NCBI GenBank assembly: GCA_017553785.1 | Contig: JAFZKD010000119.1 | Span: 1 to 64,000, forward strand | Direction of reading: 5' to 3' | Origin: Muribaculaceae bacterium | GTDB lineage: Bacteria; Bacteroidota; Bacteroidia; Bacteroidales; Muribaculaceae | DNA: 64,000 nt | In this document: piece by piece, positions 1-64,000 of the stretch | Layout of the letters: each line of letters starts with the position of its first letter | How positions within the stretch are numbered: position 1 is the first letter of the stretch | The notes under the pieces: model-generated | Told to the model about the DNA's origin: nothing | The model's input: the letters and a program-made list of their open reading frames with translations, nothing else | The model's database searches: none | Position numbers and translations under genes: made by a program

Positions 1-10
1 ACTATTTTTT

Positions 11-40
11 ATTGGTTTTGTTAATGTGTTTTTACTTTTG
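11..40 (+). promoter_or_regulatory. Bacteroidetes-type promoter for the leucine-rich-repeat gene
   Basis: A -7 box TACTTTTG at 33-40 matches TAnnTTTG and has an ATTG -33 candidate at 11-14 with an 18-nt spacer. It would give a leader of roughly 120 nt before the ATG at 163. The leader is AT-rich with no clear Shine-Dalgarno site, as is normal in this phylum. Confidence 0.5.
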
Positions 41-162
41 CAAGTTGAAATTAATGAGAGAGACAACCATTCTAGTTGAGCATTCCTCACATTGCTTTCT
101 TTTAGAAAGTGCACTTACAACAAATTGTATTTTGATTCTAATTTAAATAATTCTTAGTTATT

Positions 163-1107
163 ATGAAAAAACTATTACTAACACGAGTTTGTTTGGCCAT
201 GCTGCTTGCGCTCCTGGGCACAGGCCAAGCTATGGCCACCGTAACACTCAATTCCACCAATTTTCCTGACAATGCGTTCAGGAATGCTGTAGCAACAGCA
301 GCGGGCGTCAGCGACGGTGGCTCGTTCAACGAGGCGACACTCACCACGCTGGACGTGTCGGGAAAGGGCATCCAAAGCGTCAAAGGTGTTGAATTGCTCA
401 CCGCCCTGACAAAGTTTGTTGCCGCGAACAACGACATCCAGTTTGCGAACTTCACAAACAATCCTCATTTGGAATGGCTTGACCTGAGTTACAATGATGA
501 CCTGCAAGGTTTTAACTCGACTGCAGGAAGTGGAACGGCATCCAATCACTGGATTACCTTGACCAATAATATGCCGTTGACGCATCTGGATTTGTCCAAC
601 TGCAACATCGGCTATTTTGTAGCTATTTATAATGGCTACCATATCACTTCGCTGACATGGCTCAGTCTTGCCAATAATCCCGCAATGGCTGGCTGGTCTA
701 ACGGAATCGCAGTCCAGACAGGCCTGGTGTACTGTGACTTAACCAACACAGCACAGACCTCTAGCAGTCTTGCTTTTACGGCCAGCCATAACAAGTTGGA
801 GACCTTGATTCTGAAGAACAATAGCAGCTTTGGTTACAGCAGTTGTATCCAACATCTGAGCGCCCTTAAATATTTGGACATCAGCAACTGTGATATCTAC
901 TTCCGTGAAGGCTCATCACCTTATTATCTTTTACACTATCTGACGCCTTCCAACAACCCCAACCTTGAGACACTGCTGGCTAGCAACTCCAAGATGGGTA
1001 CGAATACCGAAGGTTTGAGCAATTTCCCGAAACTGAAAACTGTGGACATATCGGGTAATCCTGGTGTGACCCAGTTCTGGGTGAATCAGTGCCCTATGCT
1101 CGAGTAA
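163..1107 (+). CDS. Leucine-rich-repeat surface protein, 5' fragment ending at a premature TAA
   Basis: The ATG at 163 opens with a signal peptide (MKKLLLTR, a hydrophobic core, then a GQAMA-type cleavage site). The rest is leucine-rich repeats with recurring LxxLDLS/LKxLDISNC units. Translation stops at TAA (1105-1107) in the middle of a repeat, and the same frame continues without any shift for another 1,377 codons with the same repeat type. As it stands it would encode a secreted 314-residue truncated protein lacking the C-terminal sorting region. I read this as the front part of one large gene spanning 163-5241 (about 1,691 residues) that has taken a single nonsense change. LRR proteins of this kind in Bacteroidales are exported surface proteins, with binding roles inferred rather than shown here. 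Confidence 0.8.
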   Translation: MKKLLLTRVCLAMLLALLGTGQAMATVTLNSTNFPDNAFRNAVATAAGVSDGGSFNEATLTTLDVSGKGIQSVKGVELLTALTKFVAANNDIQFANFTNNPHLEWLDLSYNDDLQGFNSTAGSGTASNHWITLTNNMPLTHLDLSNCNIGYFVAIYNGYHITSLTWLSLANNPAMAGWSNGIAVQTGLVYCDLTNTAQTSSSLAFTASHNKLETLILKNNSSFGYSSCIQHLSALKYLDISNCDIYFREGSSPYYLLHYLTPSNNPNLETLLASNSKMGTNTEGLSNFPKLKTVDISGNPGVTQFWVNQCPMLE

Positions 1108-2530
1108 GTGGATATCACTGGTTGCTCGGGGCTCACTTATTTGAATCTGATTGAAGACAACCTGCCTCCCAGTGGCGGTTTCACGCTTGAAACCGGCTCA
1201 ACAAACTATTCGTCGCTTGTTACGGTTTCACTCAATGACAATCGGTATGGTTCGGTGGGCGATGCGATGAGCGACTTGAGCGGCATCAATTCATTGAAGA
1301 ACCTCTACCTTGAAAATAACAGCGGCTTCAATGGATTGGACTACACCATGTCGGCAAGTGATTGTGGTCAATTGGAGGGATTGGACCTCGGGAAAAACGG
1401 CTTCAAGAGCTTTAAGGCCGAGAGTCTGCCATCTTCACTGACCACACTGCTTCTTGGCAACAGCACAACATTGGAAAGCGTTGAAATCCATAATGCTGCC
1501 GGGTTGACAAGCCTGGGTACAGTTAATGGCTTGGGTGCAAGTAATGGCCTGTACCTGCTGAATGATCCGCTATTGACTCACCTCGACCTTGAGAGCATCA
1601 GCAGCCCGCTAGGTGTGAGCGCACTTAGCAATGTGACCGCGTTGACCTACTTGAACCTAGGCAACACGGGGCAAGCCCAAACCAGTACCTTGGGATTGAC
1701 ATCCTCTCATACCAATCTTGAAACGCTCATCCTGAAGGGTAACAGCAGTTTCGGTTACAGCAGCAGTATCCAGTACTTGAGCGCCCTCAAGTATCTGGAC
1801 ATCAGTAATTGCGACATCTTTTTCCGCACCGGCGGTTTGCTTGACTATCTCACACCGAGCAACAACCCCAACCTGGAAACCCTGTTGTGCAGCAACTCAA
1901 GGCTTGGAACAAGGACCGAAGGTCTTGACGGCTTCACCAACCTGAAAACCGTTGATGTATCAAATAATGTCACAAGTGGCACCATTGACATGACCCAATT
2001 CTGGGTAAACGGCAGCCCATTGCTGGAGCAGCTCGATATCAGCGGTGATACTGAACTGACCTACCTGAAACTGAACAATGACAACCTGCCCCGCAATAAC
2101 TTCACACTGATTGGTGGCGATGACTGTACCGCATTGAACAGCCTGTACCTGAACGGCAACAATTATGGCTCGGTAAGTGCCGCAACCAGTGACTTCAACA
2201 GCATTCCCGGGCTCGCCTTCCTATATTTACAAAACAATAGCGGATTTGCTGGCGGTCCTTTGACCCTTGAAGCCAACGATTGCGGAAGCCTTACCGGTCT
2301 GGACCTGGGCAATAATGGATTCACGAGTTTTAGAGCCCCCAGCCTGCCCTCTACCTTGTCGGCGCTCATGCTGGGCAAGAACCCGAGCATGACGCGCTTG
2401 GAGATGCATAACAACCCTGGCATCACCAAGATGACAGCCGATACCATTATGAGTGCCGGTAGCGGCCTGTACCTGCTGGGTAATACCGCTTTGACTTATA
2501 TGGACATCAGCGGTGACAGCACCCAATGCA
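700..2530 (+). repeat. Intragenic tandem duplication of about 0.92 kb in the LRR gene
   Basis: Two consecutive blocks, roughly 700-1620 and 1621-2530, encode matching protein segments about 307 residues apart. Shared landmarks are LETLILK-NSSFGYSS-IQ, ALKYLDISNCDI, YLTPSNNPNLETLL, TQFWVN and GLYLL. The copies differ by small indels and many substitutions, so the duplication is old. The premature stop lies in the first copy. Confidence 0.8.
1105..1107 (+). other. In-frame nonsense codon splitting the LRR gene
   Basis: The codon after ...PMLE is TAA. The equivalent place in the downstream repeat copy (2029-2031) reads CAG (Gln) in ...PLLEQLDIS. A single C-to-T change in a CAA codon would explain it. 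The frame on both sides is uninterrupted. Confidence 0.85.
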
Positions 2531-5241
2531 ACTACTTCCAGCGCATCGGTAACAACTTCTCACTGCAAGGTGTTCCCATCGACACCATCAGGGGTCAGTA
2601 CAACAAATTCTACACTTTCAGGAACCTGACCACTGTGCCGGGTGGCCAGTATGAGGTCTGCCGTAGGAGCAATTATGCCTATAGCGTATCCGACACGTTG
2701 CCTTCACCACGATACTACTATTCGGCATTTTGGCCGACCATGGTTGCTCGAGTGGATAGCGCCTCTCTTGAGCAGTTGCCCAACCTCAAATATCTCGACT
2801 TGAGCCACTGCCAGCTAAAAGACTCGGTATATCTGCACAAGAACACCGAATTGCGCTATCTCGACGTGAGCCACAACCGCACCATCAAGCGCTACACGTC
2901 TTCACAGGACAAGGGTGCTGGCTACAGAGCATCCATCCCGGCCCACAGCACTTATAATCATGACTATCCTGATTACAAGAAATACTTATGGCTGGTTGAC
3001 ACCGTCCCCCAATACCCCTACAGGCAACACGCCTATGACCAGGAGTACTACACGATGGACTACAACGACACCACAGGCTTGTATATCCTCGACCTCATGG
3101 ATAATGACAAACTGGAGTACCTTGACATCAGTTACACGGGTATCGAACAGACAGCGTTGACGCATTGCCACGTTTCCAATGCCCGCTTCATCTGGATCCA
3201 AGACCTGCACAACCTTAAATATTTTTACGCCGACTATAACGGTATGCGTTCAATGGGTGTCGGTACGCTGAACGGCAAGCATCATCAGGAAGCCCTCAAA
3301 TCTCTTGAAAGGCTATCGGTAATCGGTATGCGCGGAGCCGATGTGACCACCATGCAGGGTTCCATGAACTTCCTGAACAACGGCAGGTGTCCTAATCTCC
3401 ACTATGTCAATGTCTCATATTCTGATTTTGACTCTATCGGTGTCCATAACCCGAACATCGATACGCTCATCGTCAGGGGCAACCCACTTCATTACATCGA
3501 TGTTCAAGATGTGCCGGCCATCACCTATATTGATGCCCGAGAGTGCGCCTTTAAGCAACGAGGTTATGACCCTGAAACCCATAAAACCGTCGCCATCCCC
3601 GACACCCTCACCCAGAGGTTCAAATGGACCTATTACGACCGCGTTCCGCCAGTTACCATCGACTCCACAAGGTTAATTACGATGAACGGTGCCCGTATTG
3701 GCGGCGTTTACACTGGTGCCATCACGACGCCCTATAGCGGCTTGAGAGGCATCCGTGCCCACCATCGCCCCGAGTTGACGACTGTACTGGTCAACAACTG
3801 CAATGCGCTGACTGACGTGTATTGCCACTTTGATCCCAAGCTGACGAAAATTACCGGTTTTGATGACCTGGCCTATCCCAAAGACTCGGTAGACTTGGCA
3901 TTGGGATACGGTGCTGATGCTGACTCTCTCAACCTTGTTTGGGTGAATGACGATCCCTCGCTCATCGAATTGAACCTGACAAAGAACGACAACCTGCACT
4001 ACCTGCATGCCTACAATGACAAGGCGCTTGGTGATGCGCTTGGTGGTAGTGGAATGAATCTGAAAGAGAACACCAATCTCATTTCGGCCTGGGTATCCAA
4101 TTCAAACTTGAAGAGATTCCATAACGAAGCCTACCAGACACTTGACACGCTCAAGATTTGGCAGAACCCAGAACTGAGCAGTCTTGATGTATCACAGAAT
4201 TCCGCACTCAAATGGTTTGATTTGCGAAATTGCATGATTAGAGACTTAGACGTCAGCAATAACAGTCAACTCACTTACTTCGACTGCAGCAACATGGATA
4301 GCATCGGTGCGGGATGGAACACGTTCAATAACTACGGATTTGAGATGCCTGCCGCTGTTCCTACCTCTATGAGCCAGCCAGGCAAAAACAGCATCGCCGA
4401 CCTCCATTTCAACAGCACCAACCTACAAGTTGTCAAGGCCGACAACAATGACCTGTACTGCATGACCGGTCTAAAGAACAACAATGACCTTCACACGCTC
4501 ACATACAGCTATAACCACATCAACGCTATTGACCTGAGAGGTTGCGGTAACATCCAGAATTATAATTGTTACCACAATGTGAGGGGTGTTTTCACGGGTG
4601 AACTGGCTCAATGGGAGACCAGAGATGAAAACAATGAGATCAACACCAACTCCATGTATTACCTGCAACTGGTGCAAAATGCTGGAGACGCACTTCCAGG
4701 ACATGACACATTCCTGGGTCACAAATGCGGACACGACACGATTGCAGGCGCCAACAACCAAGGATACATGAGGCAGTTAGAAGATGACGGTTTTGATCCT
4801 GATAAGGTCATCACGTTCACCGTCAACGCTTCACCGATTTATGTGGGAACAAGGGATAACAATAACGCTCCAAGGAGAGCAGACACGACCCTTGGCCCTG
4901 ACTCACAAATCGATACCAACAAAATTTATGGCAGAATCACTGTTGTCAGAAAGTATGACCCCGAACGCAACTACATTGAGTACCTCTATGATGACGGCCG
5001 TCCCGCATCCAGCACGCAAAAGAGCGGCGGCGGTTCGGCATTTGGTCTTGGTTGGGCTCCACCCGGAGAACCCACATCGGTTGAAGAGACCACACAAGAC
5101 GGTCTGGCCCAGCCCGATGTAGTAAGCGAACGCTATTATGACTCGAGCGGCATTGAACACAGCGAACCAATTCAAGGCTTGAACATCATTGTTCGTCAAA
5201 TGAGTGACGGCTCCACACAGACCATTAAAGTCATGAAATAG
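1108..5241 (+). pseudogene. Leucine-rich-repeat surface protein, 3' part with T9SS-like C-terminal sorting domain
   Basis: This open frame continues the gene that starts at 163. The only start at its beginning is a GTG inside a repeat, with no promoter, leader or signal peptide, so it is unlikely to be an independent gene. It carries many LRR units (LxxLDLSHCQL, LRYLDVSHN, LKWFDLRNC), then a non-repeat region with a Pro/Gly/Ser stretch near residues 1290-1320. It ends in a region resembling type A T9SS sorting domains: a YYDSSG strand followed by GLNIIVRQMSDG and a basic TIKVMK end. Known biology: such C-terminal domains direct export through the type IX system and anchoring to the surface, and PorQ of that system is encoded at 17479-18510. 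Intact over 1,377 codons, so the nonsense change is recent, tolerated by readthrough, or an assembly error. Confidence 0.7.
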
Positions 5242-5273
5242 CAGAGCCACTCATTATAATTAATAAAGAACTG

Positions 5274-5305
5274 CCAGGGGCGTCTCCGATTCGGGGCGCC
5301 CCTGG
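5274..5305 (+). terminator. Hairpin after the LRR gene
   Basis: A 9-bp perfect inverted repeat (CCAGGGGCG / CGCCCCTGG) at 5274-5282 and 5297-5305 lies 32 nt after the stop codon. The downstream T-tract is weak (TGCATTTC), so efficiency is uncertain. Confidence 0.55.
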
Positions 5306-5335
5306 TGCATTTCACGCAAAAGGCGCCCAAAGGAT

Positions 5336-5367
5336 ATTGCAGGGTTGGGAATAAATGTATACCTTTG
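5336..5367 (+). promoter_or_regulatory. Promoter of pdxA operon
   Basis: TACCTTTG at 5360-5367 is a perfect TAnnTTTG -7 box. ATTG at 5336-5339 is a -33 candidate with a 20-nt spacer. It sits 30 nt before the ATG at 5398. The same TACCTTTG core is used before the tRNA-Ser and ettA. Confidence 0.65.
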
Positions 5368-5397
5368 CAGTTTGAAATCAAAACGAGAACAACTATC

Positions 5398-6501
5398 ATG
5401 AGCGAGAACTATAACAAGCGATTAAAAATAGGCATCACTATCGGTGACACCAACGGAATAGGTATTGAAGTGGCTTTCAAGGCAGTGGGAATACCTGAAA
5501 TGATGGAGATGTGCATCCCCGTCATCTATGGCTCCAGCAAGGTCGTGAGCTATCATCGCAACGCATGCAACTTGCCCAACCTTCAAATCTATCATACTAA
5601 AAGCGCCGACAACATTAAAGACAACATGCCTAACCTTGTGGAGTGCATTGACCAAGACATCAAGATAGAACTTGGCCATCCAAGCAAACAAGCAGGTATG
5701 GCAGCATTCCAAGTTCTTGAATCGGCTGTGCACGACCTCAAGAACGGGCTTATTGACGTGCTTGTCACCGCTCCCATCAGTAAAGAGAACATCCAAAGCG
5801 AGCAGTTCAGGTTCCCAGGACACACTGAGTATCTTGAGAGCGCTGCAGGTGAAGGAAATAAGGCATTAATGATCCTGTGTACCAACGATCTGAGGGTGGC
5901 TTTGGTGACTAACCACCTTCCTATCACACAAGTGCCAACAGTTCTTTCAACAGATCTCATCCGAGAGAAGCTGCGGCTGTTCAACACGTCACTGAAACGC
6001 GACTTCAATATCGGCACCCCACGCATCGCCGTCCTGGCCCTCAACCCTCACGCTGGAGAGAATGGCATATTGGGATCAGAAGAACAAGAAATCATCTTAC
6101 CCGCTATGCTGCAATCCCTGGACGAAGAAGGGATTCAATGCTTTGGACCATACGCAGCCGACGGGTTCTTTGGAGCAAGGCAATACCGACGATTTGACGG
6201 CGTGCTCGCCATGTACCACGACCAAGGCCTAGCGCCCTTCAAGACCATCGCCATGGACGAGGGCGTGAACTTCACGGCAGGCTTGCCCATCGTGAGAACG
6301 AGTCCTGACCATGGAACAGGCTATGACATCGCCGGACAGGGAATTGCCAACGAATCATCGATGCGCCATGCCATATACATGGCAATCGACATCTACCGCA
6401 ACAGGGTAAGATATGACGAGTCTCGCCAGAATCCGCTCCCCAAGCTGTTTCAAGACCGTGGACGCGATAACGTGAAACTCGACCTCACAAAAACCGAATA
6501 A
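5398..6501 (+). CDS. pdxA: 4-hydroxythreonine-4-phosphate dehydrogenase PdxA
   Basis: 367 residues, the usual PdxA size. It oxidises 4-phosphohydroxy-L-threonine in the DXP-dependent route to pyridoxal phosphate, in the cytoplasm with NAD+ and a divalent metal. Visible signatures are IGITIGDTNGIG at the N terminus, VTAPISKENIQ, FPGHTEYL, and the metal/substrate segments LNPHAGENG, MYHDQGLAPFKT and RTSPDHGTGYDIAG. The frame is open upstream to 5305, but I chose the ATG at 5398 because it directly precedes the conserved N terminus and follows the -7 box at 5360-5367. It leads a co-directional group with the HAD and nucleotidyltransferase genes (gaps of 18 and 33 nt), so an operon is likely. Confidence 0.95.
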   Translation: MSENYNKRLKIGITIGDTNGIGIEVAFKAVGIPEMMEMCIPVIYGSSKVVSYHRNACNLPNLQIYHTKSADNIKDNMPNLVECIDQDIKIELGHPSKQAGMAAFQVLESAVHDLKNGLIDVLVTAPISKENIQSEQFRFPGHTEYLESAAGEGNKALMILCTNDLRVALVTNHLPITQVPTVLSTDLIREKLRLFNTSLKRDFNIGTPRIAVLALNPHAGENGILGSEEQEIILPAMLQSLDEEGIQCFGPYAADGFFGARQYRRFDGVLAMYHDQGLAPFKTIAMDEGVNFTAGLPIVRTSPDHGTGYDIAGQGIANESSMRHAIYMAIDIYRNRVRYDESRQNPLPKLFQDRGRDNVKLDLTKTE

Positions 6502-6519
6502 CGCAATACCGGCACCACA

Positions 6520-7245
6520 ATGATAAAGGGAATCATCTTTGATTACGGTGGAACTCTAGACAGCCGAGGCGTTCACTGGAGCGAAGTGCTGTGGGAAGGA
6601 TATCAGCAGGCACAAGTGCCCATCGACAAGGACACATTCAGGAATATCTATGTTGAGGGAGAACGCGCCCTGGCAAAAAACCGTATTATTCTCCCCCATG
6701 ATGACTTTCATGAGCTACTGCGCAAAAAAGTGGCGCTTGAACTCAGCTATTTGCCCGAAAGGCCTTCAGAGACAACTGAATTCCAGTGGGTGGAAAAAAT
6801 CGCCGGATACTGTGACAACTCGGCACGCGCCTGCATCAATGAAGCCCGACCCACGCTGGAACAGTTGAGTGAGCGATTCCCGATGATGCTGGTCAGCAAC
6901 TTTTATGGTAACATTGACGAAGTGTTGCACGCCTACGGTATACGGCACCTGTTCAAAGGCATTATTGAAAGTTCCGTTGTCGGCATACGAAAACCCAACC
7001 CCACGCTTTTTCGTTTAGGAGTTGATGCCTTGGAACTTGAACCAGATGAAGTGCTAGTGGTGGGCGATAGCCTGCGCAAGGACATTGAACCGGCTGAGCG
7101 CTTAGGGTGTCATGTTTTATGGCTTAAAGGGAAAGGCTGGACTGACGAAGAAGACCAGCAAACACACCCTCACACAATCACCCGCATAGTACAAGTTCCG
7201 GAATGGCTTGAGAAAGAAGGTCAATCCGATAACGACCTTATTTGA
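6520..7245 (+). CDS. HAD-superfamily hydrolase
   Basis: 241 residues with a HAD fold. Motif I is FDYGGTLD near residue 7 (nucleophile Asp followed at +2 by Gly rather than Asp), motif II is LVSNFYGN, motif III the KPNPTLF lysine, and motif IV VVGDSLRKDIEPAERLG. Enzymes of this class remove phosphate from small metabolites; the DxGG form of motif I is seen in part of the family. It lies between pdxA and a nucleotidyltransferase, 1.1 kb before inositol-phosphate synthase. A role as an inositol- or lipid-phosphate phosphatase in that pathway is possible but is inference from position only. A pyridoxine-5-phosphate phosphatase role next to pdxA is an equally fair guess. Confidence 0.85.
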   Translation: MIKGIIFDYGGTLDSRGVHWSEVLWEGYQQAQVPIDKDTFRNIYVEGERALAKNRIILPHDDFHELLRKKVALELSYLPERPSETTEFQWVEKIAGYCDNSARACINEARPTLEQLSERFPMMLVSNFYGNIDEVLHAYGIRHLFKGIIESSVVGIRKPNPTLFRLGVDALELEPDEVLVVGDSLRKDIEPAERLGCHVLWLKGKGWTDEEDQQTHPHTITRIVQVPEWLEKEGQSDNDLI

Positions 7246-7278
7246 AAGATGTGAACATTAAATATAACAGTAGCTAAA

Positions 7279-7983
7279 ATGAATTATGCGATAATAGCTG
7301 CGGGCGAAGGCTCGCGACTTGCCCAAGAAGGCATATCCAAGCCCAAGCCCCTCGTTGAGTTGCAAGGCGAACCCATGATTGGTCGGCTCATCAACATCAT
7401 GCTGAGATGCAATGCCGAGAGCATAAGCATTATCGTCAATGAACACATGACAGAAGTGAGAGAGTATCTCGAAGCCCTTGAGTTGCCCATACCTCTCAAT
7501 TTAGTTGTCAAAACCACACCAAGTTCGATGCACAGCCTGTGGCATCTGAGTCACAAGATACCTGCCGGTAAATTCTGTTTGACTACGGTCGACACCATTT
7601 TCCGTGAAAAGGATTTTAAAGGCTATATAGATGCATTTGAGGCCGATGAGATCCATGACGGCATGTGGGCCGTGACGCCATTTGTTGATGACGAGAAACC
7701 GCTCTGGGTAGAGGTTGACGATGAGATGAACATTATCGCCATCAGAGACAATAGGTGGAAAAGCGCAAAATATGTTTCAGGCGGCATCTATGCGATGACC
7801 AACGATGCATTCCCCGTCCTCAACGAGTGCATTGAACAAGGAATTAGCCGCATGCGCAATTTCCAGCGCGCCTTAGTTAAGGCCAAAAAACATCTTCAGG
7901 CCTACAGCATCGACAAGATTGTTGACGTGGATCACGCAGATGACATCGCAACCGCCGAAGCGTTCCTCAACGCCGCCGATTAA
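7279..7983 (+). CDS. Nucleotidyltransferase of the sugar-nucleotide family, possibly inositol-1-phosphate cytidylyltransferase
   Basis: 234 residues with an NTP-transferase fold. The N terminus AIIAAGEGSRLAQEG-SKPKPL is the nucleotide-binding loop with the conserved Lys, followed by GEPMIGRLI. TTVDTIF holds the likely metal-binding Asp, and VDVDHADDIATAEAFL is typical of the C-terminal end. Families with this shape couple CTP, UTP or GTP to sugar or alcohol phosphates. Because inositol-phosphate synthase follows and a CDP-alcohol phosphotransferase lies at 15090, CTP:inositol-1-phosphate cytidylyltransferase is a reasonable hypothesis, as in the archaeal IPCT/DIPPS pathway. Other substrates (choline-P, sugar-1-P) cannot be excluded. 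It starts 33 nt after the HAD gene. Confidence 0.8.
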   Translation: MNYAIIAAGEGSRLAQEGISKPKPLVELQGEPMIGRLINIMLRCNAESISIIVNEHMTEVREYLEALELPIPLNLVVKTTPSSMHSLWHLSHKIPAGKFCLTTVDTIFREKDFKGYIDAFEADEIHDGMWAVTPFVDDEKPLWVEVDDEMNIIAIRDNRWKSAKYVSGGIYAMTNDAFPVLNECIEQGISRMRNFQRALVKAKKHLQAYSIDKIVDVDHADDIATAEAFLNAAD

Positions 7984-8371
7984 CCAATCAGACATTTCCT
8001 CTCTCTGCCATCAAAAGCAACAAATAAACAGATTATAACAGATAATCTAAAAAAATGTTACAAGAGCGAATGAAGGAGTAAAAACAACCGATATTTGACC
8101 AAAATTGGAGAAAATATCATGAGGTAGGCTTAGCATGATTTAACAATTTAAATACTATTAAGTATTGGTTTTTAGTATTTTTATATATTTTGGTCAATAA
8201 TTAACTGTTTTTTGATATTTTTTTACGTTCTTTCGTTTCCCAATTTAAAAAAAGGCAGTAATTTAGCGCCGTTTTTCGCAAGAGAAAATATTGCGGTAAA
8301 ACGTTTTTCACAAAAATGTGTTATTTTATTCGTCAATAACCTGAACATTAACTGTAATATACTACAAAATT
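7984..8371 (+). other. AT-rich 388-nt intergenic region before inositol-phosphate synthase
   Basis: No open frame is supported here. The stretch is strongly AT-rich with runs of T and A and a near-match TAATTTAG to a -7 box in the second half. It probably holds the promoter and a long leader of the gene at 8372, but I see no confident complete promoter or riboswitch fold. Confidence 0.4.
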
Positions 8372-9679
8372 ATGGCAAAAGAAATCGTTAAGCCCGCTAC
8401 CGGCAAATTAGGTATTATGGTAGTAGGATTGGGTGCTGTGAGCACCACCTTCATGACTGGTGTTATGATGGCCCGCAAGGGTCTTGCAAAGCCTGTAGGC
8501 AGCATGACACAGTATGACAAGATTCGTATTGGAAAAGGCGAAAACAAGAAGTATTTGCATTATAATGAGATCGTTTCCATGCCCACGCTCGACGACATCG
8601 TTTTCGCAGCATGGGATGTGTTCCCTGAGAATGCTTATGAGAGTGCGCTCAACGCCGAGGTACTCAAAGAGAAGGACATCAACCCTGTTAAGGACGAGTT
8701 GTTGAAGATCAAGCCCATGAAGGCTGCCTTCGACAAGAACTACGCTAAACGTCTTGACGGTGACAACGTGAAACAGTGCAAGGACCGCTGGGACATGACC
8801 GAACAGGTTCGCGAAGACATCCGCAACTTCAAGAAAGAGACTGGTGTTGACCGCGTTGTTGTACTGTGGGCCGCATCGACCGAGATATATGTAGAGCCTG
8901 ACATGAAGTACCATGGCACTATCGCCGCTCTTGAGCAGGCAATGAAGGACAATGTGGTTGACAAAATTGCTCCCTCGATGTGCTATGCTTATGCAGCATT
9001 GATGGAAGACTGCCCCTTCATCATGGGCGCTCCCAACACCACCGTTGACATTCCCGCCATGTGGGAACTCTCGGAGAAGACCCAAGTGCCCATCGCAGGC
9101 AAGGACTTCAAGACCGGCCAAACTCTTGTAAAGAGTGGTTTCGCTCCCATCATCGGCACCCGCATGCTTGGCCTGAACGGCTGGTTCTCGACCAACATCC
9201 TCGGTAACCGTGACGGCCTCGTGCTTGACGAGCCCGCCAACTTCCGCACCAAGGAGGTCAGCAAGCTGTCAACGCTCGAGTCTATTCTTGTAGCTGACGA
9301 TCAGCCTGACCTGTACAGCGACTACTACCACAAGGTTCGCATCAACTACTATCCTCCCCGCAATGACAACAAGGAAGGTTGGGACAACATCGACATCTTT
9401 GGTTGGATGGGGTATCCCATGCAGATCAAGATCAACTTCCTGTGCCGTGATTCAATCCTGGCTGCTCCATTGTGCCTCGACTTGTGCTTACTCATGGATC
9501 TTGCTCACCGCGCCGGCCGTTACGGCACCCAGCGTTTCCTGAGCTTCTTCCTCAAAAGCCCGATGCACGACTACACCCAGGATGAGATTCCCGTTAACCA
9601 TCTCTTCCAGCAGTATGTCATGCTGAAGAACGCCATTCGTGAAATGGGTGGCTACGAGGCCGACGAAGAAATCGACTGA
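8372..9679 (+). CDS. Myo-inositol-1-phosphate (inositol-3-phosphate) synthase
   Basis: 435 residues, matching bacterial MIPS length. The enzyme converts glucose-6-phosphate to inositol phosphate with NAD+ in the cytoplasm, the committed step to inositol lipids. Signatures: an N-terminal Rossmann loop GLGAVSTTFMTG, then VLWAASTEIYVEP, the GAPNTTVDIPA stretch, the substrate segment GKDFKTGQTLVKSG with catalytic-type lysines, and LGLNGWFSTNILGNRDG. Long AT-rich leader upstream and its own hairpin terminator downstream make it a single-gene unit. Inositol lipids are known from gut Bacteroidetes, where MIPS clusters with phosphotransferase genes; here the candidate phosphotransferase is 5.4 kb away on the other strand. 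Confidence 0.94.
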   Translation: MAKEIVKPATGKLGIMVVGLGAVSTTFMTGVMMARKGLAKPVGSMTQYDKIRIGKGENKKYLHYNEIVSMPTLDDIVFAAWDVFPENAYESALNAEVLKEKDINPVKDELLKIKPMKAAFDKNYAKRLDGDNVKQCKDRWDMTEQVREDIRNFKKETGVDRVVVLWAASTEIYVEPDMKYHGTIAALEQAMKDNVVDKIAPSMCYAYAALMEDCPFIMGAPNTTVDIPAMWELSEKTQVPIAGKDFKTGQTLVKSGFAPIIGTRMLGLNGWFSTNILGNRDGLVLDEPANFRTKEVSKLSTLESILVADDQPDLYSDYYHKVRINYYPPRNDNKEGWDNIDIFGWMGYPMQIKINFLCRDSILAAPLCLDLCLLMDLAHRAGRYGTQRFLSFFLKSPMHDYTQDEIPVNHLFQQYVMLKNAIREMGGYEADEEID

Positions 9680-9703
9680 TCACAACACCGCAACCCATAT
9701 CTT

Positions 9704-9733
9704 GAAGCTGCTGCCAATCATGGTAGCAGCTTC
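9704..9733 (+). terminator. Rho-independent terminator of the inositol-phosphate synthase gene
   Basis: A 13-bp stem with one G-T pair (9704-9716 with 9721-9733, core GAAGCTGCT/AGCAGCTTC) and a 4-nt loop is followed by ATGGTTTTTG. It begins 24 nt after the stop codon. Confidence 0.8.
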
Positions 9734-9787
9734 ATGGTTTTTGAAAACATTTCTAAATATTTAATATAGTTTTTTTATATTGTTTCG

Positions 9788-9818
9788 TTTGTTTTTTAAT
9801 TGAATTGCACTAATTTTG
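9788..9818 (+). promoter_or_regulatory. Consensus promoter of the wzc-like gene
   Basis: TTTG at 9788-9791 and TAATTTTG at 9811-9818 are separated by exactly 19 nt, a full match to the Bacteroidetes sigma consensus. The leader to the ATG at 9900 is about 78 nt. Confidence 0.75.
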
Positions 9819-9899
9819 CACCGAATTATGTAGTTACGTGAATGTATTAGCACGTCACAGAATTAATATCCATAGATTTTTGAACAAAATTAGCTTATC

Positions 9900-12377
9900 A
9901 TGCAAGAAATAATTCAAGAAGATCTCGTCGCGAAAGCGGCGGCCGAAAAGAAAAAGAAAAGACGCCTACGCAATGGAATCAAATGGGATCGATTGTTCGT
10001 AGCCTGCGCTTACAACTGGTACTGGTTTGTGCTCTCTATGATTGTATGCGGTTGTCTTGCCTATTTGTATGGAAAGAGTCAGTCACAATTTTATGTGGCT
10101 AAGTCGTCTATCCTCATCAGGTCAAAGGACAGCGCCCAAGGCACACCATCGATGACATTCAGTGATCTAGGTCTCAATACCGTGAATTACATCCCCAACG
10201 AGCCACATAAACTGAGGTCGTCCAGAATCATGGAAATCGTTGTGAATTCGTTAGGTTTGAACGTACAGTACTATGGCCACAAATTCTTGCGTGACTTCAA
10301 CATGTACAAGCAGACTCCAGTTTTGGTGACGCCTTTGAAAGAAGTGACCACACCCTATAGAATCACTATTGTTCCGAAGAATGCTGACGAATATGAATTC
10401 AGAGTTAATGAAGGTACTTGGATGAAAGCCCATTTTGGGAATAAAGTCAACACTCAATTCGGACCAGTAGCGATCACAAAGACAAAACTATTTAATGATA
10501 AAGAACATAAAGATTTCAATATCATTGTTCGCATCAACAACCCGACCACAGTTGCAAGATCGTTTGCTAGATCAATGGTTGTGGAGAATGCTGATGAGCA
10601 CAGTGATGTGCTGAATCTAGCCATCAGAGGCGATAACCCTGAAATGTGCGCCGATATCCTGAATGCCCTTGTTGTTGCATACAACCAGGAGGGTATCAAC
10701 GATATGAACCAAGTGGCACGTAATACCGAAGCCTTTATTGAAGAACGCGTTGCCGAACTCTCAAAAGATCTGGGCAGCGTGGATAACGAGGTTGCCATTT
10801 TGACCGCAAACTCTGCCAACTCAATCATGATGGGTGATGCATCTAATACAAGGCAACAGATCTTCAACACCGAAGATGTCAGCCTTGAGATCAATCTTGC
10901 TTCCCAAATCCGTCACTTTATAGCTAGCATGGGTCCCAATGATTTGATTCCTGTCAATAACGGCATGAGCAATACGGGTATCACTCAGCAGATCAATGAT
11001 TACAACCTGGCGATGCAGGATTATCAAAAGATTGCTGCAACCTCAAGTGCCGAGAACCCCGTGATGAAGGAATTGAGTAGTTCATTAGCTTCACAAAAGA
11101 AGACAATTCTTGCCAGTCTAGACAACTACATCAGCACCCTTCGAACCAAACAAGGACAAGCCCAACGCATGCAGAGCGTTGCACGGAGCAGCATGACCGC
11201 TAATCCTTCTCACGAGAAAGCGATCACTGAGGTTACCCGTCAGCAAAAGATTAAGGAACAACTTTACCTTTATCTGCTGAATAAACATGAGGAAAACGCC
11301 TTGCAAATGGCCATTACCGAGCCCAATGCCAAGGTAATGGAACCCGCTCTTCCCAACCATACACCTATCACTGCTCCTTTGTCACGTATTGTTATGACAG
11401 GTATGGTCATCGGCCTCTTGATACCGGCATTCATCCTTTATGGTGTCTTCTGGTACTTCTCTCTCGATAAGACCATTCATACACGCCGTGAGGTTGAAGA
11501 GGCGTGTGACATACCCATCCTGGGTGAGCTTCCAGCCAAGAAGAGTCATGTTACTGGTGAAATTGTTGTTAACGAGACGTCAAATGACCGCATGAATGAG
11601 GCGTTCCGTATTGTCCGAAACAACTTAGACTTTGTCACCAGCCAGGACAACATGCCAAGCGATGAGGCAACGGTCATCCAGTTCACTTCGACCATGTCTG
11701 GTGAAGGAAAGAGTTTTGTGGCTGTAAACCTTGCATTGTCTTATACATACGTCAACAAACGTGTCATTGTTGTCGACCTTGACTTGCGTAAAGGTAAATT
11801 CTCGGAATATGTTGGTGTACAAGATGGTCGAGGAGTTACCGCATATCTGTCAGGCAAAGAGCCTGATCTTGACAAGGTAATTCACCGCGGTGCCCTTCAT
11901 GAAGGATTTGACATCATCAGTGTTGGTGCAATTCCACCCAACCCCACAGCGCTCCTTCTCAGTGACAATATGCGCAAGATGATTGAGAAGCTGAAAAAGG
12001 AATATGACCTTGTCATTCTCGATACCGTGCCTTACAACCTGATTGCGGACGCTGCTGTTGTTAACCGTTATGCAGACTTGACAATCTATGTAGTACGCGA
12101 TGGTCGAGTTGAGCAACAGTATATGTATGAGCTTGAACGTCTCAACGATGAGCACAAGATTAAGAACCTTACCATTCTTATCAACGATATCAAGATGAGT
12201 AAGACCCGTTATAACTACTCCTACGCTTATGGTTATGGCAAGGGCTACGGTTATGGCTACGGCTACGGCTACGGTTACGGCTACGGTGGTGACAGCGGCG
12301 GTTATTACGTCGATGACACACCCATGGACAGTTCCGTATCAAAGAGCTTCGGTCTTGAAGGCAATCAGGAAATCTAA
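9900..12377 (+). CDS. Wzc-like polysaccharide chain-length determinant with BY-kinase domain
   Basis: 825 residues. A Wzz-type domain begins with a membrane segment near residues 36-56, has a long periplasmic coiled-coil region, and ends in a second membrane segment near 495-520. The C-terminal bacterial tyrosine kinase has Walker A TSTMSGEGKSF, Walker A' VIVVDLDLRKG, and Walker B VILDTVPYN. The tail is a Tyr/Gly run (GYGYGYG), the autophosphorylation cluster. Such proteins control polymerisation and export of capsule or exopolysaccharide at the inner membrane. No wza-type export protein or wzy is adjacent, so it appears as a single-gene transcription unit with its own promoter and strong terminator. 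A WbpM/CapD-like dehydratase lies 28 kb away. Confidence 0.93.
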   Translation: MQEIIQEDLVAKAAAEKKKKRRLRNGIKWDRLFVACAYNWYWFVLSMIVCGCLAYLYGKSQSQFYVAKSSILIRSKDSAQGTPSMTFSDLGLNTVNYIPNEPHKLRSSRIMEIVVNSLGLNVQYYGHKFLRDFNMYKQTPVLVTPLKEVTTPYRITIVPKNADEYEFRVNEGTWMKAHFGNKVNTQFGPVAITKTKLFNDKEHKDFNIIVRINNPTTVARSFARSMVVENADEHSDVLNLAIRGDNPEMCADILNALVVAYNQEGINDMNQVARNTEAFIEERVAELSKDLGSVDNEVAILTANSANSIMMGDASNTRQQIFNTEDVSLEINLASQIRHFIASMGPNDLIPVNNGMSNTGITQQINDYNLAMQDYQKIAATSSAENPVMKELSSSLASQKKTILASLDNYISTLRTKQGQAQRMQSVARSSMTANPSHEKAITEVTRQQKIKEQLYLYLLNKHEENALQMAITEPNAKVMEPALPNHTPITAPLSRIVMTGMVIGLLIPAFILYGVFWYFSLDKTIHTRREVEEACDIPILGELPAKKSHVTGEIVVNETSNDRMNEAFRIVRNNLDFVTSQDNMPSDEATVIQFTSTMSGEGKSFVAVNLALSYTYVNKRVIVVDLDLRKGKFSEYVGVQDGRGVTAYLSGKEPDLDKVIHRGALHEGFDIISVGAIPPNPTALLLSDNMRKMIEKLKKEYDLVILDTVPYNLIADAAVVNRYADLTIYVVRDGRVEQQYMYELERLNDEHKIKNLTILINDIKMSKTRYNYSYAYGYGKGYGYGYGYGYGYGYGGDSGGYYVDDTPMDSSVSKSFGLEGNQEI
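12229..12296 (+). repeat. Hexanucleotide repeat encoding the Gly-Tyr tail of the kinase
   Basis: Imperfect tandem copies of GGCTAC/GGTTAT-type hexamers encode about nine alternating Gly-Tyr pairs. Copy-number change by slippage would add or remove tyrosines without breaking the frame. Confidence 0.75.
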
Positions 12378-12402
12378 TCAAGCAATTTAGCTTAAGCGAC
12401 TA

Positions 12403-12444
12403 CTCAACTTATATTTCGCCAGTGAAATATAAGTTGAGTTTTTT
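12403..12444 (+). terminator. Strong terminator after the wzc-like gene
   Basis: A perfect 15-bp stem (CTCAACTTATATTTC at 12403-12417 with its complement at 12424-12438), a 6-nt loop and six T residues at 12439-12444. Confidence 0.92.
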
Positions 12445-12521
12445 ATCTATTTATAGCACCCTCTTGAGACACATCTGCACAGACATCTAGTCATAAAAGG
12501 AGTAATAGAGAGCCAAATAAA

Positions 12522-12553
12522 GAGCCGCATGCATTGACTGGTACATGCGGCTC
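12522..12553 (-). terminator. Terminator of the endonuclease gene (possibly bidirectional)
   Basis: A perfect 10-bp stem (GAGCCGCATG / CATGCGGCTC) with a 12-nt loop lies 25 nt after the minus-strand stop. It is followed by T-rich sequence on the minus strand and by AAATTTTTA on the plus strand, so it could act both ways. Confidence 0.75.
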
Positions 12554-12577
12554 AAATTTTTATCGAAATCCTATGTG

Positions 12578-14881
12578 TTACTTGACCACTACTTTGCGTG
12601 AGATATCATCACTTGCTACAACATAGATTCCAGCAGTCAATTCCACAATGCCACTTTCGGATATGGTTGAAACGCAGATACCATCAAGATTATAGATTTC
12701 AAGAGCGATTCCTTCGGGATTCTCGACAGCAACACCTCCAACAGCGGGCATTGCGTCCCACAAGGGTACACCCACCTTAGAGCCAGAACCTAGGAGCATG
12801 TCAATAAGGGATGTGACATCACCTATCGAAATCATCCCATCTTGATTGACATCGGCAGCATCAGCATCAAAGGGAGAAACATTGCCGCCCAGCAAATAGT
12901 CAATCAAAGCAGTCACGTCACTTATGCCCACGGTTCCATCCATGTTCACATCGCCATAATTAATGGCTTTCTCGTTTACGACGCCATCAACATCGGCAGA
13001 TGCACTCACTTGAGTGGTGCTTGCCTGAATAGTACCGTTAAACTCACCTGCTGTATTGGTATTCTCTAGACGAACATAGAAAACCTCACCAGACGGGTCA
13101 AGAACCAACGATTTGAACCACGTGGTTTTATTAAGACTGATCTGGAAATTACCACTCACTGTCAAATTGATGTTCTCGTCGTTATTTTCGGTTGTAACAG
13201 TTCCCCTGACAACTGATGAAGCTCCACCCTGTTCTGCCTCAATCAAACTGAGAGCACTGATAGTGATAGTCGGATTAAGAACAGGAGTACTGTTGCTTGT
13301 GATCGTGATATCGTCTATGTTCAGACGTCCGCCTGCCGTCTGCTGGATTTTGAAGCGCACATTACCCGTCACGTTCAGTACGAAGGAGTACTGTTGCCAA
13401 GCCGTATTGGGAGAACAGGATCCGATGGCTGTCCATGTACTACCAGAATTGGTGCTATACATTACTTGAATAGTTGGCGCGGCCTCGTTTGCGCTCCAGT
13501 TAGCCGCGTAGAATGATATTTTACTGGCACCACCGGCGACATCCTGGGTCATGTGGATAGACGAAGATGCAGACTTGCCTAAGCGGCAACTCAAAGCGCC
13601 GTTCTTATTGTTATCGGCCCAAATGCCGGCATCAGTGAAATACCAACTGAAAGTATGGCCTTGAACGTCTTTAGTCCAATAGCCGCCCGTGCCACATCCT
13701 TCCCAAGTCTCTATAGTTTCGTCACCAGAGGGCACTTCACCACTGCTATAGCTGGCAGTAAGGTTGACCGTTGAACTCACCTCGCTGCTGCTGATCGTCA
13801 AGGTGCCCGTAGCGTTTGTTGCTGTTCCATTGTATGTAACCGTTACACTGGTGCCGTTGTTGACACTGCTGGCAGAGAGAGTAGTTGGAGATACGATGAA
13901 ACCATTACCGCTCACAGTCACAGACAAGGAAGTCGTCAAATTGCTGCCACTCACGGTAATGGTCTTGCTGACGCCACTTCCTGTGTTAGTGCCGACATTC
14001 ACTGTCGAGCCATTAGTGGGTGCCGTCAAAGTCGGGGTCGGAGTCGGGGTGGTACCGTTACCCCATGCATTGCCCTTCATGTTGCCCCAAATGTACTCAA
14101 CCAGTTCAGGATTATCAATAAACGGATTGCGATTATGCTGAATGCCGTCAACCGCATCGTTGCGGGTCGTCTCAAGTGTGCTAACAGGGTCGTTACGGTG
14201 CCATTCCAGCAACTGGTTGATAGCCCATGTCGTCAACCCCAAATAGCCTGATGTTGTGCTGGTAGTGAACACAACGCTCCCAGTACCGTTTGTAAAGTCG
14301 CCGATACGGGACATGTATCGTGTCGCAAAATAGAAATACACACGTGCAAAATCGCCCTTGTATTCGTCGGCCACTTCAAAGACGGTGCCGTTATATCCGC
14401 TAAAGGTACATGAGCCCAACTTACCGGTTCCTTTTGCTGTGCCATTAGCGCAGTCACCAAAAGGATAGTTGCCGCGTTGAGAATTCACCCAACCATCAAC
14501 AGGGAACATGTGGTGAAGGTCAGTGTAAGCAGTGTCACTTGATGAACTGCCCCACCAACTGTTGGGTATGGAGTGCTCACGGTTGTAGCAGTCGCCCAGT
14601 GCGTTATATGTGCCACATTGGTTAGTGCTGTAAGTGAACTGAGTGGTCGAGTAGCGGTCGATGATTGTCATGCCGTTGCAGTCAGTGGTCTTGAAGTCAC
14701 TCCACAGGTTCGTGTAGCTCCGTTTCGTATGCCCCCTTATAATCTGGTGCAGGGCACTCATCAGCGCCTTGTCACTCTTGTTTTTGGCGTTGTTATAGTA
14801 CCCGCTGGGTACAGCCGCCACCGCCTGCATGCTCACAGCCATCGCTATGAGCAGCAACAGGAAATTTAGTTTTTTTCTCAT
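12578..14881 (-). CDS. Secreted endonuclease I with dockerin-like repeats and T9SS sorting domain
   Basis: 767 residues. A signal peptide (residues 1-23) precedes an endonuclease I (EndA/Endonuclease_1) domain with the beta-beta-alpha metal site: CYNREHSIPNSWWG (His103) and TDLHHMFPVDGWVNSQRGNYPFG. These enzymes cut DNA non-specifically with Mg2+. Next come an Ig-like/BACON-like region (about 290-390), a jelly-roll-like carbohydrate/galactose-binding type region (about 395-535), a further Ig-like segment, a two-unit dockerin-like module (GDVNMDGTVGISDVTALIDYLLG and DVNQDGMISIGDVTSLIDMLLG, about 650-705) and a T9SS type A C-terminal domain (LEIYNLDG...GIYVVASDD...KVVVK). Predicted to be exported through the type IX system to the surface, where it could degrade extracellular DNA for nutrients or biofilm remodelling. 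Confidence 0.9.
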   Translation of the reverse strand: MRKKLNFLLLLIAMAVSMQAVAAVPSGYYNNAKNKSDKALMSALHQIIRGHTKRSYTNLWSDFKTTDCNGMTIIDRYSTTQFTYSTNQCGTYNALGDCYNREHSIPNSWWGSSSSDTAYTDLHHMFPVDGWVNSQRGNYPFGDCANGTAKGTGKLGSCTFSGYNGTVFEVADEYKGDFARVYFYFATRYMSRIGDFTNGTGSVVFTTSTTSGYLGLTTWAINQLLEWHRNDPVSTLETTRNDAVDGIQHNRNPFIDNPELVEYIWGNMKGNAWGNGTTPTPTPTLTAPTNGSTVNVGTNTGSGVSKTITVSGSNLTTSLSVTVSGNGFIVSPTTLSASSVNNGTSVTVTYNGTATNATGTLTISSSEVSSTVNLTASYSSGEVPSGDETIETWEGCGTGGYWTKDVQGHTFSWYFTDAGIWADNNKNGALSCRLGKSASSSIHMTQDVAGGASKISFYAANWSANEAAPTIQVMYSTNSGSTWTAIGSCSPNTAWQQYSFVLNVTGNVRFKIQQTAGGRLNIDDITITSNSTPVLNPTITISALSLIEAEQGGASSVVRGTVTTENNDENINLTVSGNFQISLNKTTWFKSLVLDPSGEVFYVRLENTNTAGEFNGTIQASTTQVSASADVDGVVNEKAINYGDVNMDGTVGISDVTALIDYLLGGNVSPFDADAADVNQDGMISIGDVTSLIDMLLGSGSKVGVPLWDAMPAVGGVAVENPEGIALEIYNLDGICVSTISESGIVELTAGIYVVASDDISRKVVVK

Positions 14882-14930
14882 AACTCAATCTGATTATTTA
14901 ATATTTTAATTGTTTGTAATTTATAGCTCG

Positions 14931-14938
14931 CAAATATA
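14931..14938 (-). promoter_or_regulatory. -7 box upstream of the endonuclease gene
   Basis: CAAATATA on the plus strand reads TATATTTG on the minus strand, a perfect TAnnTTTG, 50 nt before the ATG. I do not see a good -33 box at the right spacing. Confidence 0.4.
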
Positions 14939-15023
14939 CTAAAAAACACAGCAACATGTTGAGTATTCTTTAGTTTTCTACCGATTACAAAGCAGACTTC
15001 ACTGATTTTTTAATCAAGCTTAC

Positions 15024-15062
15024 AAAAAAAAGCCCTGATGACCACAGCAGCAGTCTCAGGGC
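15024..15062 (-). terminator. Terminator of the ATP-grasp/phosphatidyltransferase operon
   Basis: A 7-bp stem (GCCCTGA at 15032-15038, TCAGGGC at 15056-15062) followed on the minus strand by eight T residues (plus-strand A run 15024-15031). Confidence 0.8.
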
Positions 15063-15089
15063 AATATGATAAAACCAGGTTAGTAACGA

Positions 15090-16043
15090 TCATTCATTCA
15101 GAACCTTGATTGCTTTTTTGCAAATGCCTTCATGTCGAATAACCATGTAAACCAGCAGGATGTTCAACACTACAATCTCAAAAGCGAAATAAAGCCAAGG
15201 AATATTAATGATCACAGCGATGAAGCAGGCAATGATGCGGGTGTTGAAAGTCAAGATGTTCGTGTACTTCATCAATGGCAAACTCAGTTTGCGGAAATAG
15301 TCACGGAATACTTGTGATGGAACACCATCCTCACCGTAGCGCTCAATCAAGGCCTGACGCAGACACTGCATTTTGGGTGTCATGGACTCTTGACGTTTGG
15401 TATATCCGCGATAGAAGAACAACGGCATCTTACTCCAAAAGTTCGAGCCCCATTCCAACCGATGGTACTGTTCATCAAGTTTTACCGAGCTATCAAGCTC
15501 ACTGCCTTGCTTCCCCTTGACGAAGAACAGATGGAACTGGCGATAATAGTCGGCCATAGCTGCCTGCATGGCATGGCTTAGGCCAGACAAAATGCCAAGA
15601 GTCCAAATCATCCACTCATGCTCGGCAAAATAATGCGAACCCAATAGGCTGTCGCCAAAATCCAACTCCCTGAACACCAAAGCAAAACCGATGGCGGCAA
15701 ACCAAAAATCGCCACTAACGCCGTCAAGAATTCGCCCCATGCGTGAATACTGCTGAGTAAGACGGGCCAATTGTCCATCAGCACTATCAAATGTGTCGGC
15801 CCAGATAATCAGTAACATGCCAATCCAATTGAGCCATGCCAGATCAGGCTGGCCAAAGTATAGGAGCACACCTCCAGCTACACCCATAAAGATGCTGGCA
15901 ACTGTTATGGCGTTAGGACTGACACCTAATTTGGCAAAAAACTTGGCCCAGAGGAAACCCAACGGACGGTGAAAATGGAGATCTATCCACTCCTCGGTAT
16001 CCATCGACTTGAGAGATGCCTGATATTCTTCTTTTAATGTCAT
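15090..16043 (-). CDS. CDP-alcohol phosphatidyltransferase family membrane protein
   Basis: 317 residues with several membrane segments. The family signature is visible as DSADGQLAR, eight residues, GRILDGVSGD. Such enzymes displace CMP from a CDP-alcohol and transfer the phospho-alcohol to an acceptor alcohol in the membrane, making phospholipids or inositol phosphodiesters. In the usual motif the last Asp is three residues after the third; here that place is Gly and Asp follows one later. It is the second gene after an ATP-grasp gene (27-nt gap), on the strand opposite to inositol-phosphate synthase and the nucleotidyltransferase. A role in inositol lipid synthesis is inferred from this company. 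The cytoplasmic N-terminal extension (HFHRPLGFLWAKFFAKLGVSPN) is typical of the DIPPS/PIP synthase type. Confidence 0.88.
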   Translation of the reverse strand: MTLKEEYQASLKSMDTEEWIDLHFHRPLGFLWAKFFAKLGVSPNAITVASIFMGVAGGVLLYFGQPDLAWLNWIGMLLIIWADTFDSADGQLARLTQQYSRMGRILDGVSGDFWFAAIGFALVFRELDFGDSLLGSHYFAEHEWMIWTLGILSGLSHAMQAAMADYYRQFHLFFVKGKQGSELDSSVKLDEQYHRLEWGSNFWSKMPLFFYRGYTKRQESMTPKMQCLRQALIERYGEDGVPSQVFRDYFRKLSLPLMKYTNILTFNTRIIACFIAVIINIPWLYFAFEIVVLNILLVYMVIRHEGICKKAIKVLNE

Positions 16044-16070
16044 GCGTTAGTATGTTTTAATATGGTTAGA

Positions 16071-16940
16071 TTATAATCCCAAATGGGCTTTGGCTAGCGC
16101 CAGAACACTTTTAGCGATATGCGGGGCCGACTCGTTGCGGCAAGGAGCAAAGCTAGGCCAATCGTTGAAGTCTATTATTCGGATTGTGCCGTCAGGATCC
16201 ACGATACAATCTCCGCCATAGATCACAACGTTCAACTCTTCGGCTGCACGGGTACAGATGTCTTTTAACTCCTTAAGATCAATGTCAATACCCTGGGAAT
16301 GACCATTAACCTCTTCCCAACCATACTTGCTGTGGCCTTCATCAAACGGATAGAACCAATAGAAGAACTGCGAATTCTTGACACCGTAGAACTTCACCAA
16401 ATCACCTTGCAAGTGAACATTGATGACTGCACGGGTAATACCACGGTAAAAATACTCTTGCAGCACCTCCTGAGCCTCCTCGGGATGACGCACATAGCTC
16501 ACGTCCTCCTTGTGCATCGCATGAAAATCGCCACGCTTGATCCAGCAGCTCTTGAAGCCGGCCTTCTTCAATTGGGACTTGATGTTCTCGTTAGTGTTGA
16601 CAATCAGACTCTCAGGATAAGGTATTCCGTTGCCCAAGAGAATGCGCGTCATGCGTTCACGTGTGCAGTTCTCAATGCCATATCCCGAATTAACGACCAG
16701 TCTTCCTTCGTCTTCAAGACGCTGGAGTTTGGCGATGCTCTCACGTTCTCGGCACATGGCCAGAATTATGGGCTCGTCAATTTCCTGGTTATTAAACTGC
16801 TCTTCACTATAAACATTCACCTGGCACCCGCGCTTGCGCAGTTGCTCAGCCACAAGATTAAAGATGGCGGTGTCATTGCCAATATGATTTGGGGAGTAGG
16901 CCCCGGCGCGCATTATGCCCGCAATTGTTATATCTGCCAT
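16071..16940 (-). CDS. ATP-grasp family protein of unknown substrate
   Basis: 289 residues. The C-terminal half has ATP-grasp hallmarks: SCWIKRGDFHA (nucleotide-binding Lys), VINVHLQGDLVKFYGV, and a metal-binding IIDFNDWPSFAPCRNESA loop with Asp, Asn and Asp. ATP-grasp enzymes join a carboxylate or phosphate to an amine, thiol or alcohol via an acyl-phosphate, or phosphorylate inositols (ITPK type). The N terminus (GIMRAGAYSPNHIGNDTAIF) looks like the pre-grasp fold. It is the first gene of a two-gene operon with the CDP-alcohol phosphatidyltransferase, so it may activate or modify the same lipid head group; that is inference. A -7-like TAAATTTG lies at 16998-17005 on the minus strand. Confidence 0.78.
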   Translation of the reverse strand: MADITIAGIMRAGAYSPNHIGNDTAIFNLVAEQLRKRGCQVNVYSEEQFNNQEIDEPIILAMCRERESIAKLQRLEDEGRLVVNSGYGIENCTRERMTRILLGNGIPYPESLIVNTNENIKSQLKKAGFKSCWIKRGDFHAMHKEDVSYVRHPEEAQEVLQEYFYRGITRAVINVHLQGDLVKFYGVKNSQFFYWFYPFDEGHSKYGWEEVNGHSQGIDIDLKELKDICTRAAEELNVVIYGGDCIVDPDGTIRIIDFNDWPSFAPCRNESAPHIAKSVLALAKAHLGL

Positions 16941-17098
16941 GATCTATTCTCTGTCTAGATGACGATTAAGGGCACATCTGCCCAATTAAACGAAATGCAA
17001 ATTTACAACAATAAGTGAAAGTAGTATCTAAAAACTCAATAAAAATAATCTATCACGTTTATAAATGGTGATTTTTCAAAAAAAATCGCCAAAAAGTC

Positions 17099-17128
17099 TT
17101 GCAGGTATAAAAAAAAGCTTTACCTTTG
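17099..17128 (+). promoter_or_regulatory. Promoter of tRNA-Ser
   Basis: TACCTTTG at 17121-17128 is a perfect -7 box; TTGC at 17099-17102 is the -33 candidate at 18 nt. It lies 36 nt before the mature tRNA. Confidence 0.7.
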
Positions 17129-17164
17129 CACTCGCTAATGAAAAAATACTTTCAGCTAGCTACC

Positions 17165-17251
17165 GGAGAGGTGGGTGAGTGGCTGAAACCAGCAGTTTGC
17201 TAAACTGCCGTAGGGGTAACTCTACCGCAAGTTCGAATCTTGTCCTCTCCG
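17165..17251 (+). tRNA. tRNA-Ser (anticodon GCU)
   Basis: The acceptor stem GGAGAGG (17165-17171) pairs with CCTCTCC (17244-17250), with G as discriminator and no encoded CCA. The anticodon stem-loop has loop TTGCTAA with anticodon GCT at 17199-17201, reading AGC/AGU. A long variable arm (CGTAGGGGTAACTCTACCG) and the T-arm motif GTTCGAATC confirm a class II serine tRNA. Confidence 0.97.
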
Positions 17252-17252
17252 C

Positions 17253-17286
17253 AAAACAACCGATCACGATGTGGTCGGTTGTTTTG
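17253..17286 (+). terminator. Terminator of tRNA-Ser
   Basis: A long stem of AAAACAACCGATCAC with GTGGTCGGTTGTTTT, one wobble pair and a short loop, starts two bases after the tRNA and ends in its own T-rich arm. Confidence 0.85.
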
Positions 17287-17408
17287 GTACATGGAGGTGA
17301 GTTCATTCAAGTGCGTCCATGAGGACTCATTATGGCCAAGAGATCGTTCAACCAGACTGCTCCTACACGCATGGCGTTACTCACGATCAATCATATTATA
17401 AAAATAAC

Positions 17409-17442
17409 TGCCACGCTTGACATTGATTATGCAAGCATGGCA
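17409..17442 (-). terminator. Terminator of porQ
   Basis: An 11-bp stem with one U-G wobble on the minus strand (17409-17419 with 17432-17442), followed on that strand by GTTATTTTTATAAT. Confidence 0.7.
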
Positions 17443-17478
17443 ATTTTATGCTATTTGTCAAGTATAGTCTGTCTGGGA

Positions 17479-18510
17479 TTACTTTAATAACTCACCAAGG
17501 CTAGTGGTGAGGTTAAACATGAAAGTGGTGGCACCAGTGTGAGGCCTGGCAAATGCGGCACCAATTCCGAATGCGCGAACCTTCAAGCCACCGGCCACCG
17601 AAAGACCCGACATAAAGTCTCGCTTGTAGGTCGCCATGTCGGTGCGTGTCCGATAATTATAGCCGATGCCTAAATAGAGATTATTGCTGGGCAGAATATC
17701 GGCGCCTAACACGAGGTGACGCATCAAGTTACTGCCAAACGAATCCTCCTTGATGAGTCCGCTATTCGGGTTGTTGATATCTTCTATCTTATAATATGAA
17801 GAATTCCAGCGGGAAAGCTCATAAGCGGTGAGGTGCAACCTAATAGGCGCATTGCCTAACATTTTGCTGACGCCCACTTGAACATCCCACGGCAGATTAT
17901 CCTTGAACTCATTGAATTTTTTCACTTGGCCACCAAGGTTCTTGGCCACCAGTGATACCGATAATTCATTATCAGGGTTATAATAATTGATACCCAGGTC
18001 GGCGGCGACAGCGCCTGCAGTATAATCCTCATACTTCGAGTAGAGATATTTTAAAGTGATACCTCCACGCATGCGTTCACTGATGTCGTGACTGTAAGTC
18101 AGATTGAAAGCGATGTCGCTTGCTGTGAATGTGCCCGTCAAAACACCATCAACTGACGCGCCTTGAATGTCTCCATAACCAAAATACTGGAGTCCTACTG
18201 CCAAAGCACCGTGCTCGCTCACACCTTGTCCATAACGCAATCCCGCGAAATTTGTATCACCGATGTAGCGCATATAATTGATGCCCACCTGATGGTCAAA
18301 CTCGGGACCCAACAGTGCCGGATTCTGTTCCACAAGGTTAATGTCGTCATCAATGATAGTCAGGTTGTGTCCACCCAAACCATAGACATGGCTCGATGTG
18401 GGGACATCAAGGAATTTATAAGCGGTTGTGGTCGGCTTATCGTCGGCAGCAACAAACAGTGCCACAAAACAAGCGGTAAGCAATATGAAGTGACGCAAAC
18501 AGGTAGTCAT
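17479..18510 (-). CDS. porQ: Type IX secretion system outer-membrane protein PorQ
   Basis: 343 residues, as expected for PorQ. A signal peptide is followed by the family-typical start FLDVPTSSHVYGLGGHNLTIIDDDINLVEQNPALLG, then a transmembrane beta-barrel with alternating aromatic strands and a C-terminal strand ending in FMFNLTTSLGEL. In characterised Bacteroidetes, PorQ works with PorU, PorV and PorZ in the attachment complex that cleaves C-terminal sorting domains and links cargo to A-LPS. No other T9SS gene is nearby, which is usual because these genes are scattered. It implies that the sorting-domain proteins in this window (the LRR protein and endonuclease) can be exported. It has its own terminator on the minus strand. 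Confidence 0.9.
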   Translation of the reverse strand: MTTCLRHFILLTACFVALFVAADDKPTTTAYKFLDVPTSSHVYGLGGHNLTIIDDDINLVEQNPALLGPEFDHQVGINYMRYIGDTNFAGLRYGQGVSEHGALAVGLQYFGYGDIQGASVDGVLTGTFTASDIAFNLTYSHDISERMRGGITLKYLYSKYEDYTAGAVAADLGINYYNPDNELSVSLVAKNLGGQVKKFNEFKDNLPWDVQVGVSKMLGNAPIRLHLTAYELSRWNSSYYKIEDINNPNSGLIKEDSFGSNLMRHLVLGADILPSNNLYLGIGYNYRTRTDMATYKRDFMSGLSVAGGLKVRAFGIGAAFARPHTGATTFMFNLTTSLGELLK

Positions 18511-18590
18511 ATCGTCTAGTCAGTTATCTCCAATAGTAATATCATTATAACGAACGCATTGCACACATTAGTATATCGTGCCATACTTTT

Positions 18591-20369
18591 TTACCTAGCC
18601 TGGTTGTGCGGTTTCACCAACCCATCGTAATCAACTTGACCGTTGATCAAACGTCTTGCTGGCTGATATTCGTCACTCAACGCATCATGCGAAAGGCGAT
18701 AGTACCGAGTTTCCAACCGAGCGAGTCCCATCAGCAGTTGCCCCACCCCATCAGTCATCATCGGAAGGTTCGCCGCGCTGCATATCCGCCTGAACTGTTC
18801 CTCGTGTTTCTCCTTGAAGGCAGGAGAGCACCATACGACAAACGGGGTGTCGTACTGGTAATGAACCATCTTCACTGTGTCCTCTGCATTTGATCTCCGG
18901 CCAATGCTCGGGCGGAAGTCATACACCTCATCGCCGTGGTCACTCAAATACACTACTACGGCATCGGTGGCCGCAAAAGCCTTAAATACTCTAGACAGCA
19001 CATGGTCGTTGTAAAGTGTGGCGTTGTCATAGTGGGCAATCTTCTGCTTCATCCCCTCATCCAGGAATGGCTCGGTGCGGTAATCATAGTCATGTGATGT
19101 GAACCGTGTGAAGGTCTTGTCGTGGGGATAACGGTTCAACGCCCGAAGGTGCTGGCCGCGCAGATGGAAAATCACCAGACGGGGACGCTGTGTGGTGTTG
19201 GCATCGCTCTTGGCATAATCCTCGATCAAAGACTCATCATAGTCATAGTTGCGAGCGTTCACGTTGCTGTAGCAAAGCGACACCAGATCGGGATGATAGA
19301 TAAAGCCGTTCAGGCCTCGTGTGAACGAGGAGCCCGATAGCAGTTCGCGTTGATTATCCCAAATATCCACCTGGTATCCCGCACGTTTGAACAGCGCAGG
19401 GAAAAGCGGCAGGTCCTGCCACTGCTCGCCATCGGATATGCTGTTCAAGCTCATCAGATGGCGAATGGACATGTTGGTATTGTTATATGGCGTGATCACG
19501 TCGGTGAAAGCGATGAGATTCCCATCTTTCAGTTCCCTGCTCATATCAGGTGTCGTGGGCAGGGGATAACCATAGATGGTGGCATGGGCCTTGATATAGG
19601 ACTCCCCTATCACCAGCACCACCGTTGGAGCGTCATTCGACATCAAGCAGGGCTCGGCAAGAGCCTGACGCACAACTACCACCGACCGATTGGTCAATTC
19701 ATCAGTGACGTGCAACTGTTGCCAGCAATACACCACATTAGACACTGCATCTAGAGCGAATGAACTACCTTGCGCTGAATTTTCCTTGTCGGACATTGAC
19801 GATATCAGTGACCACGTCATCGGGGCACACGCTGCTCCCACTACAGATATGCCAGCCACCAGATTCGTAGCCTTGATTACAAGTCGGGAAGAATCCAGAT
19901 CTTTCTTCTTGCGGTGCCACCACCCGTCGATCCACGCCCAGGCAAGCATCAGCAGAATGAATATGGGCAATACAGGAGATTTCAGCAAAGGATATAGGTA
20001 AGTGACCAGATAATCAATCGCCTCGCCATGATTGGTCTCAGATATGAATGTCACAATCTCTGGCGTCAGCCGAGTGCCGTAATTCAGCCGCAGGAACACA
20101 TAGAAACAGATGATGCAGAAAGCCAAGAACGCAGCTATCCAACGAGCATATTTGCTCCGGGCAATCGCAGCAACCACCCATGCAATCACAAGCGAGGTGC
20201 CCGCCGAGCAAGCGAAAATCCGCAAAAGTCCCAAGGCCAAAGAATGACTCAGATGCTCCAAGTCACCCATGTGGATGATGTCACCCGTAGCCCCAGCCAT
20301 GAGCGCAATCATCCAAAGCGCCACCAAGGGCAAGTTGCCAATCAGCGGCCCGGTGATAGCACGTTTCAT
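18591..20369 (-). CDS. Phosphoethanolamine transferase (sulfatase/alkaline phosphatase superfamily, EptA-like)
   Basis: 592 residues. About five N-terminal membrane segments (to about residue 190) precede a periplasmic catalytic domain. Signatures: VVLVIGESYIKAHATIYGYPLPTTPDMS (metal-binding Glu), a nucleophile region NNTNMSIRHLMSLNS, and the metal-binding VVYLSDHGDEVYD. Such enzymes move phosphoethanolamine from phosphatidylethanolamine to lipid A or surface glycans and can reduce sensitivity to cationic peptides. The start ATG overlaps the stop of the DUF2007 gene by 4 nt (ATGA), so the two are translationally coupled. It is the last gene of the manA-mltG-DUF2007 operon. The exact acceptor is unknown. 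Confidence 0.88.
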   Translation of the reverse strand: MKRAITGPLIGNLPLVALWMIALMAGATGDIIHMGDLEHLSHSLALGLLRIFACSAGTSLVIAWVVAAIARSKYARWIAAFLAFCIICFYVFLRLNYGTRLTPEIVTFISETNHGEAIDYLVTYLYPLLKSPVLPIFILLMLAWAWIDGWWHRKKKDLDSSRLVIKATNLVAGISVVGAACAPMTWSLISSMSDKENSAQGSSFALDAVSNVVYCWQQLHVTDELTNRSVVVVRQALAEPCLMSNDAPTVVLVIGESYIKAHATIYGYPLPTTPDMSRELKDGNLIAFTDVITPYNNTNMSIRHLMSLNSISDGEQWQDLPLFPALFKRAGYQVDIWDNQRELLSGSSFTRGLNGFIYHPDLVSLCYSNVNARNYDYDESLIEDYAKSDANTTQRPRLVIFHLRGQHLRALNRYPHDKTFTRFTSHDYDYRTEPFLDEGMKQKIAHYDNATLYNDHVLSRVFKAFAATDAVVVYLSDHGDEVYDFRPSIGRRSNAEDTVKMVHYQYDTPFVVWCSPAFKEKHEEQFRRICSAANLPMMTDGVGQLLMGLARLETRYYRLSHDALSDEYQPARRLINGQVDYDGLVKPHNQAR

Positions 20370-20776
20370 TTCAACGACTGCTGAATCAGCTTTAGGGTAT
20401 TAAGGTCACCTTCATCAAAGGCCAGACGTGCCTTAAGATACAGTTTTTGATTTCCCCCATCCAACTCAGGATGGATTTTGAGAGCGATTTCACAGAACGT
20501 CTCGTTGCATGCTTTCATGTTCTCGAAAGCATCAAGATCCATCTCATCCTTATAAAAGTCATAATTGAACTCGCCACCGTAAAGGGCCTTGATCGCATCT
20601 TCCAAATCACGGCGGAACACAACAAGCATGATCGCATCCTTCCACAAGTTATTAGCATAGTTATCGCCAATCACGCCAGCGGGAATTCCGGCGGTCTCAA
20701 GTGCCCCCTTGACAATATTGGCATCAATCGGGTTGGCGTACTTGTTGAAAACAACCAGTCTTTGTTCGTCATCCAT
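20366..20776 (-). CDS. DUF2007-type small protein (putative signal-transducing domain)
   Basis: 136 residues, cytoplasmic. The N-terminal half LVVFNKYANPIDANIVKGALETAGIPAGVIGDN fits the DUF2007 fold, a small ferredoxin-like domain often called putative signal-transducing protein. The C-terminal half is charged and helical, with no recognised motif. It overlaps the phosphoethanolamine transferase start by 4 nt and follows mltG by 45 nt. The position suggests a helper or regulator of envelope enzymes, but there is no direct evidence. Confidence 0.75.
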   Translation of the reverse strand: MDDEQRLVVFNKYANPIDANIVKGALETAGIPAGVIGDNYANNLWKDAIMLVVFRRDLEDAIKALYGGEFNYDFYKDEMDLDAFENMKACNETFCEIALKIHPELDGGNQKLYLKARLAFDEGDLNTLKLIQQSLK

Positions 20777-20821
20777 AACACGATAGTATTAACTGTTAAC
20801 AATCACACAACATTAACGGGA

Positions 20822-21835
20822 CTACTTGATTCCCTTGGTATTGAGAGCAGTCTGATAGCGGTGGGCATTTTCGAGATGTGCCGCATAATCACGCGTGAAA
20901 TCATGATAACCGCTGAAGTCAGACCTCGCGCACATGTACAGGAAATCGTGTTGTGGCGCATCAAGCACTGCGTCAATCGTTGACTTCTCGGGCAGACGAA
21001 TGGGACCTGGAGGCAATCCGTTGACGCGATATGTATTGTAGGGGGAATTGATTTGCGTCATGGGAACCGTGATACGCTTGATCGAGAAGTCTCCAATTGC
21101 GAATTTAACCGTGGGGTCTGCCTGCAAGCGCATGCCTTGATGGTAGCGGTTCAAGTAAAGGCGTGCAACCTTACCGCGCTCATCGGCCTTGCTTGTCTCC
21201 TCCTCCACGATTGATGCTATCGTTGCCACCTCGTCAGGCGTGAGACCCAATTTCTGGGCTTTAGCCTTGCGCTCGTCATTCCAAAACTCATTGTAGTAGT
21301 CGAACATGCGGTCAAGCATCCTCTCAGGTGAGATGTTCCAGTAGAACTCATAGGTGTCGGGCATCAGCAGGCAAGCCATGGTTTGAGGCGTTTTGCCGTA
21401 TTTAGCGCACACGGTACTATCCTTCAATGCTTTGCGCATATCGTCGGGACCATCCATGAAGGTCTCTCCCCAACGATCGGTCCACTCGTCGAGCGTGCGT
21501 ACATTGTTGAAAGTGAAGCGCACACCACTTTGGGCACCATTCTTGATATAACGGGCAGCCATGAGAGGCGACATGCCCTTAGTGATTCTAAAAGCGCCCT
21601 CACGGTTCTCCACTTTTGCCCTCATCAACTTCAGCATGGCACCCACACGCTTGCCATAACTGACATCCACGTTAGACTGCACGCTATCGCTGATTGATTC
21701 GATGGTACCACCCTTACGCATCTTGATAAGTCCCTCGGCAGGAGCACCAATAAAAAGATAGGGTGCGGCTATAGCACCTAATATAATCACTACAAGGGCT
21801 GCAAGAGCACCGATAATCCATTTCTTTTTTGTCAT
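20822..21835 (-). CDS. mltG: Endolytic murein transglycosylase MltG
   Basis: 337 residues. A single N-terminal membrane segment (KKWIIGALAALVVIILGAIAAPYL) anchors a periplasmic YceG-type domain. Diagnostic stretches are LMPDTYEFYWNISPERML, ATIASIVEEETSKADERGKVARLYLNRYHQGMRLQADPTV (containing the catalytic Glu) and SPYNTYRVNGLPPGPI. MltG cuts nascent glycan strands and is thought to set peptidoglycan chain length. In operon with manA upstream (31-nt gap). Confidence 0.95.
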   Translation of the reverse strand: MTKKKWIIGALAALVVIILGAIAAPYLFIGAPAEGLIKMRKGGTIESISDSVQSNVDVSYGKRVGAMLKLMRAKVENREGAFRITKGMSPLMAARYIKNGAQSGVRFTFNNVRTLDEWTDRWGETFMDGPDDMRKALKDSTVCAKYGKTPQTMACLLMPDTYEFYWNISPERMLDRMFDYYNEFWNDERKAKAQKLGLTPDEVATIASIVEEETSKADERGKVARLYLNRYHQGMRLQADPTVKFAIGDFSIKRITVPMTQINSPYNTYRVNGLPPGPIRLPEKSTIDAVLDAPQHDFLYMCARSDFSGYHDFTRDYAAHLENAHRYQTALNTKGIK

Positions 21836-21866
21836 ATCTCAGTTTTTAGTGTTATTGTCTCAGTTT

Positions 21867-22853
21867 TTATAGATCAGTCTCTTTATCGACCGGTATCGAA
21901 ACCATCAAGAGTTCAGCAGTTCCGTCCATTTCCACTAGTGGCACAATGGCAGGAACAAGGGCTATCTCGCCTTGGCGAAGAGTAACCTGAGGCATACCCT
22001 CGGCTCGAAGTGTCGTTTTACCATCGATGCACACCATCGCCACAAAAGAATGGGGTAACGGCAAGTTCAGAGAGCGCCCATTTGAAATCTCCAGACGATC
22101 CACCTCAAATTCAGGACACCTCACCAATCGGGATAACCCAGTCGAAATTAATGGCTTATCACTCACCAAACAATCACGGGCGCAGAAATCAAGCGCTTCC
22201 CTTGCCTGTTGAGTGTGGAGCTCACGCAAATTGCCATCGGCATCACGACGGTCATAATCCCATACACGATAGGTAATATCACATGACTGTTGAATCTCGA
22301 CAACCAGATTTCCTGAACCAATGGCGTGGATCTGTCCAGCGGGGATGAAGAAGACATCGCCCTGATGCGAAACAAACCTGTTAATGACTTCCAGGATTGT
22401 ACCATCCCCCACCCTACGGTCATACTCCTCGGGCGAAATGTCACGGTTGAAACCCGTGCGAATAACAGCTTCCCCGTCGGCCTGCAAGACATACCACATC
22501 TCATTCTTACCCGAGCAGCCATGCAGTCTGCGAGCCATGGCATCATCGGGGTGTACTTGGACAGACAGATCACGCCTGGCGTCGATAAACTTGATGAGCA
22601 ACGGAAATGCGTCGCCATGACACCGATAGACATCCTCACCGACAAGGCCAACTCCATAACGCTGCACCAGTTGTGTTAAAGTCAGCCCCTTTTCTTCACC
22701 ATCGGCAACAATAGACTCCCGGCCAGGCATGGCAGATAACTCCCAGCTTTCACCAATGGGTTCCTCCAAGTCTGGCAAACGCTTGAATGCCACCAGCTTG
22801 TCACCGCCCCACAGAACAGGTTTGAGGATGCTATTAAACTTATAAATCCGCAT
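21867..22853 (-). CDS. manA: Mannose-6-phosphate isomerase, class I
   Basis: 328 residues from ATG at 22853 (MRIYKFNSILKPVLWGG). The frame is open to 22886, but the conserved N terminus starts at the internal Met. Zinc-site stretches are SVQVHPDD, GKNEMWYVL and FIPAGQIHAIG; the substrate side shows QQSCDITYRVWDYDR. It interconverts fructose-6-P and mannose-6-P, feeding GDP-mannose for surface glycans and the polyprenol-phosphate mannose-type donor (gene at 25774). A -7-like TATCTTTG lies on the minus strand at 22873-22880, which would make this the first gene of the four-gene operon ending at 18591. Confidence 0.94.
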   Translation of the reverse strand: MRIYKFNSILKPVLWGGDKLVAFKRLPDLEEPIGESWELSAMPGRESIVADGEEKGLTLTQLVQRYGVGLVGEDVYRCHGDAFPLLIKFIDARRDLSVQVHPDDAMARRLHGCSGKNEMWYVLQADGEAVIRTGFNRDISPEEYDRRVGDGTILEVINRFVSHQGDVFFIPAGQIHAIGSGNLVVEIQQSCDITYRVWDYDRRDADGNLRELHTQQAREALDFCARDCLVSDKPLISTGLSRLVRCPEFEVDRLEISNGRSLNLPLPHSFVAMVCIDGKTTLRAEGMPQVTLRQGEIALVPAIVPLVEMDGTAELLMVSIPVDKETDL

Positions 22854-22973
22854 TGTCGATACAATTAACCGACAAAGATAGTACAAACTTTTTACTTTTC
22901 ACGCCTCCACCGCACCGAATTAAACATATTCCACTCCACCACAAATCTTATTGGATCAAGCAACGATTGGTTG

Positions 22974-25667
22974 TTATCGTGAGAATTTGATGCCGCGCAC
23001 CAACTGGCCCACAATAAAGACAGGCATAGTGCCTAAAATAACCCATAACCAGTCTTTGAATGAGAGAGGAGCACAATTAAAGAACGGATAGCAGAACTGG
23101 ACTAACACGATTTGGCCAATAAATATTACAGCGGCCACCGACCAGAACACCTTGCTGTCCTCCATGTTGTTGAAAGCCCATTTTCCTGTTGCGAATGATC
23201 TGGCATTCAACATATTCCAGAACTGCAGGAAAACGAAGACGCTGAAGAAGATGCCCATCTCGTGGGGATTGATGTTGGGATTGATGCCACGAGCGATGAA
23301 ACGTCCTCCGTTAGCCTCGCTCACGAAACAATAATACATGGCGATCATCAGAACGGCGAAAACAATGCCGCAAACCAAAATGAATCTCATCATCACGGGA
23401 GTGATAATGCTATCCTGGGAATTGCGCGGCTTCATCTTCATGAGGATGCTATTAGGCGGTAGGGATGCCAATGCCAGCGCAGCGAAGGTGTCCATGATGA
23501 GGTTGACCCACAGCATTTGGGTCACGGTTAGTGCCGGCTGCTTGCTGAAGAACGAGCAGATAGCCACCACAAGACAGGCGCAGACATTAACCGCCAGCTG
23601 GAACAAGATAAAACGCTGGATATTGCTATACAGTGAACGTCCCCACAGCACGGCCTTGTTGATGCTGGCGAATGAGTTGTTGATGATCGTGATGTCACTC
23701 GCTTCCTTGGCAACGGCAGTGCCGTCACCCATAGACAAGCCCACCTGAGCCGCATTGAGGGCGGGAGCGTCGTTCGTGCCGTCGCCAGTAACGGCGACAA
23801 CCTCTCCTTGCTGTTGAAGCAGCTTTACCAGTCGCGCCTTGTCATCGGGACGGGCACGGGCCATAATCTTGATTTGTTGAGCCCGTTGTGCCGCCTCATC
23901 ATCGGAAAGCGCGGCGAAATCGGGTCCTGAAATGATGGCATCATCGCTATCTTCATCGGTCCAAAGTCCGACCTGACGTCCAATCTCACATGCGGTTGCA
24001 GCCGTGTCACCAGTAACAATTTTCACCCTCACGCCAGCGTTGCGGCAATCCTGGATCGCGGCAGGAACATCAGAACGCACGGGATCACTGATAGCCACAA
24101 TACCCAAGAACGTGAGCGATGGGGCTTGGCCGCTATTCAAACGCTTAAGCACCTCTTCGGGAGACACGTCACCATCAAGTTTGCAAAAAGCAAAGCCCAA
24201 TGTACGCATCGCTTTGGATTGGTAGTTGTTCAATTCATCGGTGATCTGTTGGAACGGCACGTCGCACACTGCCTTATCGCACAAGCGCATCACAATCTCA
24301 GGAGCACCCTTCAGCAGCAGAATCGGTTTGCTGTCTGCACCATCAATGATAGTCGCCATGAACTTGTTCATCGTCGAGAAAGGCAACTGGGCAAGCACCT
24401 CGGTCTCTTCACGCAACGCCAGGTAATCATTTCCCGACTCGCGCAGCCACAGCAGCAATGCTCCCTCGGTGGGGTTTCCCAGCGCCACGACATGATCAGC
24501 ATCATTGTCGTCCAGAAATGCAGTAGTGTTGCAGGCGATGCTCTTTTTCACTAGCATGCTCGCTTCATCATCAACAAGTTGTTTACCCTCGCCCAAAGCA
24601 TAGAAACGAGCTTCATAGACTTGCATCTTGTTCTGAGTGAGTGTTCCCGTCTTGTCGGTACAGATAACGGTTGCGGCGCCCATCGTCTCGCAGGCATGCA
24701 TGCGCCTCACCAGATTATTGTGCTTGAGCATTTTGCGCATGCTCAACGCCAAAGACAACGTCACGCTCATGGGCAGTCCCTCGGGAACCGACACCACGAT
24801 GAGAGTCACCGCGAGCATCACCGTCTCAATAAAATACTGGGCATCGGCTATCAGACCCTCACTACCCCCCAAAAAGTACTCGATAACGCGTCCCAGTACC
24901 AACAAAGCAGCCATGATATAGCTGCCTCGTGCTATCATACGCCCCAATCGGTCAAGCTGTTGCGTCAACGGAGTCTTTATGTTGTTGTATATCTGGGCAT
25001 CCCGAAATACTTTTCCATATTCAGTCTTGTCCCCCACACCATCGACGCGCATCATGGCACAACCCTCGATGACCGTGCTGGCGCGCAAAAGCCTGTTAGC
25101 GGGATAGGTCACCTCTTCGGCTCGTGCCGCTGCTTCGGGTTCATGAGTTTTCCACGCCGAAGGTTCGCCTGTGAAAGAACTCTCATCGACAGTGAGGTTA
25201 ATACTCTCAATCACAATACCGTCGGCAGGGACTTTCTCACCAGTCTCCAAGATGACAATATCGTCTACCACAATGTCACAACGCGGCACTTGGGTGACAT
25301 GGTCGTCGCGCATCACCTTCACCATCACATGGTCGTCGGTCTGGTTAAGCAAACGGAATTTCTTATTGGCATTGACCTCCACAAGGAAACCGACCAATGT
25401 CGCCAAAACCACTGCGATGAAAATACCTATAGGCTCAAACAATATACTAAGCCCCAGATGGAGCCAGAAATACTCATATATTGACAAGCCAACAGACAAG
25501 ACGAGAGCCACCAAAAGGATTTTGATAAGCGGATCGTTGAATTTTGCGAGGAATTGTTTCCATAGGGACTCCCGTTCAGGTGGAGTCAGCACATTTGTGC
25601 CATGTTGGTTGCGGCTTGCAATCACTTGCTCGTCGGTCAAGCCTGTAATGTGTCTTTTGTTAGCCAT
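22974..25667 (-). CDS. Calcium-translocating P-type ATPase (P2B, PMCA-like)
   Basis: 897 residues with about ten membrane segments. The phosphorylation motif ICTDKTGTLTQNK is near residue 340, the hinge GDGTNDAPALNAAQVGLSMG lies in the P domain, the N-domain stretch LLLKGAPEIVM is present, and PEGLP in M4 (VSVPEGLPMSV) forms a Ca2+-site element. VNLIMDTFAALALA in M6 is typical of PMCA-like pumps. It would export Ca2+ (possibly Mn2+) from the cytoplasm. Stand-alone gene between manA and the glycosyltransferase, both on the same strand. Confidence 0.93.
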   Translation of the reverse strand: MANKRHITGLTDEQVIASRNQHGTNVLTPPERESLWKQFLAKFNDPLIKILLVALVLSVGLSIYEYFWLHLGLSILFEPIGIFIAVVLATLVGFLVEVNANKKFRLLNQTDDHVMVKVMRDDHVTQVPRCDIVVDDIVILETGEKVPADGIVIESINLTVDESSFTGEPSAWKTHEPEAAARAEEVTYPANRLLRASTVIEGCAMMRVDGVGDKTEYGKVFRDAQIYNNIKTPLTQQLDRLGRMIARGSYIMAALLVLGRVIEYFLGGSEGLIADAQYFIETVMLAVTLIVVSVPEGLPMSVTLSLALSMRKMLKHNNLVRRMHACETMGAATVICTDKTGTLTQNKMQVYEARFYALGEGKQLVDDEASMLVKKSIACNTTAFLDDNDADHVVALGNPTEGALLLWLRESGNDYLALREETEVLAQLPFSTMNKFMATIIDGADSKPILLLKGAPEIVMRLCDKAVCDVPFQQITDELNNYQSKAMRTLGFAFCKLDGDVSPEEVLKRLNSGQAPSLTFLGIVAISDPVRSDVPAAIQDCRNAGVRVKIVTGDTAATACEIGRQVGLWTDEDSDDAIISGPDFAALSDDEAAQRAQQIKIMARARPDDKARLVKLLQQQGEVVAVTGDGTNDAPALNAAQVGLSMGDGTAVAKEASDITIINNSFASINKAVLWGRSLYSNIQRFILFQLAVNVCACLVVAICSFFSKQPALTVTQMLWVNLIMDTFAALALASLPPNSILMKMKPRNSQDSIITPVMMRFILVCGIVFAVLMIAMYYCFVSEANGGRFIARGINPNINPHEMGIFFSVFVFLQFWNMLNARSFATGKWAFNNMEDSKVFWSVAAVIFIGQIVLVQFCYPFFNCAPLSFKDWLWVILGTMPVFIVGQLVRGIKFSR

Positions 25668-25699
25668 TTAATTCAGTTCTTCATTTTTTGACACCATAT

Positions 25700-25772
25700 T
25701 CTTGGCAAATACCATGCCAAAGGAAGCCAATTTGATTTCTTGTAGTGATAATCAGATTGGCTTCCTTGATTA
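25700..25772 (-). terminator. Large hairpin after the glycosyltransferase gene
   Basis: GGAAGCCAAT-type arms flanking CTTGTAGTGAT form a long imperfect stem (about 25721-25766) just past the minus-strand stop. The T-tract after it is short, so terminator function is only likely. Confidence 0.45.
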
Positions 25773-25773
25773 A

Positions 25774-26550
25774 CTATTGTCGTGCGGAAATCTGTTTGGG
25801 GAGAGGTTTGCGAACGAATCGTTGCTTGTTGAATATCGATTCCCACCTCAACTTGATCACACCCCACAAGGCCTCGAAGAAAATGCTACTGTTCATCTTA
25901 CTGGTGCCATGAACCCTGTTTATAAACACGATGGGCACTTCCTTGATGACGAATCCCATGCGGTGAGCCGTGAACTTCATCTCGATTTGGAACGCATATC
26001 CCTTGAACTCGATAGCATCCAGATTAATGGACTGGAGCACCTCGCGACGGTAACACACGTAACCTGCCGTGGCGTCACGCACCTTCATACCTGTAATCAA
26101 GCGGACATAGGCCGATGCGTAGTAGCTCATGAGCATCCTACCCATCGGCCAGTTGACGACATTTACCCCTGAGATATAACGCGACCCAACCGATACATCA
26201 GCACCGCCAGTTGCGCAGGTGGCCTGAAGCTCGGCGAGTTTATCAACTGGATGAGAGAAATCTGCATCCATCTCGATGATGTACTCATAACCATGATCCA
26301 GCGCCCACTTGAAGCCAGCGATATAGGCTGTTCCCAATCCCTGTTTTCCAGGCCTCTTGAGGATATTCACGCGGTCGGGGCGTTGAGCAATAATCGCATC
26401 GACGATTGCAGCGGTTCCATCGGGTGAGTTGTCATCAACAACGAGCACATCGAAATGGTGCTCAGTAACATTGAGCACAGCTGTGATGATGTTGAGTATG
26501 TTCTCCTTCTCGTTATAAGTAGGAATGATAACTACACTATCGGACTTCAT
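25774..26550 (-). CDS. Polyprenol-phosphate mannosyltransferase-like family 2 glycosyltransferase
   Basis: 258 residues, a GT-A fold without C-terminal membrane anchors. The N terminus SVVIIPTYNEKENI is followed by VLVVDDNSPDGTAAIV, the metal site IIEMDADFSHPVDKL, and GSRYISGVNVVNWP. These fit DPM1-type enzymes, which transfer a sugar from a nucleotide donor to polyprenyl phosphate. In Bacteroidetes such donors feed protein or lipid glycosylation. A -7 box TACTTTTG is at 26588-26595 on the minus strand. Confidence 0.9.
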   Translation of the reverse strand: MKSDSVVIIPTYNEKENILNIITAVLNVTEHHFDVLVVDDNSPDGTAAIVDAIIAQRPDRVNILKRPGKQGLGTAYIAGFKWALDHGYEYIIEMDADFSHPVDKLAELQATCATGGADVSVGSRYISGVNVVNWPMGRMLMSYYASAYVRLITGMKVRDATAGYVCYRREVLQSINLDAIEFKGYAFQIEMKFTAHRMGFVIKEVPIVFINRVHGTSKMNSSIFFEALWGVIKLRWESIFNKQRFVRKPLPKQISARQ

Positions 26551-26731
26551 TTGTTCAAATGATAAGTGATCATTTTGATATTAACTACAAAAGTACTGTT
26601 TTTTTCTTTGCCGAAGTATCAATCTTAAGCTATATTTCAAATTTTATTGAAATTTTAGGATTTTCGCAACGATTAACGCATTCATTAGACCCGCAAAAAC
26701 CATGCCATGCTTCTGCCTCGGGAAGAACAAG

Positions 26732-26758
26732 GGTGCGCCCCGCAAACCGAGACGCACC
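26732..26758 (-). terminator. Terminator of the BspA-dockerin gene
   Basis: An 11-bp GC-rich stem (26732-26742 with 26748-26758, two U-G pairs on the minus strand) and a 5-nt loop lie 30 nt after the stop, followed by CTTGTTCTTCC. Confidence 0.65.
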
Positions 26759-26787
26759 TGAGTATTCCCAAAAGACAGAATTACTGC

Positions 26788-29664
26788 CTATGCTCCAGCA
26801 AGAAGTTTGTCGATCAGTGCGGTCAAGTCATCGATGTTCACCTTGCCGTCACCATCCACATCAGCACCAGGATTACCGCTGGTGTTGCCTGACAGTAGCA
26901 TGTCGATGAGCGCTGTCACGTCATCGATGTTCACCTTGCCGTCGCCGTCAATATCGCCTGCTGTGATGGAACTGATGGCGACATTATCCACCGCGAAGTA
27001 ATCTCCAGTAGGATGAATGCTGCCGTCCTTGGTGTAACTCCACGTCAGCGTATGTGTGCCTGCAGGAATCTCAACAGTGTAGGTTTCCCAGTTATTCTGT
27101 TTTGCGCCATAGACGAATTTGTTTGTTCCGTCAATCGAGAACACGCACTGGTCATACATTGTTGACGAGCCTTCACCCCATGCCTTGAAATCAAAGGTCA
27201 GTGTGGTCTTCTTGGAAACGCTGACCGTGGCGGTCAATATTGAAGAGCTGCTGTGAACACCTGCATTGCCGGACTGAGCATAGGTCCTGCCGTTATCGGA
27301 CATTACGGTCCACGGGTAATCGGTGCTTGTCGAGAAACTGATATTACCTCCCGAGACATTCAATGCTTCGTCAATAGTGACTATACCCACTATATTGGTG
27401 AAGTTCTTCCAGCCGTACGCATTCTTGTATGCCGTCAGCGATGAACTGGGAACCATCAGTATTGCATTGCTATAGGTCGAACTTTTAAAGGCACTTGTGT
27501 AATCTATCGTGGGCGGCGTTTTAGCCAGACAAGTCACACTGGTCAACGGACTGTCGAAACCATAGGTGCCGATTGATGTCACACCCTTGCCTATAACCAC
27601 TGATGACAACGTGTTGCAATCACCAAAAGCGTTATACTCGATTGATTCCACATTGTCAGGGATGGTTACACTGGTCATTTTGTGACAATACCTGAAGGCA
27701 TGCTGACCAATGGATTTCACATTGCTGCCGATAGTGACCTTCGTCAGATTGGGACTTGACTGGAACGCATTATTGTCAATTCCTGTCACCTTGTAGGTCA
27801 CACCGCTATAGGTAACAGTGGCAGGAATGGTGATTGTACTGGCACTGTAACTGCCATAGCCCGTGTCCCTGTAGGTCACGCTTGCGGTGTTTGTACCAGT
27901 CTTCTTATAGTAGAGTCCATCCACATAGAAGTCAAAAGTGGTAATAGCCTCAATATTATTGAACTCACCCCAATAAGTATGTGAACGATAGGCGCTTATT
28001 GAACCACCGGGCACAACCAGGGTGACATCATCCAATGTATACTCACCAGTATAATCATCGTAATAGTAATGAACGAAAGTGTCAGAATATATAGTAGGAG
28101 GTGTCGTAGCGCGGCATTCCACATAGGTCGGCATTGTCCTGTAGAAGGCTCCGTCTTCAATCTCTGTCACACCTTTGCCTATTACGATGCTTTTCAATTC
28201 TGGGCAGAAGCTGAAACACCACCCCAAATAAGTAACTTTATCGGGAATGACAATGCTTTGCAGCCCTGTGTGACTGAATGCTTCATCACCGATGACCTCA
28301 AGGGAGTTGGGAAGTGTAACATCTGACAGTTCCGAACATTGGCAAAACGCCGCTACTCCAATTGTAGTGAGCGAATTACCAAAGGTCACACTTGATAAGC
28401 TTGAACAAAATTCAAATGCCCTTTCGCCTATTTCAGTCACGGAATTACCCATGGTGACACTTCTCAAGCTTGACTGCGTAAATGCGTTTTTGCCAATGTA
28501 GGTGACATTGTTAGTAATTGTCACCTCCGTGACATTTTCACCCGCAAAAGCCATTTCACCAATGCCTTTCACAGTATAGGTCGTTCCACCGTAAGTGACC
28601 GTGCCAGGAATACTGATTTCACCACTATAGTTGGCACCGGGGACGGCCTCGTCTTCACTTCCAGAAGCAACCACTTCAACTGTTGTGGCACTGGTCTTGG
28701 CATAAACAAGCCCATTGACCACAAAATCATAATGCCTTGAAGCAATAATTGTTGGGAAATTCTTCCAGTAGTTTGCCTGTTTGTAGCATAACACAGCCCA
28801 CGGTGTGGGTACCCACAGCTTGATGCCACTGTTGTTGAGCGTTGAGTAGAAAACATCGGCCTCCAATGTGGGAGGATTGACAGCCTCGCTGATCACGGTA
28901 GTCAACTTACTATTATAAGCGAACGCAAAACCTTCTATTGTGGTCAAATTAGATGGCAGAGTCACCTTTGTCAAATTGCTATAAACGAATGCTCCATGAG
29001 CAATAAAAGTCACCGTGGATGGTACAGTATAGCTTGTTCCGCTCTTAGCTGCGGGATAGGCGAGACACTTTGTCTTTGCCTTGTTAAACAGAACGCCATC
29101 TTTTGATGAGAAATAGGCGTTTGAGCTATTCACATTGATAGCAGTCAATGATGAGCAAGAATAAAACGGATTCTCGCCCATTGTCTGCACCGATGAGGGG
29201 ATTGTTACTGAAGTCAAGCCAGTGCCATTGAATGCACGCCAACCAATATTTACCAGTGTAGTGGGTAATGTGATTGACTTTATGCCGGAACAATAGCAGA
29301 AAGCTGCACTACCGATATTCTTCACATTGCCAAGGGACACTGAGGTTAATCCTGTGCAATCATAGAACGCATAGCCACCGATAGTTTCCACATTGGAGCC
29401 GATGGTCATGGAGGTAATTTTGGAACATCTGATGAAAGCTTCCGAACCAATCTCTGTTACCTTATATCCATTGGCATAATCGGGAATGGAATAGTTGCCG
29501 GATGGCGACGCAACGACATGACCAACAACCTTGGCCGTGGTTGAACTCGTGATGACAAACTGAAGATTGTTATAGGTGAAATCATAATCAACGGCGCTGG
29601 CGGATAGAGTCGTTGACAAATACACCACGAGGACGAGCAATTTAAGTAATAGTGATTTTTTCAT
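26788..29664 (-). CDS. BspA-like leucine-rich-repeat surface protein with C-terminal dockerin-like module
   Basis: 958 residues. A signal peptide (MKKSLLLKLLVLVVYLSTTLSASA) is followed by three blocks, each opening with a YDFxYNGLxY-type strand and then BspA/LRR_5 units (VTEIGSEAFIRCSKITSMTIGSNVETIGGYAF). A jelly-roll-like domain (about 785-890) comes next. The last 60 residues are two calcium loops, GDIDGDGKVNIDDVTALIDMLLSG and DVDGDGKVNIDDLTALIDKLL. There is no T9SS sorting domain after it. BspA-type LRR proteins mediate adhesion in oral and gut Bacteroidetes; function here is inferred. Single-gene unit with a good terminator. Confidence 0.88.
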   Translation of the reverse strand: MKKSLLLKLLVLVVYLSTTLSASAVDYDFTYNNLQFVITSSTTAKVVGHVVASPSGNYSIPDYANGYKVTEIGSEAFIRCSKITSMTIGSNVETIGGYAFYDCTGLTSVSLGNVKNIGSAAFCYCSGIKSITLPTTLVNIGWRAFNGTGLTSVTIPSSVQTMGENPFYSCSSLTAINVNSSNAYFSSKDGVLFNKAKTKCLAYPAAKSGTSYTVPSTVTFIAHGAFVYSNLTKVTLPSNLTTIEGFAFAYNSKLTTVISEAVNPPTLEADVFYSTLNNSGIKLWVPTPWAVLCYKQANYWKNFPTIIASRHYDFVVNGLVYAKTSATTVEVVASGSEDEAVPGANYSGEISIPGTVTYGGTTYTVKGIGEMAFAGENVTEVTITNNVTYIGKNAFTQSSLRSVTMGNSVTEIGERAFEFCSSLSSVTFGNSLTTIGVAAFCQCSELSDVTLPNSLEVIGDEAFSHTGLQSIVIPDKVTYLGWCFSFCPELKSIVIGKGVTEIEDGAFYRTMPTYVECRATTPPTIYSDTFVHYYYDDYTGEYTLDDVTLVVPGGSISAYRSHTYWGEFNNIEAITTFDFYVDGLYYKKTGTNTASVTYRDTGYGSYSASTITIPATVTYSGVTYKVTGIDNNAFQSSPNLTKVTIGSNVKSIGQHAFRYCHKMTSVTIPDNVESIEYNAFGDCNTLSSVVIGKGVTSIGTYGFDSPLTSVTCLAKTPPTIDYTSAFKSSTYSNAILMVPSSSLTAYKNAYGWKNFTNIVGIVTIDEALNVSGGNISFSTSTDYPWTVMSDNGRTYAQSGNAGVHSSSSILTATVSVSKKTTLTFDFKAWGEGSSTMYDQCVFSIDGTNKFVYGAKQNNWETYTVEIPAGTHTLTWSYTKDGSIHPTGDYFAVDNVAISSITAGDIDGDGKVNIDDVTALIDMLLSGNTSGNPGADVDGDGKVNIDDLTALIDKLLAGA

Positions 29665-29908
29665 AAGCGTGAAAGATGCCTCATGAGTCCCCTACATTCG
29701 GCTTTAAAAATAAATTTCAAGAAGCGCGAGGACTAAGTTGATCGGCAAGAACAACGCGCCTCAGGGTTAATTTCATCAAGTCTAAAAGTTTAAACCTTGC
29801 AAATAAACAACTTTTTATTGAGAAAAACAAGAATAAACATGTGTTTTTTGGGGGAAACAGGCTGAATGTTTTTGTTAAACGAATTCTTTGATGTCGAAGA
29901 CGATGATA
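29665..29908 (-). other. 244-nt spacer between BspA gene and the methyltransferase gene
   Basis: No gene is supported here. It holds the leader of the BspA gene (minus strand) with AT-rich sequence; a CAAATAAA near 29808 is a one-mismatch reverse -7 box. No clear terminator for the methyltransferase operon is seen. Confidence 0.35.
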
Positions 29909-30625
29909 TTACTTGCGGGTGATGCGGGCGAGGTAGTCGTAATGGTCACCACGGGAAACGATCTCTACCTTGAAGCCATGGGCCTCGGCCTGTTCACTCA
30001 GCGTTTCGGGATCGATAAAAAGCCAGGGGAACGGGGAACCCTTGATTCCCTTATATTGCATCCAGTAGTTCAGTTCCCCGTAATAACCGTCCACGCCCGT
30101 GAGGTCGATGAAACCGTCCTCGTCCTCAAAGATGTAACAGATGTCACTGGAATCACACAACAGTTGCCCACCAGGAGTAAGCAAGTAATCCAATTGCATG
30201 AAAAATGCCGGCATACGGCTCAGCGTCCCCACAATGCCAATGCCGTTCATCAACATCAGGATTGTGTCAAAATGACCGTCAAGCGTGAAGAAATCCTGCA
30301 CACGCGAGTCTTTCACACCTCGCTCGCGCATGGTCTCCACTGCCAGGGGTGAGATGTCAATAGCCATGACGGTCTTCCCCATCTCCTGTAAAGCCAGCGA
30401 ATGGCAACCGGCACCCGCCCCGACATCGAGAATCAACCCACTTGCCAGTCGCAACGCTTCCTGTTCAACAGCAGGCATTTCATCACAGGAGCGAAAAAGT
30501 GTCTTGACGGGAATCTCATCCTCGTCAAACGACTGCGAGAACACACGCAACCGCGCCGCACTGCCATTCTTGTAATAGTCGGCAATGGCTTGTCCCATCG
30601 GATCTTTATTCAATGGTAGCGCCAT
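29909..30625 (-). CDS. Class I SAM-dependent methyltransferase
   Basis: 238 residues. The SAM-binding motif I is LILDVGAGAGCHSLALQEMG, with AIDISPLAVETMRERG as motif II and a downstream TILMLMNGIGIVG segment. The substrate is unknown. It is the last gene of a tight three-gene operon (3-nt gap from the gene at 30629), with the PNPOx-like gene leading. Confidence 0.88.
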   Translation of the reverse strand: MALPLNKDPMGQAIADYYKNGSAARLRVFSQSFDEDEIPVKTLFRSCDEMPAVEQEALRLASGLILDVGAGAGCHSLALQEMGKTVMAIDISPLAVETMRERGVKDSRVQDFFTLDGHFDTILMLMNGIGIVGTLSRMPAFFMQLDYLLTPGGQLLCDSSDICYIFEDEDGFIDLTGVDGYYGELNYWMQYKGIKGSPFPWLFIDPETLSEQAEAHGFKVEIVSRGDHYDYLARITRK

Positions 30626-30628
30626 AGA

Positions 30629-31159
30629 CTATTCATTTTTCACCATGTGATACCCCATTGCCTTGAGTTGCACGGCCATACCCATCTGATACATCACTTG
30701 CAGGCAGGCGACATAGGCCCTGAAGGCGTCGGCGGTGCCTGGCTCAACATCCAGGGCGAAGAGGGTGCGCTTCACGCGTTCGGCACAATCCCCCACAAGT
30801 TCCTGCATCGACTCGGCGGCGTCACCATGCAGGTCAAGCACTTCGTCCATGATATACTCGTCCAGGTTGTCATATCCCCTCTTGTCACGCAGTGGCGTGT
30901 ACAGGTCCTGGACATCGGCATAGCGAACCCAATCCACGTCCCAGTATTTGGCAACTGCCATGGCAACAAACATCATCCACCCGAGCGAGGCGACGGGATA
31001 GTTGGCAAACTCCCGCACACCGTCAGGAAGGTAAGCCTCGGCAATAGCAGGCCACTTCTCTTCCACATCGGGACACTCGGGCAGTCGCTCGTCAACCTTG
31101 TCACGCTGCACGAGGTAGCAGTGCAGGTCCTCGAGCAGATCAGCAGCAAACTTCTCCAT
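30629..31159 (-). CDS. Conserved-looking protein of unknown function
   Basis: 176 residues, acidic, helical and without a signal peptide. I do not recognise the family. Visible features are an acidic start (DLLEDLHCYLVQRDKVDERLPECPDVEEKWPAIAEAYLPDG), a hydrophobic middle (GWMMFVAMAVAKYWDVDW) and helices to the end. It sits 1 nt from the gene before it and 3 nt from the gene after it, so it is translated with a PNPOx-like protein and a methyltransferase. Confidence 0.7.
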   Translation of the reverse strand: MEKFAADLLEDLHCYLVQRDKVDERLPECPDVEEKWPAIAEAYLPDGVREFANYPVASLGWMMFVAMAVAKYWDVDWVRYADVQDLYTPLRDKRGYDNLDEYIMDEVLDLHGDAAESMQELVGDCAERVKRTLFALDVEPGTADAFRAYVACLQVMYQMGMAVQLKAMGYHMVKNE

Positions 31160-31160
31160 T

Positions 31161-31565
31161 TCAGAATTTCACTCTTCTTTCAGGGTCAGAGTAAGAGAAG
31201 AAACGTGCCTCGCCATCGGTAATGTACAGGGCCGCCATGTTGTCGTCGGCCTGATAGAACTGCTTGAGTTCGGGATTCTGGTCGAGGATGAACTGCTTCA
31301 TCACTTTGTCATCGTCATTCACCAGCTTGCCGCTCACGCGAATCCACTCGGCCCCGTTGGCCTTGGTGGCGCTCACCTCAAACTTGGGATTTACCACTAG
31401 CTGCTTGAACACATCCTTGTTCTTGGCGGTCATGAAGTAGAGGCGGCCGTTATAAATCTCACTCACGCCAAAAGGGCGCACCCTGGCATTGTCGCCATCG
31501 ACCGTGGCGAGATAAAATACCTTGCACTCGGCCAGATAATCCTTGATTTCTTGTAAAATATCCAT
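31161..31565 (-). CDS. Pyridoxamine 5'-phosphate oxidase-like flavin-binding protein
   Basis: 134 residues with a split-barrel FMN-binding fold: FYLATVDGDNARVRPFGVSEIYNGRLYFMTAKNKDVFKQL, then FEVSATKANGAEWIRVSGKLV. This belongs with general stress/NimA-like PNPOx proteins, which bind FMN, F420 or heme, rather than with true PdxH. I use the ATG at 31565 (MDILQEI); two codons upstream only a TTG is available. Leads the three-gene operon. Confidence 0.85.
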   Translation of the reverse strand: MDILQEIKDYLAECKVFYLATVDGDNARVRPFGVSEIYNGRLYFMTAKNKDVFKQLVVNPKFEVSATKANGAEWIRVSGKLVNDDDKVMKQFILDQNPELKQFYQADDNMAALYITDGEARFFSYSDPERRVKF

Positions 31566-31600
31566 AAACAATATCTAAATCTATTTTTGGGGAAATAATC

Positions 31601-32368
31601 TTATTCTAATCTGATGCGGACGGGACGAATGGGTTCCCCATTGGATCGGCTAACGAAGTCCAAGTCTGGGCCACTTGAACTGAAGTCCAGAGTGAAGACG
31701 ACGTCAGGATTGCCGGCTGCGAGCGTACGAGACCAATAGAAGCCCCATTTGGTGGTGTAAGTCGAATCATGATAACGTGTGCCGGTAACAGGCAAGAACA
31801 TCGTGTTCCCATTGGGACCAGTCACCAGTTGACCGTTCACGCCGTTGACCGATGTCCATGTCCAAGTGCAATTATTGATCAGTTCTTCTACTTGGATCCT
31901 GCTGGGAAGACACCAATTCTGTCCCCAAATCATATAGGCGGCGTCATCCTCAGGATCCAAATAATCCTTGTTATCAACAGTACCATAAGTGTCCACTGTG
32001 CAGTATTTTGTAATTGAGCGGTCGGTGCCGTTGCACCACTTGTAGGTCTCCCAGTCATAGTAATCCTTGGTTTCAAGTTCTCCCCAAGAGAAGTAGTCTC
32101 CACATTCCTCGGGGCTGTTGGCACCCACGTTCATCGTCGCCCACAGTGTGCCGCTGGGCAGGCCAAGGTCAACCCACTCGTGCTCATCGGGAGGGGTAAC
32201 GGGTTCATCTCCCCAAGTTCCTGTCAACAAGTAATCAATGAGAGCCGTGACATCCGAAATACTGACTTGACCGTCTTGATTCACATCACCACGCTCATAC
32301 TGCACGCCTGCGGTGAACGAGGCCAGCATCAACAATAACGCGATTAGTAAAGAAGTAGCTTTTTTCAT
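31601..32368 (-). CDS. Small surface protein: N-terminal dockerin-like unit plus FISUMP-type domain
   Basis: 255 residues. After a signal peptide (MKKATSLLIALLLMLASFTAG) comes a single calcium-loop unit (GDVNQDGQVSISDVTALIDYLLTG), then a Pro-rich linker and a domain opening EWVDLGLPSGTLWATMNVGA and SPEECGDYFSWGE. That domain is common in Bacteroidales surface proteins and resembles the Fibrobacter succinogenes major paralogous domain. It is unusual that the dockerin-like unit is N-terminal. Function unknown. A -7 box TATCTTTG is at 32417-32424 on the minus strand. Confidence 0.82.
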   Translation of the reverse strand: MKKATSLLIALLLMLASFTAGVQYERGDVNQDGQVSISDVTALIDYLLTGTWGDEPVTPPDEHEWVDLGLPSGTLWATMNVGANSPEECGDYFSWGELETKDYYDWETYKWCNGTDRSITKYCTVDTYGTVDNKDYLDPEDDAAYMIWGQNWCLPSRIQVEELINNCTWTWTSVNGVNGQLVTGPNGNTMFLPVTGTRYHDSTYTTKWGFYWSRTLAAGNPDVVFTLDFSSSGPDLDFVSRSNGEPIRPVRIRLE

Positions 32369-32509
32369 ATCACATCTATTTTTTAAAGGTTGGACACATA
32401 ATTATTGATTCTCCTGCAAAGATACAACATATTATCCGTTTTCATGCCACAAAACACCGTTTTTTAGGGGTTGCTGCTTTTTGACATGGTGGAAGAATTT
32501 GGAAGGTTG

Positions 32510-32517
32510 TAATTTTG
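32510..32517 (+). promoter_or_regulatory. -7 box before the phage-derived cassette
   Basis: TAATTTTG is a perfect TAnnTTTG. The nearest TTTG upstream (32480-32483) is 26 nt away, longer than ideal, so the promoter is only probable. Confidence 0.4.
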
Positions 32518-32555
32518 CGGCGTCAACAATGACACGGAATATTTTTGAACCTTAT

Positions 32556-33974
32556 ATGATTATCATGAAAACACCAACAACCATCGAACAACACTCCCGT
32601 GTGCTAAGGGCCGCCTACCAGGCATGGATGAATGCCGCAGGGCTCAGACAGGCGCGGTTAAGGAACAAGCGGTTCACTTACGGCGACCAGTGGGGCGACC
32701 TGGTGAAAGACAGCCAGGGACGCACGATGACCGAGGGCGAACACCTCGCCAGTCAAGGCTGCGAAAGCATCACCAACAATCTGATACGACAGTTGGTCAA
32801 GACCATCGTGGGTCGGTTCAGGAATCAGTACATCAAGTATGATGATGAGACGCCGCTGGCACAGGTCTCACAAGCCAACGAACTCGACGAACTCGACAGT
32901 CGGGCTTTGGAAGAGTTCTTGATATCAGGATGCTGTATCCAGCGCATTGACACCTGCCATGAGCCAGGAGAGCATGAGCACGTCAGGGTGGACAATGTCA
33001 ATGTGAACAAGCTGTTTGTCAACACCTTGGGAGATACCCGCGCCTGGGACTGTGAACTCATTGGCCAGTTGCATGACTTGAATATTGCCCAACTGCTGCG
33101 CCGGATAGCGCGCGGCAACCAGCGTAAGGCGGCATGGGTGAGGCGCTTGTACACCGACATGGCCGACAACCGTATTACCGACTTCACTTCAAGGCTGGGG
33201 GCTGACTCACAACTGGGGAGCGACTTCTGGCACGCCAGCGACGGCAAGTGCCGTGCTATCGAGGTCTGGACGCTCGAGAGTCGCGAAGTCATCGTCTGCC
33301 ACAACCGCCACGAAGGAAAACTCACCGTTGAGCCTGCCAGCGCATGGCAACGCATGAAAAACAAGCCCGAAATCTCTACCCAATGGGACATCGCCACAGT
33401 GTGGCATTGCCGATGGTTCACCCCTATGGGCGACCTGTTGGACGAATATGACTCACCCTGGGAGCATGGCAGCCATCCGTTCATCATCAAACTGTATCCG
33501 CTCACCGACGGAGAAGTGCACGCGGTCATAGAGGACATCATAGACACCCAAAAACATGTTAACCGCATGATCTCACTGTTGGACCAAGTGATGCGCTCAA
33601 GCGCCAAGGGAGTACTCCTGTTTCCCGAGACGGCATTGCCCGATGGATGGACCTGGGAAGATGCCAAACGATGCTGGTCGAGCGCTAACGGCCTGTTGCC
33701 TTATAACCCACGCTACGGCGAAGCCAAACCCGAGCAGATCAGTGCGAACAACAGCAACTTCGGCGCATATCAGATGATTGAGCTGCAGATGAAATTGTTT
33801 GAGGAAATCAGTGGCGTGAGCGGCGCCTTGCAGGGCAGGAATCCGACAGTTGACAGCGCTAATGCCTATCAGTTGCAGAGCGAGAACGCCAATATCGCGT
33901 TGAGCGATGTGTTTGACACATTTGAAGCGTTCCGTCGCCAGCGAGACCGCAAAATCGCTGCCATCATACACTAA
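32556..33974 (+). CDS. Phage portal-like protein
   Basis: About 472 residues from ATG 32556 (an ATG at 32565 is equally good; the frame is open to 32481 but that part overlaps the promoter region). The C-terminal half is the recognisable part: EDIIDTQKHVNRMISLLDQVM, then ALPDGWTWEDAKRCWSSANGLLPYNP, NNSNFGAYQMIELQMKLFEEISGVSGALQG and DSANAYQLQSENANIALSDVFDTFEAF. This resembles portal proteins of tailed phages, including crAss-like ones. A portal forms the ring through which DNA enters and leaves a capsid. It stops soon after DRKIAAIIH, so the extreme C terminus may be short. It heads a four-gene plus-strand cassette set between minus-strand host genes, without terminase, protease or tail genes. 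Confidence 0.72.
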   Translation: MIIMKTPTTIEQHSRVLRAAYQAWMNAAGLRQARLRNKRFTYGDQWGDLVKDSQGRTMTEGEHLASQGCESITNNLIRQLVKTIVGRFRNQYIKYDDETPLAQVSQANELDELDSRALEEFLISGCCIQRIDTCHEPGEHEHVRVDNVNVNKLFVNTLGDTRAWDCELIGQLHDLNIAQLLRRIARGNQRKAAWVRRLYTDMADNRITDFTSRLGADSQLGSDFWHASDGKCRAIEVWTLESREVIVCHNRHEGKLTVEPASAWQRMKNKPEISTQWDIATVWHCRWFTPMGDLLDEYDSPWEHGSHPFIIKLYPLTDGEVHAVIEDIIDTQKHVNRMISLLDQVMRSSAKGVLLFPETALPDGWTWEDAKRCWSSANGLLPYNPRYGEAKPEQISANNSNFGAYQMIELQMKLFEEISGVSGALQGRNPTVDSANAYQLQSENANIALSDVFDTFEAFRRQRDRKIAAIIH

Positions 33975-34007
33975 CAAGTTGTTATTCACATTAAATCATT
34001 GACAAAA

Positions 34008-34340
34008 ATGGAAGAAAAGAAAACCGAACGCCAGGAACCCGAGAGTTCACCTAGCCTCAACGAGCGCATCAGCGCCATGGGACTTGACGAGCAGACAGCC
34101 CGTCAACTTGAATCACTCACAGCAGGTATTGACCCCAGTAACGTCACTACCGAGTTGCTCACCACTCTAGCCCAAGGGGTAACCCACGACAACGATGTGG
34201 AGAACGCCGACGCGGCAGGCTACCTGAGAGGCCGCAACGAGAAAATCGAGGCTGTGCTGCATCCCCAGCCCGACTCACCTGATGAGAGCGAGTCCATCCC
34301 CGTGTTTCCACGTTACTGCCGGCGCAGCGTGTGGGACTGA
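34008..34340 (+). CDS. Small acidic protein in the phage-derived cassette
   Basis: About 110 residues from ATG 34008 (a TTG at 33999 is in frame). It is rich in Glu, Asp, Ser and Pro, with a predicted helix (SLNERISAMGLDEQTARQLESLTAG) and a disordered tail. No homolog is recognised. Its place between portal and capsid genes is where scaffold or head-maturation proteins usually lie, so a scaffold-type role is a guess from position. Spacing to the portal stop is 33 nt. Confidence 0.6.
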   Translation: MEEKKTERQEPESSPSLNERISAMGLDEQTARQLESLTAGIDPSNVTTELLTTLAQGVTHDNDVENADAAGYLRGRNEKIEAVLHPQPDSPDESESIPVFPRYCRRSVWD

Positions 34341-34422
34341 ACTGAGCCAACACTTTGATTAATGGTCCGAGACCAACATCTGTAAACTTTTATTTTTTCT
34401 TTAACTTTAAACTATTAAAAAC

Positions 34423-35829
34423 ATGAAATTCAACAAGTTTTTCAAGGCTGTTCGCTGGATGCGCAGCCACAAGAAGTTAATCATCTTCGCCATCATTGTT
34501 ATTCTCATCGCTATTCTCGCCTCGTGCATGGGCAACAGCGATCCTAACACTGCACTTGCCGTGGGCGCACTGATTGCAGGCATCGAGAACGGCAAGCACG
34601 TTGTAAACGGCCCGCTCACGACCGACCTGACGAACGAAGGCTCTCCCGAACTGCTACTGAATGAGATCGATCAGCAAATCGTGAAAATCCGCCCCATGTC
34701 CACGCCTATCGACCAAATTTCGCGCTATGCGGGTAGCAAACACGCCAACAGCATGGTCGTGGATTACTACAGCGTTGACACCAAACCCACCCAAACCAAG
34801 CTGGTAGGCGATGTAGCCGAGACCGAAGAGGTTGACGGTGAGGATAGTCCCAGCATCACCATCCAAACCCTGAATGACGAGATCTTTGACCCCACCGACA
34901 CCATCCTTGTCCAGGGCGTGTCGGGTTACAGCAGCAATGGCGCCGAAGAAGACAGTCAGGAGCTGATGCTCTACGTCATGAGCCGCACCAACGACGGCAT
35001 CACGGTGAAAGCTGTCAACGGCCCTACAGTGGACGGCGTGCCCAACTGTTTCCCCAATATTCCCAGCGGCGTCAATCTGGTGAGAATGGGACGTGCCGCC
35101 AGCGAGCTTGACGTGCAGTCGCCTCAGTTCGAGGCCTTGCCTACTAAGAGCCGGAACCTTTGCCAGATTTTCAAGATGCAGGTCGAGCAATCCACCCTGC
35201 AACGCCTTGCCAACAAGGAAGTGGGCTGGACCATGACCGACCAGGAGGAAGCAGCCATCTATGACATGCGCTTGGGCATGGAGAAGTCGTTCCTCTTTGG
35301 AGCTCCGCGCAAACTGTGGGACAACAACAAGAAGGAATATGTCTATTTCACCGGCGGCATCTGGAATCAGGCGGGTAAGACAGCGTATGTGGAGTCGTCA
35401 ACTGAGTTCAACGCCGATAAGATGGTGGAACTGATGCGTCAGGCCTTCACCGGAAACGCGGGCAGCAAACGCAAAATCCTCATCGGCGGCAGCGGACTCA
35501 TCAGCCGCATCAGCAAGCTTGATTATTCGCGCATCATCACCGCAGGGCAGCATGTGAGCAAGTGGGGCATCGATTTCACCGAGTTGCGCAGCAAGTTCGG
35601 TTGTCTCTACCTGTTGCTGAGCGAAGTGTTTGACGAGGTGGGCATGGAGGATGACGGTATCATCATTGATCCCGAGTATATCCAGAAGTACACCCACATC
35701 CCGTTCAGCACCGAGCAGCTCAACTTGAAGAAAAGCGGCGTGCGCAACGTTGACGCGCTGGTGATGACCGAGGCCTCGTGCCTGGTATTGCGTTACCCCA
35801 AGGCGCACCTGCGTGTCAGGACCCGATGA
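34423..35829 (+). CDS. SU10/DUF5309-like major capsid protein with a lipoprotein-like N terminus
   Basis: 468 residues. From about residue 60 it looks like an SU10-type (DUF5309-like) major capsid protein: NGPLTTDLTNEGSPELLLNEIDQQIVKIRPM, KHANSMVVDYYSVDTKP, then NLCQIFKMQVEQSTLQRLANKE, EEAAIYDMRLGMEKSFLFG, KILIGGSGLISRISK and an HK97-fold-like end. Unusually, the first 40 residues form a basic start (KFFKAVRWMRSHKK), a strongly hydrophobic run (LIIFAIIVILIAIL) and LASC, a textbook lipobox. A plain membrane anchor is the alternative. The 82-nt spacer upstream ends in an AT-rich leader typical of translated Bacteroidetes genes, which supports this start over an internal ATG at 34528. Stop overlaps the M15 gene start by 4 nt. 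Confidence 0.68.
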   Translation: MKFNKFFKAVRWMRSHKKLIIFAIIVILIAILASCMGNSDPNTALAVGALIAGIENGKHVVNGPLTTDLTNEGSPELLLNEIDQQIVKIRPMSTPIDQISRYAGSKHANSMVVDYYSVDTKPTQTKLVGDVAETEEVDGEDSPSITIQTLNDEIFDPTDTILVQGVSGYSSNGAEEDSQELMLYVMSRTNDGITVKAVNGPTVDGVPNCFPNIPSGVNLVRMGRAASELDVQSPQFEALPTKSRNLCQIFKMQVEQSTLQRLANKEVGWTMTDQEEAAIYDMRLGMEKSFLFGAPRKLWDNNKKEYVYFTGGIWNQAGKTAYVESSTEFNADKMVELMRQAFTGNAGSKRKILIGGSGLISRISKLDYSRIITAGQHVSKWGIDFTELRSKFGCLYLLLSEVFDEVGMEDDGIIIDPEYIQKYTHIPFSTEQLNLKKSGVRNVDALVMTEASCLVLRYPKAHLRVRTR

Positions 35830-36224
35830 AGCATTTCACGCTCAAGGAGCTCATCCGGTCGGCGACCGCTCAACGGCTAGGCATCAACAACACGCCGCCG
35901 GCCAGCGCTGTTAAGGCACTGCACGCACTGGTGGACAATGTGCTGGACCCGTTGAGGGATGCATGGGGCGGGCCCATCTGGGTCAATAGCGGATACCGCT
36001 GCGCTGAACTGAACAGACTTGTGGGCGGAACACCCTATAGCCAACACCAGAAAGGTGAGGCTGCCGACATCACCGTGGGATCCCGAAGCGCAAACCGCAG
36101 ACTGCTGGCCTTGATCAAGCGCCTCGACCTGCCTGTGGACCAATGCATCGACGAGAAAGGGTGCCGCTGGATCCATGTGAGCCACCGTAAAGGCCGCAAC
36201 CGCCGCCTGTACATGAAATTTTAG
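35826..36224 (+). CDS. M15-family peptidoglycan peptidase (phage-type)
   Basis: 132 residues from ATG 35826. The zinc-site pattern of M15 D-Ala-D-Ala peptidases is present: SGYRCAELNRLVGGTPYSQHQKGEAADI (Ser-x-His-x3-Gly-x-Ala-x-Asp) and WIHVSH. No signal peptide. In phages this class acts as endolysin or cuts cell wall during entry. Its start overlaps the capsid gene stop by ATGA, so the two are translationally coupled. The frame is open upstream to 35778 inside the capsid gene, but that part is not conserved. Confidence 0.88.
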   Translation: MKHFTLKELIRSATAQRLGINNTPPASAVKALHALVDNVLDPLRDAWGGPIWVNSGYRCAELNRLVGGTPYSQHQKGEAADITVGSRSANRRLLALIKRLDLPVDQCIDEKGCRWIHVSHRKGRNRRLYMKF

Positions 36225-36257
36225 TTGACATTCAACTAAAACTGATTAGTGATTAGT

Positions 36258-36290
36258 GAGGGCAAGACCGCTATCGATCCTGCCCTCGTT
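36258..36290 (+). terminator. Terminator of the phage-derived cassette
   Basis: GAGGGCA (36258-36264) pairs with TGCCCTC (36281-36287), 34 nt after the M15 stop, followed by GTTCTTTT. Confidence 0.65.
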
Positions 36291-36314
36291 CTTTTCCATT
36301 CATTTCAACCCAGC

Positions 36315-39300
36315 CTACAAGGCTAAACGGAAACCAATGTTTCTATACCGATAATCTTTCGGTCCGTAATCTCGGGAAGACGATCTGCAGTAATAGGCCC
36401 AATGATAATAGCCACCACCACGAATGGCACTGTAGCTAGTATTGGAACCTACCGGATCAACTTGAGGCTCGCTGGTATATGTACCCAGATAATCTGAACA
36501 CCACTCCCAAATATTGCCACTCATGTCATACAAGCCCAACTCATTTGGTTTCTTTTGAGCGACTGGATGTGTTGATGCGATATCGCCGCCATCATAAGGG
36601 ATATTCCACTCATGATACTCATATCCCCACCAGGCGACCTCATTGATATCGTTACTGCCGGCATACTTATAGCCTTGACTCAAATTGCCACCACGCGCGG
36701 CAAATTCCCATTCTGCTTCGGTGGGCAAACGAAAATGCTCTCCTGTTATCTCGTTAAGGCGACTGATGAATTCCTCGCAATCATATATATTCACTTTGTC
36801 CACTGGTCTATCCAAGTCTCCCGTATAATAGCTGGGATTAGAACCCATGACAGCTAACCATAATCGCTGTGTCACTGTCGTCTCGCCTATACTGAAAGAC
36901 GACACCGTCACCTGGTGGGCTGGTTTCTCACCATCCAACGCCTCTGGTCCCTGGTCCTCGGTAGCGCCCATCATGTAGGTGCCGCCCTCAACCGGAATCA
37001 TCTTGAACTTCGCGCCACGCACGGCATAAACGCCTGGCTCCAATTCCTCAAAATGGTCAATCACTCCCAGGAGATAGTCAATGAGTGTTGTCAAATCCTG
37101 AACCGTCACAAAATGGTCATGATCCACGTCGGCCATAGCGACGTCAAATGGCGTGACCTCAACGCCCAACAGGTAGTCAATCAACGAAGTCACATCCGCA
37201 ATGCTGACAAAGCCGTCACAATTCACATCGCCCAGCATGAGATATACGGTCACCTCACATGAGTCGGGAGCAGCATAACCGTCAGCAGAGCCAACAGTAA
37301 TTGTCGTTTTACCCGGGGTGATACCCATCACCTGAATCACACCGTTGGCTACACGGGCCGCTGCCACGTCGGGATTGCTCGACGTCACTGCCAGATCGGT
37401 GCTGACGGGTGTCATGGTGGGAGTCAAGATAATCATGTGGTTCGGCATTACCGAGTCTTGATGATGGTCAAGCGATATATAGATAAAGCGGTTAACCACA
37501 ATCACATGGCACACAGCCTGCTGTTCCTGACACGCAGCGATGATATCGCACTCGCCCGGCCCGACAGCCGTTACCAATCCATCTTCTACCGTAGCCACAT
37601 CCGGGTCTGTCGTTGTCCAGGTGATGTCCTTGTATGTGGTATTTTCGGGTTCAACCGTCGCTGTGAGTTGCTCGGTCGTCCCTGTCTCAAGCATCAGGCT
37701 TTCTTGACTGATAGTCACTGACGTGGGAAGGATGACGTCAACATTGATATGGCACCTCGCACGCTTATCAAGATAAACAGCAATGATGTCACATTCACCC
37801 TTGCCCACGGCTGTCACTCCTCCTTCGCCATACACAGATGCTACGTCATTATCAGTTGACACCCATACAATCTCGGCAGGAGAAGCGTTTTCCGGCTCCA
37901 CTATCGCTTTGAGAAGCGATAGGTCACCAACTATAAGATCGGCACTACTGGTATTCAAAGACATTGACACGGGTTCTACAGCATCATTTTCCATGTTCAG
38001 GAAATCGTTCCAATAGTCTGCCACAAAATAGGAAGCGAACGAGGTGGACGGCATGTGCAGAACTGCGTCGGTGATAACGAAGGTGTTGTCGTCACACACC
38101 GGGGGAGTCGAGCCGAAAGCGTAGATGACCGAGGGAGACAGTTTCATTCCTTCGATCGACGTCACCGCGCCGCCAACGTACAAGGTGTCCATTGTTGCCG
38201 ACAACGCTCCACCCTGCCACGGGCCCGAACCGGTTATATATAAGCCTTGGAGAGAGAGATTGTCGAACGCTCCCTCACCCACACGGGTCAAGGTCACAGG
38301 TATCGTCATGCAGGTCAGCCTTTGGAATCCGGCGAGTGCCATTCGGCCGATACCGGTCACCGAATAGGTCTTTTGCCCTTCATATATCTTATGATGAGTG
38401 ACCGTAGCAGGAATAATCAGGTTGCCACCCAACACGGCATCTTCGGTCACATAGTTCACTGTCGCCTGATCGCCATTCACCTTATAGTAGATACCACCAT
38501 CCACAAAGTCATATCCACCGCCAATAAATTTATTGCCGTTAGTGTAATACAACTTGTTATTCAACAAGGGCGGTTTAATGGTATAGTAATCATAAGGCAC
38601 CGTGATGTCCCAACTGATGAGGTCAGGGTTGACAGTACCTTCACATCCCTCAACCATTGTGGAATAGTTATAACCGGCTCCAGTCCACTCGGCGCTATAG
38701 TTCACCCAACAGCCAACACCATAGTAGTAATACTCGGTTGTGTCAACATAATCCCAGAAGCCCTGCGCACGCCAATACATCCGACCATCCTCACGGATAT
38801 CCATATCGTTGCAGAACATGCCCGAGCCATAGATGTTCCAAATAAAGACTGTCGTGTCAAAAGCCTGCTGCAGATACACCTTAGCGACCTTGGTCACAGT
38901 ATCAGTAACCCAGAACTCGTCACCCTCAACCCACGGGTAATTGTCCTTGGGCGTTGCGATAACCTCCTGAAACTCATGTTCACCGTTAGCTGGCAAGAAA
39001 TAAGCGATCGAGAACACAGGAGATGTCGTGACGACCGTGTCACGTGAAATCACTGCACCTGTCGAAACCGAAGAGACCGTGATGTAATTCTCGAAGTAAT
39101 AAAGAAATCCTGATTCAAACCAAAATGAGCCATCGTCACCAGCAAATCCGAAAGACTCGTCATCCAAGTCGTGATTGACCATATAGTAATCAGGGAACAC
39201 ATACATCTTCTGCACGGTATCGGTCTTAATGCCTGATGTCACCGACGAACTGGTGCGTGTACCCATGAATTTATATCTGATTCCCACATGGAAATTTATT

Positions 39301-39794
39301 TCATCATCATTGCAATACACCCTGAACGGCAAGTCATAGCCGTTGTAGAAGTTTCGGGCCACCAATTCGCCTTCCACATCACCACGCTCGACAGTAGAGA
39401 TCCATCCGCCGACATCATAAGGATCCTGAGGCTCGTATTCAATATAACCACTGGAATTAATGCTCCAATCATTTAAATCGGTGAACACCAACCGTTCTCC
39501 TAGCAGTAACTCTTCAGTAAGCCACCCTTCCCGAACTTGCCTATCGGTAAGCAGACTGTGCAACAGTGAGAAATTGCGTTCTCTCAATTCCTTGGGAGAT
39601 ATGGCATTGACATGATTGGCAAGCGCCGGTGCCATCAGCTTTTTTGACACGCTGTTGGTGGGCTTGAGCACTTTGGGTTGTGCGCTTCTTGACTGCTTCG
39701 CTTTCTCAAGAAGTGCCTCATTGACCTGTGGCTGGGCAGACAATACCGCAATACCAGTACAAATGATGAACAATAGGGTTAATAATCTTTTCAT
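36315..39794 (-). CDS. Large multidomain surface protein: LRR-type, Big2, dockerin-like and FGE-sulfatase-like domains
   Basis: 1,159 residues with a signal peptide (MKRLLTLLFIICTGIAVLSAQ). In order: a unique N-terminal half (about 22-450), a short BspA-like stretch (TGIGRMALAGFQRLTCMTIP), two Big2 Ig-like domains (about 600-775, ITWTTTDPDVATVEDGLVTAVGPG), a third Ig-like segment, two calcium-loop units (about 851-911, GDVNCDGFVSIADVTSLIDYLLG) and an FGE/SUMF1-like domain (about 928 to the end, RLPTEAEWEFAARGG, GLYDMSGNIWEWCSDY). The domain ends NIGFRLAL where active formylglycine enzymes carry FRC, and only one of the catalytic-region cysteines is seen, so it is probably a binding fold, not an active enzyme. 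A consensus promoter is at 39862-39892. Confidence 0.87.
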   Translation of the reverse strand: MKRLLTLLFIICTGIAVLSAQPQVNEALLEKAKQSRSAQPKVLKPTNSVSKKLMAPALANHVNAISPKELRERNFSLLHSLLTDRQVREGWLTEELLLGERLVFTDLNDWSINSSGYIEYEPQDPYDVGGWISTVERGDVEGELVARNFYNGYDLPFRVYCNDDEINFHVGIRYKFMGTRTSSSVTSGIKTDTVQKMYVFPDYYMVNHDLDDESFGFAGDDGSFWFESGFLYYFENYITVSSVSTGAVISRDTVVTTSPVFSIAYFLPANGEHEFQEVIATPKDNYPWVEGDEFWVTDTVTKVAKVYLQQAFDTTVFIWNIYGSGMFCNDMDIREDGRMYWRAQGFWDYVDTTEYYYYGVGCWVNYSAEWTGAGYNYSTMVEGCEGTVNPDLISWDITVPYDYYTIKPPLLNNKLYYTNGNKFIGGGYDFVDGGIYYKVNGDQATVNYVTEDAVLGGNLIIPATVTHHKIYEGQKTYSVTGIGRMALAGFQRLTCMTIPVTLTRVGEGAFDNLSLQGLYITGSGPWQGGALSATMDTLYVGGAVTSIEGMKLSPSVIYAFGSTPPVCDDNTFVITDAVLHMPSTSFASYFVADYWNDFLNMENDAVEPVSMSLNTSSADLIVGDLSLLKAIVEPENASPAEIVWVSTDNDVASVYGEGGVTAVGKGECDIIAVYLDKRARCHINVDVILPTSVTISQESLMLETGTTEQLTATVEPENTTYKDITWTTTDPDVATVEDGLVTAVGPGECDIIAACQEQQAVCHVIVVNRFIYISLDHHQDSVMPNHMIILTPTMTPVSTDLAVTSSNPDVAAARVANGVIQVMGITPGKTTITVGSADGYAAPDSCEVTVYLMLGDVNCDGFVSIADVTSLIDYLLGVEVTPFDVAMADVDHDHFVTVQDLTTLIDYLLGVIDHFEELEPGVYAVRGAKFKMIPVEGGTYMMGATEDQGPEALDGEKPAHQVTVSSFSIGETTVTQRLWLAVMGSNPSYYTGDLDRPVDKVNIYDCEEFISRLNEITGEHFRLPTEAEWEFAARGGNLSQGYKYAGSNDINEVAWWGYEYHEWNIPYDGGDIASTHPVAQKKPNELGLYDMSGNIWEWCSDYLGTYTSEPQVDPVGSNTSYSAIRGGGYYHWAYYCRSSSRDYGPKDYRYRNIGFRLAL

Positions 39795-39861
39795 ATAGGT
39801 AAAATTTTAGATGAATATCAAATGAAACTTTCCGACTATCTATAATCTGCCAGAATAATCG

Positions 39862-39892
39862 CAAAATTATAAAAAAAAGTCAAAAAAACAAA
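39862..39892 (-). promoter_or_regulatory. Consensus promoter of the multidomain surface gene
   Basis: Minus-strand TTTG (39889-39892) and TAATTTTG (39862-39869) are separated by exactly 19 nt; the leader is about 65 nt. Confidence 0.75.
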
Positions 39893-40052
39893 GATTTCAA
39901 CCTGATTATTTCATTATCTTGCCATTTCGACACAAATATAGAGTTCTGGATAAGAAAGCGCTCATGCGCTGCAGTTGTGATTAGCCCTCAGATGTTTTTT
40001 GGGGATTTGCATGAGCGTTTGCATAAGTGTTGTTTGGTTTTTTGTGAAATAA

Positions 40053-40084
40053 TGTTGTTTTTTGAAATAAAAGTGGTATTTTTG
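40053..40084 (+). promoter_or_regulatory. Promoter of the CapD/WbpM-like gene
   Basis: TATTTTTG (40077-40084) fits TAnnTTTG with TGTTG (40053-40057) 19 nt upstream. Leader about 90 nt. Confidence 0.6.
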
Positions 40085-40176
40085 TGGGCTGGAATTGATG
40101 ACTCAATACTCCTTCATCATTGTTTTTAATAGGGGGTTATCGCATTCCATAACATGAAAAATTTATCGCACTACAA

Positions 40177-42177
40177 ATGGAAAGACTTATATATAAGCTC
40201 CTGGATCTGAGGATTTTCAGATCATTCAAGGTGAGAACAACCCCGCGTTGGATCATTCTGCTGCTTGACATGCTCATTGTAATGGTAAGTTATGCCAGCA
40301 CGGTGTTTTTTGGTGACATCTATTCAATGCATGTCGTTCCTGTAGCGATTGATATCATCGTCAATGCACTGATTGTATTGGCAGTCTATTTCGTTGTATC
40401 TTACATTTCCAAGAGTTATACGTGTGTTATCCGTTTGTCGGTAATCGAGGACTTGTACCGGATCTTTATGGTTATTGCCGTTTCAACCATCCTGCTAGCC
40501 TGCATCAATATCATTTTCCAGGTGGTCGGAGGTAAATGGCTCATGAAGTTCTGGAACATCTTTGTTATCGGTGCGCTGTCATTCTCGTTAATGATGATCG
40601 AACGCCTGTGCATCAAATATATCTACATGCGCATGAACAGCGCGACCGAGGGGCGCAAACGTGTCCTCGTGCTGGGCACTTCGTTTAACTCCCTGTTCCT
40701 TGCCAACGCGCTCAAGGGCGAGATTGGCGGAAAGTATCTGCCTGTGGGCCTGCTCAGCATCAAGTCAGGTGCCGAGAACACCGAGATCAACGGTTTTAAG
40801 GTGTACCGCTATGACCCCATGACCATGAATGAACTGGTTGCCGACAACAATATCGATGCGCTCATCTTTGACTCCAAGAGCAATCAATTGATGAAAAGTG
40901 GTTTTGCCGATTTCTTCATCAAGAACGATATCCCTCTGTTAGCCATGAACAAGGTGGCAGAGTTTGAGAACGAGAGCGGAAAAGATACCAATACAGGCAT
41001 TTCGACCTACATCAAGGAGGTTCAGATCGAGGACTTGTTGGGCCGTGACCCCATCGTGCTGAATAACCCGTTGGTAAGCCAGAACATCAAGGGCTCCTGC
41101 GTCCTCATTACAGGTGCGTGCGGTTCGATTGGAAGCGAAATCGTTCGTCAGGTAGCGAACTATGCAGCCAGCAAGATCATCCTGTTTGACCAGGCCGAGA
41201 CCCCAATGCATGACATCTCGCTTGAGATGAAAAAATCTCATCCCGATGCCGATATCGAGTTGTTCATGGGCGACGTCCGCAACCGTGAGCGCGTCGAGGA
41301 AGCCTTCGACAAGTTCCGTCCGCGTTTTGTCTTCCATGCCGCAGCCTACAAGCACGTGCCCATGATGGAAATCAATCCCACCGAGGCCATTCTTGCCAAC
41401 GTGATGGGTACACGCAACGTGGCCGACATGGCACTGAAATATGACGTGTATAAATTTGTGATGATCTCTACTGACAAGGCCGTTAATCCGACCAATGTCA
41501 TGGGCTGTACCAAGCGCTTAGCCGAGATCTATTGCCAGTCTTTGTTCTTTGATGCCCAGAGCAAGGGGAAGAAGACCCAGTTCATCACCACTAGGTTTGG
41601 CAACGTGTTGGGTAGCAACGGTTCGGTAATACCTCTCTTCCGTAAGCAGATTGCAGCCGGCGGTCCCGTCACCGTGACCCACAAGGACATCATTCGCTAT
41701 TTCATGACCATCCCCGAGGCTTGCTCGCTAGTGCTCGAGGCAGGCTGCATGGGCAGTGGTGGAGAGATCTACATCTTTGATATGGGTGAGCCCGTCAAGA
41801 TTTATGAGATGGCAAGGCGCATGATTTCTCTGGCAGGCCTCAAACCTGATATTGACATCAAGATCGAGGAGATTGGCTTGCGTCCCGGTGAGAAACTCTA
41901 CGAGGAACTGCTCAACGACAAGGAGAAGACCACCGCCACCGTGAACAAGAAAATCATGATTGCCAAGGTCAAGACCTATAATTACAAAGACGTCTGCGAT
42001 AACATCAACAGCATCATCGAACATGCCCACAGTGGCGATGTGCATGGTATGATTTACGCCATGAAGAAGTTTGTGCCCGAATACAAGAGCCAGCACAGCC
42101 GCTTCGAGAGCATCGACAAGGAAATCGAGAGTAATCACCCATCAGACCAAGATGCCTTGCAGCCCCTAGCTGAATGA
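40177..42177 (+). CDS. Nucleoside-diphosphate-sugar 4,6-dehydratase, CapD/WbpM type membrane protein
   Basis: 666 residues. Four membrane segments (about residues 20-150) are followed by a CoA-binding-like domain (KRVLVLGTSFNSLFLANAL) and a short-chain dehydrogenase/epimerase domain: GACGSIGSEIVRQVANY (NAD loop), FHAAAYKHVPMMEINPTEAI, VMISTDKAVNPTNVMGCTKRLAE and RFGNVLGSNGSVIPLF. The fold removes water from UDP-GlcNAc-type donors to make deoxyamino sugars for capsule, O-antigen or protein glycosylation. The active-site Tyr is replaced by a Met in this family, and NVMGCTKR here agrees. Single-gene unit with promoter and strong terminator. Confidence 0.93.
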   Translation: MERLIYKLLDLRIFRSFKVRTTPRWIILLLDMLIVMVSYASTVFFGDIYSMHVVPVAIDIIVNALIVLAVYFVVSYISKSYTCVIRLSVIEDLYRIFMVIAVSTILLACINIIFQVVGGKWLMKFWNIFVIGALSFSLMMIERLCIKYIYMRMNSATEGRKRVLVLGTSFNSLFLANALKGEIGGKYLPVGLLSIKSGAENTEINGFKVYRYDPMTMNELVADNNIDALIFDSKSNQLMKSGFADFFIKNDIPLLAMNKVAEFENESGKDTNTGISTYIKEVQIEDLLGRDPIVLNNPLVSQNIKGSCVLITGACGSIGSEIVRQVANYAASKIILFDQAETPMHDISLEMKKSHPDADIELFMGDVRNRERVEEAFDKFRPRFVFHAAAYKHVPMMEINPTEAILANVMGTRNVADMALKYDVYKFVMISTDKAVNPTNVMGCTKRLAEIYCQSLFFDAQSKGKKTQFITTRFGNVLGSNGSVIPLFRKQIAAGGPVTVTHKDIIRYFMTIPEACSLVLEAGCMGSGGEIYIFDMGEPVKIYEMARRMISLAGLKPDIDIKIEEIGLRPGEKLYEELLNDKEKTTATVNKKIMIAKVKTYNYKDVCDNINSIIEHAHSGDVHGMIYAMKKFVPEYKSQHSRFESIDKEIESNHPSDQDALQPLAE

Positions 42178-42200
42178 CCTACACACATCAAGACGACAAG

Positions 42201-42247
42201 AAGCGGCGATAACCTCTGATTCAAAGTTATCGCCGCTTGATTTTTTT
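42201..42247 (+). terminator. Terminator of the CapD/WbpM-like gene
   Basis: A perfect 13-bp stem (AAGCGGCGATAAC at 42201-42213 and its complement at 42226-42238) followed by GATTTTTTTC. Confidence 0.9.
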
Positions 42248-42255
42248 CACATGTT

Positions 42256-42843
42256 TTATTCGAAATCTTCTCTACGGGCAACATGGTAGAACTCACGCGG
42301 TCTCCAGTTCTTGGTGAGAATCCACATGGTTACCACGGCAAAGATGAGCGTGAGGATGAACATCGCAGCGAACATGTACTTGGATAACATGCGACCCATC
42401 ACAGCAGCATAGATGTCACCCATGCGGCTGATAACAAGTTCCATCGCAGTGTCATAGTCGATCCACAGCACGATACTCTTGGAAAACGGAATGAGCGACA
42501 TGACAGCATAGCTGGCAATCACACCATTGCGGCCGCGGTAGTTACCCAGGAAACGGCGCAGGCACTCGGCGACACATCCCAGTCCAATGCAACCAGCGGC
42601 AAAAACCTCGTGACCCTGTCCAAAGAGAAAATTGACTAACAACAGTGCGACAGCACAGATGATTGCCATACCGGGCATGGGGTTACTTTGGCAAAGCTTG
42701 AAGTAAGGCCATGCCGCAGTTACCGCGGCAAACACTGCCGCATAAGTCCATGCAAACGGATGATAAAATCCCAAAAGTTCAATAATCATAACTGCAGCGA
42801 CATACATCAACACAAGTATGATCACTTTTACTGCGCGTCCCAT
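42256..42843 (-). CDS. MptD/Trep_Strep-type putative ECF transporter S component
   Basis: 195 residues with about five membrane segments. Features that fit the family are GFYHPFAWTYAAVFAAVTAAWPYFKLCQ, GQGHEVFAAGCIGLGCVAECLRRFLGNYRGRNGVIASYAVMSLIP and a last membrane helix before a charged tail. S components bind a vitamin or metabolite and use a shared ATPase module; no such module is nearby. Substrate unknown. Single gene, convergent with the gene at 40177. Confidence 0.75.
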   Translation of the reverse strand: MGRAVKVIILVLMYVAAVMIIELLGFYHPFAWTYAAVFAAVTAAWPYFKLCQSNPMPGMAIICAVALLLVNFLFGQGHEVFAAGCIGLGCVAECLRRFLGNYRGRNGVIASYAVMSLIPFSKSIVLWIDYDTAMELVISRMGDIYAAVMGRMLSKYMFAAMFILTLIFAVVTMWILTKNWRPREFYHVARREDFE

Positions 42844-42960
42844 ATTATACAGAGTAAAGTCAAAATTAAAAATAATTGGCGCAAAGATAGTGTAAATTGA
42901 TAATTAAGCAACAATTTTTTGCAACATTTCATCGTTTTCCGTTATTTATTTTGTGGTTTT

Positions 42961-43187
42961 TTTGAGAAATAATGTTACCGATGTATTATTTTTGCATAGT
43001 GTGGCGCTTTTTGAGACGGTTCCGCCTCAATGTAAGGACATGCTGCGTCTCAACATAAAAAAAGAATAAATTCTTTTTGTTCTGTCTTCGACTTGCACTA
43101 ATCTGCCTGTCGGCCAATATAGGCTGCGTCTCAACATAAAAAAAGAATAAATTCTTTTTGTTCTGTCTTCGACTTGCACTATATTTG
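42961..43187 (+). promoter_or_regulatory. Stacked promoter modules with a 59-bp direct repeat
   Basis: The main promoter is TTTG (43157-43160) with TATATTTG (43180-43187) at 19 nt, both inside and just past the second copy of a 59-bp repeat. Copy one (43042-43100) has the same TTTG at 43076-43079, but its -7 box at 43099 is degraded to TAATCTGC. A third module, TTTG 42961-42964 and TATTTTTG 42987-42994 (22-nt spacing), lies upstream, with a TTGAG/CTCAA hairpin at 43011-43030. Confidence 0.65.
43042..43181 (+). repeat. 59-bp direct repeat upstream of the HERIH membrane protein gene
   Basis: Two identical 59-bp copies at 43042-43100 and 43123-43181 with a 22-nt spacer. Each contains an AAAAAGAAT/ATTCTTTTT hairpin followed by TGTTCTGTCTTCGACTTGCA. 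Confidence 0.9.
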
Positions 43188-43192
43188 CAGCG

Positions 43193-43543
43193 GTGAAAAT
43201 AATAAGGACGTCTATATTGCCCTTTCATGGATTCTCGGCCATTAATCTGCTGGGGATACTTTTTGTGCACCATGGAGTATACTTGAGCGAGGAATTGATG
43301 AACCATGAACGCATCCACTCAGCCCAACAGCGCGAGATGTTGTTCGTGTTCTTTTATCTAGCCTATTTTATAGAATGGCTGATCAGGTTGCCCCTGCGCG
43401 GCAACGCTTATCGCCGCATTTCGTTTGAGCAAGAGGCGTACAGCAACCAGCGCAACCTCAATTACCTGAAGCAACGCCGCCTATACGCTTGGCGCCATTA
43501 CCTCGTTTCCCGTCCTTCTCATCACAAACACAAAACCTTTTAA
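43193..43543 (+). CDS. Minimal membrane protein with an HExxH zinc-protease-like motif
   Basis: 116 residues. The start is GTG at 43193, only about 5 nt after the -7 box, so the mRNA would have almost no leader; the next Met is inside the active-site motif. A first hydrophobic segment (FSAINLLGILFVHHGVYL) is followed by HERIH (His-Glu-x-x-His, about residues 38-42), a membrane helix (REMLFVFFYLAYFIEWLIRL) and FEQEAYSNQ, where Glu could be the third zinc ligand. The basic tail is cytoplasmic or periplasmic. It looks like a compact gluzincin-type membrane protease, smaller than any family I can name. It ends 4 nt before dacB, so the two share a transcript. Confidence 0.72.
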   Translation: MKIIRTSILPFHGFSAINLLGILFVHHGVYLSEELMNHERIHSAQQREMLFVFFYLAYFIEWLIRLPLRGNAYRRISFEQEAYSNQRNLNYLKQRRLYAWRHYLVSRPSHHKHKTF

Positions 43544-43547
43544 AAGA

Positions 43548-45002
43548 ATGACATTTTCTATGACACTTAAACAGACATTCATTACTATCGTCCTCACTAT
43601 ACTCACGACCTTGCGTCTCGTGGCCTACACGCCACAGGAAGCCGTTAACAAGTTCGTTTCAAACAGTTCGTTACGCTATGCCTCTATCGGTGTACAGGTC
43701 ATTGACTTGGATTCGGCCAAATCCATTGCCAGTTTTCATCCTGACCAGGCCAACATCACGGCTTCTACAATGAAGACGGTGGTTTCTTCGGCCGCTCTAG
43801 GATTGATGGGACCGCATTTCCGCTTCGAGACGCCGGTTTATCTGGATGGCGAAATCTGCGACGGGCATTTCAAGGGCAATATCGTGATTTGCGGTACAGG
43901 AGACCCCACATTGGGCTCGGTTTTCTTGCCCAATCAGCCGAATATCACTGACGAGATCATTGCCGCATTGCGTTATCAAGGCATCACCGAGATTGAGGGA
44001 GCAATCATTGGTGACGACAGCTTCTATAGCTTCCCTTACTTTGACGAGGATTGGGATGTGGGTGATCTCGCGTTTGATTATGGTGCTGCCGTTCATGCCT
44101 TGAGTTTTCACGATAATCTTGTGACAGTATCCTACACGATGGACTCACGCGGTCGAGTCGCCAGTTCGGCCATCACGCCGCCCGTTCCTGGTTTAAAAGT
44201 CCTTAGCCGTTGCCGCAACAACCGTGGACGCAATGCCATCACAGCCTATCTGGATTACAGCGTACCAGCCCTCGTGCTCACGGGCGAGACCACGGCCAAG
44301 ACCCATCGAGACACCTATGCCAATCCAACTCCCGCACCCATGCTGGTCGATAGTGTGGAGCGTGCGATAAAAGCCAGCGGAATCCGTTACAGGCAAAACC
44401 TGGAGGTCCGCGACAATATGGAACATGCCATGCGCACGCTTCTCGTGCTGCACAAGTCACCTGAACTGACCGAAATCATCACATCACTGCTCGACCGCAG
44501 CGACAACATGTTTGCCCATGCCCTGTTGCGCGCTATCGGCACCCGTGATTGGGAAACGAAAGGGATGGAAAACATGCCGTCTAACCTGGATGTCGTGGGT
44601 GTGAATGCAGTGAAACACTGGTTGGAACTGCAGGGCATTAATACCGACCCGCTGTTCATGCGCGATGGCAGCGGCTTGGCCAGGGCAAATAAGGCCTCGG
44701 TCAACTTCTTTGGCGACATGCTGTCTATGATGGCTCACCGCACTTTCGACGGGGTTCGCCTGTGTGACCTCATGCCCAAGGCCGCTGGCCGTGCCGGGAA
44801 AACACTGAAAGCTAACCCATTAAGCGATCAAATCGTGCTCAAGTCGGGCAGCATGCGCCATGTGCAATGCTTTGTGGGTTATTACCCCTGCGATGAACCC
44901 CGTTATGCCTTTGCTGTGCTGGTCAATAATTTCACATGTTCCCAATCCAGCATCAGGGAACAAATCGGCACCTTTCTTTGCAATCTTTTTGAAGGAAAAT
45001 AG
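43548..45002 (+). CDS. dacB: D-alanyl-D-alanine carboxypeptidase/endopeptidase (PBP4, S13 family)
   Basis: 484 residues with an N-terminal signal peptide (LKQTFITIVLTILTTLRLVA). The penicillin-binding motifs are all present: SxxK as STMK (Ser73, Lys76), SxN as SDN (LLDRSDNMFAHAL), and KTG-type KSG (VLKSGSMRHVQCF). Additional S13 stretches are GNIVICGTGDPTLG and DPLFMRDGSGLAR. It trims or cuts cross-links in peptidoglycan in the periplasm. Start could also be ATG 43560. It follows the HERIH membrane protein at 4 nt. Confidence 0.94.
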   Translation: MTFSMTLKQTFITIVLTILTTLRLVAYTPQEAVNKFVSNSSLRYASIGVQVIDLDSAKSIASFHPDQANITASTMKTVVSSAALGLMGPHFRFETPVYLDGEICDGHFKGNIVICGTGDPTLGSVFLPNQPNITDEIIAALRYQGITEIEGAIIGDDSFYSFPYFDEDWDVGDLAFDYGAAVHALSFHDNLVTVSYTMDSRGRVASSAITPPVPGLKVLSRCRNNRGRNAITAYLDYSVPALVLTGETTAKTHRDTYANPTPAPMLVDSVERAIKASGIRYRQNLEVRDNMEHAMRTLLVLHKSPELTEIITSLLDRSDNMFAHALLRAIGTRDWETKGMENMPSNLDVVGVNAVKHWLELQGINTDPLFMRDGSGLARANKASVNFFGDMLSMMAHRTFDGVRLCDLMPKAAGRAGKTLKANPLSDQIVLKSGSMRHVQCFVGYYPCDEPRYAFAVLVNNFTCSQSSIREQIGTFLCNLFEGK

Positions 45003-45094
45003 TTGGTGTTTCAAAAAAAATACCTAAACTTGCACGAAAAATGTAAGACAAAACCTTGGCGAGACGTCGCTAAGCAACAAAATAACAGACTATT

Positions 45095-46060
45095 ATGGAC
45101 ATGTCGATAGAGAAAATGCTGTCTCATGTATATGAGATTGAAGGACTGATGCTCGTTTCCCGACGTCTGGGAGAGGAGAACACGCCCGATGTCATCACCA
45201 ATAAACTGAAACGCAAAGTGCGTGAACTGGCCGAAATGTGTGGGGTTGAGCCCACTCCTGCCGAACCTGCCGCATTGCCCAAAGAGGAAGCCGCTCCTGT
45301 TCCAGAGTTACCCAAAGAGGAAACAACGACCGAACATCTTCCCGAAGAAGACTATGATGCCGATGAGACATGGCAACATGACAATGGCGAGGAATTCAAG
45401 GAGGTCTTTACCCTTGACTATGAGGAACCTTCACATGAAGTGTCCGATCCTCAACAGGTGCCTGTCGAAGACCGCGAGCCAGACGATGACATTACTGTCG
45501 AATTCATCGAAGCCGAGGATGAACCCGAAGTAGAGGAGCCTGCAACTGCGCCGACGGCACAAGCAGCACCAGCGGCACCAGCAGCACTAGCGACTCCTGT
45601 TCCTCCCCCATTCCATCTTCCAGAGGATAATGATGAACCGCTGCCCGAACCTGATCCGGCAGTCCTCCCCGAGGCGGATGATGAGCCAGATATCTCTGTT
45701 GAATTTATTGAGGCCGAGGACAACTCAGTTCCCGAACAGGAAGATGAGATCCCCATTCCACCACTGCCCACCGATTTCCCCGAACCCGAGGAATCGGCCG
45801 CGCCAATTCGTGTTGACGAGAAACTGCATCGAGACATGTCAAAGGACATCCGCAAGGCATTTTCGGTCAACGACCGCTTCCGCTTCCAGCGAGAGCTGTT
45901 TGCAGGCAGCGCCAGTGCAATGAATACTGCGATTGAGCACATCGAGATGATGCGCAGTTACGGCAACGCTGAGTTGTATTTCTTCAGTCAGTTGCATTGG
46001 GATCGCGATAACGAGGACGTCAAGGATTTCATGGCTATCGTCCGCAACCATTTCATGTAA
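45095..46060 (+). CDS. Acidic Pro/Glu-rich protein with a conserved C-terminal domain, unknown function
   Basis: 321 residues (ATG 45101 is possible). A helical N terminus (MSIEKMLSHVYEIEGLMLVSRRLG) is followed by a long low-complexity Glu/Pro/Ala linker (about 50-235) with repeated DxxISVEFIEAEDE segments, then a compact C-terminal domain, RKAFSVNDRFRFQRELFAGSASAMNTAIEHIEMM...FMAIVRNHF. This C-terminal domain is familiar from other Bacteroidales proteins but has no function I can name. It ends 6 nt before rsmI, so it is co-transcribed. Confidence 0.75.
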   Translation: MDMSIEKMLSHVYEIEGLMLVSRRLGEENTPDVITNKLKRKVRELAEMCGVEPTPAEPAALPKEEAAPVPELPKEETTTEHLPEEDYDADETWQHDNGEEFKEVFTLDYEEPSHEVSDPQQVPVEDREPDDDITVEFIEAEDEPEVEEPATAPTAQAAPAAPAALATPVPPPFHLPEDNDEPLPEPDPAVLPEADDEPDISVEFIEAEDNSVPEQEDEIPIPPLPTDFPEPEESAAPIRVDEKLHRDMSKDIRKAFSVNDRFRFQRELFAGSASAMNTAIEHIEMMRSYGNAELYFFSQLHWDRDNEDVKDFMAIVRNHFM

Positions 46061-46066
46061 TCATTC

Positions 46067-46801
46067 ATGTCGGGCAAACTCTACATAGTGCCGACCCCAG
46101 TCGGGAATCTTGACGACATGACACCTCGAGCAATCGAGGTGCTCAAGTCGGCAGACATTGTCCTTGCCGAAGACACCCGCACCAGTGGAATCTTGCTCAA
46201 ACACTTTGACATCTCCACACCCATGCGCAGCCACCACAAGTTCAACGAACACGAGGCTGTTTCGGCCGTTGTTCATCAGTTGCAGGGCGGAACAGTGATG
46301 GCCCTTATTAGTGACGCCGGGACACCCGGCATCAGCGACCCGGGATTTCTTCTGTCCCGCGAATGCCGGCGCCAAGGGATTGAAGTGGAGACATTGCCTG
46401 GTGCCACAGCATTCGTGCCGGCATTAGTGAACTCGGGCCTACCGTGTGACCGTTTTGTTTTTGAGGGTTTTCTGCCACAAAAGAAAGGTCGCGCCACACG
46501 TCTGGAGGAATTGAAGAGCCAACCGCTCACCATGGTATTTTACGAGTCACCCCTGCGCATGTTGAAGACATTGCAGCAGTTTGCCAAAACATTTGGTGCC
46601 GAACGTGAAGCCAGTGTGGTGCGTGAGATCAGCAAATTACACAACAGCACCCACAACGGCACATTAGGCGAATTGGTGGATTATTTCAATGCCAACGCTC
46701 CCCGAGGCGAAATTGTCGTTGTGGTAGCGGGATGCCCCCAAGCTGCGACCGCCAAGGTGGACAAGTATGCTGAATTCAAGCACAAGAGCGCTAAAGTTTG
46801 A
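46067..46801 (+). CDS. rsmI: 16S rRNA (cytidine-1402-2'-O)-methyltransferase RsmI
   Basis: 244 residues with the SpoU-independent tetrapyrrole-methylase fold. Signatures: LYIVPTPVGNLDDMTPRAIEVL, VLAEDTRTSGILLKHF, ALISDAGTPGISDPGF, PCDRFVFEGFLPQKKG and MVFYESPLRMLKTL. It 2'-O-methylates C1402 in the decoding centre with SAM. Confidence 0.97.
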   Translation: MSGKLYIVPTPVGNLDDMTPRAIEVLKSADIVLAEDTRTSGILLKHFDISTPMRSHHKFNEHEAVSAVVHQLQGGTVMALISDAGTPGISDPGFLLSRECRRQGIEVETLPGATAFVPALVNSGLPCDRFVFEGFLPQKKGRATRLEELKSQPLTMVFYESPLRMLKTLQQFAKTFGAEREASVVREISKLHNSTHNGTLGELVDYFNANAPRGEIVVVVAGCPQAATAKVDKYAEFKHKSAKV

Positions 46802-46867
46802 GTATTTTATTTTTATCTATAAATAAGCACTTCATTAAATAAGAACATTTTTAAATCCTAATAGATT

Positions 46868-47755
46868 ATGAACCGGATATCTTATTTTGTGTTATTGTTG
46901 ATTGGACTGGCCGTTATGCCAGCATGTCAGCGAAGCAACAGGCTTGAAGAGGAGGCGATGCGCCAGGATTCAATCAATGCGGCATTACAGGATTCCATCA
47001 ACACCGCCAATGCCGAGAAGGACAGCCTGATGCAACTCATGGGCGATATCGCCGACGGTATGCAGCAAATCAAGGAACTGGAAGACATCGTGTCGGTGAA
47101 CAACCTGAACGGAGAGACCCCTGACCGCAAGAAACAGTTGCGTGACGATATCGTACTTATTCAGCAGTCCATCAACAAGCATAAGCAACGCCTTGAAGAA
47201 TTGGAGAAACGACTCAAACAGTCCACCAACTACAACAGCTCAATGCAAAAGTCAATCGCCAACCTCAAGTCACAACTTGATGAGCAGCAAAAGACCATCA
47301 ACAACCTGACAGAGCAATTGGCCGCAGCACACGTCCAGATCAAAAACCTGAACCAAAGCGTGGACTCGTTGAACACGGTAAACAAGAATGTGACCAAGGA
47401 GAAAGAGGCAGCCCAACAGGAATCAAAGCAGCTGACCAACGAGGTGACCAACCTCAACACCTGCTACTATGTCATCGGTTCCAAGAAAGAGCTTAAAGCC
47501 AACAAAATCATCGAGACAGGCTTCCTGCGCAAGACTAAGATTCTGGAGGGCGACTTTGAGATGTCCTATTTCACTAAGGCCGACCGCCGCACACTCAACG
47601 AGATTCCTCTTCACAGCGCCAAGGCCGAAGTAATGACCAATCATCCCAAGGATTCTTATGAGATTGTTGACCATGGCAATATCAAGACGCTGCGCATCTT
47701 GAACCCTAATCGGTTCTGGGAAAAAACCAATTTCCTGGTGGTCAAGGTGAATTAG
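46868..47755 (+). CDS. Coiled-coil lipoprotein of unknown function
   Basis: 295 residues. The N terminus is a lipoprotein signal (VLLLIGLAVMPAC, Cys near residue 19). Residues about 25-190 form a long charged coiled coil with regular Leu/Lys/Glu spacing, then a C-terminal globular part (YYVIGSKKELKANKIIETGFLRKTKILEG) and a short hydrophobic end. This shape is common in Bacteroidales periplasmic or outer-membrane-attached proteins. Function not known. Confidence 0.8.
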   Translation: MNRISYFVLLLIGLAVMPACQRSNRLEEEAMRQDSINAALQDSINTANAEKDSLMQLMGDIADGMQQIKELEDIVSVNNLNGETPDRKKQLRDDIVLIQQSINKHKQRLEELEKRLKQSTNYNSSMQKSIANLKSQLDEQQKTINNLTEQLAAAHVQIKNLNQSVDSLNTVNKNVTKEKEAAQQESKQLTNEVTNLNTCYYVIGSKKELKANKIIETGFLRKTKILEGDFEMSYFTKADRRTLNEIPLHSAKAEVMTNHPKDSYEIVDHGNIKTLRILNPNRFWEKTNFLVVKVN

Positions 47756-47807
47756 TCGGCGGTTGCGCTATGTATCAATAACTGACGATTCAATTCAATA
47801 TAGAGAA

Positions 47808-48920
47808 ATGAAGTTAGTACTGGCATTTGATAAATTCAAAGGCTCGGTAACATCACAACAACTTAATGAGGCCGCACAAGACAGTTTGTGCGGCTTTGCT
47901 GATGTGGAAACAGTGTGTGTCCCTGTCGCCGACGGTGGAGACGGCACCACGACGGTCCTTGCCGCAAACCGTGCGGGCCAATGGATCACAGTTCCCGCTA
48001 TGGGACCTCTGCTGCATCAGCCACCAGTAGCGGCCCGTTACTTCCTGAGTGATGACGGCACCGCACTGATTGAAGTGGCCGCTGCCAGCGGACTTGCCTT
48101 GCTACCGCCTGTCGCACGCGATGTGATGGAAGCGACTACCCTGGGTACCGGAATGCTCATGCGTGACGCGATGGAGCGCGGTAGCCGCGACATCGTTCTC
48201 GGCTTGGGAGGATCGGCGACATGTGATGCCGCGATGGGCATCATGTGCGCCTTGGGTGCCGAGTTTTTTGACGCCGACGGCCATCATCTTTATCCAAGTG
48301 GAAAATCCCTTGGACAAATCGCTAAAATCGAGACCTTTGGCATTCCCCAGCCCGTGCTCGACTGCCGTTTCACGCTTTTAACCGACGTGGACAACGCATT
48401 GTGCGGCGAGCGGGGATCAGCCAGGATATTCGCACCGCAAAAGGGAGCGTCTCCCGAGCAGGTGGAGCAATTAGAACAGGGCATGACGCATGTGGCGACA
48501 CTCGTGGGAGAGGAAATCGCCAACCAGCCCGGTTGTGGTGCAGCTGGTGGAATACCCGCCTTGATGCTGCATTTGTTGGACTGCCGGTTACTGCCAGGAG
48601 CGCCTTATGTCCTGGCACAGAACCAACTGGAAGAATCGTTGCAAAACGCTGACCTGGTGATTACAGGAGAGGGCCGTTTAGACCGTCAGACGCTCATGGG
48701 AAAAGGACCAGGCTGTGTAATCCAAATGGCGCATAAACACGGCATTCCCGTAGCAGCTGTCTGCGGTGCGATCGCCCCTGATTTTGATGTCCGAGCCGCA
48801 GGTCTTGCCCATGCTGTCGCTGTGAGCGATGGCCTCCCCCATGACGAAGCGATGAACCCCGACGGCACCCTCACGCGCGTTTCCCGTGCCATCGTCCAAC
48901 TGCTCACCTCATACCGATAA
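47808..48920 (+). CDS. Glycerate kinase (GarK/GlxK family)
   Basis: 370 residues from ATG 47808 (KLVLAFDKFKGSVTSQQLNEAA), since the upstream 15 codons are not conserved. Family motifs: VPVADGGDGTTTVL, GLGGSATCDAAMGIMCALGA, GEGRLDRQTLMGKGP. It phosphorylates D-glycerate with ATP, linking glyoxylate/serine turnover to glycolysis. Single downstream gene after the lipoprotein. Confidence 0.94.
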   Translation: MKLVLAFDKFKGSVTSQQLNEAAQDSLCGFADVETVCVPVADGGDGTTTVLAANRAGQWITVPAMGPLLHQPPVAARYFLSDDGTALIEVAAASGLALLPPVARDVMEATTLGTGMLMRDAMERGSRDIVLGLGGSATCDAAMGIMCALGAEFFDADGHHLYPSGKSLGQIAKIETFGIPQPVLDCRFTLLTDVDNALCGERGSARIFAPQKGASPEQVEQLEQGMTHVATLVGEEIANQPGCGAAGGIPALMLHLLDCRLLPGAPYVLAQNQLEESLQNADLVITGEGRLDRQTLMGKGPGCVIQMAHKHGIPVAAVCGAIAPDFDVRAAGLAHAVAVSDGLPHDEAMNPDGTLTRVSRAIVQLLTSYR

Positions 48921-48966
48921 ATGGTGTTGTTCTGCTGGAAGAGATCGAGAAAATAGGGATAAATCA

Positions 48967-48997
48967 CTTGTAGAAGCAATTATTTTTCTAACTTTGC
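48967..48997 (+). promoter_or_regulatory. Promoter of the PCMD operon
   Basis: TAACTTTG (48990-48997) with ACTTG (48967-48971) 18 nt upstream; about 29 nt from -7 box to the ATG at 49026. Confidence 0.6.
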
Positions 48998-49025
48998 GGT
49001 TTTGAAAATACAAAAGGCCAAAATA

Positions 49026-50198
49026 ATGACAACAATATACCACAAATATTCAACATTCATCGCCCTGGCGCTCGTCATGGTGATGACTGTGATGAACACA
49101 TCATGTTTTGGTGAAGAGCCCGACTACTGCGAAGCGGATATCGAGACGGCCACCTTGCATGTCGACAATCCCCAAGACTTCTTTTTCCAGAGCACCGACT
49201 CGATGCAGATTGTGCTCTCGACCGATAGCGTCATCACTTTTGCCGTGCGAAGCCATGCCGATGTGAGCGCTCTTGCTCCACAGTTCACCCTGTCTCCTGG
49301 AGCCACAGTGAACCCTGAGAGCGGAAGCGTTCAGGATTTCTCGCATGGACCGGTATCCTATACCGTCACTTCACAAGACGGCAAGTGGCAACGCCACTAT
49401 AGAGTCAGCGTCGTGCCTACGCTTATCAGTGTCCCCGACACGTTGTTCTTTAACTTTGAACACTACAGTCTGGAAACCGCATCGCAACGTTACTACACAT
49501 GGCAAAACACCCTGCCTGACGGCACACTGGGCAATGACTGGGCCACTGCCAATCCCGGATACCGCATCTCGATGAGCTCTGCCAAGCCCGAGGACTACCC
49601 TACTACCCCACTGATTGAAGGGTTTGACGGTGCCGCTGTGTGCCTCACCACCCGTGACACGGGACCCTTTGGCAAAATGGCAAACAAACGCCTGGCAGCA
49701 GGAAACATGTTCTTGGGATCGTTTGACATCAGGATTGCGATGAGCGACCATTTGCATGCCACACGATTCGGCATCCCATTCACCAGCAAGCCAGACCGCT
49801 TCACGGGTTACTACACGTTTGAGCCGGGCGATTGGGTCCAAGACTTCTACGGCAACCCCATTGAAGGCAGAACCGATTCGGCATCGGTCTATGCCGTCTT
49901 CTACCGCAACCACGATGCAGAGGGCAACGAAGCAGTCCTATATGGTGACAACGTGCTGTCAAGCGACCTGATTGTGGCCGTCGCCAATATTGGATATGTC
50001 GCTCCTACCCCCCAATGGACAGCATGGGACGTGAAGTTTGAATATCGTGAGCCTATCGACAATCAACTTCTTGCCAATCGCGGCTACAGCCTTGCCATCG
50101 TATTCTCGTCAAGCGCCAGTGGCGGTGACTTCATCGGTGCCATAGGCAGCCAGTTGTGTGTTGACAAGGTCAGGCTCATCTGCAGCCATGAGGAATAA
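49026..50198 (+). CDS. PCMD-domain lipoprotein
   Basis: 390 residues from ATG 49026 (an in-frame TTG lies at 49002). The lipobox is NTSC (Cys near residue 23). The N-terminal part is an Ig-like/DUF4493-like strand region, and the rest is a PCMD (putative carbohydrate metabolism domain) jelly roll with ERYYTWQNTLPDG-type and GFDGAAVCLTTRDTG stretches. These domains occur on Bacteroidetes surface proteins linked to glycan handling. First gene of a four-gene plus-strand run (49026-53084) with an outer-membrane barrel and two dockerin-type proteins. Confidence 0.8.
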   Translation: MTTIYHKYSTFIALALVMVMTVMNTSCFGEEPDYCEADIETATLHVDNPQDFFFQSTDSMQIVLSTDSVITFAVRSHADVSALAPQFTLSPGATVNPESGSVQDFSHGPVSYTVTSQDGKWQRHYRVSVVPTLISVPDTLFFNFEHYSLETASQRYYTWQNTLPDGTLGNDWATANPGYRISMSSAKPEDYPTTPLIEGFDGAAVCLTTRDTGPFGKMANKRLAAGNMFLGSFDIRIAMSDHLHATRFGIPFTSKPDRFTGYYTFEPGDWVQDFYGNPIEGRTDSASVYAVFYRNHDAEGNEAVLYGDNVLSSDLIVAVANIGYVAPTPQWTAWDVKFEYREPIDNQLLANRGYSLAIVFSSSASGGDFIGAIGSQLCVDKVRLICSHEE

Positions 50199-50243
50199 TG
50201 GTCAACGGATAGATGAGCGTGAAATGAATAAATTAGGATTACA

Positions 50244-50999
50244 ATGATCAACATTAAACATATCGTCGTTATGTCGGTTCTGGCTGTTGTCACTGCCATC
50301 GGCATGAACGCCTCAATACTGGACAGCGTGCAAGTGGATGCGCGCCTCGGCTATGCCTTGGGAGGCACGATTCCCACCCACATGGGTAATGAGATTCGCG
50401 GTATCAACAGTTTTAACCCCGGTTTCAATTTCTCGGTAGCCGGAGAAGCCACGCTGCCGCTGGATCATCACTGGTCCCTTCACTCAGGCTTGCGGTTAGA
50501 ATTGGGAAGCATGGACATTGACAGCCGTGTCAAGAACTACGACATTGAGGTGGTGAGAGGAGATGAGTCCCTCAAGGGCATCTTTAACGGCAACGTACGC
50601 ATCATCACCACCCAACGCCGCATCACACTACCCATCCAGGCGGCCTATACCCTCAATGACCAGTGGAGATTTCGTGGCGGATTTTTCATGGGTTGGCTTA
50701 CCAACCGCCGTTTCTGGGGATGGGCCTATGACGGCTATCTGCGTGAAGGAACGCCAATCGGAGCCAAAATCGACATGGGCACTGAGCCTGGCGACCGAGG
50801 AGACTTCGACTTTGACGCCAACATGCGCCACATGCAGTGGGGCTTGGATGTGGGGGCTGACTGGCAGTTCAACCATCGCTGGGGTGCCTTTGCTGAGCTC
50901 ACCTACGGTTTGAACGGCCTATTCAAGAGCGATTTCCACGCCGTTCAGACACTAAGACCCATGTATGGCACATTGGGTATCATTTATCGAATAAAATAA
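50244..50999 (+). CDS. Outer-membrane beta-barrel protein (PorT-like)
   Basis: 251 residues with signal peptide (VVMSVLAVVTAIGMNA). The remainder alternates aromatic and polar residues in strands (WSLHSGLRLELGSMD, LPIQAAYTLNDQWRFRGGFFMGWL, WGLDVGADWQFNHRWGAFAELTYGL) and ends with a Phe-containing strand (LGIIYRIK). This fits the eight-stranded outer-membrane barrels annotated as PorT or outer membrane beta-barrel. It follows the PCMD lipoprotein by 45 nt and precedes a PCMD-dockerin protein. Confidence 0.82.
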   Translation: MINIKHIVVMSVLAVVTAIGMNASILDSVQVDARLGYALGGTIPTHMGNEIRGINSFNPGFNFSVAGEATLPLDHHWSLHSGLRLELGSMDIDSRVKNYDIEVVRGDESLKGIFNGNVRIITTQRRITLPIQAAYTLNDQWRFRGGFFMGWLTNRRFWGWAYDGYLREGTPIGAKIDMGTEPGDRGDFDFDANMRHMQWGLDVGADWQFNHRWGAFAELTYGLNGLFKSDFHAVQTLRPMYGTLGIIYRIK

Positions 51000-51032
51000 C
51001 AAAAAGCATTTAACATTATTAAAACAAAATCA

Positions 51033-52520
51033 ATGAAGAGATTATTTTTGACTTTTTGCTTGGCAGTGACCGTGTTGGCCAGCAATGCCAAGACATTTAG
51101 CGGCAATATCATTATGACAAGAAATGGCCAGGCCAGCAATGCCGACGTCACCATGACAATGAACAGCAATGGCAACGGCCAATCAAGTTTTGTACTTCAA
51201 GTGAATCCGTTTGGCATGGTGAGGATCAACGATGTGCCCGCAGCAACTGCCGGCAACATTACCGTCTATAGCGCAGATCGCGACGCGATCACCGACTCTG
51301 GAAACATGCGTGCCACAATTTTCGCTCGTGTCACCGATGGCATGATGGTTGCTGATATCAACATCCCGACCCAGAATACCACCATTCATTTTAACTCGGT
51401 GGGAGATCACTTCCAGTTACCCAACAGCGACATGGAAGCCTGGAACGCAGGCAATGGTGAGCCCGACCGCTGGCACGGATTCAAGAGCGCAGGCGGCAGT
51501 TTTGCCAACACGTCGGCCGGACTGGTAACTCTCGCATCGAGCGAGGATGTTCGTCAGGGTGCCACTGGACACAGTGCAGTCATGAAAGCAGGGTCCATCT
51601 TCGGTGTCGTCGCCAATGGCACCATGACCAACGGCCAACTGATGGCTGGATCAATGAGCGCCAGCGACACGCGCAACCATGCCGAAATGGACAAGGACAA
51701 GACCAATACCGATGCCAACGGCGACCTGTTCTATATGCCCCTGTATGCTAAGCCCGACATGTTCAACGTCTGGCTGAAATATACCCAAGGTACTGAAAAC
51801 ATCGACAACATGGCCAACGTGAGTGTAAAGACCTTTGACGGCACCTATTATCAGGAGCCGGTTGACAAGGAATATACCAACCTGTCAGGAAGTATCGTGG
51901 GTGGTCAGATTCCTGCTGGTGGATGGACATTCTACTCTTTCCCGTTTGATTACGACAGCTATGCTGGCAACAATGCCGCTACCGAGGCCATCTTTGTCAC
52001 TTTCTCCACCAACGGCAACCCTGGCCAGGGAAGCAAGAACGATGCCCTCTATGTAGATGACATCGAACTGGTTTATCTGGGTGCGATCACCGACCTGCGC
52101 TATCAGGGCGTGACCATCGCCGACTGGAATCCCGCTGTTACCGAATACACCCTTGAGATGACAGATGTGCCTAGTCTTAATGACTTCACCGCCACCATCG
52201 TGGGTGCGAGTGCAGTACTCACAAAGACGATGGAGCAAAACACCGACGGCAGCTACCGCATTGCTATCAGCGTAGTCTCGGCCGACCTGCAAACCGCCAC
52301 TTGCTACATCATCAACGTGATCAATCCATCGACCCAAGTCATTGTGGGTGACGTGGATAACAACGGTGTAGTAGGCATCGCTGACGTGACTGCGCTCATC
52401 GACTACCTGCTGGGCGGAAACGTGGATATCAATACCCAAGCTGCCGATGTGGATAACGACGGATCCATCAGCATTAGCGACGTGACCACACTCATCGATA
52501 TGTTATTGTCTGGTAATTAA
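51033..52520 (+). CDS. Secreted PCMD-like protein with two dockerin-like repeats
   Basis: 495 residues. A signal peptide (MKRLFLTFCLAVTVLASNA) is followed by a calycin-like beta domain (about 20-120), a PCMD-like domain (about 125-345; LPNSDMEAWNAGNGEPDRWHGF, PAGGWTFYSFPFDYDSYAGN, KNDALYVDDIELVY), an Ig-like stretch, and two calcium-loop units at the end (GDVDNNGVVGIADVTALIDYLLGG; DVDNDGSISISDVTTLIDMLLSG). There is no T9SS sorting domain after them. Confidence 0.82.
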   Translation: MKRLFLTFCLAVTVLASNAKTFSGNIIMTRNGQASNADVTMTMNSNGNGQSSFVLQVNPFGMVRINDVPAATAGNITVYSADRDAITDSGNMRATIFARVTDGMMVADINIPTQNTTIHFNSVGDHFQLPNSDMEAWNAGNGEPDRWHGFKSAGGSFANTSAGLVTLASSEDVRQGATGHSAVMKAGSIFGVVANGTMTNGQLMAGSMSASDTRNHAEMDKDKTNTDANGDLFYMPLYAKPDMFNVWLKYTQGTENIDNMANVSVKTFDGTYYQEPVDKEYTNLSGSIVGGQIPAGGWTFYSFPFDYDSYAGNNAATEAIFVTFSTNGNPGQGSKNDALYVDDIELVYLGAITDLRYQGVTIADWNPAVTEYTLEMTDVPSLNDFTATIVGASAVLTKTMEQNTDGSYRIAISVVSADLQTATCYIINVINPSTQVIVGDVDNNGVVGIADVTALIDYLLGGNVDINTQAADVDNDGSISISDVTTLIDMLLSGN

Positions 52521-52553
52521 TCGTATAACAACATAAAATTCAAACATTTAACA

Positions 52554-53084
52554 ATGAAGAAGTTTTCATTAGTAATGGCAGCGGTCTGCTGCAGTATGGC
52601 ACTGAGTGCCACCACCTACAACTGCCACCTCAAGGTAATCGTGAACGGAACCGTCACTGAACAGAATCAAGTGCTCGTCGAGGTGACAAACAATAATGGT
52701 GCTTATGACTTGGACCTGAAGAATTTTGTACTCATCGCCGATGACGCGCAAATACCTGTTGGCAATATCACCGTGAATGGTGTGGAGGGTGTCGACGAGT
52801 TTGGCTACACTACCATCACCTATAATGAGCCAGTCACCATCACTGAGGGCAATGACACTCAATACGACTACTGGCTGGGGCCGATGTTGGGCGAAGTTCC
52901 CATCGAACTGACTGCCCGATTCGTTAACAGTGCCTTAAGTGCCAACATCGGCATCGAGATGGGCGACATGAGCATCAGTGTTGAGATCTTTGGAGTGGCT
53001 CCCGTCCTCAAGGGTGACGTGAACAATGACCAGGAAGTAAATATCAGCGACGTGAACGAGGTGGTTGATATCATGATCAAGTAA
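52554..53084 (+). CDS. Small secreted beta-domain protein with a single dockerin-like unit
   Basis: 176 residues with signal peptide (MKKFSLVMAAVCCSMALSA). The calycin-like beta domain (about 20-150) resembles the N-terminal domain of the preceding protein. The C terminus is one calcium-loop unit (GDVNNDQEVNISDVNEVVDIMIK) instead of the usual two. Last gene before a shared hairpin terminator. Confidence 0.78.
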   Translation: MKKFSLVMAAVCCSMALSATTYNCHLKVIVNGTVTEQNQVLVEVTNNNGAYDLDLKNFVLIADDAQIPVGNITVNGVEGVDEFGYTTITYNEPVTITEGNDTQYDYWLGPMLGEVPIELTARFVNSALSANIGIEMGDMSISVEIFGVAPVLKGDVNNDQEVNISDVNEVVDIMIK

Positions 53085-53138
53085 ACTCCACTGATTGCGC
53101 ATCATTGAACATCAGTTCAATGGTGGCCAATTCCTAAA

Positions 53139-53170
53139 AAAGTGGGCGCGCCAGTCGGCACGCCCACTTT
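53139..53170. terminator. Bidirectional terminator between converging transcripts
   Basis: A perfect 10-bp stem (AAAGTGGGCG at 53139-53148, CGCCCACTTT at 53161-53170), with A- and T-rich flanks on both sides. It lies between the plus-strand PCMD operon and the minus-strand C10 gene. Confidence 0.8.
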
Positions 53171-53193
53171 CTATCAGTGGAATAGTTTTACAA

Positions 53194-56100
53194 TCAGTTA
53201 TTGCCGAGCAGCACATCGATCAGTGCGGTTACATCAGCGATGCTGACACCCTGGTCACCATTCACATCGGCGCAGATTACGCAAGCGTTATCGTTACTAC
53301 CCAGCAGGTAGTCGATGAGCGCGGTCACGTCGGCAATGGTCACGCTACCATCATGGTTCACGTCACCAATATTATATCCGTGGCCCTGGTTCTCGAGCAG
53401 TGTAACCGTCTCGGTGTTAGAGGTGGCATCAGTACCGTCGATATAGTTGGCCACAACATAGTAGTTGTAGGTAGCGCCTTCGGTAAGGCCTTCAACTACA
53501 TAATACTTGCCGGTGATGCCTGTGATTACGCGAGAGTTCTCGTCACCAGTCTCAACGACAGCCTTAGCGGTAGTCTCACCACTATAAATCTGCACACTAT
53601 ACAGATACCAGCGCTGACGACTGCCGGTACTGGATAAGGTCACCTGCTGGTCAGCAGCAGCGGTCACGCCGCTCAGCACAACGGTATAATCAGCAGCTTC
53701 GCTGGTCAACTCGACAGACTCGCTGACATCACCGCAAGAAACGGTGAGCGTGGTGGCGTCAGTGCCAAAGTTCTTAGCGTTGAACCTCACAGTGACGGTG
53801 CCGCCACAGGTGGTCAGGTCAAGAGCAGGAGAAATCAGCGTGCCGCCATTGCTCGAGTTACCGAACTTGAGGCCTCCACCACCGGCCTGGTATATGTATG
53901 AGCCAGTCCAGCCTGCATTATCACAGTATTCGTCAAGCGAGGTCTCGATGCGGCTTGTGCCGTCGTTTTGGGCGGTAACACCGCCAAAGGCTTCGCTCAG
54001 AAGCAGTTCACTACTCTGACCCACCTTATTAACATACAAGGTGTAGTCGGTCACGTATGCCGCATTGGTCTCGTCGCTCCAGTCGGCGCGGAACGAGGTA
54101 GTTGTGATGTAATTCTCATCAGCGGGCAACATCACGAGTTCACCAAGCGGCATGGCTGCGGTACCAGTGACTGTAACGGCCACATCCTCGGCGCCCTCGC
54201 TACCCACAGTGATGGTAGCGGTGTGTGTGCCAGCGGCAGTCGGAGCATAGGTCACGGTGACAGTAGCACCCTCCTCGGCATCAGCAATGCTGACGGTTGC
54301 GGGAGTGATGGTGAACATACCGCTCTCGTCGGTCAGTGTAACAGTCACGTTGCCAGTGAGGTCAGCACCCAATACGTCAAAGGTAGCGGTCACAGTCTCG
54401 CCTACGTTGGCATTCATAACCAGCGTTTCGGGATCAACGATCAGCTCGGGAGTGGGAACCACAGTGTTCTCAAGTGTCACTTGCTCGGTGTTCGAGTTGG
54501 CGTTAGTGCCATCAATGTAGTTAGCCACTACATAGAACTTGTAGGTTGCACCTGGGGTCAGGTTCTGAACCGTGTAGTTCTTGGCAGTGATGCCTGTGAT
54601 AACACGGCTGTTCTCGTCACCGGTTTCACTCACAGCCTTAAGAGTAGCACCGTTGTAGATATTCACGCTATACAGATAGTAACGCTGACGGCTACCTGTG
54701 CTGGAGATGGTCACTTGCTGACCGGCAGTTGCAGTCACTCCGTTGAGGACAACAGTGTAATCGGCAGCGGCGTCAGTCAGCGTTACGGTCTGGCTGGCTT
54801 CACCGCAAGAAACAGTAAGCGTGGTGATATCGGTGCCATAATTCTTAGCGTTGAGAGCCACGGTGATTGACCCTCCGCAATTCGTCAGGTCAAGTACTGG
54901 CGAAATCAACGTGCCGCCATTGCTCGAGTTACCGAACTTGAGGCCTCCACCACCTGCCTGGTAAATGTATGAGCCAGTCCAGCCGGCGTTATCACAGTAG
55001 TCGTCGAGGGATGTCTCGATACGGGTCGTACCGTCGTTTGCCGCTGTAACACCGCTGAACGCCTCGCTCAGGAGCAGGTTGCTATTGTCACCCACCTTAT
55101 TGACGTACAAGGTGTAGTCCTGAACATAGGCGGCACTCGTGGCATCGGTCCATGTTGCGGTGAACGAAGTGGTTGTCACGTTGGTAGCTGCCGCCATCAC
55201 GGGAGCATTAGTCTGCATCGCAGCGGTTCCGTTGATGGTTACGGTTACAGCTTCGGCACCAGCGCTGGCTATGGTAACAGTAGCGGGATGGGCACCGGTA
55301 GCCGTCGGGGCATAAGTAACAGTTACAGTGGCGCCATTCTCGGCATTCGCCTTGCTGATCGTCGTAGGATTGATGGAGTAAACGCCGTTATCGTCGTTCA
55401 GGGTCAGTGTGACGTTACCCTCCAAATCAGCACCCAAAATGTCGAAAGTACACGTAGAGGTTTCACCCACATTTGCTGTCATCGTCAGGGTCTCGGGATA
55501 AGCAATCAGTTCGGGAGTAGGAACCACGCTACCCTCAAGGGTAACAGTCTTGACATTGGACTGCTTGCTGGTGCCGTCGGTGTAGTTGGCTACCACATAG
55601 AACTTGTAGCTGCCGCCCGCTGTCAGGTTGCTGACGGTATAGTTCTTGGCGGTGATGCCCGTGATGACACGGCTGTTGGCATCTCCGGTCTCGCTGGCAG
55701 TGAGTTTGGCACTGTTATCGCCGGTCGTTATCTCGACGTTGTACAGGTACCAGCGCTTGCGACTGCCGTTGCTGGCGATAGTCACCTTTTGACCTGCAGC
55801 AGCGGTCACACCGCTCAAGACCACGGTATAGTCGGTAGCTGTGCCAGTGAGCGTAACGGTCTGGCTGGCGTTGCCACATGAGATGGTCAGCACAGTAGCA
55901 TCGGTGTTATAGGTCTTGGCATTGATCTTCACGGTAATGGTTCCGCCGCTGGTGCTCATGTCTAGGGCGGGAGTGGTCACACTGCCGCCGTTGCTCGAGT
56001 TACCCAACTTGAGGCCGCCACCGCCTGCCTGATAGACGTAACTGCCCGTCCAGCCTGCATTGTCGCAGTATTGGTCAAGTGAGCTCTCAATGCGGGTTGA

Positions 56101-57423
56101 GCCATCACTTGTAGCGGTAACACCGCCAAAGGTTTCGGTCAGCAGGGTCTCAGAATTGGGATCATAAGCCTGAACATAGAGCGTGTAATCAGTCACGTTG
56201 TCGTTGTCAGTCTGATCGGTCCAGACAGCCTTGAACGAGTTGGTGCCCACGTTGCTGGCATCGGCCATTACAGGGGCATAGGTCTCAATGGCAGTGCCTT
56301 CAGGATAAATCTGATAGAGCATCTGCTGATAGGACGAGAAGGTGTAACCGTCAACACTGAAAGCGTCAAGAGCGAAGTAGCCGTCGCCATCGCCGCTCCA
56401 GCCCCAGTTCACGTGATACTTGCTGCCATTCCAGCCGTCAACAACAAAGGCATGGCCTCCTGCCCAATTGTCATCACCGGCATACAGGATGGGACGACCC
56501 GCCTCGAGGTCGGCCTGCATCATGGTGTTCCATGCGCTAGCGCTGTAGTTGTCACGGTCGATACAGGTCGCGCCTGAATTGTAGCCAAAAGTCTGCATTC
56601 CTGTTAGCTGGTCCTCGCAATAGGCGCCGCTGCCGCCGCCCGAAGATGTATCATAGTCCATGATGCACGACTGACCGCAATAGCGCATCAGTGTGGCGAC
56701 AGCATTACCCTGGGCAGTCGTATAATTACCACTGGTGTAGGTGTCCAGCATATTAGCCCAGTCAACAGTAGTTCCGGGGAGTGCCGACACCTGAATTCTT
56801 CTCGTCGACGTGGTATAGCCGCTCAACGCAGGAAGTTGAGCGGGATATTTCCAATAGTACATCACCTGAGCCATTGCGGTTGCGACACAGCCAGTCAGAC
56901 AGTAGGAGCCATTGCGGGTAGGACACTGGTTGTAATAGGGTGCCTCCTGGTCCCACTTGCTGGTCATCAGAGGTGATACACTCAAGGTGACTTTTCCCGC
57001 CATAAGTTTGCTGGGCGTTACCACTTCCAACTTGGGGTTGGCATACAGGTACTCCATCTGACGCTTGTACTGATCCAGCCACCACTTCATGTTGCTGGGG
57101 ATGCGGTCCATATCAAGCGCTTTGTCACCATAACCGAGAATCTCCTCGGCGCGGTCATCACCTGCAACGATGACAAAAGCGCCACCGTCTTTTGCATTAA
57201 ACACATAATAGTCAGCCGCTGCAGCGTTCACTTTCGACACCTCGGTGTATGCGAGTTGCATACTTGACGGTGAAGCCATGAACCTGGAGCCGGGCTGGGC
57301 ATTCAAGAACTGGACGGCTTTGCCCATTGCGGCATTGGCATCCACATTAGCTGCAGTCATGTTGGCAGTTGTGCATACCAGCATAACGAGCATCAATGAT
57401 TTCAAGAAGTTCACGATTCTCAT
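53194..57423 (-). CDS. C10-family (streptopain/interpain) cysteine protease with repeated C-terminal modules and dockerin-like repeats
   Basis: 1,409 residues. Signal peptide, then a C10 prodomain (about 25-150, VFNAKDGGAFVIVAGDDRAEEILGYGD), then the catalytic domain with nucleophile Cys179 in TGCVATAMAQ and the active-site His in GGHAFVVDGW. Related enzymes (SpeB, interpain A) are secreted as zymogens and cut host proteins. The rest is three tandem copies of a module of about 355-360 residues: a fibronectin type III-like start, a GGGGLKxGNSSNGG jelly-roll segment, a second FnIII part (ENSRVITGITAKNYTV), and a choice-of-anchor-like segment (PETLxMxANVGET). Two dockerin-like units end the protein. 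No sorting domain. The promoter is at 57530-57561. Confidence 0.92.
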   Translation of the reverse strand: MRIVNFLKSLMLVMLVCTTANMTAANVDANAAMGKAVQFLNAQPGSRFMASPSSMQLAYTEVSKVNAAAADYYVFNAKDGGAFVIVAGDDRAEEILGYGDKALDMDRIPSNMKWWLDQYKRQMEYLYANPKLEVVTPSKLMAGKVTLSVSPLMTSKWDQEAPYYNQCPTRNGSYCLTGCVATAMAQVMYYWKYPAQLPALSGYTTSTRRIQVSALPGTTVDWANMLDTYTSGNYTTAQGNAVATLMRYCGQSCIMDYDTSSGGGSGAYCEDQLTGMQTFGYNSGATCIDRDNYSASAWNTMMQADLEAGRPILYAGDDNWAGGHAFVVDGWNGSKYHVNWGWSGDGDGYFALDAFSVDGYTFSSYQQMLYQIYPEGTAIETYAPVMADASNVGTNSFKAVWTDQTDNDNVTDYTLYVQAYDPNSETLLTETFGGVTATSDGSTRIESSLDQYCDNAGWTGSYVYQAGGGGLKLGNSSNGGSVTTPALDMSTSGGTITVKINAKTYNTDATVLTISCGNASQTVTLTGTATDYTVVLSGVTAAAGQKVTIASNGSRKRWYLYNVEITTGDNSAKLTASETGDANSRVITGITAKNYTVSNLTAGGSYKFYVVANYTDGTSKQSNVKTVTLEGSVVPTPELIAYPETLTMTANVGETSTCTFDILGADLEGNVTLTLNDDNGVYSINPTTISKANAENGATVTVTYAPTATGAHPATVTIASAGAEAVTVTINGTAAMQTNAPVMAAATNVTTTSFTATWTDATSAAYVQDYTLYVNKVGDNSNLLLSEAFSGVTAANDGTTRIETSLDDYCDNAGWTGSYIYQAGGGGLKFGNSSNGGTLISPVLDLTNCGGSITVALNAKNYGTDITTLTVSCGEASQTVTLTDAAADYTVVLNGVTATAGQQVTISSTGSRQRYYLYSVNIYNGATLKAVSETGDENSRVITGITAKNYTVQNLTPGATYKFYVVANYIDGTNANSNTEQVTLENTVVPTPELIVDPETLVMNANVGETVTATFDVLGADLTGNVTVTLTDESGMFTITPATVSIADAEEGATVTVTYAPTAAGTHTATITVGSEGAEDVAVTVTGTAAMPLGELVMLPADENYITTTSFRADWSDETNAAYVTDYTLYVNKVGQSSELLLSEAFGGVTAQNDGTSRIETSLDEYCDNAGWTGSYIYQAGGGGLKFGNSSNGGTLISPALDLTTCGGTVTVRFNAKNFGTDATTLTVSCGDVSESVELTSEAADYTVVLSGVTAAADQQVTLSSTGSRQRWYLYSVQIYSGETTAKAVVETGDENSRVITGITGKYYVVEGLTEGATYNYYVVANYIDGTDATSNTETVTLLENQGHGYNIGDVNHDGSVTIADVTALIDYLLGSNDNACVICADVNGDQGVSIADVTALIDVLLGNN
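53740..56100 (-). repeat. Intragenic tandem repeat of about 1.07 kb in the large C10 gene
   Basis: Three copies of the module recur at intervals of about 1,070-1,080 nt. Marker segments are near 53845, 54912 and 55985, each reading GCCGCCATTGCTCGAGTTAC on the plus strand or a close variant. Long stretches are identical between the first two copies. Confidence 0.8.
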
Positions 57424-57529
57424 TGTAACAATTAATTAAATATGAATAATAACAATAATATAAACTCAATGTTTTTGGTCTATGATGGCGTTAACCCGAT
57501 GATACATCACTGCATCAAGAAAAGTGGCC

Positions 57530-57561
57530 CAAATTTATTAAAAAACATCTGTGCCACCAAT
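57530..57561 (-). promoter_or_regulatory. Promoter of the large C10 gene
   Basis: Minus-strand TAAATTTG at 57530-57537 (TAnnTTTG) and ATTG at 57558-57561 with 20 nt between; leader about 100 nt. Confidence 0.55.
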
Positions 57562-57644
57562 AGTTTAACCTAAAAACTTATATAATTCTCATTGCAGCTG
57601 ACATTTTGTTCAGCCAACCGCCTTATTCTTAAATTAGACTTCAA

Positions 57645-59237
57645 TTATTTAGAGATAATCTCCCCTATCACGGCATTGACATCGGCAACTGTCACCTCAC
57701 CGTCACCATTCACATCAACCCGCGGCGAGGCGTCATTGCTCATGATGGCGTTGATGATACAATTCACATCGGCGATGCTCACCTCGCCGTCTCCGTTCAC
57801 GTCCATCACCATGCCCTGCTCGAGAGTCACGCGTCTGATTTTTGACTTTTTTGAGGTGCCATCGGTATAGTGGGCCTCGACACAGTATTTGTAACTTCCG
57901 CCAGGAGTGAGATTTCTGATGGTATAGTGCTTTTGGGTCAAGCCATGAATAACAAGGCCTTCTTCCCCTTCAATTTCATCGTTGATCGGAATGAGTGTCT
58001 CATTTTCTGGATCATAAGTCTGCAAATGAAGCGAATAATCTGATATCAGTTCTGTCGGGGTGCGGTCAATCCAGGACAACGTGAATGAGGTGATACCCAC
58101 GTCACTAACATCAATGAGTTGGGGCGTGAACTTATGGAATAACGTCTCGGGCAAAATCTTATGCAACATGAAATGGTACACGCCCGACAGTCCAGACATC
58201 GTATTCAGAGTGTAGTAGCCGTCACAATCGCCTCCCCAACCCCAATTCACGTGAAACAGGATGCCGTCACACCCGTCTATCACAAACGCGTGACCAGTCT
58301 CACTACCTCCTCCGCTATAAAGCACCGGACGGGCATTCATCAGATCAGACCTCACCATCTCATCCCATGTATCATCGTCAAAATAATAGCGGTTCTCCAA
58401 CGTAGCGCCCGAATAATAACCCATCAGTTTCATTCCATCAAGCTGATCCAATAAAAAGGCACTGCTGCCATCAATGCCATATCTCATTTTTGCTGCCTGG
58501 CCACAGTAACGCATCAACGTGGCCACAGCATTCGCCTGGGCACTGGTATAGTCGTTATCACTGTAATCATCCAGCATGTTATCCCAGTCAAAGGTGGTAC
58601 CAAGCAATTCCGGGACTTGATTAGTCAAAGTGGTCGTATAAGTATAGGCAGGTACAGCAGGGGCTACCAAAGGATATTTCCAGTAGTGCATCACCTGGGC
58701 CATCGCTGTAGCGACACAGCCCGTGTAACAACGCTTTCCATACATCATAGGACATTCGTTATTGTAAGGCTCTTTCTGATTCCATGTGCAGGTCAACATC
58801 GGTTCCACAACCACATCAGATTGTGGCGATGAGCGTCTTAATCGCAAATCAGAGTGCGCAAACAAGGTCTCCATCTGGTCGCGGTACTGATCCAACAGCC
58901 AGCGCGTGTTACAAGGCACATCTCTCATGTTGATGGACTTTTCACCATAGGCTAAAACATGATCGACCCGGTCATCACCCGCCACGATGACAAAAGCATC
59001 GCCTTTATCGGAGTTAAACACATAGTAATCGGCACAACCTGGACGGGACGGCGACCACTCGGTATAAGCAAGCTTCAGGCTGACATTGCCTGGGGACATC
59101 AACTTGCCCGAACTTCGCGACTGGAGAAAACCGGCCGCAAGCGCTTCTGCGCCAACGGCATCCACGTCGGCCGCCCACAGGTCAACCGATAAGAATAGCA
59201 GCAAAGCTGCCGGCAAGAAAGACTGCACGATACTCAT
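57645..59237 (-). CDS. C10-family cysteine protease with dockerin-like C terminus
   Basis: 530 residues. Signal peptide, C10 prodomain (about 25-145, VIVAGDDRVDHVLAYGEKS), catalytic Cys174 in YTGCVATAMAQ, and His in GHAFVIDGCDG (near residue 315). One fibronectin-like module follows (about 370-465), then two calcium-loop units (DVNGDGEVSIADVNCIINAIM; DVNGDGEVTVADVNAVIGEII). It is a compact paralog of the neighbouring large protease on the same strand. A promoter with -7 box TATATTTG lies at 59292-59322. Confidence 0.92.
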   Translation of the reverse strand: MSIVQSFLPAALLLFLSVDLWAADVDAVGAEALAAGFLQSRSSGKLMSPGNVSLKLAYTEWSPSRPGCADYYVFNSDKGDAFVIVAGDDRVDHVLAYGEKSINMRDVPCNTRWLLDQYRDQMETLFAHSDLRLRRSSPQSDVVVEPMLTCTWNQKEPYNNECPMMYGKRCYTGCVATAMAQVMHYWKYPLVAPAVPAYTYTTTLTNQVPELLGTTFDWDNMLDDYSDNDYTSAQANAVATLMRYCGQAAKMRYGIDGSSAFLLDQLDGMKLMGYYSGATLENRYYFDDDTWDEMVRSDLMNARPVLYSGGGSETGHAFVIDGCDGILFHVNWGWGGDCDGYYTLNTMSGLSGVYHFMLHKILPETLFHKFTPQLIDVSDVGITSFTLSWIDRTPTELISDYSLHLQTYDPENETLIPINDEIEGEEGLVIHGLTQKHYTIRNLTPGGSYKYCVEAHYTDGTSKKSKIRRVTLEQGMVMDVNGDGEVSIADVNCIINAIMSNDASPRVDVNGDGEVTVADVNAVIGEIISK

Positions 59238-59291
59238 AATCCCAGATTTTAAATAATTAGTAATAAATTACGACACTGTCGTTAAGAATTG

Positions 59292-59322
59292 CAAATATAT
59301 AACTATTTTTTCAAATTCCAAG
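59292..59322 (-). promoter_or_regulatory. Promoter of the shorter C10 gene
   Basis: Minus-strand TATATTTG (59292-59299) and CTTG (59319-59322) with a 19-nt spacer; leader about 50 nt. Confidence 0.6.
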
Positions 59323-59384
59323 AATATTTATCAAAATTTTTCATTTCACCCTTTTTTGATTTCAATATGATGATAAAATACAAC

Positions 59385-59413
59385 AACTGCAGCAAGTGAA
59401 TCATGCTGCAGTT
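59385..59413 (-). terminator. Terminator of the ettA-lipoprotein transcript
   Basis: A perfect 10-bp stem (AACTGCAGCA / TGCTGCAGTT) 48 nt after the lipoprotein stop; the minus-strand continuation is GTTGTATTTTAT. Confidence 0.6.
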
Positions 59414-59460
59414 GATAAATCCTGAAAGAGTGTCCTCAATATAGGAGATGATTCTTTCCG

Positions 59461-60468
59461 TCACACGTTCAGCAGCTGTTTGCTGCGCTTGAACAAAGCG
59501 GGATCTTTGATTTTCTTTAAATCGTTGACAATCCACTCGGGGTTCACATCCTCTAGGACTTTCAGCATGCCTCGCGTCAACTGACTATCAGGGTGTTCAC
59601 AGCACCATCTCATGAGCCTCTCGGTATCACAGTGAAGGCGCATTCCCACCAATATGTGGAAGTCGCCCAGCAATTGGGCAGGGTCGGTGATAGAGCCCTT
59701 GGCGTCATCAAGGAAGGTATTGACCCGGTCACAAAAGGTCGTGTCGCTCAACGGTGTCCATGACAGGACCTCAAGTTGACGTTTGTTGCGCCAGTACGGG
59801 GTGAGTAGCGTGGTGTCAGCGCTATAGACAATTCCCACCTTGCCCACATTGAAGTGGCCGTTCTGAGCGATAGTGATGGGCAACTCGTGATGGATGAACC
59901 ACAGGGTGGAGTCGGTATCAATGCCATCACGCTGTTCGTTATATGAAACCCAGCGGCTCAGGTTCATCGGTTTGCCGAATTTGTCGGGCAAGACCAATCG
60001 CATTGAGTCGATGCCCACATTGCGGACATGCTCGTCGATATCGTCCCAATAAGACAAATTCATGCCGCCACATTCGCCCAATCGCATAAAGTCCAGCATA
60101 CCGTCTTTTCCGTAGGTCGCCATCCAACAGGTGCGGCTGTCACCATAAGATGACTCGCCCAGCAAAAGGGCAATGCCATTGTCTGGGTAATACCGTACGC
60201 CCCATACACGCAAGACGCTGGTGGCCGTGTCCACGCCCATCACCTTGTCAAGACCTAAAGCTTGACAGGATTCCATATCAAGGATATGATGAGGCAAGTT
60301 GGCACCGTCGTCATCGAAATTAATGTCGTCGGCCACGCTCAGAGAGTCATCGCATATACCCACGCTGCACAAGAAATCGTGTCCATTGTCAATAGTATCA
60401 CCTTGCTGCCACTTGCTGCTGCAGGAGATGGTGGCAAGTGCCACCAGTAAGATAACAAGATGTCTCAT
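59461..60468 (-). CDS. Lipoprotein of unknown function
   Basis: 335 residues from ATG 60468 (MRHLVILLVALATISC; lipobox ATISC). The rest is mainly beta with several Trp/Tyr-rich strands (WGVRYYPDNGIALLLGESSYGD) and a helical C terminus. I do not recognise the family. It follows ettA by 33 nt on the same strand, so it is probably co-transcribed, although the two have no clear functional link. Confidence 0.75.
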   Translation of the reverse strand: MRHLVILLVALATISCSSKWQQGDTIDNGHDFLCSVGICDDSLSVADDINFDDDGANLPHHILDMESCQALGLDKVMGVDTATSVLRVWGVRYYPDNGIALLLGESSYGDSRTCWMATYGKDGMLDFMRLGECGGMNLSYWDDIDEHVRNVGIDSMRLVLPDKFGKPMNLSRWVSYNEQRDGIDTDSTLWFIHHELPITIAQNGHFNVGKVGIVYSADTTLLTPYWRNKRQLEVLSWTPLSDTTFCDRVNTFLDDAKGSITDPAQLLGDFHILVGMRLHCDTERLMRWCCEHPDSQLTRGMLKVLEDVNPEWIVNDLKKIKDPALFKRSKQLLNV

Positions 60469-60501
60469 TTCAACCATTATCTATTATCTTTTATCTATTA
60501 T

Positions 60502-62196
60502 TTAATCACCGAGTTTCCTGTAGCGCACACGCGTCGGTTCTTCCTTGCCCAGGCGCTTGAGTTTATTCTCCTCATATTCGCTGTAACTGCCCTCGAAGAA
60601 GAACACGTTGCTATTGCCCTCAAAGGCGAGGATGTGGGTGCAGATGCGGTCCAGGAACCAGCGGTCGTGGCTGATGACCACGGCGCATCCGGCAAAGTCC
60701 TCCAAACCTTCCTCCAGCGCACGCAGGGTGTTCACGTCAATATCGTTGGTCGGCTCATCGAGCAAGAGCACGTTACCCTCCTCCTTCAGCGCCAAAGCCA
60801 GTTGCAGGCGGTTGCGCTCACCACCCGAGAGGACACCGCACTTCTTCTGCTGGTCAACACCACTAAAGTTGAAACGGGACAGATAGGCACGGGCGTTGAC
60901 GTCGCGACCGCCCATGCGCAGCAGTTCCACGCCACCCGAAATCACCTCATACACGGTTTTGTCGGGGTCGATGCTCGTGTGTTGCTGGTCAACATACACC
61001 GCCTTGACGGTCTCGCCAACCTCAAACACGCCGCTATCAGGCTTCTCCAAACCCATGATCAGGCGGAAGAGCGTCGTCTTGCCAGCGCCGTTGGGACCAA
61101 TGACACCAACAATGCCGTTTGGTGGCAACATGAAGTTCAGGTCGTCAAACAGCAGTTTGTCGCCAAAGGCCTTCGCCACATGCTGTGCCTCAATGACTTT
61201 GTTGCCCAAACGCGGACCGTTGGGAATGAATATCTCGAGTTTCTCCTCTTTTTCCTTGACGGTCTCGTTCAGCAGCTTGTCGTAGCTGTTCAAACGCGCC
61301 TTACCCTTGGCTTGTCGCGCTTTGGGAGCCATGCGCACCCATTCCAGCTCACGCTGCAGGGTCTTCTGACGCTTGCTCTCGGTTTTCTCTTCCTGGGCGA
61401 GGCGCATGGTCTTCTGCTCCAGCCAACTGCTGTAATTACCTTTCCAGGGGATACCCTCACCACGGTCCAACTCAAGGATCCAGCCAGCGACATGGTCCAG
61501 GAAGTAACGGTCGTGGGTCACAGCAATGACAGTACCCTCATATTGCTGCAGGTGCTGCTCAAGCCAGTCGATGGACTCGGCATCCAGGTGGTTGGTAGGC
61601 TCGTCGAGCAGCAGCACATCGGGCTTTTGGAGCAACAGGCGGCACAAGGCCACACGTCGGCGCTCACCACCGCTCAGATGCTCGGTCAGCTGGTCACCCT
61701 CGGGGCAGCGCAACGCGTCCATCGCACGTTCCAGACGGCTGTCCAGATTCCACGCGTCGGTCGCGTCGATGACGTCCTGCAACTCGGCTTGACGGGCAAA
61801 CAGCTTGTCCATCTTCTCGGGGTCCTCATAGTACTCAGGCAGTCCGAACTTGAGGTTGATGTCCTCAAACTCCTTGAGCGTGTCCACCACATGCTGCACG
61901 CCTTCCTGCACCACTTCTTTGACCGTCTTGGTCGGATCGAGTTGCGGGTCCTGAGGCAGGTAACCCACGCTATAACCAGGTGCGAATACCACCTGGCCCT
62001 GGTACTGGGTCTCAAGGCCAGCGATAATCTTCATTAGCGTCGATTTACCCGCTCCGTTCAAACCGATGATACCGATTTTCGCACCATAGTAGAACGAGAG
62101 GTAGATGTTCTTGAGAATCTGTTTCTGATTTTGCTGGATGGTTTTGCTCACGCCCACCATCGAGAAGATAATCTTTTTGTCGTCAACGGTTGCCAT
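60502..62196 (-). CDS. ettA: ABC-F translation factor EttA
   Basis: 564 residues from ATG 62196 (MATVDDKKIIFSMVGVSK); the frame is open to 62289 but the promoter lies at 62225-62256. Two ABC domains: Walker A GLNGAGKSTLMK and GPNGAGKTTLF; signature motifs LSGGERRRVALCRLLL and LSGGERNRLQLALAL; Walker B DVLLLDEPTNHLD and NVLLLDEPTNDID. EttA binds the ribosomal E site and gates the first elongation steps by ATP level. Confidence 0.96.
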   Translation of the reverse strand: MATVDDKKIIFSMVGVSKTIQQNQKQILKNIYLSFYYGAKIGIIGLNGAGKSTLMKIIAGLETQYQGQVVFAPGYSVGYLPQDPQLDPTKTVKEVVQEGVQHVVDTLKEFEDINLKFGLPEYYEDPEKMDKLFARQAELQDVIDATDAWNLDSRLERAMDALRCPEGDQLTEHLSGGERRRVALCRLLLQKPDVLLLDEPTNHLDAESIDWLEQHLQQYEGTVIAVTHDRYFLDHVAGWILELDRGEGIPWKGNYSSWLEQKTMRLAQEEKTESKRQKTLQRELEWVRMAPKARQAKGKARLNSYDKLLNETVKEKEEKLEIFIPNGPRLGNKVIEAQHVAKAFGDKLLFDDLNFMLPPNGIVGVIGPNGAGKTTLFRLIMGLEKPDSGVFEVGETVKAVYVDQQHTSIDPDKTVYEVISGGVELLRMGGRDVNARAYLSRFNFSGVDQQKKCGVLSGGERNRLQLALALKEEGNVLLLDEPTNDIDVNTLRALEEGLEDFAGCAVVISHDRWFLDRICTHILAFEGNSNVFFFEGSYSEYEENKLKRLGKEEPTRVRYRKLGD

Positions 62197-62224
62197 AATG
62201 ATCTTGAGTATTTGTTCCTGCTGG

Positions 62225-62256
62225 CAAAGGTAAGGAATTCTTTTGACTTGTACAAG
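62225..62256 (-). promoter_or_regulatory. Promoter of ettA
   Basis: Minus-strand TACCTTTG (62225-62232) with CTTG (62253-62256) 20 nt upstream; leader about 25 nt. Confidence 0.7.
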
Positions 62257-62535
62257 GCTTTCCTCCCCTTTACCCCAATCAGTTGACAACAGTTCGACTT
62301 ACTGGTCGTGTTAAGGACAGTAGCACCTATTAAAATGGGCGCACTTCACAATTCAACTGCTGGAACTATAACCACCTTGCTGACGAGGATTTGTACAAAT
62401 GATATTAAAATTTTGTATAAAAATTTGATTTATTTCCCGTGCGATAGCACGTTTATGATAACCTGTAACAATTATGACACACCGCCTTATTATCGACTTT
62501 TATGCGGCTGCCCTAGATATTAGTTTAATTATAAA

Positions 62536-63558
62536 ACCCGTTGGCGGGATTAAAAAGTTAATAAAAAGATGTTCAAAAAGTTGCGCATATCGCTGATTTA
62601 TAGTAATTTAGTGGTGACAAAAACATTAAATTCAAATCACCGTATGCACAACTTGTACGCAAATTTCGTCAAAATTCTTGGTGTCTGCAAGAAATTTTCA
62701 ACAAATCTCGTGAATGAACTGGGTAACATCCCGCGCCCGGGAGTGGTCCCCAAGTTCAGTGACCTGGAAGTGATCGCCCTTAACTTGACCGCTGAAAACA
62801 TGAGCATTGACAGCGAAAGCTATCTGTTCGCTTTGCTGGAAGAGTACAAGGGCAAGATGCCGAACCTGATATCGCGCCGCCAGTACAATGACAGACGCAA
62901 ATACACTGCCGAGCTTTGCGAGGCAATCCGCAAAAGGATAGTGGAGTGCATCGATGGAAGCGAGGACATCTTCATCATAGACTCAAAGCCCGTTAAAGTG
63001 TGCCAGCTCTCAAGAGGGAAGCGCAACCGAATGGGCATGAAGGAAACGGAAAAGGCACCCGACTTCGGCTATTGCGCAGCGCAGTCGATGTATTACTACG
63101 GTTACAAACTTCATGCCGTGTGTGGCGTCTCAGGCGTGATTCACTCTTACGATTTGACTCAAGCCAGCGTCCATGACCTCAAGTATCTGAATGATGTCGG
63201 ACAAGACTTCTTCCAGTGCACAATCATTGGAGATAAGGGGTATTTGAGTGCCGAAGTGCAGCTGAATCTGTTTGAGAGTGCACATATCGAACTCGAGGTG
63301 CCATATCGCCTCAACCAGAAGAATTGGAAACCGTTCTACAAGCCTTTCGGCAAGGCCAGAAAAAGGGTCGAAACCGATTTCTCGCAGTTCTCCGACCAGT
63401 TCAATATCATGCGCAACTACGCAAAGCAGCACATCGGGTTCTTCACAAGGATCATCAGTAAAGTGAGCGCCTTTACTGTATCACAATATTTGAATTCAAT
63501 TAATAACAGAACCATCGGCAGGATTAAGTATGCGCTCGCTAAATTCCGCCAACGGGTT
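62536..63558 (+). mobile_element. IS982-family insertion sequence
   Basis: An element of about 1.02 kb bounded by inverted repeats AACCCGTTGGCGG (about 62536-62548) and CCGCCAACGGGTT (about 63546-63558), with pairing extending four more bases inward with one mismatch. It holds one transposase gene. I found no convincing target-site duplication next to the ends. Confidence 0.75.
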
Positions 63559-63621
63559 AAGAAAAAAAGATTGTTTGATTTCTCGTGCGCAACACGATCC
63601 TTTATCACAGGCCGGTTCTAG
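62644..63621 (+). CDS. IS982-family DDE transposase
   Basis: 325 residues from ATG 62644 (MHNLYANFVKILGVCKKF); the frame is open to 62569 but conserved sequence begins here. Catalytic acids are visible in FIIDSKPVKVC (Asp), IIGDKGYLSAE (Asp) and RKRVETDFSQF (Glu). The family usually ends just after NRTIGRIKYAL; here the frame runs on through the right inverted repeat and ends 63 nt outside it, adding about 26 residues. All catalytic parts are intact, so the element may still be active. Confidence 0.9.
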   Translation: MHNLYANFVKILGVCKKFSTNLVNELGNIPRPGVVPKFSDLEVIALNLTAENMSIDSESYLFALLEEYKGKMPNLISRRQYNDRRKYTAELCEAIRKRIVECIDGSEDIFIIDSKPVKVCQLSRGKRNRMGMKETEKAPDFGYCAAQSMYYYGYKLHAVCGVSGVIHSYDLTQASVHDLKYLNDVGQDFFQCTIIGDKGYLSAEVQLNLFESAHIELEVPYRLNQKNWKPFYKPFGKARKRVETDFSQFSDQFNIMRNYAKQHIGFFTRIISKVSAFTVSQYLNSINNRTIGRIKYALAKFRQRVKKKRLFDFSCATRSFITGRF

Positions 63622-63670
63622 TCATGCTGGTCTATGGCCAAAAAAATTGGGTGGCGCTATCGGGGATTGG

Positions 63671-64000
63671 CTAGCGAAGGCGGGATTTGAATTCATCAAT
63701 TACGGGATCCTCGAGGCCTTCGGAACGGTAGGTCTCGCGCTGGCCCATGAAGACAAAACGGGCGTCTTTGCTAATCTCATAATCATCGTCCCATTCCACG
63801 CGCCACATCTGGGTGAGGGTGCGGTCTTTAAGGTAGATACTGGTGAGGGCTAACACGCGGTGAACGGTGAAATGGTTGCCGCCATCAAAGGTCACGCTGC
63901 TGTCTAGCGTATAGGATCGGTTGCCGCCAAAACGCATGGGTTTCTGCGGCTCGCATATATGGAACTCGCCCAAGTCGAGGGCATCAATAACCGCACCGCC
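63671..64000 (-). CDS. Partial gene of unknown function, cut by the window edge
   Basis: The minus-strand frame is open from the stop at 63671 to the edge of the window, so the start lies outside. The visible C-terminal part of about 109 residues is mainly beta (RFGGNRSYTLDSSVTFDGGNHFTVHRVLALTSIYL, MWRVEWDDDYEISKDARFVFMGQRETY). I do not recognise the family. Confidence 0.6.
   Translation of the reverse strand, partial: GGAVIDALDLGEFHICEPQKPMRFGGNRSYTLDSSVTFDGGNHFTVHRVLALTSIYLKDRTLTQMWRVEWDDDYEISKDARFVFMGQRETYRSEGLEDPVIDEFKSRLR

Follow-up and report, generated by a model that had tools for sequence, protein, structure and literature searches.

The four-gene cassette in the window (the whole 64-kb stretch of DNA analysed) is best explained, with a probability of roughly three in four judging from sequence comparisons, as the head operon of a particle of the gene transfer agent (GTA) type, which would be domesticated, inherited vertically, phage-derived, encoded at loci dispersed over the chromosome and able to package DNA. 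The gene set is dispersed, is conserved family-wide and is under purifying selection, and promoter or operator elements are common to its unlinked operons. The source genome assembly is 80% complete with 5% contamination.

Gene content of the locus

A preliminary description of this DNA reported four intact plus-strand genes between minus-strand host genes. The ORF layout of the window agrees, the flanking host genes being located at 31601-32368 and 36315-39794, both on the minus strand. The features are as follows:

32475..32517, plus strand: candidate promoter element, TGCTTTTTGACATGGTGG at 32475-32492 and a -7 box TAATTTTG at 32510-32517; the same element precedes the gp33-like/terminase operon of relatives
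32565..33974, plus strand: portal, 469 aa, shortened at the C-terminus compared with phage portals (PF16510, phrog_156, PDB 8jov)
34008..34340, plus strand: small acidic protein (phrog_22323, E 0.0051; related to phage gp48)
34423..35829, plus strand: major capsid protein, SU10/HK97-type, hydrophobic N-terminal segment at residues 19-37 (PF17236, E 7.5e-51)
35826..36224, plus strand: M15 peptidase (Peptidase_M15_3, PF08291, E 8.6e-21; phrog_894 endolysin, E 2.8e-35)
36258..36287, plus strand: stem-loop resembling a terminator, with a T-rich tail behind it (fold -15.4 kcal/mol; absent from the list of the consensus scan)

The identities proposed for portal, capsid and M15 peptidase were confirmed by the Pfam matches to PF16510, PF17236 and PF08291, and the ATGA overlap is that of the capsid and M15 genes (35826-35829). 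Concerning the clean terminator described before, the stem-loop and tail fit, with GTTCTTTT directly after the stem-loop, but the consensus scan does not list them. The portal start at TTG 32481 is probably wrong; ATG 32565 (or 32556) is likelier, because the promoter-like element occupies 32475-32517. The arrangement exceeds chance: portal, small gene and capsid adjoin one another in all 25 close-relative loci (L021-L045), and the M15 gene is also next to them in 22 of these. Host genes of the window recur beside up to 16 of 28 clade loci, within the flanks that were fetched. Ruminants are the source of many of the close relatives.

Portal and small acidic protein

The portal matches P22_portal (PF16510) with E 1.6e-18 and phrog_156 with E 1e-41, and the portal profile (A8) matches the portal of PDB 8jov (E 1.2e-6). 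In the A8 alignment, the last ~130 aa or more of phage portals are missing from the eight genus portals included. Such truncation would suit head proteins domesticated for defence, i.e. a truncated portal, capsid or terminase which interferes with related phages in a dominant-negative manner, and prophage genes of the parent type are present within the genus (G042, G008). We consider a defence function very unlikely, however, as the motif residues of terminase and M15 peptidase are intact, several different particle genes are kept together with a lysis enzyme, and promoter elements are common to the loci, as for one product.

The small acidic protein probably starts at ATG 34008. Residues 108-209 of phage gp48 match at least four of its relatives among the matches listed (1.6e-5 to 7.8e-5), and by these similarities it is probably a remnant or truncated relative of the phage gene product encoded just upstream of the capsid. 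Its gene position suggests a scaffold-like role.

Capsid and M15 peptidase

The capsid profile (A6) matches the major capsid protein of PDB 9in6 (E 2.7e-8). Of 52 genus capsids whose N-terminus could be scored, 50 have the hydrophobic N-terminus; two others start too late. An HK97-type capsid kept in a host operon might also form a virus-derived, encapsulin-like protein compartment without DNA. In such compartments, the HK97 shell is combined with cargo and lacks portal and terminase, whereas here the portal is adjacent and a motif-intact terminase is conserved in the same genomes, with a promoter element common to both; furthermore, the operon contains no evident cargo enzyme except the M15 peptidase. 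A compartment is therefore extremely improbable.

The M15 peptidase is probably the lysis enzyme of the system. Its gene was detected in 42 of 61 genus genomes (E 1e-25), and the SxHxxGxAxD motif and the subsequent H are retained in all 36 M15 proteins tabulated (35 from the genus and one from genome G081). Among the sister-clade genomes in which the gene was detected, most have it beside the portal; in G046 it adjoins the terminase. In G081 it is flanked by genes for two small proteins, one a membrane protein and one lipoprotein-like, which appear holin- and spanin-like by eye; it is placed there as a lysis enzyme would be. With these neighbours, the earlier suggestion of a particle delivering a wall hydrolase is not favoured.

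The retention of a lysis-type enzyme, and the fact that no receptor-binding or tail-fibre gene was identified, would also be consistent with a domesticated particle which packages host DNA but serves to kill in the manner of a bacteriocin, or to lyse cells, and is not a transfer agent. The model for this is PBSX of Bacillus subtilis, which, according to passages in PMC12946183 and PMC7667829, packages host DNA without transferring DNA. However, terminase and portal are retained, which implies DNA packaging and would be superfluous for a pure killer, and inspection of the loci that were viewed revealed no recognisable sheath gene. A killer device is thus unlikely.

Terminase and further particle genes at other loci

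Terminase had been described as absent. This is correct for the window locus but not for the genome, in which an intact terminase from the same phage lineage is encoded on another contig, adjoining a second phage structural gene (gp33-like, putative). The ATPase and nuclease motif residues are invariant in an alignment of 11 sequences (eight from the genus, G081, G087 and one phage), and the terminase profile (A5) matches T4 gp17 with E 2.1e-14. A single generic Pfam terminase model, run against the own genome, gave no match, and phage records label the terminase homologue "tail spike protein". Since Pfam models miss this terminase and its homologue is named in this way, ordinary prophage annotation may miss the system. 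With viral contigs as the database, the own terminase as single query had no match and the capsid had one.

Phage ORFs (all of BKO1-TP3 and 50 of the 68 kb of BF1-TP2) matched only portal and capsid in the 64-kb window, and the BKO1-TP3 integrase and replication genes had no match there (both E 1e-4). Within 20 kb around the own terminase, phage matches were limited to terminase and gp33 (E 1e-3). At these thresholds, both loci carry particle genes without phage replication or integration genes. A contiguous prophage or temperate phage genome with integrase, replication and tail modules was found at neither, in contrast to the prophage relatives in G042 and G079, in which many phage genes match together. 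The terms "stand-alone" and "relic" used for the cassette are not supported, given a terminase and a phage structural gene on another contig, intact motif residues and a promoter element common to both operons within the clade.

In the sister-clade loci of G010, G015 and G039, no gp33 gene was found beside the terminase. The same applies to 19 of 80 genome loci, a part of which are truncated at contig ends. The gene for gp45 (adaptor-sized) is present in 27 of 61 genus genomes, none of them in the window's clade, for which neither a phage-led profile (61 genus genomes) nor a sister-clade-led profile (37 of them) gave a match; three of the 14 genus gp45 genes examined contain a stop. Both gp33 and gp45 are members of phage protein families without functional annotation, and neither had a credible match among PDB sequences. 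Neither a small terminase nor a receptor-binding protein could be identified in the genus. The internal virion protein of G081 (864 aa) had no match in 60 of 61 genus genomes, the sole match being a giant ORF in G029.

Distribution in genus and family

The genus sample comprised 61 genomes (probably Sodaliphilus, Muribaculaceae) and the family sample 247 genomes of 30 genera. In the genus, capsid and portal were each found in 59 genomes and terminase, at another locus, in 57; loss of terminase was accordingly rejected. The corresponding numbers for the family are 226 (capsid), 231 (portal) and 227 (terminase), and each of the three occurs in 29 of the 30 genera, some of the family matches being of prophage type (second portals of 650-740 aa; weak capsid matches in genus g70). 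Phage-derived capsid, portal and terminase genes, as known from GTAs, are hence part of the host genomes. In the complete genome G266 (one contig of 3.3 Mb), terminase, portal and capsid are located at 0.94, 1.36 and 1.89 Mb, respectively. These loci are 420-960 kb apart, too scattered for packaging as a unit.

Some copies are broken or incomplete: the capsid is broken in G007 and G015 and has one stop in G042, one stop each is present in the portals of G004 and G054 and in the terminases of G016, G040 and G054, and the portals of G031 and G046 are partial. The gene tables cover the fetched loci, i.e. terminase in 17, gp33 in 13, gp45 in 20, M15 in 35 and portal in 47 genus genomes. Terminase or tail genes directly adjacent in close relatives had been named beforehand as the mark of a recent prophage remnant. 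Adjacency does exist, with the core clustered and a short portal, but in another genus (G142) and on one IMG/VR contig (L238), and not as a recent prophage.

Selection and common history

The ratio dN/dS was calculated with NG86. For the closest pair it is 0.064 for portal, 0.034 for capsid, 0.16 for the small gene and 0.133 for M15. The terminase median is 0.262 including the G042 prophage copy and the second copy of G035 and 0.247 without both; the medians are rough because NG86 saturates for distant pairs. The check proposed in the preliminary description hence gave values below 1, i.e. purifying selection, for genes whose copies are mostly single and intact.

The distances obtained for one gene correlate with those for another, with Mantel r 0.61-0.97 in 20 gene pairs (without the two terminases excluded above). 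Outside clade A, r is 0.926 for capsid and terminase, 0.948 for portal and terminase and 0.931 for portal and capsid. A terminase tree of 167 proteins was computed from the best 80 of 512 confirmed genome loci and the best 80 viral loci among the matches listed. Genome terminases form one clade with support 1.0 (79 terminases from the 80 genome loci plus the own, the second copy of G035, G142, G081 and G087), and only two of 79 viral-contig terminases fall inside. Genus and family counts, dN/dS, Mantel tests and tree together indicate vertical inheritance and long-term conservation under selection.

The idea of domestication is supported: the genes are conserved, mostly as single, intact copies, they are under purifying selection, and part of their host neighbourhood is conserved as well. 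Phage ancestry is clear (35-40% identity to Bacteroides phages) and some copies are broken, as a decaying prophage remnant or a phage satellite would have it. Against this, mostly single, intact copies are near-universal across the family and under purifying selection, the BKO1-TP3 integrase has no match in the window, and the unlinked genes share their history; the probability of this explanation is close to nil. An isolated decayed prophage was rejected by the same family-wide pattern and selection. A mobile satellite or plasmid gene was likewise rejected, with only one weak plasmid match (23% identity) and with host flanks recurring as given above.

A candidate promoter element common to unlinked operons

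The pattern of the candidate promoter element was searched in 206 fetched loci (3.25 Mb, mostly flanks of these genes and not random genome). All 61 matches precede the two unlinked operons, the window site included. Five gp33 loci were fetched twice, leaving 56 distinct matches, in 27 of 29 clade portal loci (window and L085 included) and in 29 of 36 clade gp33 loci. The own gp33 promoter is one base off the pattern and outside the 61 matches. In an extra 375 kb of G018 the full pattern was absent, and the single loose match there precedes a gene of ATPase-like type that is unrelated. Since the pattern had been drawn up with the same sequences in view, the test is one of specificity and operon sharing, not an independent discovery.

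The sister clade has other elements, and these co-vary from operon to operon according to the genome (25 within-genome pairs; 0 of 2000 permutations). For this test, 73 operons with a recognised -7 box were used (portal 26, small 18, gp45 17, gp33 6, m15 3 and terminase 3). In the same comparison, the window's clade has a mean of 0.640 within genomes (5 pairs) versus 0.558 between genomes. Genome-wide base composition could contribute to the within-genome similarity.

Proposed function

In the GTA-like particle proposed here, locus 1 of the own genome would provide portal, scaffold remnant, capsid and M15 lysis enzyme, and locus 2, on the other contig, the putative gp33-like structural protein and the terminase large subunit. 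A dedicated regulator (an activator or alternative sigma factor) would read the common element and switch on the loci together in some cells. Capsid and portal would assemble a procapsid with the scaffold remnant. As the terminase has no phage genome of its own, it would package host chromosomal DNA, and particles would be released through lysis by the M15 enzyme.

Going further, we lean slightly towards a broader reading of the genes. Nearly the whole of the Muribaculaceae and at least two other Bacteroidales families may make an undescribed GTA derived from phages with SU10-type capsid and P22-type portal. Its six-gene core, although scattered, would stay functional through a single co-evolving regulator, which reads a lineage-specific operator at every locus, and the particle may assemble at the inner membrane via the membrane-anchored capsid N-terminus.

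Relation to known systems

In RcGTA, CcGTA and BaGTA, phage-derived head and packaging genes are fixed in host chromosomes and vertically inherited without a replication module. The same applies to the genes described here, which differ in their SU10-type capsid and P22-type portal lineage, in belonging to another phylum, in being distributed over several distant small loci and in being known at the sequence level. Capsid, portal and terminase have homologues in the Bacteroides phages BKO1-TP3 (PQ571269), BF1-TP2 (PQ571263) and BS-TP4 (PQ571277); relatives of gp33, gp45 and gp48 were compared in the first two. These phages differ by complete genomes of 64-68 kb and a longer portal, and the annotation of BKO1-TP3 lists an integrase, a repressor and a replication initiation protein.

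PBSX is one defective prophage at one place, not dispersed. It is a domesticated element as well, and host-DNA packaging, proposed here, is described for it in parts of PMC12946183 and PMC7667829. According to sections of PMC12946183, FpGTA of Faecalibacterium (Bacillota) consists of two operons of 10.5 and 5.5 kb, for which particles and proteomics were shown and a podovirus-like gene content is claimed. Shared features are a gut bacterium as host, more than one locus and an endolysin; relative to what that source states, the present system differs by its occurrence in Bacteroidota, in 29 of 30 sampled family genera, with loci up to 960 kb apart and with evidence from genes. No report of a Bacteroidota gene transfer agent was found among the literature matches listed (titles and abstract openings, mainly open-access).

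Muribaculaceae are abundant in the mouse gut. PMC10892684 states this abundance for SPF mice. The system is directly testable in cultured Muribaculaceae. If the proposed reading is true, the genes of a domesticated virus can be broken up over the chromosome and the virus still persist, united by a common regulatory signal, and a family-wide, scattered gene transfer agent would constitute a hidden route of gene exchange in the gut.

Cassette genes in the window

The cassette consists of four intact plus-strand genes with minus-strand host genes on both sides.

Features of the cassette and its surroundings in the window
26788-29664: host gene, repetitive surface-type protein (judged by eye)
31601-32368: host gene, protein with dockerin-like segments
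32480-36290, plus strand: cassette
gene 1, plus strand: portal, P22-type (Pfam, E 1.6e-18; PHROGs concur)
gene 2, plus strand: small acidic protein
gene 3, plus strand: major capsid protein, SU10-type (Pfam, E 7.5e-51)
34477-34533, plus strand: strongly hydrophobic capsid start with lipobox-like LASC, uncommon among major capsid proteins
gene 4, plus strand: M15_3 peptidase (Pfam, E 8.6e-21; PHROGs concur on endolysin)
36315-39794: host gene, protein with dockerin-like segments

The four intact genes and the portal, capsid and M15 identities of the preliminary description were recovered, but its portal start falls within a promoter-like element, and ATG 32565 is the likelier start. In PHROGs, the capsid matched a major head family (8.3e-10) and, more strongly, an unnamed family. 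One of the two dockerin-like host proteins also carries Big_2 and FGE-sulfatase domains. The three listed host genes are found again in no more than 5 of 28 clade loci.

The small protein shows weak similarity to phrog_22323 (E 0.0051). In two Bacteroides phages, the member of this family is encoded by the gene directly preceding the capsid gene, and at least four relatives of the small protein match residues 108-209 of the 259-aa phage protein (1.6e-5 to 7.8e-5). Because of both matches, it is probably a shortened remnant of the scaffold-position protein, and we infer a scaffold role. The hydrophobic LASC capsid start is conserved in most relatives: of 52 genus capsids whose N-terminus could be scored, 50 have a hydrophobic one and 39 a lipobox-like one, the capsids of genomes G016 and G027 starting too late for it. 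In two related phage capsids the N-terminus is also hydrophobic, but more weakly so. Membrane-linked particle assembly is possible.

At L042:5096-5795 (G037:C8), the capsid 3' end and M15 are present a second time as a partial copy; a DNA-methyltransferase-like stretch separates it from the intact cassette, about 3.2 kb away. The IMG/VR 'viral' contig L085 includes the host locus of portal, small gene and capsid, in which the capsid gene is shortened; adjoining ORFs appear tail-fibre-like by eye.

Terminase and gp33

The terminase had been described as absent. This holds for the window locus but not for the genome, where a relative lies on contig C49. A generic Pfam terminase search gave no match in this genome, which makes the earlier premise a natural mistake. 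With an alignment of two Bacteroides phage terminases and one prophage terminase as query, terminases were matched in the window's genome and in 56 of the 60 other genus genomes, single-copy and intact in most. The terminase gene of the window's genome immediately follows the gene for a 666-aa relative of phage gp33 (phrog_32516, E 1.6e-11; family profile against the phage protein, 98.4% probability). By position and size, gp33 is possibly a nozzle. In an alignment of eight genus terminases, those of G081 and G087 and one phage terminase, the ATPase motif residues KARQWG and ESTANG and the nuclease residues D, E and DD are invariant. The genus yielded neither a small terminase nor a receptor-binding protein.

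A terminase tree was computed from 167 proteins, using the best 80 of 512 confirmed genome loci and the 80 best viral loci among the matches listed. The 79 genome-derived terminases, that of the window's genome, the second G035 copy and those of G142, G081 and G087 form one clade (support 1.0); of the 79 viral-contig terminases in the tree, only L238 and L239 fall within it. Five genus genomes, G024, G033, G035, G037 and G059 (compare L126 and L127), have an additional terminase of 605-641 aa that is more distantly related. Public records label the Bacteroides phage terminase large subunit at L086:12873-14987 and L088:40117-42144 as tail spike protein; PHROG and PDB profiles identify both as terminase.

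Distribution and relation to phages

Among the 61 genus genomes, many of which are incomplete assemblies, the capsid was found in 59 (missing in G020 and G033), the portal in 59 (missing in G020 and G040) and the terminase in 57 (missing in G023, G031, G051 and G057). M15 was detected in 42 at E 1e-25. The adaptor-sized phage gene gp45, possibly an adaptor by position and size, was found in 27, all outside the window's clade, in which no gp45 was recognisable. G033 retains portal, small gene and terminase. Capsid copies are broken in G007 and G015, and single stops interrupt the capsid of G042, the portal of G004 and G054 and the terminase of G016, G040 and G054. Although the assembly of the window's genome is incomplete and slightly contaminated, the same loci were found again in better genomes.

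Family-wide, capsid, terminase and portal were matched in 226, 227 and 231 of 247 genomes, in 161, 161 and 163 of 170 good assemblies, and each in 29 of 30 genera, not all matches representing the domesticated form: portals of 650-740 aa (second copies) and weak capsid matches in genus g70 are probably prophages or other types. Outside the genus, all three genes were matched in 3 of 40 genomes (G079, G081 and G087), each from another family of the order. They are clustered prophage-style in G079 and occur as lone phage genes or small groups amid host genes in G081 and G087.

In the phage collection, capsid and portal matches were restricted to three Bacteroides phages (35-40% identity). Many Bacteroides phage genes match together in G042 and G079. 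Parent-type prophage genes within the same genus or order were seen in L084 and L092 (G042:C41), L081 (G079) and L082 (G008, 5-kb contig).

Gene arrangement

The four-gene order recurs in the window's clade, completely for portal, small gene and capsid (25/25) but less so for the adjoining M15 (22/25). In the sister clade, small gene plus capsid, portal (usually plus M15), terminase and gp45 occupy separate loci, each embedded among host genes. In G039 and G015, some 4-5 kb separate portal and M15 from the capsid; gp33, gp45 and portal are together in G051, and M15 adjoins the terminase in G046. The complete genome G266 has the terminase at 0.94 Mb, the portal at 1.36 Mb and the capsid at 1.89 Mb.

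In G142, from another genus, a gp33-like gene, a scaffold-like stretch, capsid, gp45 and portal are contiguous, with the terminase 5 kb beyond. The 9.4-kb IMG/VR contig L238 (overlapped by L239) carries gp33-like gene, terminase, scaffold-like stretch, capsid, gp45 and portal on one strand. Both have short-type portals. We infer that the six genes were a single ancestral unit, scattered afterwards.

Selection and shared history

In line with the initial view that the cassette is not simply decaying, dN/dS (pairs with dS < 2) was below 1 for all seven genes, the highest single value being 0.97 (small gene). Medians were 0.226 (portal), 0.44 (small gene), 0.234 (capsid), 0.181 (M15), 0.262 (terminase; 0.247 without two odd copies), 0.365 (gp33) and 0.328 (gp45). 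The closest pairs gave 0.064 (portal), 0.034 (capsid), 0.16 (small gene) and 0.133 (M15).

Distances for 20 gene pairs, comparing particle genes with each other, correlated with r 0.61-0.97. Correlations with the terminase were 0.926 for the capsid (12 taxa) and 0.948 for the portal (14 taxa); portal and capsid, compared outside the window's clade, gave 0.931 (17 taxa), and gp45 gave 0.806 with the portal (15 taxa) and 0.735 with the capsid (19 taxa). Terminase-gp45 was weakest (0.61, 6 taxa; 24 of 999 permutations equally high).

Promoter elements

In the window's clade, the portal and gp33-terminase operons share the upstream element GCYTTTTG NNN TKGYG N17-21 TANNTTTG. The 206 loci fetched, 3.25 Mb in all and consisting mainly of sequence flanking portal, gp33 and companion genes, contain 61 matches to it: 27 before portal, 34 before gp33 and none elsewhere; 56 distinct matches remain after removal of five twice-fetched gp33 loci. 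Spacing from CTTTTTG to TANNTTTGC was 27 in 50 hits and 26 in 5, each remaining value from 15 to 35 giving 0-3. The gp33 promoter of the window's genome differs from the pattern by one change and is outside the 61. A further 375 kb of G018 contained no full match.

The full pattern was not found in the sister clade, where a 27-base spacing is seen a single time, ahead of the G012 portal. Other elements precede the unlinked operons there and are more alike within than between genomes (mean similarity 0.549 over 25 pairs, versus 0.430, sd 0.019, with shuffled genome labels; 0/2000). Such co-variation is the trace expected of a putative dedicated, co-evolving regulator; the overall base composition of each genome may also contribute.

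Proposed working and classification

The sequence itself shows the genes, their distribution, the selection on them and the sharing of promoters; beyond this, the loci would be switched on together in some cells. Capsid and short portal would build a procapsid with the scaffold remnant, the terminase would package host DNA, and the M15 enzyme would lyse the cell. In G081, M15 sits between the genes of a membrane protein of 78 aa and a lipoprotein-like protein of 141 aa; by eye only, these resemble holin and spanin, and no family model backs the resemblance.

Among the papers searched, none combines Muribaculaceae and gene transfer agent. The characterised gene transfer agent hosts named in passages of PMC12946183 include no Bacteroidota, and lateral transduction in Bacteroides is reported there. 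PMC7667829 describes a mouse gut sample with transduction-like coverage, in which 83 of the contigs with such patterns were assigned to Bacteroidetes; this is compatible with, but not specific for, a gene transfer agent. The system would work like a gene transfer agent, whose functional marks are random host DNA in the particles and its delivery. By sequence criteria it is a probable one, differing from those described in phage ancestry, phylum and extent of scattering.
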